Part shown: in pieces, positions 1-64,000 of the stretch | Position numbering within the stretch: the first letter of the stretch is position 1 | Layout: the number at the start of each line of letters is the position of its first letter | Source of the DNA: Desulfoplanes formicivorans | GTDB taxonomy: Bacteria > Desulfobacterota > Desulfovibrionia > Desulfovibrionales > Desulfomicrobiaceae | Direction of reading: 5' to 3' | Assembly (NCBI RefSeq): GCF_001748225.1 | Contig: NZ_BDFE01000015.1 | Coordinates: 248,001 to 312,000 of the forward strand | Length of the DNA: 64,000 bases | Program-made: the position numbers and the translations under genes | Notes under the pieces: generated by a model | The model's database searches: none | What the model was told of the DNA's origin: nothing | Seen by the model: the letters and a program-made list of their open reading frames with translations, nothing else

Positions 1-471
1 ACGGTCAACTGGCGCAACAACCCGGCCATGACCGTGGCCACCTTCGGGTTCCACATTCTGTTGTTCGTGGTTCCCATTTTTCTGCTGGCCCACGTGGTGT
101 TGTGGGACCAGTTCTTCGGCATCTCCTTTGTGACCCTGCCCGAATGGCTTGGCGATATCCTGGCCATGGCCGTGGTTGCTGCCTGCTGTTTTTTCGGGGC
201 AAGGAGAATCATGCGTCCCGAGGTCCGTTTTGTGACCAGAACCATGGACTGGGTGGTCCTGGCCATTGTGGTCCTGCCGTTTTTGACCGGCATTTTGGCC
301 TATCACCAGATCCTGAACTATGACCTGATGCTCATCCTGCACATTGTATCAGGAGAGATCATGCTTGCGGCCATTCCCTTCACCCGCCTCAGCCATATGC
401 TCTTCGGACTCGCTTCCAGGGCCTACATGGGCTCGGAATTCGGTGCCGTCAGGCATGCCAAGGACTGGTAG
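1..471 (+). CDS. tmcC: TmcC-like cytochrome b membrane subunit (5' truncated)
   Basis: The gene runs in from the left edge; frame 1 is open from base 1, so the start is missing. The visible 156 residues hold about four hydrophobic segments with membrane His residues, as in NarI-like diheme cytochrome b subunits of TmcC, HmcE and DsrM. Such subunits pass electrons between a periplasmic cytochrome c and a cytoplasmic Fe-S protein via menaquinone or directly. The next two genes encode a HdrD-like Fe-S protein and a tetraheme cytochrome, so the set is read as a Tmc complex. DsrM is the main alternative, but the tetraheme (not triheme) third gene and the absence of dsrOP argue against it. Confidence 0.75.
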   Translation, partial: TVNWRNNPAMTVATFGFHILLFVVPIFLLAHVVLWDQFFGISFVTLPEWLGDILAMAVVAACCFFGARRIMRPEVRFVTRTMDWVVLAIVVLPFLTGILAYHQILNYDLMLILHIVSGEIMLAAIPFTRLSHMLFGLASRAYMGSEFGAVRHAKDW

Positions 472-498
472 ATGACAGGCAAGCAAGAAGGAGAACCA

Positions 499-1821
499 AT
501 GAAGACATCCATAGGACACATATCCCAACGCAAAATCCACGACGTGGGCATCCAGACCGGAGTGGACCGCCTGACCCCGGAACGGATTCAAGAAGTCGTC
601 AATCAGGTCCTTCGGGGAGAAACCGGAGCCCGGCTTCAGGCCTACAGCGAAATATGCGTCCGCTGCGGTCTGTGCAGCGAGGCCTGTCATTTCTACCATT
701 CCCATGACAAGGACCCCAGCTACTCACCCGTGGGCAAGGTCAGCCAGACCATCTGGCCCCTGCTGGAAAAAAAGGGTCGGGTCAGCCCGGAATTTGTCTA
801 TCAGATGGCCCAGCTGGCATACACGGAATGCAACCTGTGCAAACGGTGCGTCCAGTACTGTCCCTTTGGCATTGATACCGCGTACATGATGCAGATCGTC
901 CGCAGAATCTGCCACAAACTCGGGGTCACCCCCCAATATCTCCAGGATACGGCCCAAAGTCATGCCGCCACCATGAACCAGATGTGGGTCAAGGATGACG
1001 AATGGATCGACAGCCTGCAGTGGCAGGAGGAAGAGGCCAGGGATGAGATCCCGGACCTGCGCATCCCCTTGGATAAAAACGGGGCCGACATCTTCTATTC
1101 CGTGATCGGGCCAGAACCCAAGTTCAGAACCCAGCTCATCTATCAGGCCGCCGTGCTCATGAACGTCACGGGTCAGGACTGGACCATGCCTTCCATGCCC
1201 GGCTGGGACAACAGCGACATGGCCATGTATTCCGGCGATTACGAGATCATGGGGCGGCTCAAGCAGAAGCATTTTGAATCGGCCATGGATCTTCGGTGCA
1301 AACGGATCGTCATGGGCGAATGCGGTCATGCCTTCAGATCGGTTTACGACATGGGCAACAGGTGGCTCGGGTGGCGGTCCCATCCCATTCGGGTGATGCA
1401 TGCCCTTGAATTTTACTGGGAACTCATGGAGCAGGGTAAACTCAAGGTGGCCAAGACCTTTGACCAGCCCGTGACTCTGCATGATCCCTGTAACATTGTG
1501 CGTGGTCGGGGGCTGCATGAAAAGGCCAGAGAGGTTGTCCGTGCCTTTTGCCCCAATTTCATCGAAATGACCCCCAACAGGGAGCACAACTATTGCTGCT
1601 CGGCCGGAGGCGGGGTGATCAACTGCGGTCCTCCGTTCAAGAATACCCGGGTTACGGGCAACAGGGTCAAGGCGGATCAGCTGCGAAACACCGGGGCGGC
1701 CGTGTGCATTGCCCCGTGCCACAACTGTCACGGCGGACTCGAGGACATCATTCATACCTACAAACTGGATATGAAACTCATGTTCCTCATTGATATCATT
1801 TACGAATGCATGGAAAAATAG
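499..1821 (+). CDS. tmcB: TmcB-like cytoplasmic iron-sulfur protein (HdrD/CCG family)
   Basis: The 440-residue protein has two ferredoxin-type 4Fe-4S motifs, Cys53/56/59/63 and Cys111/114/117/121. A C-terminal cysteine-rich CCG-type domain follows, with HDPC and YCCSAGGG motifs and a late CIAPCHNCH segment. This is the layout of TmcB and HmcF, cytoplasmic partners of membrane redox complexes in sulfate reducers. The start at 499 is preferred over an in-frame ATG at 472 because AAGGAG lies 5-6 bases upstream. It follows tmcC by 27 bases and precedes tmcA by 9, consistent with one operon. The physiological electron acceptor cannot be told from sequence. Confidence 0.85.
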   Translation: MKTSIGHISQRKIHDVGIQTGVDRLTPERIQEVVNQVLRGETGARLQAYSEICVRCGLCSEACHFYHSHDKDPSYSPVGKVSQTIWPLLEKKGRVSPEFVYQMAQLAYTECNLCKRCVQYCPFGIDTAYMMQIVRRICHKLGVTPQYLQDTAQSHAATMNQMWVKDDEWIDSLQWQEEEARDEIPDLRIPLDKNGADIFYSVIGPEPKFRTQLIYQAAVLMNVTGQDWTMPSMPGWDNSDMAMYSGDYEIMGRLKQKHFESAMDLRCKRIVMGECGHAFRSVYDMGNRWLGWRSHPIRVMHALEFYWELMEQGKLKVAKTFDQPVTLHDPCNIVRGRGLHEKAREVVRAFCPNFIEMTPNREHNYCCSAGGGVINCGPPFKNTRVTGNRVKADQLRNTGAAVCIAPCHNCHGGLEDIIHTYKLDMKLMFLIDIIYECMEK

Positions 1822-1830
1822 GAAATGCAC

Positions 1831-2250
1831 ATGGGAACGACAAACAATTCCGATCGCATACACGGCTTGGGATGGATTCCTGCGGCCATGATGGTCCTGA
1901 TGCTGGCCGTACTCGCTCTCCCGGGGATGGCCATGGCCCAGGAAGATATGACCATGATACGTTCGGACGCTTTTGAACATCATCAACGGCCAGCAGTCCG
2001 TTTTGTCCACGACATGCACAATGAAATGGCGGAGATTGACGACTGTTCCGTCTGCCACCATGTGTATGAAGACGGCAAACTTCTGGAAGGGGAAACCTCG
2101 GAAGACGAGCCCTGTTCATCCTGCCATCCGGCCCAGCCCGAAAGCGGGGAGCTCGGACTCATGCGGGCCTTTCACAAACGGTGCATCACCTGCCACGATG
2201 AAACCGGCAAGGGTCCCCTCACCTGTGGTGGATGTCATGTGAAAAACTAA
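1831..2250 (+). CDS. tmcA: TmcA-like periplasmic tetraheme cytochrome c3
   Basis: The 139-residue precursor has an N-terminal hydrophobic stretch ending in an AMA cleavage site around residue 37. Four CxxCH heme-binding motifs follow (CSVCH, CSSCH, CITCH, CGGCH), plus extra His residues (FEHH, FVHDMH) suited to bis-His ligation. Four hemes and the acidic mature chain match the class III type II cytochrome c3 called TmcA, which takes electrons from periplasmic hydrogenase via type I cytochrome c3. ATG 1831 is chosen over ATG 1825 because AGGA lies seven bases before it and almost touches the other. Gene order C-B-A is the reverse of the tmcABCD order known in Desulfovibrio vulgaris; no tmcD follows. 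Confidence 0.85.
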   Translation: MGTTNNSDRIHGLGWIPAAMMVLMLAVLALPGMAMAQEDMTMIRSDAFEHHQRPAVRFVHDMHNEMAEIDDCSVCHHVYEDGKLLEGETSEDEPCSSCHPAQPESGELGLMRAFHKRCITCHDETGKGPLTCGGCHVKN

Positions 2251-2309
2251 CCTGGTTGCACCATCCCTGTCCCCTGTCCGTATTCACGGTATAACAAGGA
2301 GCAAGATCC

Positions 2310-3224
2310 ATGTTTTTCAAAAAGATTCTGCTGGCGGTCACCCCCTCTCCGGAAAGCGATTATGCTGCCCGGGAGGCCATTGAACTGGCACGGGAAAATG
2401 GAGCCAAGCTGTATGTCTTCCATGCCTGCGGTGTGGAGTACGGCTGGGGACAGGTTCGTCATCTGGTACCCTGCGGTGAGGTGGAAAAAATGAAAAACCA
2501 TCTCGAGGAATATTACCGCAAGATGACGGATGGACTTCAGGACGTCACCTTTGAGGTCACGCCAGGACTGCCCCATAACGAAATCCTGCGCTTTGCCCGA
2601 AAAAAGAAAATTGACCTCATTGTCATGGGTCCCCACGCATCCGAGCATATTGAATGCCGATCCACCATCTGGGGGGCGGCCGGAAGCTGCCTGGAAAAGG
2701 TCAGTCAAAAGGCCCGCTGTCCGGTATACATTGTCACCCGCCCCCGTCCTCTCCACAAGGACCATCCCCTGCAGATCGTGGTGGCCACGGATTTTTCCCG
2801 GCCAGCCAGCCATGCCCTGCAATTTGCCCGGCGCATGGCCCGAACCTACAAGGCCGGACTGCATGTGTTCCATGCGGTGGACGTCAAGGGAGGCTACCAG
2901 GGAATACGCGAGGATCAGGAAAGTATTGAACAGGAATGCGAAGAAGCGGTCAAACGCATTGAAAAAACGTGCGCAAACCGGCTGGCAGGGGTGGACTCTT
3001 TCACGGCTCAGGCCTGGGAAGGCACGCCCTACCAGGAAATTATCAAATGCGCCCGGTGGAAGCATGCGGATCTCATCATCATGGCCCACCATTCGGGTGA
3101 CGCCCCGGAGGACGAGGCCTTCATGGGCTCCACCGTGGTCAGAGTGGCCTTGCGCGCCCATTGCCCGGTCATGTCCGTCAACTACCAGGCCATTGCCGGC
3201 AAGTTGCGCGAAGAGGAACAGTAA
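2310..3224 (+). CDS. Universal stress protein with two UspA domains
   Basis: The 304-residue protein contains two tandem Usp folds, roughly residues 1-150 and 155-298. Each opens with a beta strand followed by a conserved Asp or Ser-rich loop (LLAVTPSPES, IVVATDFSRPA) and ends with a CPV strand (CPVYIV, CPVMSV). The second domain has a recognisable glycine-containing nucleotide-binding segment near MGSTVVRVA; the first is more degenerate. AAGGAG lies eight bases before the ATG. It follows tmcA by 59 bases and may share its transcript. The role is general stress response; the ligand is unknown. Confidence 0.85.
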   Translation: MFFKKILLAVTPSPESDYAAREAIELARENGAKLYVFHACGVEYGWGQVRHLVPCGEVEKMKNHLEEYYRKMTDGLQDVTFEVTPGLPHNEILRFARKKKIDLIVMGPHASEHIECRSTIWGAAGSCLEKVSQKARCPVYIVTRPRPLHKDHPLQIVVATDFSRPASHALQFARRMARTYKAGLHVFHAVDVKGGYQGIREDQESIEQECEEAVKRIEKTCANRLAGVDSFTAQAWEGTPYQEIIKCARWKHADLIIMAHHSGDAPEDEAFMGSTVVRVALRAHCPVMSVNYQAIAGKLREEEQ

Positions 3225-3400
3225 AACAAATCATTCAGAGGGGGTACCCTTTGAAGCAACAAAAGTCCTGGAAACCGCGTTCATGCCTTCAGGCTCTGTA
3301 AACCCCACAAGATGATGACACGGTCGCCGTGATCCCAAAAGGGTTTCAGTCGACGGCCTGCATGACCGCAACAGGGACACACCCGTTGTTGCCTGCAAAA

Positions 3401-3441
3401 CAAAACCCCGGCAGCTCTCTTCAAAAGCTGCCGGGGTTTTG
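3401..3441. terminator. Bidirectional intrinsic terminator
   Basis: A 16-bp perfect inverted repeat (3401-3416 and 3426-3441, core CCCCGGCAGC) encloses a 9-base loop and ends in T-rich flanks on both strands. It lies between the convergent usp gene and the MoaD/ThiS-like gene. The rest of 3225-3486 shows nothing else I can support. Confidence 0.85.
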
Positions 3442-3486
3442 TTTGCACAGAGTCAGGGCCGCAAGTTCATGCACAAAAGGCTTGTG

Positions 3487-3828
3487 TTATTGACCTGCGC
3501 ATGAATCACAGCACCTGTTGCGCAAGGCATCCCGTTTGCTGCTGATGCCCAGAATAAATCTGTATGGTCCGGGCGTACCCGGAGGGATCAGGGCAACCCG
3601 ATCCCCTGGTTTAAGCTCCGTATGCATGGGATGAACCAGGCCGTTGACAAAACATCCTTCGACCATGGATGTATCAATGCCCAAGCGATCCAAAACGGAC
3701 TGGATGGTGTCTCCGGAACACAGGGGGATCACATTCCCATCAGCCTCAAGCCCCTTTTGCCGGAATATGGGTTGCAAAAAAGAAAATGCCTTGAGCGTGA
3801 TCGTGGAATTTTGCATGGTTTTTCTCAT
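3487..3828 (-). CDS. MoaD/ThiS-like beta-grasp protein with non-canonical tail
   Basis: The 113-residue product resembles the ubiquitin-like MoaD/ThiS fold. Residues ~10-85 show short strands, an LCSGDTIQSVLDRLGI segment, a VNGLVHPMHTELKPGDRVALIPP segment typical of the family's final strands, and the PPGTPGP turn. Canonical sulfur carriers end there in Gly-Gly. This protein instead continues for about 30 residues and ends in a Cys-rich CCDSCAGQ, so thiocarboxylate chemistry on a terminal Gly is not obvious. Starts at 3828 and 3816 are both possible; neither has a clear ribosome site. No molybdopterin or thiamine gene is adjacent. Confidence 0.6.
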   Translation of the reverse strand: MRKTMQNSTITLKAFSFLQPIFRQKGLEADGNVIPLCSGDTIQSVLDRLGIDTSMVEGCFVNGLVHPMHTELKPGDRVALIPPGTPGPYRFILGISSKRDALRNRCCDSCAGQ

Positions 3829-4348
3829 GGTGTTGAATCATTGCAGGATCAAGTCCAATCAACTCCTGCATACGATAAGACCTGAAACGGGAAAGTCACG
3901 CCCGTCGCCCGGGTTCTGCTTGATTTGAGCTCCAAAGGGACCTAACGGTTGTACATTCCAAGATGTATCATGGAAAGCGTATCTTCGTCTCAAGCAATAC
4001 AGTTCTGGCTACCGGGAAACCAGCCTCTTGTCGATGCCTGGCACACACGACGACCGTGTGCATTTTTCATAAGAAACAAATGGTTGCATAAAAAGTTGCA
4101 ACCATGATCATCTTGCATGCTCTCAGGCAGACAAGGAACATCCTGCATGATTCCAAGATCACCTGCTGGGGATGCGCCGGAAAACAGTGATCATCCCCTG
4201 GTCGCCCAGAAACATGCCCGCTGCCGGCCAACCGTTTTTCCCGGCACGTGCCAGCTTTGAATACAGGCGGCATGCCTGGGGACACGGGTGTTGCCACCTG
4301 TTTGCGCAGATCCCGCGAGAACCACTCTTCATTCAAGGAATGCACACC
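3829..4348. other. 520-base intergenic region upstream of larC
   Basis: No gene is supported here. It separates the divergent MoaD/ThiS-like gene from larC. It holds a hairpin with a T-run (4041-4066, arms GCACAC/GTGTGC) and an operator-like inverted repeat (4080-4105). Open frames extend upstream of larC to 4172 but lack a ribosome site and resemble no LarC N-terminus. No sigma-70 promoter with good spacing was recognised. Confidence 0.6.
4080..4105. promoter_or_regulatory. Operator-like inverted repeat upstream of larCEB
   Basis: Perfect 9-bp arms ATGGTTGCA (4080-4088) and TGCAACCAT (4097-4105) flank an 8-base AT-rich spacer, about 245 bases before larC. The size and symmetry suit a dimeric regulator; the regulator is unknown. 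Confidence 0.45.
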
Positions 4349-5554
4349 ATGCACATTCTTTATTACGACTGCTTTGCCGGTATCAGCGGCGACATGAACC
4401 TGGGAGCCATGATAGATCTTGGCGTGGACCCGGACCTGCTTGCAGGCGAACTTTCCAAACTGGGACTTGATGACGAATTTCGTTTGGAAATACAATCTGA
4501 TAAGCGCAAGAACATTTCCGGAACCCGGGTGGACGTAATCCTGACCCATCAGGAACACGGCCACCGGAACCTTGCTGATGCACACCCGCCCCACAGAAAT
4601 CTCAGGGATATTCGTACCATTATCCACCATTCCACGCTCAACGAAAAGGTCAAGCAAACCAGCCTGGCCATGTTCGACCATCTGGCCAGAGCCGAGGCCA
4701 AGGTGCACAACACCACCATCCAGGATGTTCATTTTCACGAGGTGGGCGCAACCGATGCCATTGTGGACATGGTGGGCGCGGCCATCTGCTGGCATTTTCT
4801 CGACGTACAAGCGGTCTGGTCCTCACCCGTGGAACTGGGGGGAGGCGTTGTTCACTGTGCCCACGGGATCATGCCCGTTCCGGCCCCTGCCACAGTTGAA
4901 CTCCTGACAGGATGTCCCACATCCAGGGGAAGAGTGAACAAGGAGGCCACCACGCCCACGGGCGCGGCCATCCTGAAAACATTGGTCAACCGATTCACCA
5001 GCACCCCGGAAATGGTGGTGACCCGAACCGGATACGGCATTGGACACCGGGATACCACCATCCCCAATATCCTTCGTGTCCATCTGGCAACGGTCCAGGA
5101 CGAGCCGGATGGTTGGCAGACCAGCGCGGCCTGCATGCTGGAATGCACCATCGACGACATGACCCCCGAGGCCCTGGGTGTGGCCATGGACGTGCTTCTT
5201 GCCGCCAAACCCATGGATGTGCATTTTACCCCGGTGTTCATGAAAAAAAACCGCCCCGGAACCAATGTCTGCGTGCTCTGCTCCCTTGAAGACGAAGACC
5301 GGTTCAAACGACTCCTGTTCAAACATACCACTACCCTGGGCATCCGGAGCATGATTGTTGCCAAATCGACTCTGGCCAGAACCTTTGAGCCCCTTGTTAC
5401 CCGATGGGGCACAGTGACCATGAAAAACGCCCTCATGGACAGACAGGTGATCCGCTCCAAACCGGAACTGGAGGACTGCCGGAACATCGCCCAAAACAAC
5501 GACATTTCCCTGGACCAGGTCTACAGAGAAATTTACAGGGACCAGGACTCATGA
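4349..5554 (+). CDS. larC: LarC, nickel-pincer nucleotide cofactor cyclometallase
   Basis: LarC inserts nickel into pyridinium-3,5-bisthiocarboxylic acid mononucleotide in a CTP-dependent cyclometallation. This is the last step of the cofactor pathway first described for lactate racemase. The 401-residue protein opens with the family signature YYDCFAGISGDMNLGA and has the conserved HFHEVGATDAIVD segment, the TPTGAAIL motif and a C-terminal FMKKNRPG segment. ATG 4349 is chosen because AAGGA ends nine bases upstream, whereas ATG 4340 abuts it. It overlaps larE by four bases (ATGA), so the genes are translationally coupled. Confidence 0.92.
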   Translation: MHILYYDCFAGISGDMNLGAMIDLGVDPDLLAGELSKLGLDDEFRLEIQSDKRKNISGTRVDVILTHQEHGHRNLADAHPPHRNLRDIRTIIHHSTLNEKVKQTSLAMFDHLARAEAKVHNTTIQDVHFHEVGATDAIVDMVGAAICWHFLDVQAVWSSPVELGGGVVHCAHGIMPVPAPATVELLTGCPTSRGRVNKEATTPTGAAILKTLVNRFTSTPEMVVTRTGYGIGHRDTTIPNILRVHLATVQDEPDGWQTSAACMLECTIDDMTPEALGVAMDVLLAAKPMDVHFTPVFMKKNRPGTNVCVLCSLEDEDRFKRLLFKHTTTLGIRSMIVAKSTLARTFEPLVTRWGTVTMKNALMDRQVIRSKPELEDCRNIAQNNDISLDQVYREIYRDQDS

Positions 5555-6399
5555 TCGCCAACCCGCCCCTTTGCCCGAGATTGCAGGACAAGTATGCCCG
5601 TCTTCTGGCTGAACTCCAAAAAGGCGGATCCGTCCTAGTGGCCTTTTCAGGAGGAGTGGACAGTGCGCTGCTCCTTTATGCGGCCAAACAGGCCCTGGGG
5701 CACAAGATTCTGGCCGTTACCCTGGCCCCGCCCTATGTTCCTGACAGGGAAGTCACGGCGGCCGTCAATCTGGCCGCAACCATGCGGGTGCGCCATCAGG
5801 TTCTGCACATGCCTTTCCCTGAAACTATTCGCAACAACCCCTCAAACCGTTGCTATACGTGCAAGAAAACGCTGTTTTCCCTGCTCCAGAAAACAGCCCG
5901 GGACCAGGGTATGAAACATGTTGTGGAAGGAACCAACACCGACGATCTGGGGGATGACCGACCTGGTCTGCTGGCCCTGCAGGAGCTCAACATACACAGT
6001 CCGCTTGTGTGTGCCGGCCTGAACAAGGCGGACATCCGCGACCTGTCCAGGGCATTTGAGCTGCCCACCTGGAACAAACCCGCCTTTGCCTGCCTGTTGA
6101 CCAGAATACCCTTTGGGGTCCGCGTGGATTCCAAGCAGCTCGCAAGGATCCAGCAGGCCGAGGATTTTTTGACGCGCCAGGGATTTCCCGAGGTCCGGGT
6201 ACGCACCCACGGCAACCTGGCCCGAATTGAGGTGGATCAATCCCGGATCAGCGATCTGGTCAGGGCTGATGCCACAAACCGGATCAACACACACCTGAAA
6301 GCCCTGGGCTATGACCATGTCTGCATCGACATGGAGGGATACCAAAGGGGAAGCATGAACATGCCCAAAGAGCAAACACGGGAGAGGGATAATGAATGA
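5551..6399 (+). CDS. larE: LarE, ATP-dependent sulfur transferase for the nickel-pincer cofactor
   Basis: LarE adenylates the dicarboxylated nicotinate nucleotide and delivers sulfur, in some members from a sacrificial cysteine. The 282-residue protein has a PP-loop, SGGVDS, at residues 33-38. A NRCYTCK motif carries Cys101 and Cys104, and the family motif KPAFACLLTRIP holds Cys181. Cys181 probably corresponds to the sacrificial Cys176 of the Lactobacillus enzyme. With Cys101 and Cys104 it could form a three-cysteine set such as binds a 4Fe-4S cluster in some LarE proteins. The start overlaps the larC stop by four bases, and the end overlaps larB by eight. Confidence 0.92.
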   Translation: MIANPPLCPRLQDKYARLLAELQKGGSVLVAFSGGVDSALLLYAAKQALGHKILAVTLAPPYVPDREVTAAVNLAATMRVRHQVLHMPFPETIRNNPSNRCYTCKKTLFSLLQKTARDQGMKHVVEGTNTDDLGDDRPGLLALQELNIHSPLVCAGLNKADIRDLSRAFELPTWNKPAFACLLTRIPFGVRVDSKQLARIQQAEDFLTRQGFPEVRVRTHGNLARIEVDQSRISDLVRADATNRINTHLKALGYDHVCIDMEGYQRGSMNMPKEQTRERDNE

Positions 6400-7162
6400 C
6401 CAGCAGGAACTCAGGGAGCTGCTCCAACAAATCAGGGACGGCCGCATGAACGTGGAGCAGGGCATGCAGGTTCTCCGAAATCAGATGGTTCAGGATCTCG
6501 GGCACACCAAGATCGACCTGCACAGGGAGCTTCGCAACGGGTTTCCCGAGGTCATTTATGCCGAAGGCAAGACCCCCAGGCAGGTGGGGGAGATTTTCGG
6601 GCACATGCGCGCTCACGGCAATGTCCTGGCCACACGGGTTACATCCAAAACCGCCGAGCACGTCCTCTCCCTGTTCCCTGACGCCTGCTACGATCCCCTG
6701 GGCCGGACTCTGACCCATGTTCATGAGGAACCTTCCCCCGGCAGGGGAAAGACGGTCATTGTCACCGCCGGAACATCGGATCTGGGCGTGGCCCACGAGG
6801 CCCGGACAACCTGCCGGATGCTCGGCATCCCGGCAACCATTGTCTCGGATGTGGGAGTTGCCGGGATTCACCGTCTCTTTGATCAAATGGAACATCTTCG
6901 CCAGGCCACGGTCCTCATTGTCATCGCGGGCATGGAAGGGGCGTTGGCCAGTGTCATTGGCGGACTGGTGGACAAACCCATCATTGCCGTGCCCACATCC
7001 GTGGGGTATGGCGCGCATTTTGCCGGACTAGCCGCCCTGTTGGGCATGCTTGCTTCCTGTGCCAGCGGAATAAGCGTGGTCAATATCGACAACGGCTTTG
7101 GAGCGGCCTGTGCCGCCTGCAGAATCACCCGCCTACTGGGCCAGAAGGACCATGCAGATTAA
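6392..7162 (+). CDS. larB: LarB, nicotinic acid adenine dinucleotide carboxylase/hydrolase
   Basis: LarB carboxylates the pyridinium ring of NaAD and hydrolyses it to the bis-carboxylated mononucleotide, the first step of nickel-pincer synthesis. The 256-residue protein has a LarB-specific N-terminal half with the EVIYAEGKTP motif. A PurE-like C-terminal domain carries VTAGTSDLGVAHEA, DVGVAGIHR and AGMEGALASVIGGLV, which line the carboxylase site. It overlaps larE by eight bases and completes a compact larC-larE-larB operon. No racemase gene larA follows; the next genes run the opposite way. Confidence 0.92.
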   Translation: MNDQQELRELLQQIRDGRMNVEQGMQVLRNQMVQDLGHTKIDLHRELRNGFPEVIYAEGKTPRQVGEIFGHMRAHGNVLATRVTSKTAEHVLSLFPDACYDPLGRTLTHVHEEPSPGRGKTVIVTAGTSDLGVAHEARTTCRMLGIPATIVSDVGVAGIHRLFDQMEHLRQATVLIVIAGMEGALASVIGGLVDKPIIAVPTSVGYGAHFAGLAALLGMLASCASGISVVNIDNGFGAACAACRITRLLGQKDHAD

Positions 7163-7281
7163 GGACACTTCGGATTGATATTGGCAAGCGCCCGCAAAGG
7201 ACCGAACAAGCTGGTGCAAAAAGGTCTGTTTCTCCCCGGGCGACCTTCGTGCCCCCAGCGTGCATGGATCATTTCTCCTCG

Positions 7282-8394
7282 CTATCCCAATGTCTTGGAA
7301 AACCGCACCCGGGCCAACCCGAGAAAACACAGGGCCAGCCCCCATTGCCAGGCAATGGGGCCGGCAAGTTCGCGGATGCCCACGCCCTTGAGGACCACCC
7401 CGCGCAGGATCTCCATATACCAGCGCATGGGATTGATCACGGTCAGATACTGAACGGGCTCGGGCATGTTACGCACCGGGTACATGAACCCGCTTAACAG
7501 CACCAGGGGCATGAGCACGAAGAAACCGGTCAAAAGGGCCTGCTGCTGGGTTCGGGCCGAAGTGCTGATGAACAGGGCAATGCCGATGTTGGCCGCCAGA
7601 TAGACCCCGGTCATCAGGTAGAGCAGGGGAATGCTTCCCTTGATGTTCACCTGGAAAATGACATGGGCCATGCCGAACATGAGCGTCATGAGCAGGTAGC
7701 CCACCAAAAGATAGGGCAGGGACTTGCCCAGGATGAACTCCAGCTTGCCAATGGGGGTGACCATAATCTGGTCGATGGTGCCGATTTCCTTTTCCCGGAC
7801 AATGGCAATGCTCGTAAGCACGATTCCGGACACCGCCAGCATGACCGCAATGAGTCCGGGTACAAAATAGAAGGTGCTCTCCATGTTGGGGTTGTACCAG
7901 GCCCTGGTTGCCAAGCTGATGGTGCCGGCTCCTGAATCCGGATTGTTTGCCGCGTTCAGACGCTGGTTGAACCTCTCGACAATGCTGCGGGCATACCCGG
8001 CAACCACCGAGGCGGTGTTGGAATCCGAACCGTCTGTCAGCACCTGGACCATGCCGGTTCTTCCTGCGGCCATGTTCTGGCCAAATCCCGGCAGGATGCG
8101 GATCCCGGCCCGGATGCGCCCCTGATCGAACAACCGGATCATCTCCTCCGGGCTCGTTGGTCTGGCTGTGACACGGAAATGGTTGGAAGAGGTGAACGCC
8201 CGTACAAGCTCCCGGGAACGCACGCTCTCGTCCCCGTCAAGAACGGCCGTGGCGATACGAGTGACGTCCGTGGTCAGGGCAAAGGCAAAAACAAGCATCT
8301 GCATGCAGGGGAGCACCACGATGATCATCCGCATGCGTACATCCCTGAACATCTGCAGAAATTCCTTGACGAGCATGTTCTTCATTCGTCGCAT
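7282..8394 (-). CDS. ybhR: YbhR-like ABC-2 type permease
   Basis: The 370-residue ABC-2 permease has one N-terminal membrane helix (~20-40), a periplasmic domain (~45-185) and a cluster of five helices towards the C-terminus with the IVREKEIGTIDQIMVTPI coupling segment. ATG 8394 sits three bases after the stop of the preceding permease gene and has GGAG five bases upstream. Gene order cecR-ybhG-ybhF-ybhS-ybhR matches the E. coli operon linked to cefoperazone, chloramphenicol and cation tolerance. The natural substrate here is unknown. It is the last gene of the operon and converges on larB. Confidence 0.85.
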   Translation of the reverse strand: MRRMKNMLVKEFLQMFRDVRMRMIIVVLPCMQMLVFAFALTTDVTRIATAVLDGDESVRSRELVRAFTSSNHFRVTARPTSPEEMIRLFDQGRIRAGIRILPGFGQNMAAGRTGMVQVLTDGSDSNTASVVAGYARSIVERFNQRLNAANNPDSGAGTISLATRAWYNPNMESTFYFVPGLIAVMLAVSGIVLTSIAIVREKEIGTIDQIMVTPIGKLEFILGKSLPYLLVGYLLMTLMFGMAHVIFQVNIKGSIPLLYLMTGVYLAANIGIALFISTSARTQQQALLTGFFVLMPLVLLSGFMYPVRNMPEPVQYLTVINPMRWYMEILRGVVLKGVGIRELAGPIAWQWGLALCFLGLARVRFSKTLG

Positions 8395-8396
8395 GA

Positions 8397-9533
8397 TCAC
8401 TCCAGGACAAGGCGCATCTTTGCATGAGCCCATACGATCATGAGCACCATGTACACGGCAAGAAGAACCGCATTAACCAACAGGATTTCCAGACCGATTC
8501 CCTTGAGATAGATCCCCCGGAGAATGGCGATGAGGTAACGTGCGGGAAGGATGTAACTCAATTTCTGGATGAGCCAGGGCATGTCCGCAATGGCGAACAT
8601 GAACCCCGAAAGCATGATTGAGGGCATGAAGCTGGAGAGCAGGGCGATCTGATTGGCCAGCACCTGGGATTTGGTCACAATGGAAATCATCAGTCCGTAA
8701 AACAGGGTACCGATGAGAAAAATGGAGGCCAGACCAAAAACCAGTCCCGTGGAACCCCGCAGGGGCACGTCAAACAACACGTACCCGAGACCCACGGAAA
8801 GGGCCACATCAACCATGCCGATGACAAAATAGGGAATAACCTTGCCCAGAAGCAGCTCGGGAACCCGAATGGGTGTAGCCAGGAGCTGTTCCATGGTCCC
8901 GGTTTCCCACTCCCGGGCAATGGTCACCGAAGTGAGCATGGACGCAATGACCACCATGACAATGGCCACAATCCCGGGAATGATCCCGTTCTGACTGCGC
9001 AGGTCCTGATTGTACAGGGTCCTTGGCCGAAGATCCACCAACGCGCTGTTCCCGCTGATATGGCGGCCCTGCATCCTCATGGCCTTGACCTGCAGGGAAA
9101 AGGAAGCCCCGATAGCGGACACGTAATTCATGGCCAGCCGGGCCGAATTGGCATCACTCCCGTCCACCAGCACCTGGATGGACGTGTCTTTTCCCGCAAG
9201 AAGACAGCGGGCAAAATCATCGGGAATGACCAGACCAACCAGAATGTCCCCCCGGTCCAAACCTTGCTCCATCTCCTTGTAATCGTTCGTAAACCGGGTG
9301 ATCTCAAAATAGGGTGACCCCTGAAACAGGCTGATGAATTCCCGGCTCTGGGGTGTTTGGGAACGGTCCAGGACCATGGTCGGCACGTTCTTCAGATCCA
9401 GAGACAGGGCATAGCCAAAGAGAAGAATAAGCAGCAGGGGAATGGCCACGGCCATGACCAGACTCCTCCAGTCCCTGATCACATGGAGAAACTCCTTGCG
9501 CGCCACAGCGGCCAACCGGGAGATGCTGATCAT
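8397..9533 (-). CDS. ybhS: YbhS-like ABC-2 type permease
   Basis: This 378-residue permease is a paralogue of the next gene with the same topology: an N-terminal helix (~22-42), a large periplasmic domain, then five or six helices. The cytoplasmic coupling segment reads IAREWETGTMEQLLATPI. Its start codon overlaps the ATPase stop (ATGA), and its stop lies two bases before the next start, so three export genes are translationally linked. It probably pairs with YbhR as a heterodimeric channel served by the fused ATPase. Confidence 0.87.
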   Translation of the reverse strand: MISISRLAAVARKEFLHVIRDWRSLVMAVAIPLLLILLFGYALSLDLKNVPTMVLDRSQTPQSREFISLFQGSPYFEITRFTNDYKEMEQGLDRGDILVGLVIPDDFARCLLAGKDTSIQVLVDGSDANSARLAMNYVSAIGASFSLQVKAMRMQGRHISGNSALVDLRPRTLYNQDLRSQNGIIPGIVAIVMVVIASMLTSVTIAREWETGTMEQLLATPIRVPELLLGKVIPYFVIGMVDVALSVGLGYVLFDVPLRGSTGLVFGLASIFLIGTLFYGLMISIVTKSQVLANQIALLSSFMPSIMLSGFMFAIADMPWLIQKLSYILPARYLIAILRGIYLKGIGLEILLVNAVLLAVYMVLMIVWAHAKMRLVLE

Positions 9534-11512
9534 GTCCCCTGCTCCTGATTTCTGTCCGTCTCCTCGATAAGGGAAACAAACACGTCCTCCATGGACGGGG
9601 TGATCCGTTCCAGGGAGTATGCAAGGTGACGCTGACGCGTCATGAGAGCGTCAACGTCACGTCTGATGGCCTGTTCATCCCAGCCCACCAGATGCAGCCC
9701 CGCACCAAACAGGGCCACATCGCGAACCGTTGGCAGATTGGCCAGATCGTCCATGAGCTCCTGGGGTTTCTCACAGGCCAGATGCAAAAGAACGTCGTGC
9801 ATCCGTCCGGTCTTGAGCTCAGCCGGAGTGCCCAAAGCAATCATGGCCCCCTTGTAAATGAGGGCGATGCGATCGCAATACTCGGCCTCTTCCATGTAAT
9901 GGGTGGTCACGAACACGGTCACCCCGGACTCGGCCATGGAGGTGATCAGATCCCAGAACATGCGCCGGGACAAGGGATCCACGCCACTGGTAGGTTCGTC
10001 CAGAAAAAGAATGGGCGGCTCGTGGAGCACGGCACAGGCCATGGCCAGACGCTGCTTCCACCCGGCCGCAAGGGTTGCGGTAAGACTTGCTTCCCGTCCT
10101 TCAAGCCCGGCCATGCTCACGGCCCACTTGCGTCGCATGGCCAGATGATCGCCAGAAAGCCCGTAGATTCCCCCGTAAAAATCAATGTTTTCCGCCACAG
10201 TAAGATCATCGTACAGGGAAAACTTCTGACTCATGTAGCCGATGTGCATTTTGATCTTTTCGGGATCCCGGGCAATATCCAGTCCCAGAACACGGCCTGT
10301 GCCCGAACTGGGAACAAGCAGGCCGCAGAGCATCTTGATGGTGGTGGATTTGCCAGCGCCATTGGGACCAAGAAAGCCGAAGATCTCCCCCCGGGGAACC
10401 GTGAAGCTGACGTTGTTGACCGCAGTAAAGGTCCCGAAGCGCCGGGTCAGATGGTCAACAACCACTGCGGGCTCATGTTGAAGGAGCCCCTTGCTGGTGG
10501 GGGAAACCGCAGGTGGTTGGGGTGTCTGCGAATCAGGAGCCGCTCCCGGCATACGTTCGCCATCGGCCTCCCCGGAAGTGCCCTCACCCCTGAGCAGTTC
10601 CACGAACACGTCTTCCAGTCCCGGACTGAGCTCGGTAATGTCCTCAAAGGGAATATGGTCACGGGCAAGGAGGGAACGGATGCGTTTTTCGGTTTCCTGT
10701 ACATTGGCGCACACCGCATGCACACGGTCGCCAAAAACCTCCACCCCGGATATGCCGGGAACACCCTTCATGATATTGCGCAACGCACGGGCGTTGGGCG
10801 AACGCACGGCCACCACATGGCCCGGGAGCAGGGAACGCACCTGTCCCGGGGTTCCCGTGGCCATGAACGACCCGTGATGCAGAAGGCCGATGCGCGAACA
10901 GCGCTCGGCCTCGTCCAGATAGGAAGTGGACACAAGGATGGCCACCTGATCGGCAAGGAGGCGGTACAAAATGCGCCAGAAATCCCGGCGGCTCACAGGA
11001 TCAACCCCGTTGGTGGGTTCGTCCAGAAGAAGAACCTTGGGCGTGTGAATAAGGGCGCAGACCAGTTGCAGTTTCTGCTTCATCCCCCCGGAAAGGTTGC
11101 CTGCCTGCCGCCTGGTAAACGGGGTCATGTTGCTGAAATCAAGGAGCTCGTGGATGCGCTTTGCCCGTCCCCGCTTGGGCTCTCCGTACAAATCAGCATA
11201 AAAATCAATATTTTCCTGTACCGTAAGATCCGGATACAGGCCAAAACGCTGACTCATGTAGGCCAGCCGGTCCTTGACCGCGTCAGGCCTGGCCTGGGTA
11301 TCAAACCCGGCCACCGTGGCGGTTCCCTCGTCCTGGGCAAGGATGGTTGCCAGCAGACGCAGGGTGGTGGTCTTGCCCGCCCCGTCAGGCCCCACCAGCC
11401 CGAAAACCTCCCCGGGCATGATAGTAAAACTCAGGTTGTCCACGGCCCGGACCTGGCCAAAGGTCTTGGTCAGATTCCGGACATCAATGGCAGGTTGCAG
11501 GGAAGGGTTCAT
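9530..11512 (-). CDS. ybhF: YbhF-like fused double ABC transporter ATPase
   Basis: The 660-residue protein carries two ATPase cassettes in one chain. The first (~10-240) has a Walker A of GPDGAGKTTT, an intact LSGGMKQKL signature and Walker B LLLDEPTNGVD. The second (~355-590) has GPNGAGKSTT and LFLDEPTSGVD, but its signature is degenerate (LAAGWKQRL). A linker of about 100 residues separates them. Such asymmetry is common in YbhF-type fusions and suggests one dominant hydrolysis site. The start at 11512 lies one base after the ybhG stop. The upstream open extension overlaps ybhG and is not used. Confidence 0.9.
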   Translation of the reverse strand: MNPSLQPAIDVRNLTKTFGQVRAVDNLSFTIMPGEVFGLVGPDGAGKTTTLRLLATILAQDEGTATVAGFDTQARPDAVKDRLAYMSQRFGLYPDLTVQENIDFYADLYGEPKRGRAKRIHELLDFSNMTPFTRRQAGNLSGGMKQKLQLVCALIHTPKVLLLDEPTNGVDPVSRRDFWRILYRLLADQVAILVSTSYLDEAERCSRIGLLHHGSFMATGTPGQVRSLLPGHVVAVRSPNARALRNIMKGVPGISGVEVFGDRVHAVCANVQETEKRIRSLLARDHIPFEDITELSPGLEDVFVELLRGEGTSGEADGERMPGAAPDSQTPQPPAVSPTSKGLLQHEPAVVVDHLTRRFGTFTAVNNVSFTVPRGEIFGFLGPNGAGKSTTIKMLCGLLVPSSGTGRVLGLDIARDPEKIKMHIGYMSQKFSLYDDLTVAENIDFYGGIYGLSGDHLAMRRKWAVSMAGLEGREASLTATLAAGWKQRLAMACAVLHEPPILFLDEPTSGVDPLSRRMFWDLITSMAESGVTVFVTTHYMEEAEYCDRIALIYKGAMIALGTPAELKTGRMHDVLLHLACEKPQELMDDLANLPTVRDVALFGAGLHLVGWDEQAIRRDVDALMTRQRHLAYSLERITPSMEDVFVSLIEETDRNQEQGT

Positions 11513-11513
11513 C

Positions 11514-12554
11514 TCATTGCCCGGGATTGAGCGGGATGTGGACCCTGGCCGGCATGCCCGCCTTGAGGAGTCCTTGGGGATTGTCCACATACACCTTGAT
11601 CCGATAGACCAGTTTGATCCGTTCCTCAGGAGTCTGAACTGTCTTGGGCGTAAACTCGGCCTCGTCGGCAATAAACCCCACCTGGCCCGTGAAACGTGTG
11701 TCCCCAAGACCGTCCACGCTCACCTTGACCGAATCTCCCTGCTTGACCCGGACCAGCTGGGGTTCGGGCACAAAGGCGCGCACAAAGACCCGGGAAAGAT
11801 CAGCCATGGTCAGTACCACGGACCCTGCTCCGAGATATTCCCCGGGTTCGGCCACCTTGGTCAGCACCGTACCGGCAAACGGGGCGTACAACCGGGTATA
11901 CGAAAGCCGCAACCGGGCCTGCTTGACTTCCTGCTCGGCAGCAGCAAGCACCGCCCTGGCCTTGTCAATATCCCCGGAACGAAATCCTTCGCGCACAAGA
12001 TCCAGATGGGCCCGGGCACTGCGCACGCTGGCCCTGTACTCGTCCACCCGTTTCTGAGCCGTGACAAACGCGGTCCGGGCCCTGTCAAACTCCTGCTTGC
12101 TGATCACGGCATCGTTGTACAAGGTCTGAAATCGCTTGAAATCCATCCGGGCCAGATCAAGGTCGGCCGTGGCCCGATTCAACCCTGCCCGAGCCTTGGC
12201 AACCGCTTGTTCCGCCTCACGGATCTGCTGCTTCCGATTGCCCTGCAACAGATCGTCAAGGGCAGCCTGGGCCCGGGTTTTCTCGGCAAGGGCCCGGGCA
12301 AGGGCGGTCTTTTCATCCCCGTCATCAAGCTCGGCCAGAAGCTCGCCCTGACTGACCAGATCTCCCTCATCCTTGAACCTGGCAATCAATCGACCGGGGA
12401 TGCGAAATCCCAGGGACGATTCCGTGACCTCCACATTGCCGTTGAGCACCAGTTCGGTTTGCGGGTTGGCCTTTCGTTCGAAAACATACCATCCTGCACC
12501 CCCAGCAAGACCAAGGACAAGGATGATCAGCACCATTTTGATGGGTGTGGACAC
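11514..12554 (-). CDS. ybhG: YbhG-like HlyD-family membrane fusion protein
   Basis: The 346-residue protein has an N-terminal membrane anchor (~7-24), a biotinyl-lipoyl-like half domain and a long helical hairpin (~75-205) rich in Ala, Arg and Gln. A closing lipoyl half and beta-barrel domains (TRLYAPFAGTVL and later) follow. It would link the inner-membrane exporter to an outer-membrane channel; no TolC-like gene is in the window. The proposed GTG start at 12554 lies one base after the TetR stop, with GGAGGA five bases upstream. An ATG-led extension inside the regulator gene is less likely. Confidence 0.87.
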   Translation of the reverse strand: MSTPIKMVLIILVLGLAGGAGWYVFERKANPQTELVLNGNVEVTESSLGFRIPGRLIARFKDEGDLVSQGELLAELDDGDEKTALARALAEKTRAQAALDDLLQGNRKQQIREAEQAVAKARAGLNRATADLDLARMDFKRFQTLYNDAVISKQEFDRARTAFVTAQKRVDEYRASVRSARAHLDLVREGFRSGDIDKARAVLAAAEQEVKQARLRLSYTRLYAPFAGTVLTKVAEPGEYLGAGSVVLTMADLSRVFVRAFVPEPQLVRVKQGDSVKVSVDGLGDTRFTGQVGFIADEAEFTPKTVQTPEERIKLVYRIKVYVDNPQGLLKAGMPARVHIPLNPGQ

Positions 12555-12555
12555 G

Positions 12556-13188
12556 TCAATCCTCCTTCCGGCTTGGAACATCCCGATCCACAAAAAGTTC
12601 GAGAAGAAGATCCTTCATCAACTCCAAGGAGACGTCCTTTTCGGTTCCTTGTGGGATGTTGGCAGCCAGCCGCATGGCCACAGATCCCGAAAGGGACGTG
12701 AAAAACAGGGAGCCGATAATCATAAGATGCGCCAGCAGGGGCGAAACACCGCCCTGCTGCACCATGGGAAGCGCGGACAAGGTGGTCAGGCTTGTTTGCA
12801 GTACCCGGGCAATCCCGGCAAGGACATCGGGTGACAGGTGTTCTCCTCCCGAGGCCAGCTCGTGCAGCAAAAGGGGAGGCATGTCGCCATGTTCGGCAAA
12901 GATGGCGGCCAACGTTTCCACCAGAATCCGTGCTCGATCCCGGGGAATGGGGACTGCATGCAACCGTTGTTCGAGAACCTCGGCTATATGGCAGAAATAT
13001 CCGACCAGCACGCGCTCGTAGACCCTGGCCTTGTTGCCGATTCGATAGTAGATGGTGGCCTTGTTCACCCCGGCCGCCCGGGCGATCTCATCCATGCTCG
13101 TACCTGCGTAGCCACGAAGGGCGAATATCCTGGCTGCGGGTTCAAGAATGGAGCGTTCATTGGGAGAATGATGGGTAAAGGGATGCAT
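12556..13188 (-). CDS. cecR: CecR-like TetR-family repressor of the ybh operon
   Basis: The 210-residue protein has a TetR DNA-binding domain (~12-60) with helix-turn-helix residues MDEIARAAGVNKATIYYRIGNK and a longer C-terminal ligand domain resembling CecR (formerly YbiH). It is first in the export operon, as in E. coli. The start codon is only two bases from a large palindromic operator and lacks a clear ribosome site, so leaderless or weak initiation is possible. Autoregulation together with the exporter genes is likely. Confidence 0.85.
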   Translation of the reverse strand: MHPFTHHSPNERSILEPAARIFALRGYAGTSMDEIARAAGVNKATIYYRIGNKARVYERVLVGYFCHIAEVLEQRLHAVPIPRDRARILVETLAAIFAEHGDMPPLLLHELASGGEHLSPDVLAGIARVLQTSLTTLSALPMVQQGGVSPLLAHLMIIGSLFFTSLSGSVAMRLAANIPQGTEKDVSLELMKDLLLELFVDRDVPSRKED

Positions 13189-13190
13189 GA

Positions 13191-13232
13191 TTAACCATGT
13201 GGTTCAACTTTAAGGTTGAACTAAACGGTTAA
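13191..13232. promoter_or_regulatory. Nested palindromic operator of the cecR-ybh operon
   Basis: A perfectly symmetric 42-bp element reads TTAACC-N5-GTTCAAC-N6-GTTGAAC-N5-GGTTAA. Outer arms are 13191-13196 and 13227-13232, inner arms 13202-13208 and 13215-13221. It lies immediately before the TetR start, the expected place for an autoregulatory operator that could bind two dimers. Confidence 0.8.
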
Positions 13233-13397
13233 AAAGGTACTTCCATTCTGTCAAGGGAGGGACACGTTTTTTTGCCGTTGTTTGATGCTTGACCTTGCAT
13301 CCGGACACGTCCGACAAGGAACTCGCCTGATCGCGTCCGTCTTGTTCCAAACGCCTTGCCATCAGGTGCACTCGCACACTCCAGCCCCTGTGACACC

Positions 13398-13742
13398 ATG
13401 ACCAAACATCCCTTTACCGCCAAAGCCATCCAGTGCATCAGGGCCATCCCTCCCGGCAAGGTGGCCACCTACGGACAAATAGCGACCATGGCCGGCAATC
13501 CCCGGGGAGCCAGACAGGTCGCACGGATTCTTCATGCCTGCTCCCAAAGGGAACAACTGCCCTGGCACCGGGTGGTCAATCGGGAAGGCCGCATTGCCCT
13601 GGGACGATTTCAGGGAAAAAAGGACCAGCAACGATTTTTGGAAAGGGAAGGGGTGGTGTTCGACCCCACCGGACGGATCGACCTCAAACGATTCCTGTGG
13701 CGGCCCGAACAACCGTTTCATCATGGATGCGAACCTGCCTGA
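13398..13742 (+). CDS. Alkyltransferase-like protein (ATL), Trp in place of active-site Cys
   Basis: The 114-residue protein is a stand-alone C-terminal domain of the MGMT family, with the DNA-binding helix-turn-helix segment (GKVATYGQIATMAG) and Arg finger region (PRGARQVARIL). The active-site motif PCHRV is PWHRV, with Trp56 replacing the alkyl-accepting Cys. Such ATL proteins bind and flip O6-alkylguanine without repairing it and hand the lesion to nucleotide excision repair. The ATG at 13398 begins the family-length protein; the upstream extension is not conserved in kind. Confidence 0.88.
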   Translation: MTKHPFTAKAIQCIRAIPPGKVATYGQIATMAGNPRGARQVARILHACSQREQLPWHRVVNREGRIALGRFQGKKDQQRFLEREGVVFDPTGRIDLKRFLWRPEQPFHHGCEPA

Positions 13743-14087
13743 CAAATCACCTGCAGGAGAGTTCAGAAGGTGTTTGTGCCCCTTGCGCGCCAGAACGATG
13801 CAGAAAGATGCGTTGATCGCAACGGAATGACCGTGTCAGTGATAAAAAAACATCAAATCAGATGATTGCGAATAAACGTCGAACTTCATCCACCCTTTGG
13901 GCCATGCGAAGCTGCATGCCCACCAAAAAATGCATCCCAATACGGTCATCCCTCTGGCTTTTGGCGATTTCGTGTGTATAATGCATACGCGCCTCCATGG
14001 CAGAACAGGAAGAGACACCGTCCAAGACATCTGCCCGGGAAGTGACGGAACAGACACGAACCACCAACCACCAACAGGAGTCAAACC
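13743..14087. other. 345-base region before the alcohol dehydrogenase
   Basis: No gene is supported. A TATAAT at 13977-13982 could be a -10 element, but the -35 at 17-base spacing (CTGGCT) is poor. A palindrome CATGC-N6-GCATG at 13902-13917 resembles, without matching, the isethionate-locus activator motif. No well-spaced -24/-12 promoter was found. Confidence 0.4.
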
Positions 14088-15233
14088 ATGAACGGATTCG
14101 ACTATTATATCCCCACAAAAATTCTTTTTGGACCCGGAAAACTCAATCAGCTGGCCACGGAAAAACTGCCGGGCACCAAGGCCCTGATAGTCATTTCCAG
14201 CGGAACCTCCATGCACAAATTCGGGTACCTGGAACGCGTGCAGAACCTCCTTGCCAAGCAGGGCATTGAATCCGTGGTCTTCAACAAGATCCTGCCCAAT
14301 CCCATCAAGGAACACGTGAATGAAGGAGCTGCAATGGCCCGGGAAAACGGATGTGATTTCGTCATTGGCCTGGGAGGCGGTTCGTCCATTGATGCGGCCA
14401 AATCCATAGCCATCATGACCGTGAACCCCGGGGATTACTGGGACTACATTCATGGTGGCAGCGGCGGGGGCAAACCCGTTACCAACGGCGCCCTGCCCAT
14501 TGTGGCCATCACCACCACCGCAGGTACCGGCACCGAAGTCGATCCCTGGACCGTTATCACCAACAAGCACGAAAAGATCGGATTCGGCGATCCCTCCTGC
14601 ACCTTTCCAGTTCTGGCGGTTGTGGATCCGGAACTCATGGTGTCGGTTCCCCCCCGCCTGACCGCCTATCAGGGCTTTGACGCCTTTTTCCATGCGGCCG
14701 AAGGGGTCATGGCCAATGTGGCCAATCCCATAAGCGATCTGTATGCGCTGGAAAGCATCAGGCTGTTGACCACCTATCTTCCCCGCGCGGTCAAGGATGG
14801 CAGCGACATGGAAGCCCGGGGGTATGTGGCCCTGGCCAACACCCTGTCGGGCATGGTTGAATCCACTTCAAGCTGTATTTCCGAGCATTCCCTGGAACAT
14901 GCCTTGAGTGCCCTGCATCCCGAACTCCCCCATGGGGCCGGCCTGATCATGCTCTCGGAAGCCTATTTCCGCCACTTTGCCGACAAGATTCCCGAAAAGT
15001 TTCAGAAGATAGCCACGGCCATGGGCAGTGACAACGCCGTGGACGCTCTGATCAATCTTCAGGAGGCCTGCGGAGTACGCGATCTGAAGATGTCCGATTT
15101 CGGCATCACCGAGGATGAACTTCCTCAAGCAGCTCAAATTGCACGTACAACCATGGGCTTTCTCTACTCCCTGGACCCGGTTCCCCTGTCGGATGCAGAT
15201 GCCGAGGCCATCTTGCGGGCCTCCTTCAAATAA
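14088..15233 (+). CDS. Iron-dependent (group III) alcohol dehydrogenase
   Basis: The 381-residue protein has a typical Fe-ADH layout. An N-terminal Rossmann-like domain carries GGGSSIDAAK (NAD binding). The metal-binding C-terminal part has the DAFFHAAEG, HSLEHALSALHP and PHGAG segments that supply the Asp and three His ligands. It converges on the isethionate-lyase genes across a shared terminator. Isethionate cleavage yields acetaldehyde, so reduction of acetaldehyde to ethanol is a fitting role. A sulfoacetaldehyde reductase role, as for the Fe-ADH SarD of Bilophila, is the main alternative. Substrate is inferred only from context. Confidence 0.82.
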   Translation: MNGFDYYIPTKILFGPGKLNQLATEKLPGTKALIVISSGTSMHKFGYLERVQNLLAKQGIESVVFNKILPNPIKEHVNEGAAMARENGCDFVIGLGGGSSIDAAKSIAIMTVNPGDYWDYIHGGSGGGKPVTNGALPIVAITTTAGTGTEVDPWTVITNKHEKIGFGDPSCTFPVLAVVDPELMVSVPPRLTAYQGFDAFFHAAEGVMANVANPISDLYALESIRLLTTYLPRAVKDGSDMEARGYVALANTLSGMVESTSSCISEHSLEHALSALHPELPHGAGLIMLSEAYFRHFADKIPEKFQKIATAMGSDNAVDALINLQEACGVRDLKMSDFGITEDELPQAAQIARTTMGFLYSLDPVPLSDADAEAILRASFK

Positions 15234-15313
15234 GCAAGACACACCGATCACAACAAACCGTGATGCACGGACAGATCGGTGCCACCATCCGCTTCTGCCA
15301 GGCATCATGCACA

Positions 15314-15357
15314 TACAGCAAAGCCCCTCTTGAAGGTTCAAGAGGGGCTTTGCTGTA
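15314..15357. terminator. Bidirectional terminator between alcohol dehydrogenase and islB
   Basis: A 21-bp perfect inverted repeat (15314-15334 and 15337-15357, core AAGCCCCTCTTGAA) has a two-base apex. It lies between convergent genes and would end both transcripts. Confidence 0.85.
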
Positions 15358-15422
15358 TGAAGATGCAGTACGTATAACGCAATCATCAGGTAAAGGACGG
15401 TATATACAAAACACTAGCCATA

Positions 15423-16388
15423 TCAGCAGGCACTGGTGTCATCTCCCTTATGCCACATGCCGTTCTTGTAGCGTTCTTCCAACTCCTTGATGGCCACCAC
15501 AAGCTCGTCATCCAGCTTCACGATATCGGCATAGGGATAGACCTTGCCCAGGTTGGTGTACTTGGGCTGACCCATGCGGTGAAAGGGCAGGGCTTCATAC
15601 TCGCATTTTTCCCCTGGCAGACCATCCACAAAATCAATGATGGCCCGGATGTCTTCCACCGTGTCATTGAAGCCGGGAATAACCGGAGTGCGGACCCTGA
15701 TCTTCTTGTTGGGATAGGCTTCCTTGATGCGCTTGAGATTGTCCCGGATCTGCTTGCCGCTCCATCCGGTTTTCTCCTTGTGCTTGGCATCATCCAGGGA
15801 TTTGATGTCAAAAAGGATGTGATCCAGATAGGGCAGGCACGATTCAATCACGTCCCAGGGGGCCTGGCCGCAGGTTTCAACGGCCGTGTGGATCCGTCGA
15901 TGCTTGGCCTCCCGCAAAAGGGCAAGGGCAAACTCGGGCTGGGCAAAGGGTTCGCCTCCCGAAAGGGTCATGCCCCCGCCGGAACGGGCATAGAAACGCT
16001 CGTCTTCCTCAACCCGCTTGAGCACCGTATCCACGCTCTGCTCCTGGCCGTACACAATGATGGCGTTGCCAGGACAGACATCGGCCAAAAACAATTCGTT
16101 TTTGATCAGATCATGATCAATATCCACCTTGCCGTCTTCGGCCATGGTGATGGCACCGCTGGTGCAGCGTTCCAGACAGAACCGGCACTTGTCAGCTCCA
16201 ATGCAGTTGTTCCGGTTATAGGCCAGCTGGGGTTTGAAATCCTGGGATTCGGGGTTGGAACACCAGGCACAATGAAGAGGACATCCCTTCATGAAGACAA
16301 TAGTTCTGATGCCCGGTCCATCATGCACAGAATATTTCTGAACACTGAACACGGTCCCGGTCGTTTTTCTATCCACAATCGAGCTCAT
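15423..16388 (-). CDS. islB: IslB, radical SAM activase of isethionate sulfite-lyase
   Basis: The 321-residue protein is a glycyl-radical-enzyme activase. The radical-SAM motif GCPLHCAWCS supplies Cys36, Cys40 and Cys43. A ferredoxin-like insert holds Cys62, Cys68, Cys71, Cys75 and Cys105 for auxiliary clusters. The SAM-binding segment SGGGMTLSGGEP and the VETCG strand follow. It would use reduced cluster and SAM to place the radical on Gly801 of the neighbouring lyase. AGGGGA precedes the ATG. The gene is downstream of islA across a 74-base gap that contains a terminator-like hairpin. Confidence 0.92.
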   Translation of the reverse strand: MSSIVDRKTTGTVFSVQKYSVHDGPGIRTIVFMKGCPLHCAWCSNPESQDFKPQLAYNRNNCIGADKCRFCLERCTSGAITMAEDGKVDIDHDLIKNELFLADVCPGNAIIVYGQEQSVDTVLKRVEEDERFYARSGGGMTLSGGEPFAQPEFALALLREAKHRRIHTAVETCGQAPWDVIESCLPYLDHILFDIKSLDDAKHKEKTGWSGKQIRDNLKRIKEAYPNKKIRVRTPVIPGFNDTVEDIRAIIDFVDGLPGEKCEYEALPFHRMGQPKYTNLGKVYPYADIVKLDDELVVAIKELEERYKNGMWHKGDDTSAC

Positions 16389-16410
16389 TGTATTTCCCCT
16401 TATCCCTGAG

Positions 16411-16452
16411 AAAAAAGTGAAAGGGGGCAGGGTATGTGCCCCTGCCCCCTTT
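16411..16452 (-). terminator. Hairpin with T-run between islA and islB (partial terminator or attenuator)
   Basis: Perfect 13-bp arms (16420-16432 and 16440-16452, core GGGGGCAGGG) enclose a 7-base loop. In the leftward transcript the stem is followed within about four bases by six T residues. It begins 10 bases after the islA stop and ends shortly before the islB ribosome site. Since islB has no other visible promoter, incomplete termination would give less activase than lyase. Confidence 0.75.
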
Positions 16453-16462
16453 GAATGGTACC

Positions 16463-18943
16463 TTACATGACATCGTGGGCGGTACGGGCGATCAGATCAT
16501 CCTGGAGATCCTTGGACAGGTCGCAGAAGTAGGCGGAATAGCCGGCAATACGCACAATCAGGTTGCGGTACTGCTCGGGATTCTTCTGGGCCTTGATCAG
16601 GGTCTCGGCATTGATCACGTTGAACTGGATATGCCACAGGCGCAGATCACAGTAGGCTCGGATGAAGTCAACCATCTTCTGGGTACCTTCCTCGCCTTCC
16701 AGACACTTGGGAGTGAACTTGATGTTCACCAGACGGGCGGCCCGTTCACGATGGTTGAAGTTCTTGGTGGTGTAGTTGGACATGAGGATGGCGGTAGGAC
16801 CATTCTTGTCGGCACCATGGGAAGCCGAGGAACCATCGGACAGGGGGTACCAGGCTACACGGCCATTGGGAGTGGCAGAGACCACACGGCCAAAGGGAAC
16901 GTGCGAGGTAAAGGGCACATACCGGACATCCAGATGCACGCCCAGCTCATCCTGGTACTTCTCGGCAAATTCAACGCTCAGGGCATCAACATATTTACCG
17001 AGCTCATCGGCATAAGGATCATTGTTGCCATAGCAGGGAGCGGTCTTGAGCAGGGCCTGCACATCCTCATGACCCTTGAAGTCGGCCTTGCAGGCTTCAA
17101 TGACCTGCTTCATGGTCAGCTTCTTGTCCTCGAAAACCAGCTTCTTGATGGCCGCCAGGGAGTCGATGACGGTTCCGTATCCAATGACCTCAAAGTAACC
17201 AAGATCAATGCCTTCGGGCACATCGGGCTGGTGGATGTCCACACAATGCTTGCGGCAAAGGGCGTGCATGGCATCAGCCAGAGGTGCGGCAAAATGATTC
17301 TTGCGCAGGTCGATGACCCGGGCTTGCTGGGCAAAGGCGTGCTTGAGCAGATTTCTGTGCTGAATGGTGTAGGCGTTCAGGAATTCATCAAAGGTCTTGA
17401 ATTCGCAGGGATCGCCTGTGGCCGGAGCAAGCTGCTCGTCGCCGTATTTGAGCATCTTGCCGTTGTACATGACCATCTCGAGGGCCGCGGCAAAGTTGAT
17501 GTACGGGCAACCCGAGGTGTAGGTGTCGCGGTTGGGCATGCGGATCTCGGCACATCCGGAGATGGAGTAGTCGTAGATCTCCTCGAACTTGGCACCCTTG
17601 GCCAGATGCAGGGGAATGACTTCCTCGTCGTTGATCAGCTTGGGGAAACCGGAACCTTCCTTGATGGTCTCGGCGATCTCGGCCAGAAACCGCTGGGGCG
17701 CACGGGCGTGGATACGGGCAGCCAGGTCCGGATAATGGTGCGGAAATTCACGCTTGGAGCGCAGAAACAGGTAGGAAAGTTCGTTGGTGGCATCCAGGCC
17801 ATCCTTGGTCTGGCCGCCAATGGTCACGGCTTCCCAATGGGCATAGCCTTCATTGAAGTCACCGCCCTGGGGAGAAATGTACAGATCAATGAACTGGGCC
17901 ATGCCTACAAACATGCACTCGATCAGTTCCATGGCCTTGATCTCGTCCATGCGGCCTTCTTCCACGTCCTTTTTGTAGTAGGGGTAGAAGTACTGATCCA
18001 TGCGGCCGTTGGAAACAATGGTTCCAGTCTTCTGCTCCAGACGGGAGAACATCTGGGTGAACCACTGGGACTGGACAGCCTCGTGAAAGGTCTCGGCAGG
18101 ATGCTCGGGAACCTTGCGGCAGATTCTGGCCATTTCCAGAAGCTCGGCCTTGCGGGTTTCGTCCTTTTCCTCGGCAGCCTTTTTCTCGGCCAGATCAGCA
18201 TGGCGGTTGGCCCAGAGGATAATGGCGTCACAAACCGTGATGATGGCTTCGATAAAGGGCTTCTTCTCGGTGTTGTCCTTGGGAGAGAAGGGATCCAGGG
18301 CATCCAGCTTTTCCTGCATTTCTGCACGGATGCCACCGAAACCACGCTTCAGGACGACTTCGTAATCGTGTACCCACTGGAGGCAGGAACGAAAGGAAGA
18401 AGTTTCGTTGACAATGTAGCGGGAATGAAGACCGTCGGCATCGTCATAGGTCAGGGCATGGGTCTCGGGCCCAAAGGCCTTGTTCAGATCTTCATGATAT
18501 GTCTTGCCCTTCCAGTAAGGAGCGATCTCATTGATGATGATATCGGCATCTTCCTGGGTCAGGGTAAAGGGAGAATTTTCCCGGTTGGGCAATTCCTTGA
18601 CTGCCATGCCCAGAAAATCACCATCCAACTCGGGATACAGGATGCCGTAACGACCTTGGGCACCGGCGCGACCACAGAGCAGGTTATCGTCATCAATATA
18701 CACAGTGATGTTCTTGGCGATATTGTACAAGGCCTTGGCCCAACGCAGGGTCAGGTGCTGGCCTTCGGTTTCCTTCATTGATTGAGTGAAGTACAGAGCA
18801 CGTTCAACATCAATGGAAGGTGTCTGGTTTTCGATGGTTTCAAGAATTTTGAAAACGCGTTTGTGGGTTTCACGGTAGGGATTATCAAGACCTTTGATCT
18901 TGTTCTCCAGCATCTGTTCCTGGTGTGAAAGGCAGCATTCCAT
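16463..18943 (-). CDS. islA: IslA, isethionate sulfite-lyase (glycyl radical enzyme)
   Basis: IslA splits isethionate (2-hydroxyethanesulfonate) into acetaldehyde and sulfite by radical C-S cleavage, supplying sulfite for respiration. The 826-residue protein has the PFL-like fold with thiyl Cys464 in SGCAEIR and radical Gly801 in RIAGYSAY. From memory, the Bilophila enzyme uses Arg189, Gln193, Trp374, Cys468, Glu470, Arg678, Phe682 and Gly805. Here Arg185, Gln189, Trp370, Cys464, Glu466, Arg674, Phe678 and Gly801 all fall at a constant offset of four. AGGAGA precedes the ATG. A sigma-54-type promoter and activator sites lie upstream. Other glycyl radical sulfolyases (HpsG) are less likely given Gln189 and Trp370. 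Confidence 0.93.
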
Positions 18944-19016
18944 CCGTCTGTCTCCTATTGAATGTTGGTGTGTCAGTAAGCTGCAGTCCTTGTTGCGGAC
19001 CAGTTAGTCCCCATAA

Positions 19017-19033
19017 AGCATAGCTTGTGCCAA
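19017..19033 (-). promoter_or_regulatory. Sigma-54 promoter of islA
   Basis: Reading leftward, TTGGCAC-N6-TGCT has a perfect -24 element, ATGC as the -12 element, and exactly ten bases between GG and GC. Predicted transcription start is near 19006, about 63 bases before the islA ATG. Confidence 0.78.
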
Positions 19034-19122
19034 GAAAGACAAACAGGTACAACACGCTGAAATGAAACAACTTATTGTCTCTGCGTGCAAAAACAGCCTG
19101 CAAGGACGGCCACCTGCTGCCT

Positions 19123-19138
19123 GGTGCAGATACGCATC
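19123..19138. promoter_or_regulatory. Activator binding motif copy 1 (islA enhancer)
   Basis: GGTGC-AGATAC-GCATC matches the 16-bp motif GRTGC-N6-GCAYC shared across this locus. It lies about 120-130 bases upstream of the predicted islA start, a normal enhancer distance. Confidence 0.65.
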
Positions 19139-19188
19139 AAAACCGTGGGCAATCGATGCGTGGCAAAGCATACAAGGGGAAAACGAAA

Positions 19189-19236
19189 ATGGTGCCATTT
19201 TGCATCGGTCTGTTTGGCGATGCAAAATGGCACCAT
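19189..19236. promoter_or_regulatory. Inverted pair of activator motifs (islA enhancer)
   Basis: A perfect 19-bp inverted repeat (19189-19207 and 19218-19236, spacer 10) contains two complete copies of the 16-bp motif: GGTGC-CATTTT-GCATC at 19191-19206 and GATGC-AAAATG-GCACC at 19219-19234. Their centres are 28 bases apart and lie about 190-220 bases upstream of the predicted start. Confidence 0.75.
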
Positions 19237-19286
19237 ACTTCTTCCAGAGGCCATTCCCGTTCATGAGGTCTTGACCGCGCCCCCCC

Positions 19287-19324
19287 AAAAAAGTCCCCGG
19301 CAACACATGGCTGCCGGGGACTTT
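19287..19324 (-). terminator. Terminator of the dctP-dctQM unit
   Basis: Arms of 13 bp (19290-19302 and 19312-19324, core GTCCCCGGCA) are followed leftward by a run of six T. It lies just after the dctQM stop, separating transporter and lyase transcripts. Confidence 0.85.
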
Positions 19325-19343
19325 GGGTGTCAGGGAGGGAAGT

Positions 19344-21215
19344 CTACCCGTCAATCAGACACAGGGATATGGCGGGAATGTAGGTGATGGCCAAGAGGAC
19401 CAGAATCATCAGGGCCAGAATGGGCACAATTTGTTTGGAGATATCACCCAGTTTGACCCGGGCAACGCCAGCGGCCACGAACAGGTTCACGCCCACCGGC
19501 GGGGTGACAAACCCGATGGCCAGGTTGACGACCATGATGATACCGAAATGGATGGGGTCAACCCCGACCTTGAGCACGATGGGCAGCAGGATGGGCACCA
19601 GAATGACAATGGCGGCCAGGGCTTCCATAAAGGTACCGATGAACAGCAGCAGCACATTGATGAGCAGGAGAATGACGATCTTGCTGTTGGTCAGGCCGAG
19701 GATGAAATTGGCAATGGCCGTGGGTATCTGTTCAATGGTCATGACATTGCCGAAGACCTTGGCCATGGCCATGAGGATGATGACAATGGCCGAGGTGGAG
19801 CAGACATCCATGAAGGTCTTGACCAGATTCTGGCGATTGAGCCCCTTGTACACGAACAGCCCGACAATCAGACCGTAGAATGCAGCCACGGCTGCAGCCT
19901 CGGTGGGGGTCATCAACCCACCATAGATACCCCCGAGCACGATGACCGGGACCATAAGGGCCAGCTTGGCATTCCAGAAAGCCTTGAACACGGACTTTAT
20001 GGAACGATCCTTTTCCTCACCCATCCAGCCTTTCTTTTTGGAATAGACATAGCTGAAGCCCATGAGCACCAGGCCCGTAAGGAGGCCGGGCACGATACCG
20101 GCGATGAACAGGTTGCCGATGGAGGCCTGGGCGGCAACACCGTAGATGACAAAGGGGTTGCTGGGCGGAATCATGACCCCGATGGCACCGGCTGCGGCAA
20201 CAACGGCACAGGAAAAGAACTTGTCATAGCCGCGTTCGATCATGGCCGGAATGGTCAGGGAGCCAATGGCGGCCACGGTGGCTGGTCCGGAACCGGAAAT
20301 GGCGGCAAAAAACATGCAGGTGGCAATGGTTGCCAGGGCCATGCCTCCGGGTAGGGGGCCAAGAAGCTCGTCAGCCAGGTTCAAAAGACGGGTGGATAAC
20401 CCTCCGGCACCCATGAAGATACCTGCAGCAATGAAAAAGGGAATGGCCATGATGGGAAAACTGTCAATGGAGGTGAACGCGGTCTGGGCAATGTAGGCCA
20501 CAGGAAGCGTACCCGAAACAGTTACCGTCACCAGGGCGGCCAGCCCCAGGCTGATGCCGATGGGCACACCAATGGCAATGAACACCAAAAAGTAGCCGAA
20601 AAGCAGGGCAGGCGCACTGAACTTCACACCAATGAGCACAGGAGTGAAGAGCACGGCCGTGATGAGCACGGCAAGCAGGGAATCGTTCAGGCCGGTCTTT
20701 TGGTATTGCTGGTAGATATCCTGGCCCAGACGCAGGCACATGAGGGCAAACCCTATGGGCAAAATGGCATAGGGAATGGCATAGGAGATATTCAGGCCAG
20801 GAGCGATCTGCGGATAGTCGGTGAGGATTCTGAGCTTGTCGGCACCCAGAAAGGTCACGGCCACAGCCAGAACCAGAAAGCAGAGATCATTGACGATCCA
20901 GAAAATGCCCTGCCACCGCTCGGAAAGACGGTCAAAAAGGATGTCCACCCGGATGTTTTCCCGGTTCTTGATGGCCAGGGGAATGGCCAGATAGGAAATC
21001 CAAATGAAGATGAACCGGGCCAGTTCTTCGGACCAGGCCCCGGCACTGGCACTGCCGGTGAGTTTTGCAAGGATGTACCTGGACAGGGTCTGCCAGGTGA
21101 TGATGAAGATGATGGCCAGAAGTCCGACAAACAGAAAGGGCTTTTCAAGATTTTCGTCCAGCCAGCCCCAAAAGCCCCTGGTTTTGTGGGCGGGATCCAG
21201 TATATGTGCAAGCAT
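19344..21215 (-). CDS. Fused DctQ-DctM TRAP permease, probable isethionate transporter
   Basis: The 623-residue membrane protein joins a small DctQ-like part (~1-165, four helices, with WSEELARFIFIWISYL typical of DctQ) to a large DctM-like part (~185-620) with the hairpin-loop motifs of the family (ISGSGPATVAAIG, MIPPSNPFVIYG, GFVTPPVGVNLF). It drives Na+-coupled uptake with a periplasmic binding protein, encoded 27 bases upstream. AGGAAA precedes the ATG. Co-regulation with islA points to isethionate; known isethionate TRAP systems of desulfovibrios also have fused permeases. Taurine or another sulfonate cannot be excluded. Confidence 0.87.
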   Translation of the reverse strand: MLAHILDPAHKTRGFWGWLDENLEKPFLFVGLLAIIFIITWQTLSRYILAKLTGSASAGAWSEELARFIFIWISYLAIPLAIKNRENIRVDILFDRLSERWQGIFWIVNDLCFLVLAVAVTFLGADKLRILTDYPQIAPGLNISYAIPYAILPIGFALMCLRLGQDIYQQYQKTGLNDSLLAVLITAVLFTPVLIGVKFSAPALLFGYFLVFIAIGVPIGISLGLAALVTVTVSGTLPVAYIAQTAFTSIDSFPIMAIPFFIAAGIFMGAGGLSTRLLNLADELLGPLPGGMALATIATCMFFAAISGSGPATVAAIGSLTIPAMIERGYDKFFSCAVVAAAGAIGVMIPPSNPFVIYGVAAQASIGNLFIAGIVPGLLTGLVLMGFSYVYSKKKGWMGEEKDRSIKSVFKAFWNAKLALMVPVIVLGGIYGGLMTPTEAAAVAAFYGLIVGLFVYKGLNRQNLVKTFMDVCSTSAIVIILMAMAKVFGNVMTIEQIPTAIANFILGLTNSKIVILLLINVLLLFIGTFMEALAAIVILVPILLPIVLKVGVDPIHFGIIMVVNLAIGFVTPPVGVNLFVAAGVARVKLGDISKQIVPILALMILVLLAITYIPAISLCLIDG

Positions 21216-21242
21216 GTTGTTTCCTCGTATCTCACTAGAAAA

Positions 21243-22391
<1,149 letters not shown>

Positions 22392-22393
22392 TC

Positions 22394-22409
22394 AGCAAGA
22401 GACATACCA
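22394..22409 (-). promoter_or_regulatory. Sigma-54 promoter of dctP-dctQM
   Basis: Reading leftward, TGGTATG-N4-TTGCT has a perfect -12 element and TGG at -24, with exactly ten bases between GG and GC. Predicted start near 22383, about 43 bases before dctP. Confidence 0.72.
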
Positions 22410-22524
22410 CGGATACGTACAATCTCCAGGTTCCTGTAAAATGAAACTTTTTGCCGTTCTCTCCAGGCCCGTCCCTGTTCGGGAAGCAGAAGCCTTCAGG
22501 ACAGACAGAAACGGTGCCGTATTT

Positions 22525-22562
22525 GGTGCAAAAAAACACCAATACTTGTGCAAAAAATCACG
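22525..22562. promoter_or_regulatory. Two activator motifs (dctP enhancer, proximal pair)
   Basis: GGTGC-AAAAAA-ACACC at 22525-22540 and TGTGC-AAAAAA-TCACG at 22547-22562 resemble the locus motif GRTGC-N6-GCAYC; the second is the weakest copy. Centres are 22 bases apart, two helical turns, so both face the same side. Confidence 0.6.
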
Positions 22563-22603
22563 TTTCCCCTCAAAGCTTCCATATGCCGTACAAATAGCGT
22601 AGC

Positions 22604-22637
22604 GGTGCAAATCTGCATCCTGATGCAAAACAGCATC
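22604..22637. promoter_or_regulatory. Two activator motifs (dctP enhancer, distal pair)
   Basis: GGTGC-AAATCT-GCATC (22604-22619) and GATGC-AAAACA-GCATC (22622-22637) are full matches to the 16-bp motif, centres 18 bases apart. They lie about 220-255 bases upstream of the predicted dctP start. Confidence 0.7.
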
Positions 22638-22665
22638 TTGAGAAAATAATCACTTGGAATAACAT

Positions 22666-22699
22666 TAAAAATCCCCGAAAAACAGGGTTTCCGGGGATT
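22666..22699 (-). terminator. Terminator of the amidohydrolase gene
   Basis: Arms AATCCCCG (22670-22677) and CGGGGATT (22692-22699) form a hairpin followed leftward by a T-run. It starts about 22 bases after the amidohydrolase stop. Confidence 0.75.
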
Positions 22700-22721
22700 G
22701 TGCAGGCAACAGAATCAGCAA

Positions 22722-23558
22722 CTACATCCCGAGAATGCGGGCGGCATTGCCATACATGACCTTTTCGTACACCTCGTTTTCAAAGGGAAGATTGGCGTAT
22801 TTTTCAAGCTGTTCGCGGTAGTCGATAAAGGGGTGGGCCGAAGCAAAAAGCATCTTGTCGGCAATGAGCTCGTTGGCGGCCGTGGTGTAGGCTTCTGCAT
22901 GGGGCCAGAGTTCGTATTCGGACATCTCAATGAATACGTTTTTGTTACGCTGGGTAACGATAATGGCCTCATCCACCCAGGGATATCCACCATGGCTCAT
23001 GATGATCTTGAGCTCGGGGAAATCACGGGCCACAAAATCAATGTACCGCGGGGCAACGTGATCAATGACCGCACCCGGAACAAAACTGGCTGTTCCCGTG
23101 GTCATGATGACGGGGATCTCAAGCTCGCAGCACTTGGCGTAAAGGGGATAATACCGGGCATCATTGGGATAGATCTTGGCCAGATAGGGATCAATGGCCG
23201 CTCCCTGAATGCCGTCGTGTTGCGTCACGGCCTGCTCCAAATCACGGATGGCGGCCATGCCCTTGTGGGGGTCAATACCCCAGAAACCAATAAACTTTTC
23301 AGGGCACTTCTCACAGAATTCCAGCAGGCTGCCATTGCCATTGGCCATGGAGGCATATGTGCTTTCGCAGTCGCGTCCCGTGATAACGGCCTTGACGATA
23401 TGATTCTCGTCCATACCCTTTATGATGGCGTCAAAGGATTCGGGCTTGCATTTTTCAAAATGGATGGCCTCGCAAAGGTCCTTGAACATCTTGCTGTTGG
23501 CAATACCATTGACCACTTCCGGAGTATGGGGTCTGAATCTGAAATCAATGACGTTCAT
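22722..23558 (-). CDS. Amidohydrolase-2 family TIM-barrel protein of the isethionate locus
   Basis: The 278-residue protein belongs to the metal-dependent amidohydrolase-2/ACMSD-like family. It has the short N-terminal strand IDFRFRPHTPE (usual metal motif HxH here FRFRPH), a central VIMTTGTA strand, the IIMSHGGYPWVDE motif with conserved His, and a late ASAHPFIDYREQ segment. It lacks a signal peptide. AGGAGA lies seven bases before the ATG. It has its own sigma-54-type promoter and sits between transporter and exporter genes. Its substrate is unknown, and no isethionate pathway step known to me needs it. Confidence 0.75.
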   Translation of the reverse strand: MNVIDFRFRPHTPEVVNGIANSKMFKDLCEAIHFEKCKPESFDAIIKGMDENHIVKAVITGRDCESTYASMANGNGSLLEFCEKCPEKFIGFWGIDPHKGMAAIRDLEQAVTQHDGIQGAAIDPYLAKIYPNDARYYPLYAKCCELEIPVIMTTGTASFVPGAVIDHVAPRYIDFVARDFPELKIIMSHGGYPWVDEAIIVTQRNKNVFIEMSEYELWPHAEAYTTAANELIADKMLFASAHPFIDYREQLEKYANLPFENEVYEKVMYGNAARILGM

Positions 23559-23603
23559 GGAAATATCTCCTGTTAAGTTTTCACATTGAATGCTGCACCC
23601 GAT

Positions 23604-23620
23604 AGCAAGGTTGATACCAA
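23604..23620 (-). promoter_or_regulatory. Sigma-54 promoter of the amidohydrolase
   Basis: Reading leftward, TTGGTAT-N5-TTGCT has a perfect -12 element with exactly ten bases between GG and GC. It closely resembles the dctP promoter. Predicted start near 23593, about 35 bases before the ATG. Confidence 0.72.
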
Positions 23621-23690
23621 AAGCAGCACTCAATCCCGGCCTGTTTTTTGCTGACAAAAAGGTCGTTACGGGTCCATCCGGTTTCCATGC

Positions 23691-23706
23691 CGCGCCTGCC
23701 TGCACC
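23691..23706 (-). promoter_or_regulatory. Weak activator motif (amidohydrolase enhancer candidate)
   Basis: GGTGC-AGGCAG-GCGCG, read leftward, matches eight of ten specified positions of the locus motif and lies about 105 bases upstream of the predicted start. No stronger copy was found in 23621-23883. Confidence 0.35.
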
Positions 23707-23883
23707 TGTCCGGGACCATGAGCCCGGCATGTCCCTTCCCCTCAAAACAGTGGGATTCGACAGCCTGACCCAGGCAAGAAACCGACGTGCCGCAGTACGC
23801 CAGCCCTGCTGCTGAGAAGGGGCCAGCACACGGACACGCACGCCCGTACCGAAGCAACCCTTTTTTGCAGCGAGAAAATAGCC

Positions 23884-24621
23884 ATGGGATTATTTGTGTT
23901 CTGTGCCGCCTGGTTCATTGCCGGGTTTGTGAATCATGTTGTGGGCCTGGGAGCGGCCATGGTGGCCATGCCCATTGCGGTTCATTTCATGCCCCTGAAT
24001 CTGGCCGTTCCCAGCTCCACGCTGATCGTTCTGGTGCTGAACATGCAACTGGCCTGGACCTACCGGCAGAGCATTCGCTGGGAACATCTGCTCTATGTCC
24101 TGATGGGGGGAATGGTGGGAGCCATTGGGGGTATAGCCCTTGTTACGTCCTTTCATGACGAGAGTCTGGAAAGGTTGATGGGAATGTTTCTCATCGCCTA
24201 TGCGGTGTACTCCCTGTTTTTCGAGAAAAAGGAACCCCAAGGTGTTTACCCTGTGTGGGGCATACCAACGGGCATCTGCTCCACCTTTTTGGGCACGGCC
24301 TTTGGATTCAACGGGCCACCTCTGGCGATTTTTGCCACCCTTTCCGGCTGGAGCGCCGACGAGGCCAAGGGGTTTCTCGGGGCTTCATTCATCATCACCT
24401 GCAGTGCCATTATCACCGGGCAGACATTGGCCGGATTGCAAACCGGGCAGACCCTGCTCAACTTCGCCCTGGCCTGTCCGGCATCTCTTGTGGGAGGCCT
24501 CATGGGAATACGCTTTTCCAGACGGTTCTTCCGCACATCCAACCGCAAACTCCTGCTGGGCGTCCTCTTGTTTGCCGGCATTTCCCTGGTCATGCCTCTT
24601 TCCAAGGAGCTGTTTCAATGA
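23884..24621 (+). CDS. TauE/SafE-family membrane protein, probable sulfite exporter
   Basis: The 245-residue protein has about eight hydrophobic segments and the TauE/SafE repeat features: a GFVNHVVGLGAAMVAMPI opening and, after the midpoint, a second repeat FLGTAFGFNGPPLAIF. Members export sulfite or sulfoacetate or import small anions. Sulfite is the product of the neighbouring lyase, so relief of sulfite excess is a reasonable role. Its stop overlaps the start of the sigma-54 activator gene (ATGA), making the two a coupled pair. The ribosome site is weak. Confidence 0.82.
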   Translation: MGLFVFCAAWFIAGFVNHVVGLGAAMVAMPIAVHFMPLNLAVPSSTLIVLVLNMQLAWTYRQSIRWEHLLYVLMGGMVGAIGGIALVTSFHDESLERLMGMFLIAYAVYSLFFEKKEPQGVYPVWGIPTGICSTFLGTAFGFNGPPLAIFATLSGWSADEAKGFLGASFIITCSAIITGQTLAGLQTGQTLLNFALACPASLVGGLMGIRFSRRFFRTSNRKLLLGVLLFAGISLVMPLSKELFQ

Positions 24622-26060
24622 ATCTGAATCTCAACAGACATCGACACCACATCCTTCAAGAACGCAAAAGCCTCATTGCCACCTACCTGTGCAATGTGTT
24701 CGACACGCTCAATGACGGATTGTACATCACGGATAAAAACGGAGTGACCCTGGCGGTGAACTCCATGTACGAGAATCTCACGGGGCTGAAAGCCGAGGAT
24801 CTGCTGGGGAAAAATGTTGCCGAGCTGGTGGAAACAGGGATTTTCGACCTGGCCCTCAACCCCGAGGTCGTTCAGAAGAAAAAAACCGTCACAGCCGTGC
24901 AGGTCAACCGCAAGACACGCAAGGTGGTCCTGATTGCCCATCCCATATTCGACTATGACGATGATGTGGAAATGGTGGTCACCTATGTCCGGGATATTGC
25001 CCTCATCTCCCAGCTCAAGGACCAGGTAGCTGCCCAGCGCCAGCTCATTGATTCCTTTCAAATGTCCATCAAGCAGGACAACTCGTCCCTGTACCTGACC
25101 CCCAAAAGCGCCATCATGCGGCAATTGTTCAAACAGGTACGCAAGGTGGCCAAGACTGATGCAACGGTCCTGTATCTGGGCGAAACCGGCGTGGGCAAGG
25201 ATGTCATGGCCAAGGAACTGCACAGGAACAGCCCGCGCAAGGACAAATCATTCTTCAAGGTCGATTGCACCTGTATCCCGGAAAACCTCATCGAGTCGGA
25301 ACTCTTTGGCTATGCTCCGGGGGCCTTTTCCGGAGCCGATTCCAGGGGCAAACTGGGACTCTTTGAAATGGCGGACAAGGGAACCCTGTTTCTCGACGAA
25401 ATCGGCGAGCTGCCTCTGGCCATGCAGGGCAAGCTGCTTCGGGTCCTGCAGGACGGCGACATCCAGCGGATAGGCGCCACCACCACCAAAAAAATCAATG
25501 TCCGGATCATTGCAGCCACCAATCGTAACCTGGCCGAAGAAGTGAAAAAGGGAAACTTCAGAAGCGATCTCTTTTACCGGCTGCGCGTGGCGGTCATCAA
25601 CATCCCCCCTTTGCGGGAACGGGGAGAGGATCTTTTCGAGCTCATCTATTTTTTCATCAAACAGTTCAACAGGCGCTACAAACGGCAGGTCACCCTTTCC
25701 TCCATGGCCGAAGAAACCATGCTCAACTACGCCTGGCCCGGCAATCTGCGTGAACTGGAAAATCTGATCCACAGCCTGGTTGTCACCTGTGACAACAACA
25801 AGATTCAGGTGGAAGATCTCCCGGCGGCCATGGTGGCCAAAAGCACGGTGGACAATACATGCCGAGCCCTCAACATGGGACTGGAGGATTTCAGCGGCAA
25901 GAGTTTCAAGGACATTGTCACGGAATTCGAAACCCAGATTCTCAAAAACGCCGTTTCGGTCTACGGATCCATTCCCAAGGCAGCCAAGGCCCTGGACCTG
26001 AACCGGAGCACGGTGTTTCGCAAACTGCAAAAGGCCGGATTCACGGAAGTTGACACCTAA
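24618..26060 (+). CDS. Sigma-54-dependent activator (PAS-AAA-Fis), probable regulator of the isethionate locus
   Basis: The 480-residue protein has an N-terminal PAS domain (~22-130), an AAA+ ATPase domain with Walker A GETGVGKD at 188-195, a sigma-54 contact loop GAFSGA at 235-240 and Walker B LFLDE, and a Fis-type helix-turn-helix at the end (SIPKAAKALDLNRSTVFRKLQKAG). The contact loop has Ser for the usual Thr. No receiver domain is present, so a ligand or redox cue sensed by PAS probably controls it. It is coupled to the exporter gene and is the only sigma-54 activator of the locus, making it the likely reader of the 16-bp motifs. Confidence 0.9.
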   Translation: MNLNLNRHRHHILQERKSLIATYLCNVFDTLNDGLYITDKNGVTLAVNSMYENLTGLKAEDLLGKNVAELVETGIFDLALNPEVVQKKKTVTAVQVNRKTRKVVLIAHPIFDYDDDVEMVVTYVRDIALISQLKDQVAAQRQLIDSFQMSIKQDNSSLYLTPKSAIMRQLFKQVRKVAKTDATVLYLGETGVGKDVMAKELHRNSPRKDKSFFKVDCTCIPENLIESELFGYAPGAFSGADSRGKLGLFEMADKGTLFLDEIGELPLAMQGKLLRVLQDGDIQRIGATTTKKINVRIIAATNRNLAEEVKKGNFRSDLFYRLRVAVINIPPLRERGEDLFELIYFFIKQFNRRYKRQVTLSSMAEETMLNYAWPGNLRELENLIHSLVVTCDNNKIQVEDLPAAMVAKSTVDNTCRALNMGLEDFSGKSFKDIVTEFETQILKNAVSVYGSIPKAAKALDLNRSTVFRKLQKAGFTEVDT

Positions 26061-26189
26061 AACACAGCCGGGTCCTCACGTTGAGGGAACGGAACTCTCG
26101 GACCGACATGAAAATTGTGGGTACACGACCTTTTTGATTCATGGGTCAATGTTTCAGACTGAGGAAAAAAACCCGCGGATATCCCCACA

Positions 26190-26237
26190 AAGCCATAACG
26201 CCCCTGTTCTGCCGGCAGAACAGGGGCGTTATGGCTT
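26190..26237. terminator. Bidirectional terminator after the sigma-54 activator
   Basis: A perfect 24-bp inverted repeat without spacer (26190-26213 and 26214-26237, core CGCCCCTGTTCTGCC) lies between convergent genes. Flanking T-runs are poor. Confidence 0.75.
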
Positions 26238-26265
26238 GTGTCATGTGCGACGAGAAAAATTCGAA

Positions 26266-26838
26266 TCATTCCTTGCCAGGCCAGGGCAACCAGGGCAGTC
26301 CCTGACGCAACCCCCGCCGGATCTGCTCGGCCGAATCCTGCCTGTAACCATACACCCGTACACCAAAAATATGCAGCATGATGCTGGTGGCGCGATCCCG
26401 GCTCACCTCTCTGGAGTACTCCTTTTCCAGATACGTACGAAAAAGTGCCTCCACCTCGTTGAGTTTGGCATCAGCCAAGCTTTGCAGCTCGCTTTTCTCA
26501 TGAGCCAGTTCGAGCTGGGTCTTGACGAGAAAACAGCTGGTATAGTCGGCAGCAGTGGTTTCACCAACGATTTGCTCGAAAACCGCACAAATACCTTCCC
26601 CTACACTTGGTGCGCCATCCAATACGGCACGAAGCTGCTCCTTTCTCTTGCGGGCATACCGTTCCAGGGCTTCCCGGAACAACCCCTCCTTGTTGGTGAA
26701 AGACAGGTAGATGGAACCAGGCTTGAGGCCGGTGACATTGACTACCTGCTGCATGGAAGAACCGCTGTACCCCTTTTCCCAGAACAGTTCGATTACCTTG
26801 TCGAGGACTTCTTCTCTGTCAAATTGGGCTCTTGCCAT
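26266..26838 (-). CDS. TetR/AcrR-family regulator
   Basis: The 190-residue protein has an N-terminal TetR domain (~5-52) with LDKVIELFWEKGYSGSSMQQVVNVTGLKPGSIYLSFTNKEGLF, typical of the AcrR/NemR-like branch, and a C-terminal ligand domain with Cys98 in YTSCFLVK. NemR-type relatives sense electrophiles or reactive chlorine through cysteines, but only one candidate Cys is seen. A 16-bp palindrome in its own promoter recurs before nifU, so both may be targets. Confidence 0.82.
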   Translation of the reverse strand: MARAQFDREEVLDKVIELFWEKGYSGSSMQQVVNVTGLKPGSIYLSFTNKEGLFREALERYARKRKEQLRAVLDGAPSVGEGICAVFEQIVGETTAADYTSCFLVKTQLELAHEKSELQSLADAKLNEVEALFRTYLEKEYSREVSRDRATSIMLHIFGVRVYGYRQDSAEQIRRGLRQGLPWLPWPGKE

Positions 26839-26901
26839 GATTGTTCCTTTATCTGCTTGTGCAGGACACCATCTCGCACAGGTTTATTGACCGGGTGGAA
26901 G

Positions 26902-26929
26902 TTGAATATTCATTCAATCTGCAATTGAC
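26902..26929 (-). promoter_or_regulatory. tetR promoter with palindromic operator
   Basis: TTGAATATTCATTCAA (26902-26917) is a near-perfect palindrome. On the minus strand it overlaps the -10 region (TATTCA) of a promoter whose -35 TTGTCA (26924-26929) is at 17-base spacing, so binding would block transcription of the TetR gene. Confidence 0.6.
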
Positions 26930-27012
26930 AAGGATTTTTGCCTTTACCGCAGGACACACAGGCAACAGGAAGACGTGTCGTCCCCCGGAATCAGCTGCAG
27001 CATCCCCTCAGG

Positions 27013-27591
27013 TCAGCTTGTTGCCAAGGCCACGATTTCCCGGTGCCGGAAGCAATCCACGGTGTGATCGTTGACCATGCCCACCGCCTGCATGAATGCA
27101 TAGCAGATGACAGGCCCGAAAAAACAAATCCCCAGTTTGTTCATTTCCCTGCTTATCCTCTGGGATAAATCGGTTTGGTCAGGCACGTCATCCACACACG
27201 TCCACTGATTCTGAATGGGCTCACCATCAACGTACTGCCAGAGATACGCATCCAGAGAGCCGTATCGTTCCTGGATGCCCAGAACGGCCCGGGCGTTCCT
27301 TATGGCCGAGGTAATCTTGAGACGATTGCGGATGATGCCGGGTTCGGCGAGAAGACGTTGTACATCGGCCTGAGTATACCGGGCCATGCGTTGGCAATCA
27401 AACCCCTCAAACGCTTTTATGTACTGCTCACGACGTCTCAGGATGGTCAGCCAGCTGAGTCCTGCCTGAGCGCCTTCCAGAATCAACAATTGGAACAGAA
27501 GCCGGTCATCATGAAGAGGAACACCCCATTCTGTATCGTGGTAGGCCACGTACAACGGGTCGCTACCACACCATGTGCATCTGTTTTTCAT
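27013..27591 (-). CDS. tag: DNA-3-methyladenine glycosylase I
   Basis: Tag excises 3-methyladenine from alkylated DNA. The 192-residue protein shows the family opening RCTWCGSDPLYVAYHDTEWGVPLHDD, with Cys and His zinc ligands completed by His174 and Cys178 near VNDHTVDCFRH. The helix-hairpin-helix segment LEGAQAGLSWLTILRRR follows. AAGGAG lies before the ATG. It is a single gene between the TetR regulator and the nifU promoter. Confidence 0.93.
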   Translation of the reverse strand: MKNRCTWCGSDPLYVAYHDTEWGVPLHDDRLLFQLLILEGAQAGLSWLTILRRREQYIKAFEGFDCQRMARYTQADVQRLLAEPGIIRNRLKITSAIRNARAVLGIQERYGSLDAYLWQYVDGEPIQNQWTCVDDVPDQTDLSQRISREMNKLGICFFGPVICYAFMQAVGMVNDHTVDCFRHREIVALATS

Positions 27592-27683
27592 ATATCTCCT
27601 TGCAGGTACGCGTCATGAACATGGCGGTCTGCCCGGCAGGGGACCCCTTGCCGTTTTTTTGAACAAAAAGCGATAAAACACCC

Positions 27684-27727
27684 TTGACGACATCAGGATA
27701 CATTTTTATTTGAATATGCGTTCAAAT
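27684..27727 (+). promoter_or_regulatory. nifU-iscS promoter overlapping a TetR-type operator
   Basis: TTGACG (27684-27689) and TATTTG (27707-27712) form a sigma-70-like promoter with a 17-base spacer. The palindrome TTGAATATGCGTTCAA (27710-27725, extended arms 27708-27727) overlaps the -10 and start region. It shares 13 of 16 bases with the tetR-promoter palindrome. About 245 bases of leader follow before nifU with no gene supported. Confidence 0.6.
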
Positions 27728-27963
27728 GAACCTGCTTGTCGGGAGAAATCAGACACCATACCCTGCCGCTGCGCCATGGGGAACAACCCATCACGTTCTG
27801 CCGGTATCAAGGATACATCCCACTGAACCGTTGCGATGCCTTCCTGTCCACCTCTCCGACCAACAAGCTGACGTTTGAAATCCGCACAAACGCAGAGACA
27901 TGCCAATACGAAACGCCAATCCCGGCCATACTTTTTCATGCACACCCATCCAGGAGAACGTCT

Positions 27964-28818
27964 ATGTGGGAATATACCGATGCAGTCAAAGACCATTTTT
28001 TCAACCCCAGAAACGCAGGAGTCATTGAGGACGCCGACGGTGTCGGCGAAGTGGGTTCCCTGGCCTGCGGTGACGCCCTGACTCTGTACATCAAGGTACA
28101 AGACGGCATTATCACCGACGCCAAATTCAAAACCTTTGGATGCGCCAGCGCCATTGCTTCCAGTTCGGCCTTGACCGAGCTGATCATCGGCAAAACCGTG
28201 GAAGAAGCGGAAAAGCTGACCAACAAGGACATTGCCAATTACCTGGGCGGTCTGCCCCGGGAAAAAATGCATTGTTCCGTCATGGGCCAGGAAGCCCTGG
28301 AACAGGCCATCAAGAACATGCGTGGTGAAGCAGGCCCCAAGGCCGAGCACTCCCACGAAGGAAATCTTGTCTGTGAATGCTTTGGTATTTTTGACGAGGA
28401 AATCCTGCGGGCCATCAAGGAAAACGACCTGCAAACCGTGGAAGATGTGACCAACTTCACCAAGGCCGGTGGTGGCTGCGGCAAATGTGTCGACGAGATT
28501 GCCCGGCTTCTGCGCCAGGCACGGGGAGAAACATCCTGTCCCGCCCCCTGCAAGGCTCCGGCCTTTCCGGCTGAAGGCATGACCAACATCCAGCGCATGC
28601 ACCTCATTGAATCGGTCATGGACCAGGACATCCGTCCCATCCTCCAGGCTGACGGTGGCAACATCCAACTCATTGACATTGAAAAAAAACAGGTCACCGT
28701 CAAATTCACGGGCATGTGCTCAAGCTGCCCGTCCAGCAAGGCAACCCTGGAAAATCTGGTGGAAGCCAAACTCAGGGAAAAAGTCGATCCCGACATCAAG
28801 GTCATTCTGGAGGACTAA
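27964..28818 (+). CDS. nifU: NifU-type modular Fe-S cluster scaffold
   Basis: The 284-residue protein combines three modules. An IscU-like scaffold (~1-125) has Cys35, Cys60 and Cys104. A BFD-like 2Fe-2S domain (~135-185) has Cys137, Cys139, Cys172 and Cys175. A C-terminal NifU scaffold (~205-284) has the Cys252-x2-Cys255 pair. It assembles Fe-S clusters with the desulfurase encoded four bases downstream. In sulfate reducers NifU-type systems often serve general Fe-S supply, and no nitrogenase gene is present here. AGGAGA precedes the ATG. Confidence 0.93.
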   Translation: MWEYTDAVKDHFFNPRNAGVIEDADGVGEVGSLACGDALTLYIKVQDGIITDAKFKTFGCASAIASSSALTELIIGKTVEEAEKLTNKDIANYLGGLPREKMHCSVMGQEALEQAIKNMRGEAGPKAEHSHEGNLVCECFGIFDEEILRAIKENDLQTVEDVTNFTKAGGGCGKCVDEIARLLRQARGETSCPAPCKAPAFPAEGMTNIQRMHLIESVMDQDIRPILQADGGNIQLIDIEKKQVTVKFTGMCSSCPSSKATLENLVEAKLREKVDPDIKVILED

Positions 28819-28822
28819 ACAG

Positions 28823-30019
28823 ATGCATACCATATATCTGGACAATAACGCCACCACCCGTGTGGACCCCAAGGTTTTCGAAGCCATCAAGCCCTATTTC
28901 ACCGAACTCTATGGCAACCCCTCTTCCATGCACCGCTTTGGCGGACAGGTGGGCGGAAAAATCAGGGAAGCCCGGGACCAGGTGGCCCACTTCCTGGGGT
29001 GTGATGCCAGGGAGATCATCTTTACCTCCTGCGGGTCCGAGTCCGATAATACCGCCATCAGATCCGCCCTGGAAGCCTTCCCGGAAAAGAAACACATCAT
29101 CACCACAGCCGTGGAGCATCCGGCCATTTTGAGCCTGTGCACCCACTTGGAGAAAAAGAAAGGATACGAGGTCACCTATCTGTCCACGGATGAACACGGC
29201 AGGCTGGATCTTGAAGAATACAAACAAGCCTTCCGTCCGGACACCGCCATTGTGTCCGTCATGTGGGCCAACAATGAAACCGGCAATATATATCCCATTG
29301 AAAAGATGGCTCATATTGCCCGGGAAAACGGCGTGATTTTCCACACGGACGCTGTGCAGGCCGTGGGCAAGGTGGATATCAATCTGTCCGCAATCCCCGT
29401 GGACATGCTCTCCCTTTCCGGGCACAAGCTCCATGCACCCAAGGGAGTAGGGGCCCTGTACGTACGCAAGGGTCTTGCCTTTCATCCGTTTCTCATCGGC
29501 GGCCACCAGGAGCGCGGCCGACGGGCAGGAACAGAAAACACCACCGGCATCGTGGCTCTGGGCAAGGCATGCGAGCTGGCCCAAACCAACATGGAAGCGG
29601 AAAACACCACGGTGAAAGCCCTGCGCGACCGACTGGAAACCGGTATTTTGCAAGCCATTCCCCATACCAGGGTCAACGGCGACCCGGAGAACCGTCTGCC
29701 CAACACCACCAACATCTCCTTTGGATATGTGGAAGGGGAGGCCATTCTGCTCATGATGGATCAGGTCGGCATCTGTGCCAGTTCGGGATCGGCGTGCACC
29801 TCCGGCTCTCTGGAGCCTTCCCACGTGCTCATGGCCATGAACGTGCCCTTTACCTTTGCCCACGGATCCATCCGGTTCAGCTTGAGTCGATTCACCACCC
29901 AGGAAGATATTGATTTCGTGTTGCAGACCATGCCGTCTCTCATTGAAAACCTGCGTACCCTCTCTCCCTTTTCCGAGGAAAAGGAAGCACCAGCCATAAC
30001 CAAACGTTTTGCCAAATAA
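28823..30019 (+). CDS. iscS: Cysteine desulfurase (NifS/IscS family)
   Basis: This PLP enzyme takes sulfur from cysteine and passes it to NifU. The 398-residue protein has the class V aminotransferase fold: N-terminal YLDNNATTRVDP, PLP-binding Lys202 in SGHKLHAPKG, and the catalytic Cys325 in SGSACTSGSLEPSHVL on an extended loop, as in group I enzymes. It starts four bases after nifU. NifS is an equally valid name; group I membership is clear, the exact label is not. Confidence 0.92.
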   Translation: MHTIYLDNNATTRVDPKVFEAIKPYFTELYGNPSSMHRFGGQVGGKIREARDQVAHFLGCDAREIIFTSCGSESDNTAIRSALEAFPEKKHIITTAVEHPAILSLCTHLEKKKGYEVTYLSTDEHGRLDLEEYKQAFRPDTAIVSVMWANNETGNIYPIEKMAHIARENGVIFHTDAVQAVGKVDINLSAIPVDMLSLSGHKLHAPKGVGALYVRKGLAFHPFLIGGHQERGRRAGTENTTGIVALGKACELAQTNMEAENTTVKALRDRLETGILQAIPHTRVNGDPENRLPNTTNISFGYVEGEAILLMMDQVGICASSGSACTSGSLEPSHVLMAMNVPFTFAHGSIRFSLSRFTTQEDIDFVLQTMPSLIENLRTLSPFSEEKEAPAITKRFAK

Positions 30020-30112
30020 CCCCAAGGCGTAAGCATGCACACCGCTGCAGGGCCCGGTTGTGCTGGAAAATCCAAAAGACTGGAACCCATATTCCTTCCG
30101 GCCCGTAAACAT

Positions 30113-30152
30113 CCAGGGGCATCGTCCTTCTCCTGAAAGACGATGCCCCTGG
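30113..30152. terminator. Terminator-like hairpin after iscS
   Basis: Arms of 14 bp (30113-30126 and 30139-30152, core GGGGCATCGTC) with a 12-base loop lie about 95 bases after the iscS stop, between convergent genes. T-tracts are weak on both sides. Confidence 0.6.
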
Positions 30153-30292
30153 TATATGATGCAGCCGGGTATAATGTGCAGGCTGGGCCCGGAAACCACA
30201 TACAGCAAGCTCTTCCATGACATGGAACAAGGACGAGCCTTCTCCCTGTCCCGCCAGACGACCCTCTTTTGGAACAAGCCCCTTTTGAACCA

Positions 30293-31099
30293 TCATCCGT
30301 ACTCAAAATAATGACCCGGGGTTTTTCCGAGCGCCTTTTTGAACATGGATATGAATGCACTCGGACTCTCATATCCCAGATCAATGGCAACGGAAGTGAC
30401 AGGTTCCTTTTCTGCCAGCCGTCGCAATGATTCCAAAATCCGTATCTGCTGTCTCCACTGCCCAAAACTCATACCTGTTTCCGATTGAAAAAGTCGGGTC
30501 AAAGTACGCCTGGTAGCCCCCACAATCCTTCCCCATTCATCCAAGGTTTTTTTGTCCCCAGGATGTTTTAGTAATGCGGAAAATATTTTTTTGAGCCGGA
30601 GATCCCTGGGAATGGGAAGACGCAGCGATTTCAAATCCACGGCATGAATCTGATCCAGAAGTACCTTTACCAGTCGTTCTTCCGGCCCGCCAAGGGGATA
30701 TGGTTGCGGCATGCTGACCACATGCAAAATAAGTTCTTTCAGCAGGGGAGACACGGCCACAACACAGCACCCTTGGGGAAAACCGGAAGAATAATCGGGG
30801 TCAATATACAACGTCCTCACGGACAAGGGACCAGATGTCCGTCGCTGATGCCGCATCCTGGCCGGAATCCAGATGGCCCGAAAAGGAGGAACAACCCAGA
30901 TCCCGTCATCTGTCGTCACCGTCATCACGCCCGAAGAGGCATAGAGAAGCTGCGAGCGTGCATGATGGTGAAACGATGTAACATGCCCGGCTGGAAAATC
31001 TTTTGCCAAAGCAACAACCGGACGGGGAAGGGCCATGAAGCTCCGGGTCGCATCGGAAGCAACAGAGATTGTCTCATTTGCGATATTTGTTGTCTTCAT
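30293..31099 (-). CDS. AraC-family regulator (NimR-like, cupin N-terminus)
   Basis: The 268-residue protein has an N-terminal cupin with HHHARSQLLYASSGVMTV and PPFRAIWIPARMRH motifs. A C-terminal AraC domain (~165-265) holds two helix-turn-helices, DEWGRIVGATRRTLTRLF and TSVAIDLGYESPSAFISMFKKALGKTPGHYF. This is the NimR/YeaM type that commonly controls an adjacent divergent exporter. The divergent partner here is an MFS efflux protein 75 bases away. Local control of that gene is likely; the inducer is unknown. Confidence 0.87.
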   Translation of the reverse strand: MKTTNIANETISVASDATRSFMALPRPVVALAKDFPAGHVTSFHHHARSQLLYASSGVMTVTTDDGIWVVPPFRAIWIPARMRHQRRTSGPLSVRTLYIDPDYSSGFPQGCCVVAVSPLLKELILHVVSMPQPYPLGGPEERLVKVLLDQIHAVDLKSLRLPIPRDLRLKKIFSALLKHPGDKKTLDEWGRIVGATRRTLTRLFQSETGMSFGQWRQQIRILESLRRLAEKEPVTSVAIDLGYESPSAFISMFKKALGKTPGHYFEYG

Positions 31100-31174
31100 A
31101 TCGAAAGTTCAAAACATGATTGCATGTCAGCTTTCCCCCTAACCGACTCGATCATGACGTAAGGGGGAGAGGTC

Positions 31175-32374
31175 ATGAAAAACCGATTCATCTGGATGTT
31201 GTCTCTGGGACACCTGGTAACGGATATCAACCAGGGGGCGTTACCGGCCTTGTTGCCCTTTTTTATCACCGAGTATGATCTCTCGTACACGGCAGCGGCC
31301 AGTATTGTTTTTGCCGCCAATGTGGCTTCAAGTATTATTCAACCCTTGTTCGGCCTTGCTGCCGATAGATTTTCCAAACCATGGTTGCTGTCCGCAGGCT
31401 TGATGACCGCTGGTCTCGGCCTTGGAATGAGCGGATTCTGCACGACATACCAACTCATCATGGTGCTGGCCGTTGTAAGTGGGATCGGCATTGCTGCCTA
31501 CCATCCCGAAGCGGCAAGGCTGGTCCATTTTGCAGCGGGCAATCATAAAAATACAGCCATGAGCATTTTCGGGGTTGGCGGAAATATCGGTTTTGCCGTG
31601 GGTCCTGTTTTCATAACCACTGCACTCATGCAATGGGGGTTACCCGGCACAGTCGTCCTTATTGTTCCTGTTTCTATCATGGCCATGGTTATGGCGACCC
31701 AGTATTCCGCATTCAGCCAACTGACACAGGTCACGAAGCACTCCCCCAAAGTACCCGGCAGCCGGCAAGAGCAAGAAGACTGGTGGGCGTTTCTACGATT
31801 GACCGTTGTCATCATCGGGAGATCCATCATCTTTTTCGGGCTGAATACCTTCATACCTATCTATTGGGCAAGCCACCTGAATCAGTCACAAGTTGCAGGG
31901 TCACTGGCTCTTTCATTTTTCGCTGTCTCCGGCATCATGGGCAACCTGGCGGGCGGCAACCTGGCAGACAGATGGGGTCAGAAACGGGTCATCATCATGG
32001 GATTTCTGGGACTGACATTGTTTTTGCCCATTTTCATCTTCATTGAAAATGCCCACATGGCCCTGCTGGTGATGATCCCCATCGGATTCTTCCTGTACGC
32101 AACCTTCAGCCCTTCCATTGTCCTTGGGCAAAGCTATCTTCCCCATCGCGTGGGGCTGTCTTCGGGTATTACCCTCGGGGTGGCCATCTCCATCGGAGGC
32201 GCTGCCACACCGTTCCTTGGCAAAATTGCCGACGTCTATGGCATATGGTTCGCCATGGTTGCTGCTGCATACTTGCCGGTATTCTTTGCTCTCGTGGCCA
32301 TGAGTCTGCCTGATCCCCGAAAGATCAGGGCCAGGGTGAATCCCCGGTCCTCACGCGACCAGCAGCGTGCCTGA
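31175..32374 (+). CDS. MFS efflux transporter, Fsr (fosmidomycin resistance) family
   Basis: The 399-residue protein has twelve predicted membrane segments. Its N-terminal signature SLGHLVTDINQGALPALLPFF and the GIAAYHPEAARL and FGVGGNIGFAVGP segments are those of Fsr-type drug exporters. A basic cytoplasmic tail follows the last helix. GGGGGAGAGG lies just before the ATG and could pair with TCCCCCT at 31134-31140, hiding the ribosome site. Substrate is not known here; resistance to fosmidomycin is only the family's founding phenotype. Confidence 0.85.
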   Translation: MKNRFIWMLSLGHLVTDINQGALPALLPFFITEYDLSYTAAASIVFAANVASSIIQPLFGLAADRFSKPWLLSAGLMTAGLGLGMSGFCTTYQLIMVLAVVSGIGIAAYHPEAARLVHFAAGNHKNTAMSIFGVGGNIGFAVGPVFITTALMQWGLPGTVVLIVPVSIMAMVMATQYSAFSQLTQVTKHSPKVPGSRQEQEDWWAFLRLTVVIIGRSIIFFGLNTFIPIYWASHLNQSQVAGSLALSFFAVSGIMGNLAGGNLADRWGQKRVIIMGFLGLTLFLPIFIFIENAHMALLVMIPIGFFLYATFSPSIVLGQSYLPHRVGLSSGITLGVAISIGGAATPFLGKIADVYGIWFAMVAAAYLPVFFALVAMSLPDPRKIRARVNPRSSRDQQRA

Positions 32375-32649
32375 TCGCCCAAAAGGCCTGGAGGCAGACA
32401 AAACGACGTTTCTCCCCGGGGTGAATCAACTGATCCTGAACAACCAATGCTCCAGTAAAGTCTTCATCAACAATGCCCCGCAGCAAGGAGTTACCCGTAA
32501 CAGATGATATGAACGAACCGGTTTGTGCCCATTGCATCCGACAGGTTGTTGCCTTGAAAAAGAACGCGGGTGGCGTTGACAGGAAGACATATCGTCCTTA
32601 CTCCACCTGATCCGAGAACCAACAACATCTTGCTACAGGAAGGACGATC

Positions 32650-33024
32650 ATGAAAATAGCACTGCCATCAAACGGAACCCATGTGGACGGTCACTTTGGT
32701 CATTGTGAGTTTTTCACCATTTTGACCCTGGATGATGCTCAAAACATTGTGGCAAGGGAAACCGTGACCCCTCCTCCCGGCTGTGGATGTAAATCCAATA
32801 TCGTCAGCACCCTTGTGGAAAAGGGCGTTTCTGTCATGCTGGCCGGAAACATGGGGCAGGGCGCCGTCAATCTTCTGGAAGCCAACCATATCCAGGTTGT
32901 ACGGGGCTGTTCCGGACCCATTGATGACGTGGTGGCCCAGTGGCTGGCAGGCAAGATTCAGGATCAACAGATTGTGTGTGATCACGTGGATTGCGGGCAT
33001 CATGAAAGCCCGGATGCGAACTGA
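32650..33024 (+). CDS. NifX/NafY-like dinitrogenase iron-molybdenum cofactor family protein
   Basis: The 124-residue protein begins MKIALPSNGTHVDGHFGHCEFFTI, the Nitro_FeMo-Co fold shared by NifX, the NifB C-terminus and MTH1175. These bind or carry Fe-S or Fe-Mo clusters. A PPPGCGCKSN segment and the tail CDHVDCGHHES add Cys and His residues that could bind metal. Small stand-alone members are frequent in sulfate reducers near MRP/ApbC-like genes, none of which is here. AGGAAGGA precedes the ATG. The 275 bases upstream hold no supported gene. Confidence 0.82.
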   Translation: MKIALPSNGTHVDGHFGHCEFFTILTLDDAQNIVARETVTPPPGCGCKSNIVSTLVEKGVSVMLAGNMGQGAVNLLEANHIQVVRGCSGPIDDVVAQWLAGKIQDQQIVCDHVDCGHHESPDAN

Positions 33025-33080
33025 ATCCGGCCAAGTGCGGCAGGGGAGTGCAACCCGCCCCTGCAACGCAATGACAAGGA

Positions 33081-33138
33081 CCATGCAAAAAAAAGCAGCC
33101 TGAGACGTATGCGTCTCAGGCTGCTTTTTTTTGCATGG
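33081..33138. terminator. Strong bidirectional terminator
   Basis: A 27-bp perfect inverted repeat (33081-33107 and 33112-33138) with loop TATG contains A8/T8 tracts flanking the GC core GCAGCCTGAGACG, so each direction ends in a T-run. It separates the NifX-like and adenine deaminase genes. Confidence 0.92.
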
Positions 33139-33175
33139 CATAAAACCGGACCTGTTGGAGATACGAAAAAGGAGA

Positions 33176-34915
33176 TCAATCCCGGTCGGCTGCAACAGGC
33201 ACAAAGGAAAACGTGGTTACATCAAAGAGCCCGCAGTCTGTGAGTTTCAAGGCCGGAATGACAGGCAGACTCATAAAACTGAGGGTCATAAACGGCTGTA
33301 ATGCCGGGTTGATATGCAATGTTTGGGCAAGATCCAGCAGCTCTTTCATTTGTTGTGCAACCTTTTGAGCCGGCTGGTCGGACATCAGGCCTGCAATGGG
33401 CAGCGGGAGGTGGCCGAGCACTTTGCCTTCACGCACAAGGGTGATGCCGCCGCCCATTTCCTTGAGATCGTTGACGGCCACGAGCATATCTGCATCGTTG
33501 TCGCCCGCCACAACGATGTTGTGTGAATCGTGGGCAACGGTCGTTGCGACGGCCCCGTTTTGGATATGATAGTTTTCAAAAATGCCAAGACCGATGTTGC
33601 CGATGGCCTTGTGCCGTTCAATCACGGCAATTTTGGCAAGCCCTGCGTTGTCTTGTGCGTTAAAACACCCTTCCTCATCCAGAACAACGTTTCTGACGAC
33701 GGACTCGGTCAGGATCGTTCCCGGAATAACGTGGATGGTGCGTACCTTGCTGCCGGAAACCTTGAGTTTGAAATCCTCAAGAGAAAGAGGGGGGATATGC
33801 ACAGAGCTGCGAACAGACTGCCGCTCAAGTTCCCTGGGCTCCACAAGAAGGGTGCCGTCCTGAGCGATGTGCTCGCCCCGGGTGAACACGTGGCTTACTT
33901 CAAAGTCCACAAGATCCCGGACAACCATGATATCCGCGTCATACCCCGGCGCAATGCCCCCTTTGCCCTTGAGACCAAAACATGTGGCAGCATTCAATGT
34001 CCCGATGGTGATGGCCTGAAGTGCGTCCACGCCTTCTTCCACGGCAATCCTGAGGCTCTTGTTCAAATGGCCGTTGGCAAGAATGTCTGCTGGTTCACGA
34101 TCGTCAGTGCAAAAGACACAGCGGTGATAATTGGCATTTGTAAGCCCTTTTACCAGGGCACGAAGGTCCTTTGTTGCGGAACCTTCACGAATGAGAACGT
34201 ACATGCCAAGGCGAATGCGTTCGTGCATTTCTTCCACAGTGGAACACTCGTGGTCGGTTTTGATCCCGGAAGCTGCATAGGCAATGAGGTCACGCCCGGA
34301 CAATCCAGGGCTATGTCCATCAACGCCACGCCCGCGTGAAGAAGCCATGCAGATTTTATCCAGCATTGCCGGATCGCTGTTGACGACAGCAGGGAAGTTC
34401 ATCACTTCGGCAAGGCCGTGCACGCCTTCATGATCGATGAGGGTTGCAAGTTCTTTGGCGTCAAGTGTTGCCCCTGCATGTTCAAAGGGCGTGGCCGGTA
34501 CACAGGACGGAAGCATGATGCGAACGTTGAGCGGAAGGTCCCTGGCCGCATCCAGCATGTATCGGATGCCTTCAAGGCCGCATACATTGGCGATTTCGTG
34601 GGGATCTGCAATAATGGTTGTTGTCCCGTAGGGCAAAACGCATCGTGCGAACTGGGCAGGAGAAACCAGGGAAGATTCAATGTGAACATGACCATCAATC
34701 AGGCCCGGCATAACGTATCCACCGGCAACATCGATGATTTTACCGGCCTCGTATTCACCGAATCCAACAATTTTGCCGTCACCAATGGCAACAGGGCGCT
34801 CAAAAATGGTTTGGGAAAAAACATCAACAACCTTGCAGTTCGTGATGAGCGTATCCACGGGAGTTCGCCCGGCAGCCATGTCTATACGCCGAGCAAGGGT
34901 TTCTCGATTACTCAT
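33176..34915 (-). CDS. ade: Adenine deaminase
   Basis: Ade converts adenine to hypoxanthine for purine salvage. The 579-residue amidohydrolase has the metal motif GLIDGHVHIESSLV near residue 75. Next come the family strand YGTTTIIADPHEIANVCG, the HSPGLSGRDL segment, CTDDREPADIL, and a C-terminal domain with VAHDSHNIVVAGDN and GGGITLV. ATG 34915 follows AGGAAA and gives the family N-terminus; upstream extension is not conserved. Confidence 0.93.
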   Translation of the reverse strand: MSNRETLARRIDMAAGRTPVDTLITNCKVVDVFSQTIFERPVAIGDGKIVGFGEYEAGKIIDVAGGYVMPGLIDGHVHIESSLVSPAQFARCVLPYGTTTIIADPHEIANVCGLEGIRYMLDAARDLPLNVRIMLPSCVPATPFEHAGATLDAKELATLIDHEGVHGLAEVMNFPAVVNSDPAMLDKICMASSRGRGVDGHSPGLSGRDLIAYAASGIKTDHECSTVEEMHERIRLGMYVLIREGSATKDLRALVKGLTNANYHRCVFCTDDREPADILANGHLNKSLRIAVEEGVDALQAITIGTLNAATCFGLKGKGGIAPGYDADIMVVRDLVDFEVSHVFTRGEHIAQDGTLLVEPRELERQSVRSSVHIPPLSLEDFKLKVSGSKVRTIHVIPGTILTESVVRNVVLDEEGCFNAQDNAGLAKIAVIERHKAIGNIGLGIFENYHIQNGAVATTVAHDSHNIVVAGDNDADMLVAVNDLKEMGGGITLVREGKVLGHLPLPIAGLMSDQPAQKVAQQMKELLDLAQTLHINPALQPFMTLSFMSLPVIPALKLTDCGLFDVTTFSFVPVAADRD

Positions 34916-35239
34916 GATCGTTTTCCTATGAATTGGCAGGACTGATTTGACTGGCTCCCCATACCTCGACAGGAACAACAACACCTCCTGTTGGAGGCAA
35001 TGGGGACTTCAGCACGGGGTGGCATGAATAATATAATGAAACTACATTGTTCCGGGCAGTTAATACATTATTTGTGACCAACCATCAAGAAATTCTCCTG
35101 CATTGCCCGGTTGGCAACACTGATCACGAAACGTTGTGTTGCAACAGCGGCCTTGGGAAAAGGAATCATTTACCCGTGCATACCGGGAGCAGCTTCTACA
35201 ACCGTGCTTGCCGGGAACAAAGGGGACAGGCGACACGAT
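34916..35239. other. 324-base region upstream of ade
   Basis: The stretch between the divergent end of ogt and ade holds no supported gene. An AT-rich block near 35020-35060 (leftward TATATTATT) could hold the ade promoter, but no well-spaced -35 was seen. I looked for a purine riboswitch core and did not find one. Confidence 0.4.
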
Positions 35240-35722
35240 TCAAAGGTCTTGTTGTTCCGTATCAAGCAAAGCCTGCTTGATCCCAAGTCCAAAGGCAAAC
35301 CCGGTAAGGGAACCATTGGTGCCAACGACCCGGTGGCAGGGGATGATGACCGGAATGGGGTTGTTTGCCGCGGCCATGCCCACAGCCCGCGCTCCATTGG
35401 GATTACCCAGAGACGTGGCCACCTCCTTGTAGGTGCGCACCTCGCCATAGGGTATGTCGCCAAGGACCTGCCACACCTTCTTCTGAAAAGGCGTTCCAAG
35501 GGGATTCAAAGGAACGGAAAAAACCTTTCGCGTCCCCTCCAGATATTCCTCAATCTGCTTCCGGATGTCCCTGAACAGTCCGGGGCTCCTGGTCCATGAG
35601 TCCTTGATGACAAGGGAACGCCTGCCTTCACCCGTGTCCATGTGCAGATTGGTCAGGCCGTTCTCATTGCCCACCAGAACAATACGGCACAAAGAGGTGT
35701 CAAACACCGTATAAGAAAACAT
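35240..35722 (-). CDS. ogt: Methylated-DNA-protein-cysteine methyltransferase
   Basis: This protein repairs O6-methylguanine by irreversible transfer to its own cysteine. The 160-residue chain has a short N-terminal domain and the DNA-binding C-terminal domain with GDIPYGEVRTYKEVATSLGNPNGARAVGMAAANNP and the active site PCHRV with Cys129. The usual following GGYSGG loop reads GSLTGFAFG, a family variant. It is the catalytic counterpart of the Cys-less homologue at 13398. Confidence 0.92.
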   Translation of the reverse strand: MFSYTVFDTSLCRIVLVGNENGLTNLHMDTGEGRRSLVIKDSWTRSPGLFRDIRKQIEEYLEGTRKVFSVPLNPLGTPFQKKVWQVLGDIPYGEVRTYKEVATSLGNPNGARAVGMAAANNPIPVIIPCHRVVGTNGSLTGFAFGLGIKQALLDTEQQDL

Positions 35723-35758
35723 GTCATTGCTCCCTGATTACGTTTTACTCTTTGTTAC

Positions 35759-35825
35759 GTCAGGTTTCCTGTTTCCAGCACCTATTGATATGTTTTCCTG
35801 AATCTGATGCAACAGGAAACCTGAC
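35759..35825. repeat. 15-bp inverted repeat with 37-base spacer
   Basis: Arms GTCAGGTTTCCTGTT (35759-35773) and AACAGGAAACCTGAC (35811-35825) are exact reverse complements. They lie upstream of both ogt (leftward) and the sensor kinase (rightward). No T-run follows, so a regulatory site or cruciform is more likely than a terminator. Confidence 0.6.
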
Positions 35826-35966
35826 CTGAGCGCCGGTCCCTATCCGTCCAGGAGGGCCAAGAACCCCCAAACGCCCATTGCAATGTCATCCAAAGCCTTT
35901 TACGTACGCTGAAGTAGGAATGGAAAAGCTCCCTTGGCGTAAACCCTTCCAACACCATCATCTTGT

Positions 35967-37247
35967 ATGCAACACCCTTCACTTGCACAATTTTTCGACT
36001 GGGGCATGATCCTTTTGGTCATGCTCTTCCTGGTCTGCATCATCCATTTCACGCCGGGTATCAATCCATGGATCGCGGGAACGGCTTTCCTTCTGCTGGG
36101 CGGCTACCATCTCTACACCAATCACCAGCAAACATGGGACCTTTTTCGTTCACCTGCCATTGCCACGATCCATCTGGGTATATCTCTTGTGCTCTGCGCT
36201 TTCATGGTCTGGAGCACCACCACACCCCAGGAAGAAAGTGCCTTTTGGGCCATATTTCTGCTCCCCATTCTGACGGCGGCCATGCGCATGGAACTGGAAC
36301 CGACCCTGCTCGTTACCGTGGGCGCCACCATGCTCTATTTTCTCCTCATCCCCATGGATCAGTTTCCCACGGAAGAGCTCAGAGAAGATCTGCCGGAATT
36401 CATCACCCCGGCCCTGGTCTTTTTTCTGGTGGCGGTCCTGGTTCAATTTCTGGCCAGAACAATGCGCCACCAACTCCACAAACAGGTCGCCCTCAACCAA
36501 TCCCTGCGTGAAAGCCAGCAATCCCTGAGAAACTCTCTGCACCAGCTGGCCGAGGCCAAAGAACAGCTCCACCGTCAGGAACGCCTGGCCGCCCTTGGCG
36601 AAATGGCTGCAGGCGTGGCCCATGAAATCAGAAACCCTCTGGGCATTGTGGCCTCATCAGCGCAATTGCTGGAAGATAAGGTTGCAGCCAGTGATAGCGA
36701 GGCCGAGGAATTATTGCACGTCATTGGGGAAGAAACCCACCGACTCAACAACCTGCTCAATGATTTTCTGGCCTTTGGACGACCCACAATCCCGCAGTTT
36801 CAGTCCTGTCAGATGCACACATTTTTGCGCACCTGCCTGGACCGCTTCAGCAACCTGCCCCAGACCAAGGATATCCGACTCGCCCTGTACTGTCAGCCTG
36901 ACCTCCCGATGGTACGCATAGATCCCGATCTGATGGAACAAACGCTTTTGAACCTGATCCTCAACGCAGCAGAGGCCTCCTCACCGGGAGATACCATTGA
37001 AGTCACCTGCACGTACTCTGCAAACCAGCTCATCATTGGAATCCAGGATCAAGGCACGGGTATCCCCGAAGCAATCCGGGAAACCATTTTCACCCCCTTT
37101 TTCACCACAAAATCCAGGGGATCCGGGCTGGGACTGGCCAATGCCTTCAAGTACATCCAGGCCCACAACGGCAGGATTGATATCAAGGACACGTCCCCAG
37201 CAGGCACCTGTGTCCGCATCCTTTTGCCCACGGAGACTGCTCAATGA
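35967..37247 (+). CDS. Membrane sensor histidine kinase (NtrB/ZraS class)
   Basis: The 426-residue protein has about six hydrophobic segments in residues 8-165 forming a membrane sensor, then a short coiled coil (~170-205). The kinase core carries the H-box LGEMAAGVAHEIRNPLG, the N-box LILNAAEAS, and G-boxes DQGTGIP and GSGLGLAN. No periplasmic sensor domain is obvious. Its stop overlaps the start of the response regulator by four bases. The start lacks a clear ribosome site. Cue unknown. Confidence 0.88.
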   Translation: MQHPSLAQFFDWGMILLVMLFLVCIIHFTPGINPWIAGTAFLLLGGYHLYTNHQQTWDLFRSPAIATIHLGISLVLCAFMVWSTTTPQEESAFWAIFLLPILTAAMRMELEPTLLVTVGATMLYFLLIPMDQFPTEELREDLPEFITPALVFFLVAVLVQFLARTMRHQLHKQVALNQSLRESQQSLRNSLHQLAEAKEQLHRQERLAALGEMAAGVAHEIRNPLGIVASSAQLLEDKVAASDSEAEELLHVIGEETHRLNNLLNDFLAFGRPTIPQFQSCQMHTFLRTCLDRFSNLPQTKDIRLALYCQPDLPMVRIDPDLMEQTLLNLILNAAEASSPGDTIEVTCTYSANQLIIGIQDQGTGIPEAIRETIFTPFFTTKSRGSGLGLANAFKYIQAHNGRIDIKDTSPAGTCVRILLPTETAQ

Positions 37248-38620
37248 CACCAGCACATATTCTGGTTGTTGATGACGAAAAAAACTATTGCGTGGTGCTT
37301 GGCCAGCTGTTGCGTCGCGAAGGATACACGGTCAGCACGGCGGACAACGCATTTGCAGCCCTGGATATCCTTGCCAGGGAACCCATCTCCCTGGTGCTTT
37401 CCGATTTGAAAATGCCCCGCATGGACGGTCTGGCCCTGTTTCAGAAAGTCCGTGAAGACATGGGTGATATGCCCTTTATCATCATGACCGCCTTTGCCAC
37501 GGTACAAACGGCCCTGGAGTCCATTAAAAACGGTGTATACGATTACCTGCTCAAGCCTTTTGACAATGACAAGGTCCTGGTGACCATTAACCAGGCCCTC
37601 ACCCTGTATCGCAGTCAACTCCAGATCCAGGCGCTGCAGATGCAGGTGGAAAACAGGTACGATCAGGAAATCATCGGCCAGGGACCTGCCCATCAAAAAC
37701 TGATGAGGGAAATCGCCCTGGTAGCCAACGCCCCTTCGCCTGTTCTGATCACCGGAGAGACAGGGGTGGGCAAGGAACTGGTGGCTCGCAGCCTGCACAA
37801 GGCCAGCCCCAGGCATCACAACGCATGGGTGGCTGTCAATTGCGCTGCCCTGACCGAAACCCTGCTGGACAGCGAAATTTTCGGCCATGAGCGTGGAGCC
37901 TTTACCGGTGCTGCCCAACGCAAAAAAGGTCTGGCCGAGCTCGCTGACGGGGGAACCCTGTTTCTGGACGAAGTGGGAGAACTCCCCCTTGCCTTTCAAG
38001 CCAAACTGCTGCGCCTAGTGCAGGAAAAAAAATTTCGCCGGGTAGGGGGAACCGTAGAACTCTCCAGCAATATCAGAATACTGGCGGCCACCAACAGAGA
38101 TCTGGCAACCATGGTCCAGGAAAAAACCTTTCGTCAGGATCTGTTTTTCCGGCTCCGGGTGGTGGAACTGCGCGTTCCTCCCTTGCGGGAACGGGCAGAA
38201 GATATCCCGCTTTTGGCCCTGTTTTTTCTCAAACGCCTGGCCAAGGAACTTGATCGACCGGTGCAGAAGATTGCCCCGGAAGCCATGAGCTGCCTTGAAC
38301 GCTATACCTGGCCGGGCAATATCCGGGAACTGCGCAACGCCATTGAACGCGGTATCCTGTTCAGTTCCAAGACAATCCTTGAACGCGATGCCCTGCCCGA
38401 GGAAATCCGATATGCCGGAGAAAATCCTCCGGACCTTGCCTCACGCATGACCATGATCCCTCCCAACTTTTCCCTACCTGCACATCTTGAACGCATGGAA
38501 CAAGAGATCATCAGCCAGGCCCTGATCCAGTGCCATGGCATCCAGGCCCGGGCAGCCGCCTGCCTGGGCATCAGCCGAAGCAATCTGCAATACAAACTCG
38601 GCAAACTGCACCTGGAATAA
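37244..38620 (+). CDS. NtrC-family sigma-54-dependent response regulator
   Basis: The 458-residue protein has a receiver domain (1-120) with phosphoacceptor Asp54. A complete AAA+ domain has Walker A GETGVGKE, the GAFTGA sigma-54 contact loop and Walker [11 protein letters not shown] Fis-type DNA-binding helix-turn-helix ends the chain ([20 protein letters not shown]). It is coupled to the kinase by ATGA overlap. A near-consensus sigma-54 promoter with palindromic upstream sites lies 260 bases beyond its stop, in front of the LtaS-like genes. These are its probable targets. Confidence 0.92.
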
Positions 38621-38808
38621 GCAAGAACAGACCGTGCCCAGCCCCCCGGACGTACTCTCCCCAGCAAACATCGCGCATGCTCGACAACCTCTGAGACCAT
38701 TCCGCGAGCATCACCCGTGTGTTGTGCCCAAACAGGGCCAAACATCATTCAGACCTGCCCCCATCCCCACGTCCAAAAATCAGAACATCCATCCATATCC
38801 CGCATCTA

Positions 38809-38830
38809 TTTGTACAAAAATTTGTACAAA
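38809..38830. promoter_or_regulatory. Tandem TTTGTACAAA palindromes (probable activator sites)
   Basis: Two perfect 10-bp palindromes TTTGTACAAA at 38809-38818 and 38821-38830, centres 12 bases apart, lie about 75-100 bases upstream of the predicted start of the LtaS-like operon. A third copy occurs at 39841-39850 over the end of the first gene of that operon. Confidence 0.6.
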
Positions 38831-38854
38831 CCATGCCCTCAAAAAGAAATAACT

Positions 38855-38874
38855 ATTTGTTTTCAAAGACAAAT
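38855..38874. promoter_or_regulatory. Inverted repeat between the palindromes and the promoter
   Basis: ATTTGT (38855-38860) and ACAAAT (38869-38874) with an 8-base spacer lie just upstream of the -24 element. It could be a further regulator site or an IHF-like bend region. Confidence 0.35.
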
Positions 38875-38879
38875 AATTC

Positions 38880-38896
38880 TTGGCGCGCTCCTTGAT
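38880..38896 (+). promoter_or_regulatory. Sigma-54 promoter of the LtaS-like operon
   Basis: TTGGCGC-N5-CTTGAT has -24 TGGC, -12 TTGA (consensus TTGC), and ten bases between GG and GA. Predicted start near 38907, about 60 bases before the first gene. It follows directly on an NtrC-type regulator gene. Confidence 0.62.
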
Positions 38897-38968
38897 AGAT
38901 CCCGAAAAGGTCTCTTTGCTGCAGGGATTGGCAGCCAACCCTTGTCCCATGAAAAAACGCGTGGCCCC

Positions 38969-39862
38969 ATGTCACTACCCGATCGATTCAGACCTCTTTA
39001 TGGCCTGTCAGCCATCTACCTCACCATGTCGCTGCTTCTTCGTCTTGCCTTGTGGAAACTCTCAGGTTCTTCAGGAGGCATGAGCGGGGCAGACCTTGTT
39101 TTCATTCTGGGGGCAGGTGTTCTCAATGATTGCGCGGCCCTTGCCATTCTTTTCATGCCATTGGTCCTGTATCTGACCTTCCTGCCCGACACCCTGGCCC
39201 GCACAAGGGGACAGCGCATCGGCTTTGCCCTGTTTGTCTTTTGCAGCCTTTACTGCCTGCTTTTTCTCGTGGAAGTGGAAGGCCTCTTTTTTCATACATA
39301 CAACGCCCGCTTCAATCACGTGGCCGTCAGGTATCTGCTTGCTCCCGGTGACCTTCTGACCAGCGCCTGGAAATCCTATCCCCTCATATGGATCATATTC
39401 ACGGATATGCTGCTGGCCGCCTTAATTTTTGTTAAAATCTGGCCCAGCCTGGACCAGGCTTTTGAACACCCGGCCGGCTACACCTGTCGCCTTGCCGTTC
39501 TTGCCGTATATGGTCTTTTTCTGGTGCCGGTCCTGTGGACCTTCACGACCAGCTACACCATTTCCGACAACAATATGGTCAATGAACTTGCCCGCAACGA
39601 CATTTCCAGCCTGCTAAGAGCGTTTCACTCCAGACACCAGGACAACACCCCCAAGGACCGGTCCGCCCACCAGGCCCCTCAGAAAACAGGGACACGCCAA
39701 CCCGACATGTTGCAGCAGTCAGCACCACCCACCGGCATGAAACTCTCTCCCCACAGCCAAAACCATCTGGTGCATGACTGCACACCCAAACGGGAAGAAG
39801 ACACGCGACCGATCATGGAAAAAATGGCTCTACTTCTTCTTTTGTACAAAGGATGCTTATGA
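38969..39862 (+). CDS. LtaS-like membrane domain protein lacking the catalytic domain
   Basis: The 297-residue protein matches the membrane half of the next gene: about five helices in residues 12-195, including VEVEGLFFHTYNARFNHVAVRYL, which parallels VAEFLFWDEFGVRFNFIAVDYL downstream. It ends with ISDNNMVNELARNDISSLLRAF, equivalent to the linker before the sulfatase domain. The sulfatase domain is absent; a Gln/Pro-rich tail of ~70 residues replaces it. The stop overlaps the next start (ATGA), so the frame is probably maintained by selection. The start choice is uncertain; the ribosome site is weak. It may be a partner subunit or remnant of tandem duplication. Confidence 0.65.
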   Translation: MSLPDRFRPLYGLSAIYLTMSLLLRLALWKLSGSSGGMSGADLVFILGAGVLNDCAALAILFMPLVLYLTFLPDTLARTRGQRIGFALFVFCSLYCLLFLVEVEGLFFHTYNARFNHVAVRYLLAPGDLLTSAWKSYPLIWIIFTDMLLAALIFVKIWPSLDQAFEHPAGYTCRLAVLAVYGLFLVPVLWTFTTSYTISDNNMVNELARNDISSLLRAFHSRHQDNTPKDRSAHQAPQKTGTRQPDMLQQSAPPTGMKLSPHSQNHLVHDCTPKREEDTRPIMEKMALLLLLYKGCL

Positions 39863-41814
39863 AATCGTGTGATAATTGCCTTGGCCGATACCGACTGTTT
39901 GTTTTTTTCGTGCTGGCCTGCCTTGCCACGTTCTTCGTGGTTCGACTGGTTTTCACGGTCCTTGTTTTTCCTGAAATACCCCATACACCAGGATCGCTGG
40001 TACGTATTTTTGCCACAGGTTATGCGTACGATCTGGTGGCATCCCTTTACATGTCCCTTCCCCTGCTGATTTATCTGACCATCCTCCCCGGACAATGGTT
40101 CAATACCCGAATAAACCGCGGCATCCTGCTGGGCCTTTTTTTCGTGATTTTTTCCCTCTTGCTGTTTGATGGGGTGGCGGAATTTCTGTTCTGGGACGAA
40201 TTCGGCGTCCGGTTCAATTTCATTGCCGTGGACTATCTGGTGTATACCAACGAGGTTATTGGTAATATTTGGGAATCCTATCCGGTTCCAGCCCTGTTTA
40301 CTGGCATCTTTGCCGTAGCGGCCGTGCTTGTGACCGTATTTCGTCACCACATCGGCATAATGGAACAAACGACTTTGCCTCTAATCAAACGGACCATGAT
40401 CAGCCTGCTGCTGGGTATGGTCATGTTCCTGAATTATCAGTTGATTGATACCTCATGGGCATCCTTGTCCAACAACATGCATGAAAACGAACTGGCAAAA
40501 AACGGCGTGTACCAGCTTTTTTCAGCCTTCATCAATAACCAGCTTGATTATGAGACCCTGTATGCCACCATGCCCGTTGCCAAGGGATTTGCCGCACTGC
40601 ACAAGGCCATGGGGCGAAAACCCCAGGACTTCCAGGACGGAATGATAACCCGCCGCATTGTACATCAGGGACAGGAACACAAACCCAACGTGGTTGTAAT
40701 CATGGTTGAAAGCCTCAGTGCCAAGTATCTGGGAACCTTTGGCAATACCAGGAGGCTGACCCCGTTTCTGGATGAATTGGCCAAGGACAGTCTCTTGTTT
40801 ACCCGGCTGTACGCCACCGGGACCCGAACCGTCCGGGGCATGGAGGCTGTCACCCTGTCTGTCCCGCCCACACCGGGGCGTTCCATTGTCAAACGTCCCG
40901 ACTGCGAAAACATGTTTTCTGCCGGATTTCTGTTCAAAGAACGGGGCTACAAAACCATGTTCCTGTATGGAGGATACGGCTATTTTGATAACATGAATGC
41001 CTTTTTCAGCAGCAACGGATTTGACGTGGTGGACAGAAGTGATCTGGCTGATGAAGAAATCACCTTTGCCAATATCTGGGGGGTATGTGACGAGGATATA
41101 TTGCGGCGTTCTCTTCGGGAGTTTGATGCGTCCTACAAGCATGACCAACCGTTTTTCGGATTTGTCATGACCACATCCAACCACCGTCCCTTTACCTACC
41201 CAGACGGAAAAATAGATATTCCTTCCCATGAAGGCCGCAGCGGCGGGGTCAAATATACGGATTACGCCCTGCAGCAATTTTTTAAGGAAGCCAGAACAAA
41301 ACCCTGGTTCGACAACACCATTTTTGTGGTGGTGGCAGACCATTGTGCCCACAGCGCGGGTAAATCTGAACTGCCGGTACATCGCTACCATATACCGTTA
41401 TTCATCTACGCACCCAAGCTGATCACTCCCGGGCACGTGGACACTCTGGCCAGTCAGATAGATCTCATGCCCACCCTGTTGGGAAGGCTCAACTGGAGCT
41501 ATACGAGCAAATTCTTTGGTCGCGATATCCTGTCCAAGGAATTTGTCCCCCGTGCGTTCATCGGCAATTACCAAAAACTGGGGCTCATTGAAAACCAAAC
41601 ACTCACCATCCTGGAACCCCAGAAAAAAATAACCAGTTATCATATCAAGACAGAGACCATGCAAGATAGTTTTGTTATTCCAGCTCCCCTGACATCACGA
41701 CAAAAAGAGACCACTATCGGATACTACCAGAGTGCCAGCTATCTGTACAAACATGGACTCAACAGATGGAACAACCGTAACCCCATTGCCATGACCGAAC
41801 ACAGCACCAAATAA
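39859..41814 (+). CDS. LtaS/MdoB-family membrane phosphotransferase (sulfatase fold)
   Basis: The 651-residue protein has five N-terminal membrane helices (~12-195) and a periplasmic sulfatase-fold domain (~265-600). The domain begins NVVVIMVESLSAKYLG, has a TGTRTVRGMEA segment with the probable nucleophile Thr, and carries VVVADHCAH and HRYHIPLFIYAP metal-binding motifs. Relatives transfer phosphoglycerol or phosphoethanolamine to glycolipids, glucans or lipid A. In this Gram-negative setting an envelope modification role is likely. ATG 39859 has AAGG seven bases upstream. Confidence 0.85.
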   Translation: MKSCDNCLGRYRLFVFFVLACLATFFVVRLVFTVLVFPEIPHTPGSLVRIFATGYAYDLVASLYMSLPLLIYLTILPGQWFNTRINRGILLGLFFVIFSLLLFDGVAEFLFWDEFGVRFNFIAVDYLVYTNEVIGNIWESYPVPALFTGIFAVAAVLVTVFRHHIGIMEQTTLPLIKRTMISLLLGMVMFLNYQLIDTSWASLSNNMHENELAKNGVYQLFSAFINNQLDYETLYATMPVAKGFAALHKAMGRKPQDFQDGMITRRIVHQGQEHKPNVVVIMVESLSAKYLGTFGNTRRLTPFLDELAKDSLLFTRLYATGTRTVRGMEAVTLSVPPTPGRSIVKRPDCENMFSAGFLFKERGYKTMFLYGGYGYFDNMNAFFSSNGFDVVDRSDLADEEITFANIWGVCDEDILRRSLREFDASYKHDQPFFGFVMTTSNHRPFTYPDGKIDIPSHEGRSGGVKYTDYALQQFFKEARTKPWFDNTIFVVVADHCAHSAGKSELPVHRYHIPLFIYAPKLITPGHVDTLASQIDLMPTLLGRLNWSYTSKFFGRDILSKEFVPRAFIGNYQKLGLIENQTLTILEPQKKITSYHIKTETMQDSFVIPAPLTSRQKETTIGYYQSASYLYKHGLNRWNNRNPIAMTEHSTK

Positions 41815-41941
41815 CTCATCAAAAAACGACACATATTACATCATCAAAAATATGCACGACAATTCATAATAATCATTTTTTCAATCAACATATGAAATAG
41901 AACAATATGTGCAAACACAATAGCTACGATACATTATACCT

Positions 41942-42718
41942 ATGAGTACAAAAAGTATATACGCAAATATATTGGGATCAGTCATTCTCCTGATCATGGC
42001 AATGATCATTTTCGAATACACGAATATTGATATTCGTGTTCAGGATCATTTTTTCAATTTTGATACAGGAACATGGATGGTCGGCAATCATAATGAATTA
42101 TTACGCAGCATCTTTTATAATGGATCAAAAAAATTCATTGTTGCCATGGGTATTTTAAGCATTCTTTGTTTGATATTTTCATCTCAAAAAAAATATCTTC
42201 GATCAAAAAGAAAAGAATTGCTGATTTTTATTCTTGCATTGATCATCGTGCCCTTTCTGATAGCCCGCATAAAACAGGTTACCAACATGTATTGCCCCGA
42301 ACAGATCCAACGCTACGACGGTGTTTATCCCTATGTAAAATTATTTGAACACTATCCAGAAGGGTTTCACACGAAGCACAGGGGTAAATGTTATCCAGCA
42401 GGCCACGCTTCAGGCGGTTTTGCCATGATGGCCCTGTTTTTCGTATGCAACAGACGTTCATACAAACTGGCCGGCTTGGCCACTGGTCTGGTCATGGGTT
42501 GGATCATGGGGCTGTATCAAATGCTCAAAGGTGCCCACTACCTCAGCCATACCGTGGTGACCATGCTTCTTGCCTGGATCATCATCTGTCTGATCCATGA
42601 GGGGGTACACATGCTTGCCCGCCAAAAAACCTTTGCATGGCTTGCTGACTCTCCCACAAACCGCCCCTTGAGAACGACCCCGGCCAGCAGGTTCCAAACC
42701 CAGAACCAAGTACATTGA
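41942..42718 (+). CDS. PAP2-family membrane phosphatase, variant active site, AT-rich 5' half
   Basis: The 258-residue protein has about six membrane helices and PAP2 motifs: KQVTNMYCP (Cys for the usual Arg of KX6RP), YPAGHAS (PSGH motif), and GAHYLSH (canonical HxxxD reads HxxxH). This GAH-SH variant occurs in a PAP2 subgroup often annotated only by family. The first ~300 bases and the 130 bases upstream are far richer in A+T than neighbours, suggesting acquisition. With the LtaS-like genes upstream it may act on lipid phosphates or undecaprenyl pyrophosphate. Confidence 0.78.
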   Translation: MSTKSIYANILGSVILLIMAMIIFEYTNIDIRVQDHFFNFDTGTWMVGNHNELLRSIFYNGSKKFIVAMGILSILCLIFSSQKKYLRSKRKELLIFILALIIVPFLIARIKQVTNMYCPEQIQRYDGVYPYVKLFEHYPEGFHTKHRGKCYPAGHASGGFAMMALFFVCNRRSYKLAGLATGLVMGWIMGLYQMLKGAHYLSHTVVTMLLAWIIICLIHEGVHMLARQKTFAWLADSPTNRPLRTTPASRFQTQNQVH

Positions 42719-42758
42719 ATGGATGACCATAATGATAATGCCGGTACGTGGAGACTCC

Positions 42759-43670
42759 TCAGCCGGTATTAGTATGATCGGAAGGACAAGGAGCTTTAAC
42801 CCCCATCCATATGGAGATCAGAGCAAGGACTGCTCCCAGCACGCCTGTGGCACCTGTTGGCCGAGCAAAAAAAAGAATATCCCAAATAAAAGACAAGGTA
42901 GGCATAATCAAAATGGCCATCCCGGCCACATAGGCGGGAATATGGGGCAATCCCGTGGCAATAAGCAGCCAACCAACTCCTTGGGAAATCAGGCCATACA
43001 AAATCAGCCAAACCCCATCCTGAACCGTTGCAATCCCGAGAGTCTCTCCCTGAATCCAACACACGCAGGCCAGCAGGGCGGCTGAGGTCAAAGAGATAAT
43101 GGCCACATTGGGAGCGCCTCCGGAAGCTTCGGGAAAACTTTGGGAAATACGCACCTGCAAAGTGTAGAGGCCAAACCAGAATGCCGCCCCAAGTCCCAAC
43201 CCGATGCCAAGGAATATTTCCTGGGGAAGAACGTGTAGATCAACACCCACGAGGAGCCACAGACCCATCAGGGCCAAGGGAATGGCAATAAAAAGCCGTT
43301 TGGGCAAAGTTTCTGAAAAAAACATCCACCCCACAGCAGCCAGGACAAAAACCTGAAAATTGATCAGAATGGTAGCCAGACCTGGCCCCACAAGGGCAAT
43401 GGATCGATGCCAGAAAAGAAGATCAAGAACCAGACAGACCCCGGCACTCAGGACCCAGGGCAAAATTCTGCCTGAAATCCGCAATGATTCCTTGCGCGCC
43501 ATTGATACCAAAACCAGAAAAATTCCACCCACAAACGTTCTGTAAAATGCAGCAACATCTGATTCCGCATGGGTGAGTCTCACAAAAATGGCGGAAAAGC
43601 TGATCATCACTCCACCCATCAAAACCCGGAAAAGGGGGGCACAGAAAAGACGACAAAAAAAAGCAACCAT
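42759..43670 (-). CDS. EamA/DMT-family transporter
   Basis: The 303-residue protein has about ten helices in two EamA repeats; the first starts GGVMISFSAIFVRLTH and the second follows FWFGLYTLQVR. It would move a small metabolite such as an amino acid, but EamA sequences rarely reveal the substrate. ATG 43670 is preferred because AGGA lies eight bases before it; a longer start at 43718 is possible. It is a single gene convergent with the PAP2 gene. Confidence 0.8.
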   Translation of the reverse strand: MVAFFCRLFCAPLFRVLMGGVMISFSAIFVRLTHAESDVAAFYRTFVGGIFLVLVSMARKESLRISGRILPWVLSAGVCLVLDLLFWHRSIALVGPGLATILINFQVFVLAAVGWMFFSETLPKRLFIAIPLALMGLWLLVGVDLHVLPQEIFLGIGLGLGAAFWFGLYTLQVRISQSFPEASGGAPNVAIISLTSAALLACVCWIQGETLGIATVQDGVWLILYGLISQGVGWLLIATGLPHIPAYVAGMAILIMPTLSFIWDILFFARPTGATGVLGAVLALISIWMGVKAPCPSDHTNTG

Positions 43671-43794
43671 GAAACAATTCCTACGCCGAGGAGTTTTAAA
43701 CGCAGGCAACAGAAGCAAGGCTCATCCGTATGGCTACCTGATATGCCTTGTCCTGGCTGTGTTTTCTGGAAAAGGGGAGTACATCTGACTCACG

Positions 43795-43829
43795 AAAAAA
43801 GGGCCCTGGATTATGCATCCAAGGCCCTT
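43795..43829 (-). terminator. Terminator of the initiator tRNA
   Basis: Leftward from the tRNA, arms GGCCCTT (43823-43829) and AAGGGCC (43799-43805) with an inner TGGAT/ATCCA stem form a hairpin followed by T-rich sequence. Confidence 0.8.
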
Positions 43830-43840
43830 CTGGTTATTAT

Positions 43841-43917
<77 letters not shown>

Positions 43918-43930
43918 ACAAGAGAAAGAG

Positions 43931-43959
43931 TTTCTATAGGTTTACCCAACCATTGGCAA
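43931..43959 (-). promoter_or_regulatory. Promoter of tRNA-fMet
   Basis: Reading leftward, TTGCCA (43954-43959), a 17-base spacer and TAGAAA (43931-43936) place the start about 7 bases before the tRNA. The tRNA-Val gene at 53102 has the same TTGCCW-N17-TAGAAA arrangement. Confidence 0.55.
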
Positions 43960-44079
43960 GAACTTTTTTCATTTTTTTTGGCCACCCGTACATGGGGTTG
44001 CCTGTACAGGTCCTGCGCCCATAACCGCCCGTTGCAGCAACCTCGACAGATGTCGTCAGCTACACGGACACGGCCAGAG

Positions 44080-45249
44080 TCAGGTACGGGCGATGGTCAG
44101 GAATTCCTTGAGGTCAGAATGAAGCAGCTCCCTGAATTCCCTCAGATCATTCTCCGGAACCCGGGCAAAGAGAAAGGCGAACACCGGATACTCGTGGACA
44201 TCAATCCGCCGAAGTTCCAGCGGGTTGGAAAACCGGGCTGCAAGGGAAGTGTAATCTATCCGGGTGATGGATGCACAATCCACATCTGCAGCCACATCAG
44301 CCACAAGCACACCAACGGCCTGGCCCTCATGCTCGGCCAGAATGCTTTCCCAATCAGGCTTGTTGCCGTCAAGGTAATAGGTATAAGGATTGAATCCCCA
44401 GGCGTGAAAGGTCAGATCGGCCACACACCATCCGGCAAAACGCATGGGATTGACCTCAATGGGAATGATATGGCCTTCCTTGTCCACACGCAGTTCCACA
44501 TGGGCCGGAAAATGGCTCAGATGCGCCCGGGAACCCATTTCACCCAGATATGCGGTGAACCGATCCAGCCAGGTACGGATGATGGTGGGGGATGTCAGGT
44601 AAACCCGGTCGCTGACATCATCAGCCGAGGCAAAAAGATGTCCCAGAATGTTCAAAATGACGGGTTCGCCCTTGTGGTCAAAATAGACATCAACCGCAAA
44701 CTCCTCTCCCTGAATGCACTCCTCAACGATGAACCGGTCAAGGCATACAACCTGGTCAGGATACTGAGATCGTATGCGTGAGACCTCATTGGTGATGGCT
44801 TCAAGAACACGAGGCCAGTCCTCATCCGAATCCACCTTGTGCACGCCCAGGCTGAAAAACCCCACAGCCGGCTTGATGATGAACGGCTTGGGAAATGCCG
44901 ACGGGTCAAGGTGTTCGAGTTCGGCAAAATCCACTCCCTTGAACACATAGCCCGGATGCATGTCCCGGATAAGCTCGCGAAAACGGATCTTGTCCTTGAA
45001 CACCCCGATGGTGTCGGGCAGCCCGGTTGTTCCAAGGTGGGTGTTGATCCAGTCAATGGCGTTTTCAGAATTGGAATACACGGGAAGACCCTGGCCTGAT
45101 CGGGCAACAAAATCATCGTCCGTACACAAAAAGGGCGCATCCGGCCCGAAATGGCGTATGGCCATCTCATTGGCCAGAACAGGTGCCTTCCTGTCCGCAA
45201 TGGTCTGCTTCAAAAAATCCGAAACATAAGGAGCTTCAAGAATAAACAT
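44080..45249 (-). CDS. ATP-grasp domain protein of unknown substrate
   Basis: The 389-residue protein has the ATP-grasp fold: an N-terminal Rossmann-like part, a central region with KDKIRFRELI, PKPFIIKPAVGFFSLGVHKV (ATP-binding Lys) and EECIQGEEFAVDVYFD, and a metal-binding VELRVDKEGHIIPIEVNPMRF. Enzymes of this type ligate a carboxylate to an amine via an acyl phosphate. The substrate is unknown and no biosynthetic cluster surrounds it. ATG 45249 is chosen because the conserved region starts there; a longer frame to 45318 exists. Confidence 0.78.
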   Translation of the reverse strand: MFILEAPYVSDFLKQTIADRKAPVLANEMAIRHFGPDAPFLCTDDDFVARSGQGLPVYSNSENAIDWINTHLGTTGLPDTIGVFKDKIRFRELIRDMHPGYVFKGVDFAELEHLDPSAFPKPFIIKPAVGFFSLGVHKVDSDEDWPRVLEAITNEVSRIRSQYPDQVVCLDRFIVEECIQGEEFAVDVYFDHKGEPVILNILGHLFASADDVSDRVYLTSPTIIRTWLDRFTAYLGEMGSRAHLSHFPAHVELRVDKEGHIIPIEVNPMRFAGWCVADLTFHAWGFNPYTYYLDGNKPDWESILAEHEGQAVGVLVADVAADVDCASITRIDYTSLAARFSNPLELRRIDVHEYPVFAFLFARVPENDLREFRELLHSDLKEFLTIART

Positions 45250-45329
45250 GAGAACAATGTGGTTGAGGATTAGAGGGAAAAAAGGATTGAGGCCGTTGAC
45301 AAAAAAATCCCGGAGCAATCCTTTGGCCG

Positions 45330-46937
45330 TTAATGATTCTGTGCATGGTTCAGCTTACGGGCCACCATCTCGGCAACCCGGATGCCGTCCACGGCCGACG
45401 AGGTAATACCCCCGGCGTACCCGGCACCTTCTCCGGCAGGATAGAGCCCTTTGACGGATACGGATTCAAGACGTTCATCGCGCAGAATGCGCACGGGCGA
45501 GGAGCTGCGAGTCTCCACGCCGGTTAACACGGCATCAGGCAGGGCAAACCCCTTGAGCTTGCCATCCAGGGCCACAATGGCTTCCTGCATGGTGGCCCGG
45601 ACATACTCCGGCAGGCATGATCTCAAATCGCACAGTCTGACTCCCGGGGTATAGCTGGGCAGAACCTCGCCCAACACCCTGGAGCCCACCCCCTGAAGAA
45701 AATCACCCACCAATTGAGCCGGAGCATGAAAATCCGCTCCGCCCAGTTCAAAGGCCCTGGTTTCCCATTGACGCTGAAACGCCACCCCGGCCAGGGGATC
45801 ATCTCCCTGCAGATCCGAGGTTTGTATACCCACAAGCAGGGCGGCATTGGCGTTTTTTCCGCTTCGGGCCCGAAGGCTCATGCCGTTGGTGACCACTTCT
45901 CCCGGCCCGCTGGCTGCGGCAATGACCTGTCCTCCGGGGCACATGCAAAAGGTGTATGCAGATCTTCCTCCCCGGGCATGGTGAACCAACTTGTACGGAG
46001 CCGGCCCCAGTCGGGGATGACCAGCATCCCGTCCGTACAGGGCCCTGTCCACCAGTGATTGGGGATGTTCAATGCGACATCCCAGGGAAAAGGGCTTTTG
46101 AGCCAGGGCAACACCAGCGTCTTTGAGCAGTGCAAAGGTATCCCGGGCCGAATGACCAATGGCCATGACAAGGTGCCTCACATCCATTTCTTCATGGTCA
46201 TTAATGGTTATCCCGCACAATCGTCCGTTTTGGAGGCGCAGCCCGGTCACCTGAGCCTGAAAACGGACTTCTCCCCCCAACGCAGTGATCGTCTCTCTGA
46301 TATTTTGGACAACCGAGACGAGCAGATCCGTACCAATATGGGGATGACTCACATACAGGATATCCTCGGGAGCACCAGCAGCCACAAACTCGGTCAAAAC
46401 CTTTCGGCATCGGTTGTTCCGATCCTTGATTCCGGTATTCAACTTGCCGTCGGAAAAGGTTCCTGCCCCGCCTTCACCAAACTGAACATTGCTTTCAGGA
46501 TCCAGGATTCCGGTCTCCCAGAACCGTTGCACATCACGGGTCCGCAAATCCACGGGTTTTCCCCGGTCAAGAACCAGGGGACAATACCCGGCCCGGGCAA
46601 GAATGAGTGCGGCAAACAGCCCGCACGGACCCGCACCAACAACCACCGGACGGGGCGAGGGTGGTTTCACAACACGTGGCGGAGGGGTATACTCCAGATG
46701 AGGAGATAGGGTATACGGGCAGGATCCGGAAGGCGTTGTGCCCGAAGCCAGTTCCACATCCAGGGTATAGACGAAAAAGACCATCCCCCGCTTGCGGGCA
46801 TCAATGGATTGCCTGCGCACCTGCATGGTCCTGATGCCACAGGGGCTGATTCCCAGACGCTGGGCCACAGCCCTGTGCAGATCTTCCTGGGTATGATCAA
46901 TGGGGAGTTTGATCTGGGTTATGCGTAAAAAGGTCAT
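45330..46937 (-). CDS. FAD-dependent oxidoreductase (COG2509, NAD(FAD)-utilising dehydrogenase)
   Basis: The 535-residue protein has a small N-terminal ACT-like or basic domain (~1-75), then a dinucleotide fold with VVVGAGPCGLFAALIL, the QFGEGGAGTFSDGKLNTG segment, GHSARDTF, and a C-terminal FAD motif GLYPAGEGAGYAGGITSSAVDG. This is a widespread conserved family whose reaction is unknown. Start at 46937 fits family length; the ribosome site is weak. It lies 80 bases upstream of the ATP-grasp gene in the same direction. Confidence 0.85.
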   Translation of the reverse strand: MTFLRITQIKLPIDHTQEDLHRAVAQRLGISPCGIRTMQVRRQSIDARKRGMVFFVYTLDVELASGTTPSGSCPYTLSPHLEYTPPPRVVKPPSPRPVVVGAGPCGLFAALILARAGYCPLVLDRGKPVDLRTRDVQRFWETGILDPESNVQFGEGGAGTFSDGKLNTGIKDRNNRCRKVLTEFVAAGAPEDILYVSHPHIGTDLLVSVVQNIRETITALGGEVRFQAQVTGLRLQNGRLCGITINDHEEMDVRHLVMAIGHSARDTFALLKDAGVALAQKPFSLGCRIEHPQSLVDRALYGRDAGHPRLGPAPYKLVHHARGGRSAYTFCMCPGGQVIAAASGPGEVVTNGMSLRARSGKNANAALLVGIQTSDLQGDDPLAGVAFQRQWETRAFELGGADFHAPAQLVGDFLQGVGSRVLGEVLPSYTPGVRLCDLRSCLPEYVRATMQEAIVALDGKLKGFALPDAVLTGVETRSSSPVRILRDERLESVSVKGLYPAGEGAGYAGGITSSAVDGIRVAEMVARKLNHAQNH

Positions 46938-47250
46938 GGAAAATCCCGAAACATGGGTGAACAAAACAGAGCCAACCCACATCCCCTCAATGGTCAGGCC
47001 GAACAACTACACGGGAAATGGGTCAATGAAGGATTGGGTGGCTGAACTTTCATGCCAGGTCAAGCACATTTCCCGGAGACTTGAGCTGATAGGGGAGATA
47101 GTGCTGGATATTTTGTGCTCCGTGTGCCATGTTTGCAGGAATCCATGTCTCAAATAGTCATGGTCAAATACATGACTGGCACAATGCCACCATCTGGCAG
47201 AATATCAGCAGCATTGATTCCCGTTCTCCAACCAACAAGGAGGTACCCCT
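46938..47250. other. 313-base divergent region before katA
   Basis: No gene is supported. An inverted repeat AGTCATG-N8-CATGACT (47156-47162 and 47171-47177), about 75-95 bases before katA, is a candidate operator. No PerR-like box was seen. Confidence 0.4.
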
Positions 47251-48702
47251 ATGGCAGACAAACCCAAACCCACAACCACAGATGCTGGCATTCCCGTATC
47301 CAGCGATGAATTTTCCCTTACCGTGGGTCCCGACGGTCCCATCCTGCTCCATGATCACTACCTGATGGAACAGATGGCCAACTTCAACCGGGAGATGATT
47401 CCGGACCGCCAGCCCCATGCCAAGGGCTCAGGGGCATTCGGGCACTTTGAGGTGACCAGTGACGTGAGTGCGTACACCAAGGCGGCCGTGTTCCAGCCAG
47501 GTACTAAAACCGAAGTACTGGCGCGATTTTCCACTGTGGCCGGGGAGAGCGGCAGCCCGGACACGTGGCGGGATGTGCGCGGGTTTGCCCTCAAATTTTA
47601 CACCACGGAGGGCAACTACGACATGGTGGGGAACAACACCCCGGTGTTCTTCATCCGTGATCCCATGAAATTTCAGGACTTCATTCATTCCCAGAAGCGT
47701 CGTGCCGACAATGGTCTTCGTGACAACGACATGCAATGGGACTTCTGGACCCTGTGTCCGGAATCCGCCCACCAGGTGACCATTCTCATGAGCGATCGGG
47801 GCATCCCCAAGAGCTACAGACACATGAACGGGTATTCAAGCCATACCTACATGTGGATCAATGCCCAGGGTGAACGCTTCTGGGTCAAGTATCATTTCAA
47901 GACCGACCAGGGGATTGACTTTCTCACCCAGGAAGAGGGGGATCGTATCGCAGGCACGGATGCGGATTATCACCGGCGCGACCTTGCCGAGGCCATCAAC
48001 CGGGGCGAGTATCCCAGCTGGACCCTCAAAGTCCAGATCATGCCCTTTGACGAGGCCGCAACCTATCGATTCAATCCCTTTGATCTGACCAAGGTCTGGC
48101 CCCATGGCGACTATCCCCTCCATGAAGTGGGACGGTTGCAGCTCACCCGGAATCCCAGCGACTTTCACACGGAAATCGAACAGGCAGCCTTTGAACCCAA
48201 CAACATGGTACCCGGTATCGGCCCAAGTCCCGACAGGATGCTTCTGGCCCGCCTGGTTTCATATTCTGATGCCCATCGGGCCCGTTTGGGGGTCAACTAC
48301 AAACACATCCCGGTGAACCGGCCCAAATCGCCCGTGCACAGCTACGCAAAGGGTGGGGCCATGCGCATGATCAATGTGTCTGATCCCGTGTACAAACCCA
48401 ACTCCAAGGGAGGACCCAAGGCGGATCCCCAGCGCTATCCCGAACAGGCCGTATGGAGTGCTGACGGCGAGTTCATGCGCACCGCCTATACCCTGCGCAA
48501 AGATGATGACGACTTCGGCCAGGCCGGAACCCTGGTGCGGGAAGTTATGGACGATGCCCAACGAGACAGGCTGGTGGCCAACGTGATCGGCCATCTCAAG
48601 GGGGGCGTGAGGGAACCGGTTCTCCAGCGCGCCCTGGACTACTGGCACAACATAGACAAACATATCGGGGACCGCATAGCCAAGGGGCTCCGGAATACGT
48701 GA
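47251..48702 (+). CDS. katA: Monofunctional heme catalase
   Basis: The 483-residue small-subunit catalase dismutates hydrogen peroxide. Visible residues include the catalytic His56 in [15 protein letters not shown], the catalytic Asn in [13 protein letters not shown], and the heme-ligand Tyr in [14 protein letters not shown]. No signal peptide is seen, so it is cytoplasmic. AAGGAGG precedes the ATG. It is a single gene, part of oxygen defence in an otherwise anaerobic gene set. Confidence 0.95.
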
Positions 48703-49161
48703 TCATGATTCCGGATGGGGTTGATTGTTCCAGAACCAGAGGATGATCAACCCAATCCGGACCCCAGGAACATTGTCCTGGACATGTATTTCCCATGCCT
48801 GGGGCAGTGTAACCCTGTTTCTTGCTGCCACGCCTCTTTTCCCCTTGACCAACCCAGTACTTTCACATACATCTCTTTGAAGCGACTCCGGAACCACTTG
48901 CATACACCAAAGGGTTATCAGGACCAACTGATGACCCTTTTTTTGTGGGAGCATCCGTGTACCAAGATGCGGAGTCGGCATCCCTTCATCTTTTGATGCA
49001 GCGATCCTTGTTATCTCCCCGCGATACCGTTTTTCCGTCTTGCCAGATCCCCTCTTCATCTTTTTTGAATTGCAGGTTTATCAGGACAGTGCACGCAAGG
49101 AGATGTCTCCCTTCAGGGACACGACATCCGTATTTTCTTTTCCTCACCGGCAGGCAGGAAA
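48703..49161. other. 459-base region between katA and the RNA helicase
   Basis: No gene is supported. A hairpin of near-perfect 16-bp arms (48710-48725 and 48746-48761, one mismatch) begins 8 bases after the katA stop and may protect or end its transcript, though no T-run follows. The remainder could be a long leader of the helicase gene, as often seen for cold-induced DEAD-box mRNAs. Confidence 0.45.
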
Positions 49162-50580
49162 ATGGAACAACACGCCGGTAAGGATATCATCCATTATATG
49201 TTGACCCAACGTACCACCCGCACCGCAACTCATTCGCAAATCCGTCAGCCCCGCAACAGCCAGAAAGCAGGCCAGACACAACCGGACCCAAAAGGGGTTT
49301 TCGCCCGGCTCATCCCGGAACTCCAAAAGGCTGTAGCCGACAAGGGATACTCGCATCCAACCCCCATTCAGGAACAGGCCATTCCCTTTCTGACCAAGGG
49401 TCAGGACATTATCGGATGCGCCCAGACCGGAACCGGCAAGACAGCCGCCTTCAGTCTGCCCATTTTGGAGTATCTCTTTACCAACCCGAAAAAACGCATT
49501 CCCGGCAACCCCAGGGTGCTTGTTCTTGCGCCCACCCGTGAACTGGCCGCACAGATCGACGCCTCCATCCAGGATTACAGCAAATACATGCGCATCCATC
49601 ACACGGTCATCTTTGGCGGTGTGAGCCAAAATCCCCAGGTCAAGGCACTGAAACGCGGCCTGGACATTCTCGTGGCAACGCCGGGCAGACTTCTGGATCT
49701 CATGGGCCAGGGGTACATTGACCTGAGCCGTATTGAAATCTTTGTGCTGGACGAGGCCGACCGGATGCTGGACATGGGATTTCTCCCGGATATCCGCAGA
49801 GTCATTGCCCAACTGCCCGTCAAAAGACAATCTCTGTTCTTTTCCGCAACCATGGAAAAACAGATCATGGATCTGGCCACCACCCTGGTGACCAATCCTG
49901 CACGGGTGAACATTGCTCCGGAACAACCCGCTGTGGAACGGATTGTACAGAAACTCTATTTTGTGGACAAAAACGCCAAACCGACTCTGCTCAACCGGCT
50001 CATGCAGGATGCCTCCTTCAAAAAGGTCATCGTGTTCACACAGATGAAACACATGGCCAACCGAGTGGTTGCCAAACTGACCAGTGCCGGGGTCTCTGCA
50101 GCAGCCATCCACGGCAACAAGAGCCAGAATGCCCGTACACAGGCCTTGAATGCGTACAAAAAGGGCAAAATCCGCGTGCTCGTGGCCACGGATATCGCGG
50201 CCCGGGGCATTGACGTGGACGGGATCACCCATGTGATCAACTATGATCTTCCCGTGGAACCCGAAACCTATGTCCACCGCATCGGACGGACTGCCAGAGC
50301 CGGTGCCCAAGGCATGGCCATTTCCTTTTGCAGTGCCCCTGAGCGTGATTATCTGCGCAGTATCGAACGATTGCTGCGAAAGAGCGTGCCTGTGGTCATG
50401 GATCATCCCTTTCACAGCGAAGAGGCCAAAAACGCCACGGGTGCAGCAGCCCGGCCTGCCCCCCGAGGACAACAAACCAGATCAAGACGTCCACGATCAC
50501 AAACCAGCAGGATCGCACCGGCCAGCCCCCGATCCAGACAGGGACAACGGACACCACGACGCTCAAGACGGGCATCATAA
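49162..50580 (+). CDS. rhlE: DEAD-box RNA helicase, RhlE type
   Basis: The 472-residue protein has the full helicase core: Q-motif HPTPIQEQAIP, Walker A AQTGTGKT, PTRELAAQ, DEAD, SAT, VFTQMKHMANR, ARGIDVDGITHVINYD and HRIGRTARAG. A C-terminal tail (~405-472) rich in Arg, Ser, Pro and Gln probably binds RNA. The role is RNA remodelling in ribosome assembly or decay. Two starts (49162, 49198) are possible; AGGAAA lies just before the first. The RhlE name rests on overall type. Confidence 0.88.
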   Translation: MEQHAGKDIIHYMLTQRTTRTATHSQIRQPRNSQKAGQTQPDPKGVFARLIPELQKAVADKGYSHPTPIQEQAIPFLTKGQDIIGCAQTGTGKTAAFSLPILEYLFTNPKKRIPGNPRVLVLAPTRELAAQIDASIQDYSKYMRIHHTVIFGGVSQNPQVKALKRGLDILVATPGRLLDLMGQGYIDLSRIEIFVLDEADRMLDMGFLPDIRRVIAQLPVKRQSLFFSATMEKQIMDLATTLVTNPARVNIAPEQPAVERIVQKLYFVDKNAKPTLLNRLMQDASFKKVIVFTQMKHMANRVVAKLTSAGVSAAAIHGNKSQNARTQALNAYKKGKIRVLVATDIAARGIDVDGITHVINYDLPVEPETYVHRIGRTARAGAQGMAISFCSAPERDYLRSIERLLRKSVPVVMDHPFHSEEAKNATGAAARPAPRGQQTRSRRPRSQTSRIAPASPRSRQGQRTPRRSRRAS

Positions 50581-50723
50581 GCTTTCCAGCATTACACCGG
50601 GACGTCTGGGGCAATCAGACAATATGCCTGCAACCCAAAAAGAAAATGGGAGAAGCCTTGAGAGCACCTGTTTTCCAGGGATATAATCGTCCTTGAGGCG
50701 CACCCCTTACCCAAACAAGAGAA

Positions 50724-50757
50724 AAAGGCTGTCGGAATATTTCCGGCAGCCTTTTTT
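50724..50757. terminator. Bidirectional terminator between helicase and argC
   Basis: Arms AAAGGCTGTCGGAA and TTCCGGCAGCCTTT (one G-U pair) enclose a two-base loop and end in T-runs both ways, between convergent genes. Confidence 0.85.
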
Positions 50758-50779
50758 CATGGCAATTCATGCAAAATGG

Positions 50780-51835
50780 TTACGGGATCAATGTTCCCCC
50801 ATGAAGCCCCAGAGTCTGGTCCAACCCAAACATGATATTGGCATTGGCCAGGGCCTGACCTGATGCTCCCCGGCACAGATTGTCAATGGCCGTGACAATG
50901 ATCAGCCGATCGGTTCGGGGATCAACAGCCAGGCCGATGTCACAGAACATGGTTCCCCGCACCCATTTGGTCTGGGGCAATGCGCCCTGGGGCAGAACCC
51001 GGACCCATGATTTGTGGGCATAAAAACGGGTGAACAGATCATGCACAGCCGTTAACGTGGCCGGTTGGTTAAGACGTGTATAGATGGTGGAAAGAATGCC
51101 CCGGTCAATGGGCACCAGGTGGGTGTTAAAGGACAGGGTCACCGGGGTGCTGGCAGCCACGGAAACCTCTTGTTCAATCTCGGGCGTATGCCGATGCTGG
51201 CCCAGATTGTAGGCCCTGAAATTTTCATTCACTTCGCAAAACAGGGAAGAAACACTGGCCTTGCGTCCGGCACCGGTTGCCCCTGACTTGCTGTCCACCA
51301 CAATGTCCTCGGTCTTGATGAGCCCCTGTTGCAAGGCAGGGTACAGGCCCAGGATGGCAGAAGTGGGATAGCAACCGGGATTGGCAATGAGCTCGGCATG
51401 GGCAATGTCCTGGGCATAGAGTTCAGGCAGGCCGTAAACCGCCTGGGACAGAAGCTGCTGCTGGGTATGGGTGACATTGTACCAGGCTTCATAGACCCCG
51501 GCATCATGCAGACGAAAATCCGCACTCAGGTCGATCACTCTGACCTTGCGGGCCAGAAGTTCGGCAGCAATGTTCATGGCTGTTCCGTGGGGCACGGCCA
51601 GAAAAACCAGATCGCACTCTTTGGCCAGAACATCCGGATCCGGCGAAACAAGGGGAACATCAGCCAGAATTGTGGCCTGCAGATGGGGAAAAATATCCAC
51701 CAGCGTCTTGCCGGCCTCCTTGCGCGAAGTGGCCAGAACCAGTTTGAAAACGGGATGACCGATCATGAGCCGGGCCAATTCCATACCTGTATAGCCGGTT
51801 GCGCCGACCAGGCCTGTTTTTATGTATTGTTCCAT
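50780..51835 (-). CDS. argC: N-acetyl-gamma-glutamyl-phosphate reductase
   Basis: ArgC reduces N-acetylglutamyl phosphate to the semialdehyde in arginine synthesis. The 351-residue protein has the NADP-binding GATGYTGMELARL at 10-22, LAVPHG, and the catalytic Cys155 in NPGCYPTSAI. A late conserved segment with THLVPIDRGILSTIY follows. It is downstream of rfbB in the same direction with a gap of about 100 bases. No other arginine gene is in the window. Confidence 0.95.
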   Translation of the reverse strand: MEQYIKTGLVGATGYTGMELARLMIGHPVFKLVLATSRKEAGKTLVDIFPHLQATILADVPLVSPDPDVLAKECDLVFLAVPHGTAMNIAAELLARKVRVIDLSADFRLHDAGVYEAWYNVTHTQQQLLSQAVYGLPELYAQDIAHAELIANPGCYPTSAILGLYPALQQGLIKTEDIVVDSKSGATGAGRKASVSSLFCEVNENFRAYNLGQHRHTPEIEQEVSVAASTPVTLSFNTHLVPIDRGILSTIYTRLNQPATLTAVHDLFTRFYAHKSWVRVLPQGALPQTKWVRGTMFCDIGLAVDPRTDRLIIVTAIDNLCRGASGQALANANIMFGLDQTLGLHGGTLIP

Positions 51836-51936
51836 GTGGTTATCTTGTAATTGTTAAGGGTTGAGGAAGCGAACCAAGAGGACGGATGAAACGCAGTGGT
51901 GGTTGAAGATGCTGGCATTTTTTACTGCGCACATGT

Positions 51937-52959
51937 TTACTTTCTTTCGCTGTACCACTCGTTCATGAATGTCCGGTATTCGCCGGACTGTACATCACGA
52001 AGCCATTTCATGTTGGAGGTGTACCAGGCAATGGTCTCCCTGATCCCCGAGGCAAAATCATGATCAGGAGTCCAGCCCAGTTCCCTGGTAGCCAGGGAAA
52101 AATCCATGGCATAACGGCGGTCGTGACCCGGACGATCCTTGACAAAGGTGATCAGGGACTCGGATTTGCCCAGTTCCCGGAGAATGATCTTGATGATGTT
52201 GATGTTGGCCATCTCGGCATGACCACCGAAATTGTACACCTGACCAGGCTGGCCCTTTTCCAGGGCCATGGCCACACCCTTGCAATGATCGCGCACATAA
52301 ATCCAATCGCGCACATTAAGGCCGTCCCCGTACACCGGGATGGATTCGTCCTGCATGGCCCTGGTAAAAACAAGGGGAATGAGTTTTTCAGGAAACTGGT
52401 ACGGACCGTAATTGTTGGAGCACCGGGTAATGACAACGGGCATGCCGTAGGTCTTGTGATAGGCCCGGGCCAGCAGATCGGCCGAAGCCTTGGATGCCGA
52501 ATAGGGACTGTTGGGTGCCAGGGGAGTGGTTTCGGAAAACAGCCCTTCAGGTCCCAGGGAACCATAGACTTCGTCCGTTGATATCTGAACGAATCTGGGA
52601 ATATCCAGCTGGCGGGCCGCTTCGAGAAGGGTCTGGGTACCGTTGATATTGGTGGTGACAAAGGGAGAGGGATCGTTGATGGACCGGTCCACATGGGATT
52701 CGGCTGCAAAATTGACCACCGCGTCAATCTGGTGAGCACGCATTGTTTTCATGATCAAGGAGGCATCATTGATGTCCCCGTGAACAAAAACATATCTGCT
52801 CCCACCATGTTTTTTTTCAATGGAGGCCAAATTCTGGAGGTTGCCGGCATAGGTCAGCTTGTCCACATTGACGACGAGTACATCGTCCCTGGTGTCAAAA
52901 AGATAATGGATAAAATTGGAACCAATAAAGCCACATCCACCGGTTACGAGAATATTCAT
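51937..52959 (-). CDS. rfbB: dTDP-glucose 4,6-dehydratase
   Basis: RfbB (RmlB) makes dTDP-4-keto-6-deoxyglucose for rhamnose and other deoxysugars in surface polysaccharides. The 340-residue short-chain dehydrogenase has the NAD motif GGCGFIG at 7-13. The active-site STDEVYG supplies Thr128, Asp129 and Glu130, and Tyr153-x3-Lys157 sits in YSASK. AAGGA lies before ATG 52959. The other rml genes are absent here. Confidence 0.93.
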   Translation of the reverse strand: MNILVTGGCGFIGSNFIHYLFDTRDDVLVVNVDKLTYAGNLQNLASIEKKHGGSRYVFVHGDINDASLIMKTMRAHQIDAVVNFAAESHVDRSINDPSPFVTTNINGTQTLLEAARQLDIPRFVQISTDEVYGSLGPEGLFSETTPLAPNSPYSASKASADLLARAYHKTYGMPVVITRCSNNYGPYQFPEKLIPLVFTRAMQDESIPVYGDGLNVRDWIYVRDHCKGVAMALEKGQPGQVYNFGGHAEMANINIIKIILRELGKSESLITFVKDRPGHDRRYAMDFSLATRELGWTPDHDFASGIRETIAWYTSNMKWLRDVQSGEYRTFMNEWYSERK

Positions 52960-53060
52960 GCGTCTTCCTTGTGGGGTCGTGTTTGGGAAAGAATCCGGGA
53001 ACAACAGGGTACCTTCCGGATCCATAATACAATGTTTGAAAGATATCAGAAAAAAAGAAC

Positions 53061-53089
53061 TTGCCTTGCAAGATCTTTTTTTCTAGAAA
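53061..53089 (+). promoter_or_regulatory. Promoter of tRNA-Val
   Basis: TTGCCT (53061-53066), 17-base spacer and TAGAAA (53084-53089) place the start about 6 bases before the tRNA; the same layout occurs at the tRNA-fMet gene. Confidence 0.55.
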
Positions 53090-53101
53090 ACGTCCCTGTT
53101 C

Positions 53102-53177
53102 GGGCGGTTAACTCAGCGGTGAGAGTGCCATCTTCACACGGTGGAAGTCCGGAGTTCAAATCTCCGACCGCCCACCA
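53102..53177 (+). tRNA. tRNA-Val (anticodon CAC)
   Basis: The 76-base gene with encoded CCA folds as a cloverleaf: acceptor GGGCGGT/ACCGCCC, anticodon CAC at 53135-53137 in a CCATC/GGTGG stem, and T-arm CGGAG/CTCCG with TTCAAAT. It reads GUG codons. A terminator follows 13 bases later. Confidence 0.95.
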
Positions 53178-53189
53178 CATACAACGAGC

Positions 53190-53220
53190 AAGGCCCTGGT
53201 TCTTTCCAGGGCCTTTTTTT
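53190..53220 (+). terminator. Terminator of tRNA-Val
   Basis: Arms AAGGCCCTGG (53190-53199) and CCAGGGCCTT (53206-53215) are followed by a run of T. Confidence 0.92.
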
Positions 53221-53310
53221 ATACCCCGGTGGATCAGGGTGCTTCTGTTTGGGCTCCCTGTTTTCGTCCACAGCGCTGGATATAAAGTTTGACTCCAAAG
53301 AGCAACCCTT

Positions 53311-53769
53311 ATGCAGATAGCCCTGTACGAACCGGAAATCCCTCCCAATACGGGAACCATAGCCCGTCTCTGCGCCGCCGTGACCACGCCCCTCAATCTT
53401 ATCGAACCTCTGGGCTTCAGCCTGGACGACCGATACCTGAAACGGGCGGGCCTGGATTACTGGCCCCATGTGGACGTTCGTGTGTGGAAGAACTGGTCCT
53501 CGTTCACCGCATCCCTGGACCCGTGTGTGCGCCTGATCATGACCAGCGCCCGCAAGGGACAACCCCATCATACCTTTTCCTTTCACACAAAGGACATCAT
53601 TGTTCTGGGTCCTGAAACCCGGGGACTACCTGGTGAAATCATGGACCAGGCGGATTATCTTGTGCGCATCCCCATCTGGGGGCAGGTAAGATCCATCAAC
53701 CTGGCCAATTGCGCGTCCATACTCCTGTATGAAGGTCTCCGCCAGACAGGAGAACTGGACAGTCATTGA
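53311..53769 (+). CDS. trmL: tRNA 2'-O-methyltransferase TrmL (SPOUT)
   Basis: TrmL methylates the 2'-O of the wobble nucleotide of certain leucine tRNAs. The 152-residue SPOUT protein begins IALYEPEIPPNTGTIARLCAA and contains the knot motifs LGPETRGLPGE and IPIWGQVRSINLANCASILLYE. It is of normal length and stands alone behind a tRNA gene. Confidence 0.93.
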   Translation: MQIALYEPEIPPNTGTIARLCAAVTTPLNLIEPLGFSLDDRYLKRAGLDYWPHVDVRVWKNWSSFTASLDPCVRLIMTSARKGQPHHTFSFHTKDIIVLGPETRGLPGEIMDQADYLVRIPIWGQVRSINLANCASILLYEGLRQTGELDSH

Positions 53770-54014
53770 CCTCAGCACCGGTTTTGCAGGTCATCAGCGG
53801 GGTGAATGAATAAAGCATACTGCGCCGGTCGATGTTTCCCGGGGCCGTATGCAATGCAACATCAGGGTGGTTGCCGCCTACCTCCGCGCCGATATGAACG
53901 TCTGTTGCCTGCTGTGTGCTGTGCTTCCTTCTGTGCTACTTGCCCACAACGAACAGGCTGATACCTGTGCCGGTGTACAGGATAATAATTCTCCAACCTC
54001 AACCAAGGTCTGAT

Positions 54015-55082
54015 ATGTTCTCCTTTGCATTGATCATCCTGCTCATTGTCCTGGCTGAGATCAAGGCCAGGAAGGACTATCTCAAGAAACACTCCATTCC
54101 GTTTGAACCCAAAAAGGTCGGTGAGTATCCATATAACGAGTTCATCGATGAATGCGGTCCGCCGCTTCACTGGAGACTCAAACAGGGGTACGCATCAAAG
54201 CAGGTCCATATCAACAGCCTGGGACAGCGCGGACCTGAACCACAACCCGGGAAACGCAAGATCTGGGTTGCCGGGGAATCGGAACTGTTTGGCGCCAAAT
54301 TGCCTGAAGAACAGCACTTGTGGTTGAACGTCCTGCAAAACAGGCTGGACGAGGCAGGGTATGACTATCAGGTCATGAATGCATCCATCATCGGCTACAA
54401 CGGCCAGCAGACTGCAGAGGCAGTGACCGCGCTTCCCATCGGTCCTGGCGATATTCTGCTGATCCGGCCCAATATGAACGATCTTTCCATCGCCGTTGTC
54501 AACGGAAAGGACTGGGAGCCAGGCACTCCCTGGCCCATGGCGTTTATTCACAAGCTTCAAAGTCACAAGCCGTGGTACCAGAAAGCGCTTGACCAAACCT
54601 GCCTTGGTACTGCCCTGCGGAAAAAATGGATGAAGAGTGACGAAAGACAAAAGGCCTTTGCCAGCAAACCCGGTTTCCAACAGGAACGAGTGTTTGAAGA
54701 ATCCCTGCATCTCCTCAGGCGGATGACCGCTTATGCACGAGAAAGGGGGGCAGATGTGGCCATGTTCGACTACGTTTTCAGTTATGAAGCCGAGGTCAAC
54801 CCCGAGGATGAGGCCAAGCTCTCGGCTATTCAGTCCAACTGGCGATTTTACATCGACAAATGGAGCACAATCCAGTTCGCTCTCCAGGACTTTGCCGTGG
54901 ACAGATTTGCCGTCCCTGAGGGATTGCCCGTACTGCGCCTGGCTCCGTACATCTGGAAACATCCCCGACGTTACCAAATGTTTATTGATATCGTGCACTT
55001 CAATGCAGAGGGCCATACCGTCTATGCCCAGGCTCTTTACAACGAGCTGCGTGACAAGAAAATCATCGCAAAAGACACTTAA
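54015..55082 (+). CDS. SGNH/GDSL-hydrolase-like protein with N-terminal anchor
   Basis: The 355-residue protein has a short N-terminal hydrophobic helix (~3-15), then an SGNH-like domain. Block I appears as VAGESELFG with a Ser nucleophile candidate, and the final block as DIVHFNAEGH supplies Asp and His. Such anchored SGNH proteins often deacetylate or acetylate exopolysaccharides. ATG 54015 has AAGG six bases upstream. Its stop overlaps the start of the broken acetyltransferase gene by one base (TAATG), so the pair formed an operon. The 245 bases upstream hold no supported gene. Confidence 0.7.
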   Translation: MFSFALIILLIVLAEIKARKDYLKKHSIPFEPKKVGEYPYNEFIDECGPPLHWRLKQGYASKQVHINSLGQRGPEPQPGKRKIWVAGESELFGAKLPEEQHLWLNVLQNRLDEAGYDYQVMNASIIGYNGQQTAEAVTALPIGPGDILLIRPNMNDLSIAVVNGKDWEPGTPWPMAFIHKLQSHKPWYQKALDQTCLGTALRKKWMKSDERQKAFASKPGFQQERVFEESLHLLRRMTAYARERGADVAMFDYVFSYEAEVNPEDEAKLSAIQSNWRFYIDKWSTIQFALQDFAVDRFAVPEGLPVLRLAPYIWKHPRRYQMFIDIVHFNAEGHTVYAQALYNELRDKKIIAKDT

Positions 55083-56088
55083 TGAACAGAGAAAAACGCA
55101 TCAAATCCCTTATTGAGGCTCGACAGGATATCGAACCGGGACAGGATGTGGAGATCGACATGTTCCGTCCGAGCGATGCGTTGGGCATTTCCCTTGCCTA
55201 TCTGGCAATCCATGAAGATTCATTCCCCATCGATCATGTCTACACCTAACGCCACCAATGATCAGTACACCATTGTTGCACGAACGCCCAAGGGTGAAGT
55301 GGTGGGGCTGGTTGGTCTCTTTCGCCATGCGCCCAATCCGAAAGTGCACGAGATCGGTGAGCTCATGATTCTCAAATCCTACCGTAACAGCCATCTTGCC
55401 GTTGACTTGAGCCAGGTAGCTGGAGGCAACTGTCCGAAACGTTTCGGGTTGCAGGTGCTCTTTAGCGAAACAGTGTGCAACCATCGAGTGTCACAGCGGC
55501 TTGCCCTGCAGCAGGGGATGGTGCCCACCGGACTGGAGCTGGAATGCATGCCCGCAGGAGCCTACAAAAAATGAGGGCGGCTTCGCTTGCAACGTCTCCC
55601 TGACACTCATGTTTCTGGTCAGGGAGAAATCGGTCTGTTCCGTCTGCCTTCCTGACGAGTATGCTCCATTCATACAGTCTCTTTACGCCGGGCTCGGACT
55701 TGTCCGGGAGCATATGAAGGGTCGGGCACTGTCCGGAAAGACCGACAAGCAGGATTTTGTGCTTGCAGATTCCAAACTGGTCCGACTGACTGTGAAAAAA
55801 ACCGGGACCGACTTCGCAGGGATCATTGAAAAGGGCGAATCCACATTCGGTCCCGGCGGTCTGATGCAGGTATACTTGAATCTGGGCGATCCCGGTGTTG
55901 CAGAGGCTGTCACCATCCTGCGCCAGCGGGGGTACTTTTTTGGCGGCCTGCTTCCCTGCTGGTTCGGGTCTGACGGCATGATCATGCAAAGGGTGCCCCG
56001 GCAGCCGGACTGGGATGCCCTGCAACTCTACGGCAAAAAGACCAGGGCTATTTTCGAATATGTCCGAAGTGACTACATGGATCAATAG
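55082..56088 (+). pseudogene. GNAT-family acetyltransferase broken by two +1 frameshifts
   Basis: Coding sequence continues through three frames in turn. Frame one runs from ATG 55082 to a TAA near 55249, frame two to a TGA at 55574, frame three to TAG 56088. Joining them gives about 335 residues with GNAT features in the middle (HEIGELMILKSYRNSH, VLFSETVCNHRVSQRLALQQGM) and a C-terminal part starting NVSLTLMFLVREKSVC. One extra T near 55247 and one extra A in the A6 run at 55567-55572 would explain both breaks. It could be decay, slippage-based variation or assembly error. It is coupled to the SGNH gene. Confidence 0.75.
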
Positions 56089-56426
56089 GTGTACTGGTCG
56101 ACCAGTGACCGGAATTGTTGAGGCGTGAGTTCCTCGCCTGTATCCTGCTCCCTGTCCCGCCAGACCACTGACGGGTGATCCTCCTCCCATCTATCAAGGC
56201 ACTTTGCTGCCCCGGACCCGCTGCCATGGGGTACAAAATGGAAAATGGGGTCTTACAAGGATTAAAGTTATAATACTTTGATACACTTGTATTTTTACCG
56301 TTTTTTATGTGGTTAAGCGTGAAAGTCGAGTCCAGTAGAATACAAAAGAAGTGCCTTTTCTACTTTGATAGAAAAGGCACTTCTTTTTGTTCATGGCATG
56401 AATGATATCAGATATCCCTTTTCAAG
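56089..56426. other. 338-base region between the broken GNAT gene and glmS
   Basis: No protein gene is supported. TATAAT at 56269-56274 (poor -35) precedes the terminator at 56344-56387 by 70 bases, so a short rightward RNA is conceivable. Nothing in 56275-56343 matched an RNA family I recognise. Confidence 0.4.
56344..56387. terminator. Bidirectional terminator after glmS
   Basis: A 19-bp perfect inverted repeat (56344-56362 and 56369-56387, core GAAGTGCCTTTTCTA) with a 6-base loop and T-runs both ways. Confidence 0.92.
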
Positions 56427-58250
56427 CTATTCCACGGTCACACTCTTGGCCAGATTTCTGGGTTGATCCACATCCTTGCCCAGGTAGACGGCCATTTCAT
56501 AGGCAAAGAGCTGCAACGCCGGGAGCACGAAAAAACTGCCCAGCGGTCCCCTTACCCGCGGGATGACCCAGGTGTCCTCTTCCTGGATATTGGCTCCCTT
56601 GTGGGTCAGGGCGATGATCCTGCCACCGCGGGCCTGTACTTCCTTGAGATTGGACTTGACCTTGGGCAGGAGAAAATCGTCCAGGGCCAGGGCAAAGGTG
56701 GGAAAATCCGGTTCGATAAGGGCAATGGGTCCGTGCTTCATTTCGCCGGAAGCATACCCTTCGGCATGGATATAGGAAATTTCCTTGAGCTTGAGGGCCC
56801 CTTCCAGGGCCAGGGGAAAATTGATGCCCCGGCCGAGATAGAAAAAACTTTTGGCCCAGGCATATTCCCTGGCCAGCTTTTTGGCCTTTTTGCGGATCAT
56901 GGGCAGCTCTTCCTTGAGCTGCTTGGGCAGGGCAAGAAGACCGGGCAGAATCGTATCCCTGACTTCCTGACGCAAGGTCCCTTTCTTCTCCCCCCAGTAA
57001 TAGGCCAAAAGGGTCAGCAGGACCAGCTGGCTGCACATGGCCTTGGTGGAGGCCACACTGATCTCGGGACCTGCCTGGGTATAAATGACCGCATCCGACT
57101 CCCTGGCCACGGAGGATCCGACCACATTGCACAGTCCCAGTACGGGAACCCCCTTTTCACGGACAATGCGCATACCCGCCAAGGTATCGGCCGTCTCTCC
57201 CGACTGGCTGATGGCCAGGACTAGGTCATCCTTGTCCAGGACCAGACTCCGGTAACGAAATTCCGAGGCAATCTCCACCTGTACGGGGATCCTGGCCCAC
57301 GACTCAATGATATACTTGGCCCACAGGCCGGCATGATAGGATGTCCCGCAGGCCACAATGCTCAACCTTTTGGGCACGTCCATGGTTTTCAGTTCCGGGA
57401 TATCCAAAGTCTGTTTGCGCTCGTCCACACGACCGGCCAAACAGTCCCGGATGACCTGGGGCTGCTCAAAGATTTCCTTGAGCATGAAATGCTTGTACCC
57501 GGATTTCTGAGCAGCCTGCAGATCCCAAGCAATGTGCTGGTTTTTCTTGCTCAGGGGTTCCAGGGTCTCCACGTCATAAAGTTTCCAGGAATTGGCATCC
57601 ATCTCCACCATCTGGTTGTCTTCGAGAAAGATGACCTCCCGGGTGTAGGGCAGAAAGGCCGGAATATCCGAGGCCACAAAATTCTCGCCCGCTCCCAGAC
57701 CAAGGAGCAGAGGACTTGCATTGCGCGCCGCCCAGATCTTGCCGGGATTTTCCAGATCAATGAGGGCAAAGGCATAGGAGCCATCCACCTGTTTCAGGGC
57801 CCAGGAAATGGCCTCGGGGATGGAATCCTTGAGCCGGGCACCCTTGGAGATGAGATAGGCCAGCACCTCGGTATCCGTATCTGACCAGAATTTGTGACCT
57901 TCCTTTTGCAAGGCATCCTTGAGTTCCTGATAATTTTCAATGATCCCGTTGTGGACCAGGGCAAGGCGGCCCTGGTCATCAATGTGCGGATGGGCGTTTT
58001 TCTCCGTGGGCAGTCCATGGGTGGCCCAACGGGTATGACCAATGCCATAGGTGGCCGAAAGGGCGTTGATCCTTTCCAGCTTTTTTTCCAGGACACTCAA
58101 TTTACCTTCGGAACGAACCACATTGATCCGATCCTTTTTCATGTAGGCGATGCCGGCCGAGTCATACCCCCGGTATTCAAGGCTTTTGAGTCCTTCCACA
58201 ATGATGGGCAAGGCAGGCCTGTGACCCGCATATCCGATGATCCCGCACAT
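56427..58250 (-). CDS. glmS: Glutamine-fructose-6-phosphate aminotransferase
   Basis: GlmS makes glucosamine-6-phosphate for peptidoglycan and lipopolysaccharide. The 607-residue protein starts with the nucleophilic Cys2 (MCGIIGYAG) of a class II glutaminase domain (~1-235). Two SIS sugar-phosphate domains follow, with ACGTSYHAG, ISQSGETADT and SYIHAEGYASGEMKHGPIAL, and it ends in the usual KSVTVE. AAGGAG precedes the ATG. No glmS ribozyme-like element was seen in the short 64-base gap to rdgB. Confidence 0.96.
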   Translation of the reverse strand: MCGIIGYAGHRPALPIIVEGLKSLEYRGYDSAGIAYMKKDRINVVRSEGKLSVLEKKLERINALSATYGIGHTRWATHGLPTEKNAHPHIDDQGRLALVHNGIIENYQELKDALQKEGHKFWSDTDTEVLAYLISKGARLKDSIPEAISWALKQVDGSYAFALIDLENPGKIWAARNASPLLLGLGAGENFVASDIPAFLPYTREVIFLEDNQMVEMDANSWKLYDVETLEPLSKKNQHIAWDLQAAQKSGYKHFMLKEIFEQPQVIRDCLAGRVDERKQTLDIPELKTMDVPKRLSIVACGTSYHAGLWAKYIIESWARIPVQVEIASEFRYRSLVLDKDDLVLAISQSGETADTLAGMRIVREKGVPVLGLCNVVGSSVARESDAVIYTQAGPEISVASTKAMCSQLVLLTLLAYYWGEKKGTLRQEVRDTILPGLLALPKQLKEELPMIRKKAKKLAREYAWAKSFFYLGRGINFPLALEGALKLKEISYIHAEGYASGEMKHGPIALIEPDFPTFALALDDFLLPKVKSNLKEVQARGGRIIALTHKGANIQEEDTWVIPRVRGPLGSFFVLPALQLFAYEMAVYLGKDVDQPRNLAKSVTVE

Positions 58251-58314
58251 GTATTACGCTCCTTGTTTATCCCCGAAAAGGCAGATGCAAAAAAATGCTC
58301 TTCACCATATTATT

Positions 58315-58923
58315 TCAGACCCTTTCCCAAAAAAGCGGCCATTGTTCAAGCAAAGATTGCAGGGCCTTGCCCCTGTGGCTGCGACTGTTCTTCATGGCCC
58401 GGTCCATCTGGGCCGAAGTCATGCTGGCCGCATCATCCCAAAACACCGGATCATAACCAAAACCGTTATCACCCATGGGAGACGTGGTGATCCTTCCCTC
58501 CCAGGTACCTCGGCTGACCAGCATCTCTCCATTGGGCGCATAGGCCGTTATGACACACACAAAACGGGTGGTTCGTTTGCTGGTGGGAATATCTTTCAAC
58601 TCATCGAGAAGTTTGCGATAATTGCGTTCATCGGTTGCATCAGGCCCTGAATATCTTGCCGAATACACGCCGGGACGGCCGTCCAGGGCATCCACTTCCA
58701 GGCCGGAATCATCAGCAACAGCCACGTGCCCGGTCAGTCGGGCAACGGTCTCGGCCTTGATGCGTGCGTTCTCCTCAAAGGTGGTTCCGGTCTCCTCGAT
58801 TTCGCCGATCTGGGGAAAATCCCGCAATCCACAGATGGTGATATCCGGCATGAGTTCCTTGAACATGGATCTGAATTCCGCAATTTTACCCTGATTGCCC
58901 GTGGCAAGTACAATGGTGCTCAT
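58315..58923 (-). CDS. rdgB: XTP/dITP diphosphatase
   Basis: RdgB (HAM1 family) hydrolyses non-canonical purine triphosphates. The 202-residue protein starts STIVLATGNQGKIAEF and has EETGTTFEENARIKAE, ADDSGLEVDALDGRPGVYSARY and the late GRITTSPMGDNGFGYDPVF. ATG 58923 is used, with AAGGA seven bases upstream; the preceding TTG is not needed. It is directly upstream of glmS. Confidence 0.95.
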   Translation of the reverse strand: MSTIVLATGNQGKIAEFRSMFKELMPDITICGLRDFPQIGEIEETGTTFEENARIKAETVARLTGHVAVADDSGLEVDALDGRPGVYSARYSGPDATDERNYRKLLDELKDIPTSKRTTRFVCVITAYAPNGEMLVSRGTWEGRITTSPMGDNGFGYDPVFWDDAASMTSAQMDRAMKNSRSHRGKALQSLLEQWPLFWERV

Positions 58924-59065
58924 CAACTCGTCCTTATCTGTTTCTATGGTTATACATCATCCATGCAATATGATGAAATATCGAGTCATTCATGCATACC
59001 CGCTGCACAGGAGTACGGTTCGGGAAACAACCACGCAATGACAGCACCAGGTGTATCCAGCGCAG

Positions 59066-60514
59066 TCACTTTGCTGCATTGTTCTTTTTGAGCAGCAGGG
59101 TTACCATGGTTCCCTGTCCCTTGGTACTGGTCACCTCGATACGGCCCCCTATCTCCTCGATGACCTTCTTGGTCATGGCCAGTCCCAAACCCGAACCGTT
59201 CTTCTTGGTACTGAAAAAGGGGTTGAAAATGTCTTCCATATGTCTTGTGTCGATCCCCGTACCTGTGTCCACCACCTCGATACTCACATATGCACCCTGA
59301 TCACGGGTGGTCACGCTGAGCTCTCCGCCCTTGCCCATACTTTCAATACCGTTTTTGACCACATTGATCAGGCTCTGTTTGATGGCTTCGGCCCGTCCAT
59401 GCACCGGAGGAAGATTTCTGGTCAGATGCAGCTTGAGATGAACGCCCTGCTTCTCGCACCCCATGCCCATGACCTGCATGGTCTCTTCAACAATCTTGTT
59501 CACCTCGACCATGCCGTGTTCATGGGGTGTGGGCCGGGCAAAATTGAGAATACCCCGAAGAATGGTGTCCAGCCGTTTGGATTCGTCCAAGATGATCTGT
59601 ACCTTCTGAAGCGCAGCCGGTGAAAGCTCCTCCATCTTGAGCAAGGATCCGGCAAACCCGCCAATGGATACCAGGGGATTACGGATTTCATGGGCAATAT
59701 ATGCGGCCAGTTCTCCCAGGGCCGCCATTTTTTCGGACTGTTGCAGCTGCTTTTCCATATGCGTCCGTCTGGAAATGTCCCGACGCATCTCCAAAAGCGA
59801 CGTCACACGGGATTGGTCGTCCAAAATGGGGTACACATAAATCCGGAAATAGGTGAGCTTGCCCTGACGATCAATGCGCACATGCATGCCTTCGCTTTTG
59901 GTGGAAGTCCGCAAAGCCTGTTCAAAGGGATCGATATCCTGTTCATCCCATGAGAGGGTATGCTGATCCCAGGCCATTCTTCTGGGTTTACCCAGAAAGA
60001 ACGAACGCGGTTGCCCAAGGCGCTCACACACGTTTTTGTTCACATCAAGAATATTGCCATCGGTATCAACAAACAGGATGTCATCGGCCACTTCGTCCAG
60101 CAGGGTTCTCAACATGGACCTGGCCGTGGACAGATCATTCTGGCAGGATGGGCAATATGTTTCCCTGGTCACAAAATCCCTGAGAATGGATACGGTCCTG
60201 GCATCGACCAAGGACAGCGTTGCGGGAATCCTTTTACGAAGACGGGCAAGCAAATCAGGGTCATCCTCGAGAACCACCAGCATCTTCGTATCGGGCCGAT
60301 GAGCCAGCAGGGCAGGAACATCATGACTGATGGCAATGCCCTGATCACGGATCAAGGCGGCATCCGTATCCTGCTCGGAAACCACAACCCCTGTCAGGAA
60401 GACTTCCGGAAACAGTTCCTGCAGGGCGTGATCGTCCAAGCGCTGGATAAACTCATGTATCTGTGAAACCTTGCCCACCAGACCCATGCCAATCAGCAGA
60501 CTGTTCCTTCTCAT
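59066..60514 (-). CDS. Orphan histidine kinase with Rossmann-like input domain and PAS
   Basis: The 482-residue soluble protein has an unusual N-terminal domain (~1-115) starting LLIGMGLVGKV, a GxGxxG-like nucleotide-binding turn. A Cys pair (YCPSCQ) follows near residue 122, then a PAS domain (~130-245). The kinase core carries the H-box LGELAAYIAHEIRNPL, the N-box SLINVVKNGIES and G-boxes VDTGTGI and GSGLGLAM. No membrane helix is seen, so it senses a cytoplasmic cue. No response regulator is adjacent. GGGAG precedes ATG 60514. Confidence 0.82.
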   Translation of the reverse strand: MRRNSLLIGMGLVGKVSQIHEFIQRLDDHALQELFPEVFLTGVVVSEQDTDAALIRDQGIAISHDVPALLAHRPDTKMLVVLEDDPDLLARLRKRIPATLSLVDARTVSILRDFVTRETYCPSCQNDLSTARSMLRTLLDEVADDILFVDTDGNILDVNKNVCERLGQPRSFFLGKPRRMAWDQHTLSWDEQDIDPFEQALRTSTKSEGMHVRIDRQGKLTYFRIYVYPILDDQSRVTSLLEMRRDISRRTHMEKQLQQSEKMAALGELAAYIAHEIRNPLVSIGGFAGSLLKMEELSPAALQKVQIILDESKRLDTILRGILNFARPTPHEHGMVEVNKIVEETMQVMGMGCEKQGVHLKLHLTRNLPPVHGRAEAIKQSLINVVKNGIESMGKGGELSVTTRDQGAYVSIEVVDTGTGIDTRHMEDIFNPFFSTKKNGSGLGLAMTKKVIEEIGGRIEVTSTKGQGTMVTLLLKKNNAAK

Positions 60515-60645
60515 TCTTGCTCCCTGCGCACCCCGGCGCTCCCTGTGGTAGTGACAAAGCCCGACAAACATGGCTCCAGCAATATCCCGCGAAGTTGCGC
60601 GTGGCAATGGCTAATGGCTGCAATCTGTCCTGTTCCCTCAGCAGT

Positions 60646-61917
60646 TCACGGTGCTTCATGGAATCCACCCGCCCGGGCAAGCCTCCGGATTGCCCTGATC
60701 CGTTCAACCACCGGAGGATGGGAATACCGCAACGCCACATACCAGGGGTGTGGGGTGAGATTGGACAGATTATCTGCAGCAAGTTTTTTCAGGGCCGTTA
60801 CCAAATCTTCAGGATCATCAATATGAAGGGCCGCGAATCTGTCCGCCTCCCATTCATGTTTCCGGGAAAAAAAATTGCTTACCGGTCCAAGGACCAGAGA
60901 CAGGGGGGTATACAACAGGGCGAAAATGACCAATCCCGTGTGCACCGAAGGAACTTCAACACCAAAGGCCGCGGACAATTCCCTTGCGCCCATGACCTGG
61001 GCCATGAGCCAGAACACGACTCCTGTCTTGGCAATGCCCATGATCAATCCCTTGATGATATGTTTGCACTTATAATGCCCGACCTCATGGGCCAAAATGG
61101 CCACCAGCTCCCTGACAGTGCGTCTTTCAATAAGGGTATCAAACAGGGCTATCTGTTTTCTGGATCCAAATCCGGTGAAAAAGGCATTGGACTTGGAGGA
61201 CCGTCTGGATCCGTCCATGACAACAATACCGGCAAGCCTGAATCCGACCCGTTCGGCAAATTGCGTGACCGCATCCCTGAGCTCTCCCTCCTTAAGCGGG
61301 GTAAAATCATTGAAAAGAGGTAAAATGAATCGGGGAGCGCCATAATGTATGGTAATCATGAACAGGGTAGTACATCCCCAACACCAGATCCAGGCCTGAT
61401 GGTCCGTGCGCATGAACAACCAGAGCACGACTCCCAGCAAGACACCTCCCAAAACCATGGTCAATGCATAGCCCTTGAGTCGATCCGACCAGAAGGTGCG
61501 CATGGTCGTGGTGTTGAATCCGAACCGTTCCTCCAGCGAAAAGGTCAGGTAGAGGTCAAACGGAATGGACAGCAGATCCGATGCCAGACCGAGAATACCA
61601 AAATACACCAGTCCGACCACAAGGGGGGAAAAACCCAGGGATCGCACCCAACCATCCAGCAAGCCAATGCCTCCAAGGGAGATGAACATGACCACAAGCA
61701 GGTACTCAAAGGTTCCCTTGACCATGGAAAATCGGGATCGGACACGTGTGTAGTCCTGGGATCGGGCGTAGGCCTTGGCATCAAGGACATCCGTGAATGC
61801 ATCGGGAATGGCCGAAGAAAGACAGGACAGATTCCTGTTTTCCAGAACGAGATCAAGAACCCAGGCAAGGGTCAGAAAGATGAGCACCAACAACAAAAAG
61901 GGATTCATGACAATCAT
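60646..61917 (-). CDS. M48-family membrane metalloprotease (Ste24/CAAX prenyl protease 1 type)
   Basis: The 423-residue protein has about six membrane segments and the Ste24-type N-terminal region, with YARSQDYTRVRSRFSMVKG and FDLYLTFSLEERFGFN. The zinc motif HEVGH lies at 277-281, with the third ligand Glu in EWEADRFA. Bacterial members cleave membrane or misfolded proteins; a prenylated substrate is not expected here. Two starts (61917, 61908) are possible. Confidence 0.9.
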   Translation of the reverse strand: MIVMNPFLLLVLIFLTLAWVLDLVLENRNLSCLSSAIPDAFTDVLDAKAYARSQDYTRVRSRFSMVKGTFEYLLVVMFISLGGIGLLDGWVRSLGFSPLVVGLVYFGILGLASDLLSIPFDLYLTFSLEERFGFNTTTMRTFWSDRLKGYALTMVLGGVLLGVVLWLFMRTDHQAWIWCWGCTTLFMITIHYGAPRFILPLFNDFTPLKEGELRDAVTQFAERVGFRLAGIVVMDGSRRSSKSNAFFTGFGSRKQIALFDTLIERRTVRELVAILAHEVGHYKCKHIIKGLIMGIAKTGVVFWLMAQVMGARELSAAFGVEVPSVHTGLVIFALLYTPLSLVLGPVSNFFSRKHEWEADRFAALHIDDPEDLVTALKKLAADNLSNLTPHPWYVALRYSHPPVVERIRAIRRLARAGGFHEAP

Positions 61918-62038
61918 GCTTACAGGTTGAAAATGAAAAAGCCCAATCGCACCCGCAATGCGGGATCAAAAGCCCCTGCCTCTCAACTGGCGTATCGGAC
62001 CGTTGCACATCTGGCCGGGAAACAGTTTGCAAACAGAA

Positions 62039-62072
62039 TCAGCGCGACTGTCTTTGAAGACCGCCGCGCTGA
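62039..62072 (-). terminator. Hairpin after ald
   Basis: Arms TCAGCGCG (62039-62046) and CGCGCTGA (62065-62072) with an inner GTCTT/AAGAC stem lie about 40 bases after the ald stop. The T-content after the stem is modest. Confidence 0.45.
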
Positions 62073-62114
62073 CAGTTGACGCCATGACCCAACCGGCAAG
62101 ACGCTGGCAAGACG

Positions 62115-63233
62115 CTAGAAAAGGTCACCGGCAAGGCGGCAGGCCTTCTGCATGGCAAAGGCCTCGGCAACCGGTTCACAGGTCAGGGTACCCTTGTAAA
62201 TATTCAGTCCACGCATCAGGGCTCTGCTCTCGGTGCAGGCCTTTTCAACTCCCTTGTTGGCCAGTTGCAAGCCGTATCTGATGGTGGCGTTGTTCAAGGC
62301 AAAGGTGGACGTCCGGGCGTAAGCACCAGGCATGTTGCTCACACAATAGTGGACAATGCCCTCTTCTTCGAAAACAGGATCATCATGAGTGGTTGGAACG
62401 GATGTTTCCGTGCATCCCCCCTGATCAATGGCCACATCGACAATAACAGCGCCCGGACGCATGGAACGAAGCAGGGAACGGGTTACCAGTCTGGGAGCCT
62501 TGGCCCCGGGAATGAGCACCGCACCAATGACCAGATCGGCCCGTTCAAGGGTCCGCTTGAGGTTGATGTGATCACTGTACACCGGAAATACATTGGCCGG
62601 CATGATGTTTCCCAGATGTTCCAACGTGGCATGATTGATATCCAATATGGTCACCCGTGCGCCCAGACCGGCGGCCACACGGGCTGCATTGGCCCCCACG
62701 GTACCTCCGCCAATGACAACAACATTGGCGGGAAGAACCCCGGGAACCCCTGTGGGTAGAACTCCTCTTCCTCCCTTGGGACGCCCCAGATAAAAGGCCC
62801 CCATGAGAGGTGCCATACGGCCAGCCACTTCGCTCATAGGTTTGAGCAGGGGAAGCAGACCATTGTCTTCCTGAACGGTTTCATACGCCAGGGCCGTGAT
62901 CTTACTGTCCATGCACGCCCTGGTCAGCTTGTGGCTGGCTGCAAAATGAAAATATGTGTAAACGAGCTGGCCTGGACGCATGAGGGGATATTCAGCAGGC
63001 AGGGGTTCCTTGACCTTGACGATCATGTCGGACTGTTCCCAGACATCGGCTGCCGTGGGTACAATGGTTGCTCCGGCCTGAATATACTCCTCATCGGCAA
63101 TGTCCGAGCCTTGTCCCGCCCCTTTCTGGATGAAAACCGCATGGCCATTGTCCACATAGGTATGGACCGATGCCGGGGTGAGACCGACCCGATATTCATG
63201 ATTCTTTATTTCCGATGGGCAACCAATGTTCAC
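62115..63233 (-). CDS. ald: Alanine dehydrogenase
   Basis: Ald interconverts alanine and pyruvate plus ammonia with NAD. The 372-residue protein starts [18 protein letters not shown], has the active-site [15 protein letters not shown], a [38 protein letters not shown] nucleotide fold (broken across several blocks), and [14 protein letters not shown] 63233 is chosen because GGAGG lies five bases upstream and the protein then matches family length; the ATG-led extension to 63308 does not look like family sequence. Confidence 0.93.
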
Positions 63234-63291
63234 AACAACCTCCGAGAGGTAAAAAATCCAATGATAGGCAACACATCTCAAGAATGGATGT

Positions 63292-64000
63292 TCAGAAAGA
63301 ATCGTCAAAGGGAATGGACAGGATATCCTCGAGATAGGTTTTGCTCACTCCAAGCCGGGCAAACCACGCAAAATGCTCAAGCATGAAAACCAAACTGTCC
63401 TGGAGATCCTTGGCAGAATGGGGTTCAAGAGTAATGGTAGGCACAAGCTCCATGAGCTCCAGGGTGGCAAAGACCTCGTTCCAGGGCACGGATCCGTTGC
63501 CAAGCCCCAGATGAAGATCCCTTAATCCGCTATTGTCATGCAAATGCACATGGCCAAGAAAGGAGCCGAGTTTTTGAAGCCACAGTCCGAAATTTTTGCT
63601 GTTGGCCCCGCGTGCAAACGAGTACCAATGCCCAACATCCAAGCAAAAACCACATGTTTCGGCATGAATTTCCGAAAGAAAATCATGCATGACACCTGGT
63701 TCCCGGCAATACACGTTTTCAAAGAAGACCTGGGGATGATCCTGCCAGGCATGCAGGATGGATCGCCATGATTCCAGAGCCCAAGATGACCATTCGGAAA
63801 AACAATCGGCATAATGTTCCTGATAGCCTGTATGCGCAATCAGATGAACCGGATTGTACAAACGGGCTATTTGAAGGGAGTCCTGCAGCCGTTTGCACGA
63901 TGCCTTGCGTATGGCAGCATCAGGGCTGCCCGGATGGAGATCCATAAAGGGAAGATGCACAGCGCAGTCAATGCCGGCCTTTTGGAATTCGCCTGACAAA
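63292..64000 (-). CDS. Sugar-phosphate isomerase/epimerase-like TIM barrel (5' truncated)
   Basis: The gene runs off the right edge; the first visible codons are internal. The 236 residues show the AP-endonuclease-2/xylose-isomerase TIM-barrel pattern: VHLPFMDLHPG, VHLIAHTGYQ, VFFENVY, GFCLDVGHWYSF, HVHLHDNSGLRDLHLGLGNGSVPW and ITLEPH, which provide His, Glu and Asp metal ligands. Such proteins isomerise sugars or cleave abasic DNA; the substrate is unclear. It ends 58 bases before ald. Confidence 0.8.
   Translation of the reverse strand, partial: LSGEFQKAGIDCAVHLPFMDLHPGSPDAAIRKASCKRLQDSLQIARLYNPVHLIAHTGYQEHYADCFSEWSSWALESWRSILHAWQDHPQVFFENVYCREPGVMHDFLSEIHAETCGFCLDVGHWYSFARGANSKNFGLWLQKLGSFLGHVHLHDNSGLRDLHLGLGNGSVPWNEVFATLELMELVPTITLEPHSAKDLQDSLVFMLEHFAWFARLGVSKTYLEDILSIPFDDSF

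Follow-up and report, generated by a model that had tools for sequence, protein, structure and literature searches.

Genes of the locus and identity of the lyase

Isethionate is a C2-sulfonate and a breakdown product of taurine. The DNA analysed here (the window) is a stretch of 64 kb, and it carries genes for a predicted isethionate lyase, a TRAP transporter and a sigma-54 activator. The genes of the locus and one probable terminator are the following.

15423 to 16388, minus strand: islB, radical-SAM activase of IslA (Pfam Radical_SAM and Fer4_12; NCBIfam glycyl-radical-enzyme activating protein).
16463 to 18943, minus strand: islA, isethionate sulfite-lyase, a glycyl radical enzyme of 826 amino acids (from identity, tree and active-site residues).
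19294 to 19327, minus strand: probable intrinsic terminator of dctQM, a GC-rich inverted repeat followed by TTTTTT, read from the sequence; it lies between dctQM and the enhancer array of islA.
19344 to 21215, minus strand: dctQM, a fused TRAP permease (Pfam DctQ and DctM).
21243 to 22340, minus strand: dctP, TRAP solute-binding protein (Pfam DctP).
22722 to 23558, minus strand: amidohydrolase-family gene of the DVU2820 type (Pfam Amidohydro_2), with its own sigma-54 promoter.
23884 to 24621, plus strand: TauE/SafE-type sulfite exporter (Pfam TauE), upstream of the activator gene and overlapping it; it also adjoins the activator gene in loci L117-L127.
24618 to 26060, plus strand: islR-type enhancer-binding protein, the probable reader of the enhancer sites (from Pfam, the GAFSGA motif and the activator tree).

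The window enzyme is 71% and 69% identical to the IslA structures 5YMR and 7KQ3, compared to 61% for HpsG (6LON), and in the tree a 100% split separates it, together with IslA, from HpsG. In Bilophila numbering, it retains R189, Q193, W374, C468, E470, R678, V680, F682, and G805; the roles of the IslA active-site residues have been described (PMC8473560). The enzyme is outside the HpsG clade and has Phe at position 682, where HpsG has Ile. By tree, identity, and active-site residues, it groups at the sequence level with the proven isethionate lyases. A different assignment would keep the same regulon and give it another sulfonate, the enzyme being an HpsG-type DHPS lyase/dehydratase. Such an enzyme would explain the score of 1528 against the NCBIfam sulfopropanediol dehydratase model NF048011 (cut-off 1000), the Leu at residue 192 that is shared with HpsG, and an identity to proven IslA of only 69-71%. 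This assignment is unlikely, since the tree, the overall identity, and Phe682 put the enzyme with IslA and the same genome encodes a separate HpsG-type enzyme that is 73% identical to 6LON.

Homologues of the amidohydrolase, mostly 52-63% identical, recur in islA loci.

Predicted sigma-54 promoters, enhancer sites and their conservation

In the 64 kb, the pattern TGGYAY-N5-WTGCW has exactly three exact matches, all on the minus strand and before islA, dctP, and the amidohydrolase gene; it was composed after the three elements had been viewed and is descriptive, not a test. These elements are the predicted promoters of the three leftward units.

19017 to 19032, minus strand: -24/-12 promoter of islAB, TGGCACAAGCTATGCT; exact match, with TTGGCACA...TATGCTT conserved in L001, L117 and L118.
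22394 to 22409, minus strand: -24/-12 promoter of dctP-dctQM, TGGTATGTCTCTTGCT; exact match, conserved as TGGAATGCTCCTTGCT in L117 and L118.
23604 to 23619, minus strand: -24/-12 promoter of the amidohydrolase gene, TGGTATCAACCTTGCT; exact match, with a -24/-12 element in the same place in relatives.

An earlier, sequence-only reading had placed -24/-12 sequences 34-64 bases before the ATG of each unit. The elements are present, but their distances to the ATG are 73, 53, and 45 bases. Most activator-bearing islA loci likewise have -24/-12 elements in place. Neither an enhancer (UAS) site nor a good -24/-12 element precedes the Fe-alcohol dehydrogenase gene (14088-15233). No UAS was found in the 500 bp upstream of the amidohydrolase gene, despite its own -24/-12 element.

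The UAS sites were compared to the pattern GRTGC-N6-GCAYC and ranked within the window by motif matrices. They are listed without a strand.

19123 to 19138: UAS 3 of islA, GGTGCAGATACGCATC; exact match, rank 4 with a matrix trained without its clade.
19191 to 19206: UAS 2 of islA, GGTGCCATTTTGCATC; exact match, rank 3 with the clade-held-out matrix.
19219 to 19234: UAS 1 of islA, GATGCAAAATGGCACC; exact match, rank 2 with the clade-held-out matrix.
22525 to 22540: weak UAS of dctP, GGTGCAAAAAAACACC; one mismatch, rank 9-10, with position and spacing kept in relatives.
22547 to 22562: degenerate UAS of dctP, TGTGCAAAAAATCACG; three mismatches and a background-like score (rank 529 with a matrix similar to the clade-held-out one), with its GTGA-N6-GCACA core kept in the two nearest relatives, L117 and L118.
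22604 to 22619: UAS of dctP, GGTGCAAATCTGCATC; exact match, rank 1.
22622 to 22637: UAS of dctP, GATGCAAAACAGCATC; exact match, rank 5.

Of the seven copies, two of them weaker, that had been proposed, five are exact, and the imperfect sites at 22525 and 22547 lie at conserved positions. Their centres are ~125-246 bp upstream of the predicted starts, within the 115-255 bases that had been put forward. The 22622 site and the one next to it are 18 bp apart, as are sites in L120-L126, and L122 has four sites spaced 18/55/22 bp, nearly the arrangement of the dctP array. Exact matches to the pattern number 6 in the 64 kb, compared to 0.71 expected from dinucleotide shuffles, and 0 of 100 shuffles reach 6. 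The whole genome (3.0 Mb) has 18 matches, 5 of which fall inside this 3.5-kb stretch (Poisson P ~7e-12). Genome-wide counts come from pattern matching, and the matrix scans cover the window and the retrieved loci. Eight other genome-wide matches (L176-L183) were considered as further regulon members; they are single sites scoring 10-15 and none was adopted. The surroundings of two of the eight were inspected, and both lie next to housekeeping genes (FAD synthetase/pseudouridine synthase and ribosomal protein S2).

Motif discovery by EM used the upstream regions of islA and dctP in other genomes, with the window's entire clade excluded, and gave the palindrome tGtTGCAAatTTGCAaCa. This run had a larger number of starts and accepted motifs only above 13 bits of information, a threshold that was set after an earlier run had settled on a low-information C/G-run solution; shuffled input gave no motif above 13 bits. 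With the clade-held-out matrix, the five exact window sites rank 1-5 (scores 13.7-18.5; next 11.3), and the 22525 site is tenth. The same matrix matches 25 of 28 held-out regions, compared to 0.5 expected. The 16-bp motif first proposed as the operator is real but incomplete: the full palindrome extends further, and bases at its centre are conserved as well. At the second position of the half-site, T is the most frequent base across the family, and this genome has A or G.

The motif had been expected upstream of activator-bearing islA and dctP orthologues. This expectation withstood the search, as site arrays are present in 60 of the 66 islA loci that have a relative of the activator close by, a co-occurrence that partly reflects shared ancestry. 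In six activator-bearing loci, no site scores at least 12. Sites are found in 16 of the 45 islA loci with no activator in view, several of which are cut by contig ends. Beyond Thermodesulfobacteriota, a strong activator match is seen in two loci, L050 (Nitrospirota) and L051 (Bacillota), and both carry sites. Sites are also present in one further Bacillota locus, L041, whose 14-kb contig shows no activator. The activator-less loci of Lachnospiraceae, Clostridium, Sporomusa, Pectinatus, and Planctomycetaceae have no sites.

The activator and its hpsG-linked paralogue

The window activator is composed of a PAS domain (residues 27-127), an AAA+ domain with GAFSGA (163-327), and an HTH domain (428-472), as assigned by Pfam. 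The GAFSGA loop is also listed for DVU2827 in PMC4641369. In the activator tree, which has weak deep branches and does not include DVU2827 itself, the window activator falls within one clade set against two outgroup activators.

The genome encodes a second activator of this subfamily at its hpsG locus (C9:180686-182053), 45% identical to the first. Such hpsG-linked paralogues, found here and in L116, L152-L155, L060, and L079, resemble the window activator in lying beside a sulfonate-cleaving glycyl radical enzyme, and their loci have a related palindrome and -24/-12 promoters, as at the islA locus. They differ in that they are 45-50% identical to it, form a separate clade (support 92), have the core shifted to TGTTGCA, and serve an HpsG-type enzyme. 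A sister motif, TgTTGCA-N4-TGCAAcA, occurs at the hpsG loci, of which several show a paralogous activator; the de novo search of these loci was dominated by A/T runs, and this motif, as the best information-rich solution only, is less certain. Its presence there ties the palindrome to the activator subfamily. The palindrome is not specific to islA, and related activators could therefore cross-bind. A tentative proposal, which falls somewhat short of even chances, is that IslR and its hpsG-linked sister are paralogous activators that read variants of TGDTGCA-N4-TGCAHCA, and that lineage-wise drift of the half-site keeps isethionate and DHPS respiration separately controlled in one genome. To our knowledge, the literature contains no operator code of this kind, spelled out in letters, for C2/C3-sulfonate respiration.

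Three other explanations of the repeats were weighed. Chance or compositional matching is suggested by the loose pattern, which is common when one mismatch is tolerated (23 matches compared to 12 expected). The exact count and the clustering oppose it, and it is ruled out by the clade-held-out matrix, which predicts the sites; its probability is negligible. The 19191 and 19219 sites are exact reverse complements in the window and could form a 19-bp stem of -30.6 kcal/mol, so that this inverted pair might be an RNA hairpin (terminator or attenuator) and not two protein sites. In L117, L118, and L001 that stem is much less stable (-9 to -14 kcal/mol), yet the palindromic sites persist in relatives. 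No T-run follows it, the terminator at 19294-19327 is separate, and nothing comparable is present in the dctP array, which leaves the hairpin a very slim chance. The palindrome could also be the operator of another regulator, either the hpsG-linked activator or a repressor, while the adjacent activator reads something else. The second activator and the closely related motif at hpsG loci are in keeping with this. Nevertheless, the best site at the genome's own hpsG locus, GTTGC-N6-GCTAC, scores 11.4 compared to 15-20 for the islA-locus sites, site arrays follow the islA-linked activator in several phyla, and 2-4 copies lying 100-250 bp upstream of -24/-12 promoters would be superfluous for a repressor. 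Another reader is therefore improbable, and the adjacent activator is most probably the reader of the sites.

Proposed regulation and published precedents

The locus is very probably controlled as an IslR-type sigma-54 regulon, a reading that draws on the predicted operator arrays, the adjacent activator, and the -24/-12 promoters, and that bears out the sigma-54 regulon with a common palindromic enhancer first suggested for this isethionate locus. The one-component activator (PAS, AAA+, and Fis-like HTH) probably responds to isethionate or to a signal derived from it. Its dimers would bind arrays of the palindrome TGDTGCA-N4-TGCAHCA, represented here by GRTGC-N6-GCAYC: three sites 125-220 bp before the predicted start of islAB, and two strong and two weak sites 150-250 bp before that of dctP-dctQM. 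Through DNA looping, the AAA+ domain would then reach sigma-54 polymerase on the -24/-12 elements, and transcription of the uptake (TRAP) and desulfonation (IslA/IslB) genes would open. The amidohydrolase gene would probably be driven from the dctP array ~1 kb away.

The view that no operator had been published for isethionate regulation is not supported by the literature. For five Desulfovibrionales, Kazakov et al. (2015) predicted where the activator of the corresponding regulon binds and where its sigma-54 promoters lie. Peck et al. (2019) knocked out islR in Desulfovibrio alaskensis G20; the mutant could no longer grow on isethionate, whereas growth on sulfite was retained (PMC6386719). 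In that isl cluster, islR is the predicted gene for the regulator, and the window activator is the putative counterpart of its product. The main text of Peck et al. does not describe the operator or promoter. In the sections of Kazakov et al. considered here (PMC4641369), the Desulfovibrio vulgaris regulon has the activator DVU2827 and the targets DVU2820 and DVU2822-2825, with the enzyme labelled pyruvate formate-lyase; according to that paper, the regulon is in RegPrecise, and D. piger is discussed there. Like the window, it has a one-component GAFSGA activator, an amidohydrolase (DVU2820), a TRAP transporter (DVU2822-2823), a glycyl radical enzyme (DVU2824), and an activase (DVU2825). Sigma-54 promoters are described there on both units, and the amidohydrolase shares the UAS. 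The same sections label the regulon pyruvate metabolism, give the motif only as a figure and describe no DVU2827 binding assay, whereas the window unit is assigned to isethionate and its predicted operator is given base by base. The window has the activator architecture of the DVU2827/IslR type, the four target types, and -24/-12 promoters before the units.

As a prediction, the regulon itself thus dates from 2015, when it was mislabelled pyruvate formate-lyase. That label predates knowledge of the enzyme's function and is corrected here. New are the predicted operator at the level of letters, its spread beyond Desulfovibrionales, the multi-site layout, and the hpsG-linked paralogous activator with its sister motif. 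This provides a precise predicted operator for the genes with which gut and environmental sulfate reducers convert isethionate to sulfite and further to H2S. Genomes can be searched with it for sulfonate-respiration genes, and the inducer and the binding of the activator become directly testable. Among the relatives nearest to D. vulgaris IslA, the dyads are GTTGC-N6-GCAAC. The D. piger locus (L024) has an MFS gene beside the amidohydrolase gene and three sites scoring 18-20.

A predicted palindromic operator at the islA locus

The sequence-only reading placed seven copies of an enhancer motif (UAS), GRTGC-N6-GCAYC, across the isethionate locus. Five are exact (19123, 19191, 19219, 22604 and 22622), whereas 22525 and 22547 carry one and three mismatches, respectively. 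Exact matches number six in the window against 0.71 expected, and 18 in the 3.0-Mb genome, of which five lie at the islA locus (Poisson ~7e-12).

The motif is real, and across the family it is a longer palindrome of which the 16-mer is the local form: both the motif and the window sites are recovered when the window's clade is held out. The conservation search covered 80 named loci and 40 further genome stretches. With the window excluded, an unbiased dyad count in islA upstream regions placed GATGC-N6-GCATC, TGCA-N4-TGCA and GCAA-N2-TTGC above all shuffles. A palindromic EM search with random starts, run on input that omitted the window and its close relatives, converged on.tGtTGCAaattTGCAaCa., with ~199 sites across 91 regions; in this palindrome the second base of the half-site can be A, G or T. 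The same motif was the best information-rich solution when every member of the window's enzyme clade was left out. The resulting matrix found a site scoring >=12 in 25 of 28 held-out islA/dctP regions, compared to 0.5 expected from shuffles, and its five best window matches are the five exact sites.

The motif is also found upstream of orthologues that have the activator: of the 66 islA loci at which a relative of the activator is in view, 60 carry sites, as do 16 of the 45 at which none is in view, several to many of these 45 lying on truncated contigs. Outside Thermodesulfobacteriota, islA loci from Nitrospirota (L050) and Bacillota (L051) have both activator and sites. Neither was found at the Lachnospiraceae, Clostridium, Sporomusa, Pectinatus and Planctomycetaceae islA loci examined. 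An exception is L041 (Bacillota), which has sites and no activator on its short contig.

At the Mailhella-like loci L037, L047 and L049, the outer palindrome base is changed (TATGCAA-NN-TTGCATA), and the related L038, L049, L055 and L062 have an activator of a separate clade. Together these two observations would be a natural case of operator drift. A lone site in the genome (G000:C15:326882-326897, locus L178; score 14.7), in the divergent gap between a FAD synthetase/riboflavin kinase and a pseudouridine synthase gene, is probably due to chance.

Promoters and array layout

The -24/-12 elements claimed before islA, dctP and the amidohydrolase gene are all present. The gap from element end to ATG is 73, 53 and 45 bases, respectively, a small correction to the 34-64 first given. 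TGGYAY-N5-WTGCW has exactly three matches in 64 kb; derived from these sites themselves, it describes them only.

Matches to TGGYAY-N5-WTGCW in the window
19017, minus strand, -24/-12 element of islA
22394, minus strand, -24/-12 element of dctP
23604, minus strand, -24/-12 element of the amidohydrolase gene

Sigma-54 enhancer control is strongly supported as real, and is mechanistically ordinary. In relatives, dctP arrays are composed of an 18-bp pair and a third site ~80 bp nearer the promoter, and islA arrays of two sites spaced by 18 or 28 bp and a third site 66-68 bp nearer the promoter. The weak sites 22525 and 22547 occupy conserved array places, and the dctP-array spacing is 18/57/22 bp in the window versus 18/55/22 bp at locus L122. 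Sites 19191 and 19219 could alternatively form a stem, which is perfect in the window. Since this stem is far weaker in relatives, 19191 and 19219 are better read as protein sites.

The amidohydrolase gene has no UAS of its own, and its -24/-12 element is present in relatives also. It may be driven from the dctP array; Kazakov et al. drew a similar inference for DVU2820 (PMC4641369). A weaker sigma-54-like element, CGGCCTGTTTTTTGCT (23637-23652, plus strand), is directed at the tauE-activator operon. At locus L117 its counterpart and the amidohydrolase promoter together make up an inverted repeat, so divergent or autoregulated control via this element is possible.

A regulon published in parts

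The window locus is a further instance of a known and partly characterised regulon. Kazakov et al. (2015) predicted for five Desulfovibrionales that DVU2827, a one-component GAFSGA activator, regulates DVU2820 (amidohydrolase) and DVU2822-2825 (TRAP, 'pyruvate formate-lyase' and activase), acting via UAS and sigma-54 promoters, and placed the D. piger amidohydrolase gene beside an MFS gene (PMC4641369). The arrangement is the same at L024, the locus of D. piger ATCC 29098, where three sites score 18-20 by the matrix. Xing et al. (2019) identified Q727N1 of D. vulgaris Hildenborough as the isethionate lyase (PMC6453916), and an islR knockout in D. alaskensis G20 did not grow on isethionate (Peck et al. 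2019, PMC6386719). No paper joining these three threads was found in the open-licence literature. Q727N1 is presumably DVU2824. Regulator and regulon had already appeared in print piecemeal, under a label that obscured their link to isethionate; this analysis adds the operator at letter level, its distribution, the way the arrays are laid out, and the paralogue.

The window glycyl radical enzyme (16463-18943) is 71% identical to D. vulgaris IslA (5YMR), 69% to Bilophila IslA (7KQ3) and 61% to HpsG (6LON), and groups with IslA where the tree divides IslA from HpsG with full support. It keeps the residues whose importance for activity is known from mutagenesis (PMC8473560), among them Phe682 (Ile in HpsG). 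NCBIfam names it sulfopropanediol dehydratase (NF048011; 1528 bits, cut-off 1000). The name seems misleading, as the NCBIfam library matches for this enzyme include no IslA model. Since this IslA passes the NF048011 cut-off, IslA enzymes would be mislabelled as DHPS dehydratase by automatic annotation.

An iron-containing alcohol dehydrogenase gene (14088-15233, plus strand), convergent with islB, is a candidate for acetaldehyde reduction; neither a UAS nor a good sigma-54 element was found upstream of it. The isl island (15423-26060) was compared with loci L117, L118, L146, L147, L150 and L151. It has 91% IslA identity and identical gene order in genomes G184 and G216, from another family, versus ~69% IslA identity or less in own-family genomes. 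This far better match outside the family suggests horizontal transfer.

The candidate reader and the hpsG sister system

The activator (24618-26060) has PAS, AAA+ (GAFSGA) and HTH domains, and its gene is directly preceded by a TauE-type sulfite exporter gene. It is the best candidate for the protein that reads the UAS: its gene lies at the locus, it and the sites occur together, and its hpsG-linked paralogues, which branch off as a clade of their own (support 92), sit at loci bearing a sister motif. The hpsG loci (L116, L152-L155, L060, L079 and L156-L175) carry the palindrome TgTTGCA-N4-TGCAAcA, and the long hpsG stretches also have the activator paralogue and -24/-12 promoters. The genome itself encodes a second, HpsG-type enzyme (G000:C9:183268-185718, L116), 73% identical to 6LON, with a separate activator. 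Here the second base is A or G at the islA-locus sites versus T at the best hpsG site, a difference that would allow separate islA and hpsG control.

Follow-up and report, generated by a model that had tools for sequence, protein, structure and literature searches.

The window, that is, the whole stretch of DNA analysed, covers 64 kb (C15:248001-312000) of a Desulfoplanes genome of 3.0 Mb. The genes of interest are all on the forward strand. A sensor histidine kinase gene (35967..37247) was assigned from the HisKA and HATPase_c domains of its product (Pfam), from hydropathy and from orthologues of the sensor region. It overlaps the start of a gene for an NtrC-type response regulator (37244..38620), which has a receiver domain, a sigma-54 AAA+ domain with the GAFTGA motif, and a Fis-type HTH. 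These are followed by gene A (38969..39862), gene B (39853..41814) and a gene for a PAP2-superfamily phosphatase (41942..42718). By hydropathy, the N-terminal region of the kinase is embedded in the membrane and has no large extracytoplasmic loop. Sigma-54 itself is encoded in the genome (PF04552, 206 bits), together with some two dozen other sigma-54 activators, counted as matches spanning the AAA+ domain. Between the kinase gene and a divergent methyltransferase gene there is a perfect inverted repeat with 15-bp arms (35759-35773 and 35811-35825) and a loop of 37 bp.

The earlier note on this DNA described the genes after the regulator as LtaS-like. This holds fully for B, which is a full LtaS/OpgB-superfamily protein with a membrane module and a sulfatase-fold domain (PF00884), but for A only in part, in that it is an LtaS-type membrane module without the catalytic sulfatase domain. 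Gene A encodes five hydrophobic segments and a juxtamembrane linker, in which the conserved R-F-N and N-E positions are kept. It has no match in Pfam or NCBIfam, and a fold search with its model (mean pLDDT 64) gave no significant match. For gene B, the best structural match is the Vibrio protein VP1736, and solved LtaS chains are also matched. Its scores fall well below the cut-offs of the curated models, with 72 of 970 bits for LtaS (NF053595), and 80 and 57 bits for phosphoglycerol transferase I/OpgB (NF009027 and NF003000, cut-offs 572 and 574 bits).

The PAP2 gene product matches the PAP2 superfamily and scores below the cut-off for the PAP2 lipid A phosphatase (NF028538, 161 of 275 bits). 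The operon probably ends with this gene. A gap of 127 bp separates it from B; neither a terminator-like nor a sigma-70-like site was detected there, and a separate sigma-70-type promoter for the PAP2 gene was rejected. Around this junction (41750-42250) the G+C content drops to 32%, compared to about 50% on either side, and the PAP2 gene was perhaps acquired separately.

The intergenic region between regulator and gene A

Two palindromes, TTTGTACAAA, had been noted directly after the regulator gene, and both are present, at 38809-38818 and 38821-38830. They are better read as one dyad, because relatives retain YGTAY-N8-RTACR and not both palindromes; the suggestion of two independent 10-bp palindromes was therefore rejected. 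The predicted regulator dyad, TGTACAAAAATTTGTACA (38811..38828, no strand assigned), is 18 bp long, has the form TGTAC-N8-GTACA, and holds the inner parts of both palindromes. The whole genome contains four copies of TTTGTACAAA, against an expectation of about 1.8 from the dinucleotides of the window, while the tandem TTTGTACAAANNTTTGTACAAA, allowing up to three mismatches, occurs once in this genome and nowhere in that of its sister described below. Besides the pair, there is one copy within the end of a coding sequence on another contig and one at 39841-39850, within the 3' end of gene A and shortly before B begins, so that three of the four fall within 1.1 kb. The 39841 copy was considered as a further regulator site and rejected: it lies inside A and is not kept in the sister genome, and is either chance or of unknown meaning.

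The center of the dyad lies 61.5 bp upstream of a predicted -24/-12 (sigma-54) element, TGGCGCGCTCCTTGAT (38881..38896, forward strand). This was identified by conservation and by a custom score with a maximum of 17, built on the D. vulgaris consensus tGGcacg/tTGCt (PMC4641369). The element scores 14, a value reached by only 0.019% of window positions, and in both Desulfoplanes genomes no other site between regulator and gene A scores better. The correct spacing claimed for it earlier is borne out, and its -12 box reads TTGA rather than TTGC. A strict pair of dyad and -24/-12 element occurs once in the 64-kb window, at this site. The expected transcript start would be near 38907. A leader hairpin was rejected (z-score -0.07).

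The conserved GG of the -24 box is present. The -12 box has GA in the window and in its sister, compared to GC in the 19 other scored sites, where it reads TTGC or CTGC. TGGCACGN4TTGA occurs nowhere else in the two Desulfoplanes genomes, and the other exact matches to TGGCN4TCCTTGATA lie inside coding sequence, so that TTGA as a genus-wide variant of the -12 box finds no support. The TTGA box is the weakest point of the promoter reading for Desulfoplanes itself.

The further inverted repeat mentioned in the earlier note exists. Its arms (38848-38863 and 38866-38881) are 81% complementary, and it is not another copy of the dyad. The consensus for IHF is WATCARN4TTR, and part of the repeat (38850..38862, reverse strand) fits this with one mismatch, making it a tentative IHF-like site. 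Such a match, with at most one mismatch, is found in 14 of 21 spacers, compared to a mean of 2.0 and a maximum of 7 in shuffled spacers that preserve base content only. One study (PMC3897727) reportedly deals with IHF at D. vulgaris promoters of the sigma-54 type.

Among named relatives, the closest that was found is a MAG of Desulfoplanes, represented by contig L005; the locus is likewise present in G077, a genome placed in the genus of the window. Genes, dyad and promoter are all kept. The gene order in L005 is kinase, regulator, A, B, with identities of 64, 79, 43 and 72%, respectively, and the reading frames of A and B are open in both genomes. With the promoter as the fixed point of the two intergenic regions, no gap is needed to align the dyad and the TGGC/TCCTTGATA blocks. 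This offset gives the best ungapped 100-bp match of all (53/100; the next offset that is not a neighbor gives 45), and identity over the 122 bp is 47% (57 identities).

Recurrence of the arrangement after orthologous regulators

A search of 395 genomes of the phylum with the kinase sensor region gave seven matches. Apart from that of the window itself, two are strong (L170 and L171), and both come from one other family. In L170 the order is kinase, regulator, LtaS; its regulator shares 58% identity with that of the window, and the gene that comes next encodes a full-length LtaS-type protein whose N-terminal half is 43% identical to A. In L171 the regulator and LtaS are separated by genes for an OmpR-type two-component system, PAP2 and a larger membrane protein. 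A remnant of the regulator C-terminus is found directly upstream of LtaS, suggesting that regulator and LtaS were adjacent ancestrally. Read by eye, the window, L005, L170 and L171 share a dyad, YGTNC-N8-RTACR, centered 61.5 bp upstream of the T in TGGC. The -12 box of L170 and L171 is the canonical TTGC.

A profile built from four sensor regions gave matches in 44 of the 136 genomes in the order to which L170 and L171 belong. The 24 matches with E < 1e-25, L170 and L171 included, were followed and weaker ones dropped; with the window and L005 this gave 26 loci, all from the same phylum. Two of them (L203 and L213) end less than 124 bp past the regulator stop codon, leaving 24 readable loci. 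In the window's own order the sensor region was found in three of 247 genomes, namely the two Desulfoplanes genomes and one weak match. In a tree with the paralogues of the two Desulfoplanes genomes, 25 of the 26 regulators (one is too short) group together with support of 95/92, and SRSNLQ is present in the HTH of every regulator read to its end. Their deeper placement is unsure, because several paralogues have long branches.

A site was called where a dyad matching at least 8 of 10 positions and a -24/-12 element scoring at least 12 of 17 lay 59-63 bp apart within the 700 bp scanned after the regulator gene. Such a site is found in 21 of 24 readable loci, and in 18 of the 20 that remain when the four loci used to derive the motif are removed. 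The reverse strand gave 0/24, and in 100 rounds of dinucleotide shuffling the count averaged 0.34 and never exceeded 2. Other bins of dyad-promoter spacing reach at most 4. With stricter thresholds (13 for the promoter and 9 for the dyad), 19 of 24 loci are retained, with none in both controls. Of the misses, L209 lacks the site, L220 has a dyad-promoter distance of 85.5 bp, and in L171 the site lies beyond the scanned 700 bp. The dyad consensus over the loci is TGTACAAAWWTTTGTACA, and the inner positions, which were left unscored, are conserved as well. Perfect dyads occur 14 times in the 26 whole loci, 13 of them at the place after the regulator.

Autoregulation was considered and rejected: none of the 26 loci, of which L210, L223 and L005 lack the upstream DNA, has a dyad with promoter ahead of the kinase gene. 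Single dyads without promoter lie upstream of the kinase gene in L171 and L207.

The genes downstream of the regulator were compared in the 23 loci with more than 2.5 kb of sequence there. An LtaS-type membrane module is present in 19, a sulfatase domain in 17 and PAP2 in 12. The LtaS gene of L171 is cut by the end of the locus, and L217 shows the membrane half alone. LtaS is lacking in L209, L211, L212 and L222. In the last three the dyad and promoter are present and precede other genes: in L211 a receiver-domain gene, YceI, a type III polyketide synthase, MMPL and a UbiE-type methyltransferase, and in L222 a type III polyketide synthase, while L212, compared by its ORFs alone, is similar in their size and order. 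These genes may form an operon for phenolic lipids that is controlled in the same way. In L209 the site, LtaS and PAP2 are all missing, and a gene of the diacylglycerol kinase family is retained; in L205 such a gene directly follows LtaS. A diacylglycerol kinase would fit with recycling of diacylglycerol from a phosphatidylglycerol donor.

LtaS-type membrane halves lacking the sulfatase domain recur. Gene A is found in both Desulfoplanes genomes, L214 and L223 have short membrane-half proteins beside a full-length enzyme, and L217 has one with PAP2 only. In L210 the membrane and sulfatase parts are separate ORFs.

Proposed control of the operon

The dyad and the -24/-12 element thus lie in the same order and at near-constant spacing after orthologous regulators in many genomes. 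This recurrence, together with that of the LtaS-type module, makes it very probable that the adjacent two-component system controls the envelope operon through the dyad and a sigma-54 promoter. The central claim of the earlier note, that the NtrC-type system probably drives the adjacent operon, is thereby supported at the level of sequence, by the 21 of 24 loci, the grouping of the regulators (95/92) and the presence of sigma-54 in the genome. In the mechanism we propose, the membrane-embedded kinase would sense the state of the envelope and phosphorylate the regulator. The regulator would then bind the dyad, about 87 bp upstream of the transcript start, probably helped by a bend at the IHF-like site, and activate sigma-54 polymerase at the -24/-12 element. 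A (the membrane module), B (an LtaS/OpgB-like transferase) and probably the PAP2 phosphatase would be transcribed together, and their products would modify envelope glycans or lipids.

An unlikely alternative is that the circuit is decaying in Desulfoplanes. Gene A would then have lost the sulfatase domain that it lacks, and the -12 box, with a TTGA confined to this genus, would have lost its C; the promoter would be weak or dead, and A and B would be read through from the kinase-regulator transcript. However, the dyad, TGGC and TCCTTGATA are retained with unchanged spacing in both Desulfoplanes genomes, within surroundings of 122 bp that are only 47% identical, and both genomes keep A and B open. 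It is very improbable that the dyad is bound by another protein, either a repressor or one of the some two dozen other sigma-54 activators of the genome, with the adjacent regulator acting elsewhere, given that in many genomes the dyad comes after an orthologue of this regulator, and that within the 26 loci it is hardly found anywhere else. A sigma-70 promoter, which the earlier note had named as the finding that would speak against its claim, is scarcely credible: short palindromes are common operator sites, and could here be chance or a repressor site, and the -12 box is non-canonical, but no sigma-70-type site was found in the intergenic region of either Desulfoplanes genome and the distance from dyad to -24/-12 element is near-fixed across loci.

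Control by the adjacent two-component system would give this envelope-remodelling circuit a defined predicted operator and promoter at a near-fixed distance, which makes the regulator, its regulon and eventually the cue directly testable. The site is constant while the genes after it vary, being either LtaS/PAP2 or a type III polyketide synthase together with an MMPL-type transporter. This suggests that what the kinase reads is the state of the membrane or envelope. The LtaS-type membrane modules without catalytic domain, found in several operons, call for explanation. More tentatively, and with rather less than even confidence, we suggest that this is an undescribed, widely conserved sigma-54 envelope-lipid regulon of the phylum that has a dyad of its own, and that the catalytic domain has been lost repeatedly from its LtaS-type enzymes, leaving a membrane-only protein to act as partner of a full-length enzyme or of PAP2.

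Comparison with known systems

No description of this circuit was found in the open-licence literature, and its wiring is standard. The closest curated models are those of AtoS/AtoC and ZraS/ZraR, which have the same domain plan and different targets; the kinase reaches 230 bits against a cut-off of 646 for AtoS, and the regulator 468 against 714 for AtoC (NF008469). An AtoC-like site was rejected, as the AtoC motifs given in PMC3118216 differ from the dyad. Compared with LtaS and the OpgB/MdoB phosphoglycerol transferases, B has the same plan of membrane module and sulfatase fold, with scores that miss the cut-offs by far, whereas A lacks the catalytic domain.

A further likeness is offered by OmpR-type two-component systems next to LtaS-type genes, in that a receiver-domain gene lies near a B-type gene. 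It does so within 1.5 kb in at least 29 of 97 loci collected with B or A (80 from one search and 17 from another), many of which are cut short. Among these 97, a sigma-54-type regulator is that close to a B-type gene in L005 only. Two-component genes of other classes are thus frequent neighbors of LtaS-type genes, and the sigma-54 pairing is specific to a lineage.

In D. vulgaris (PMC4641369), most sigma-54 promoters are less than 100 bp from the nearest activator site, and several activator motifs are TGT/ACA half-sites 9, 11 or 12 bp apart, a pattern that the dyad resembles. A precedent is DVU2934, a sigma-54 response regulator of that organism dedicated to one envelope-lipid gene: its single target is given as the lipid A gene lpxC (DVU2917; PMC3333781, PMC4641369), compared to LtaS-type and PAP2 genes here. 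By this analogy, the circuit described here would be of the same kind as the DVU2934 regulon, with other genes under its control.
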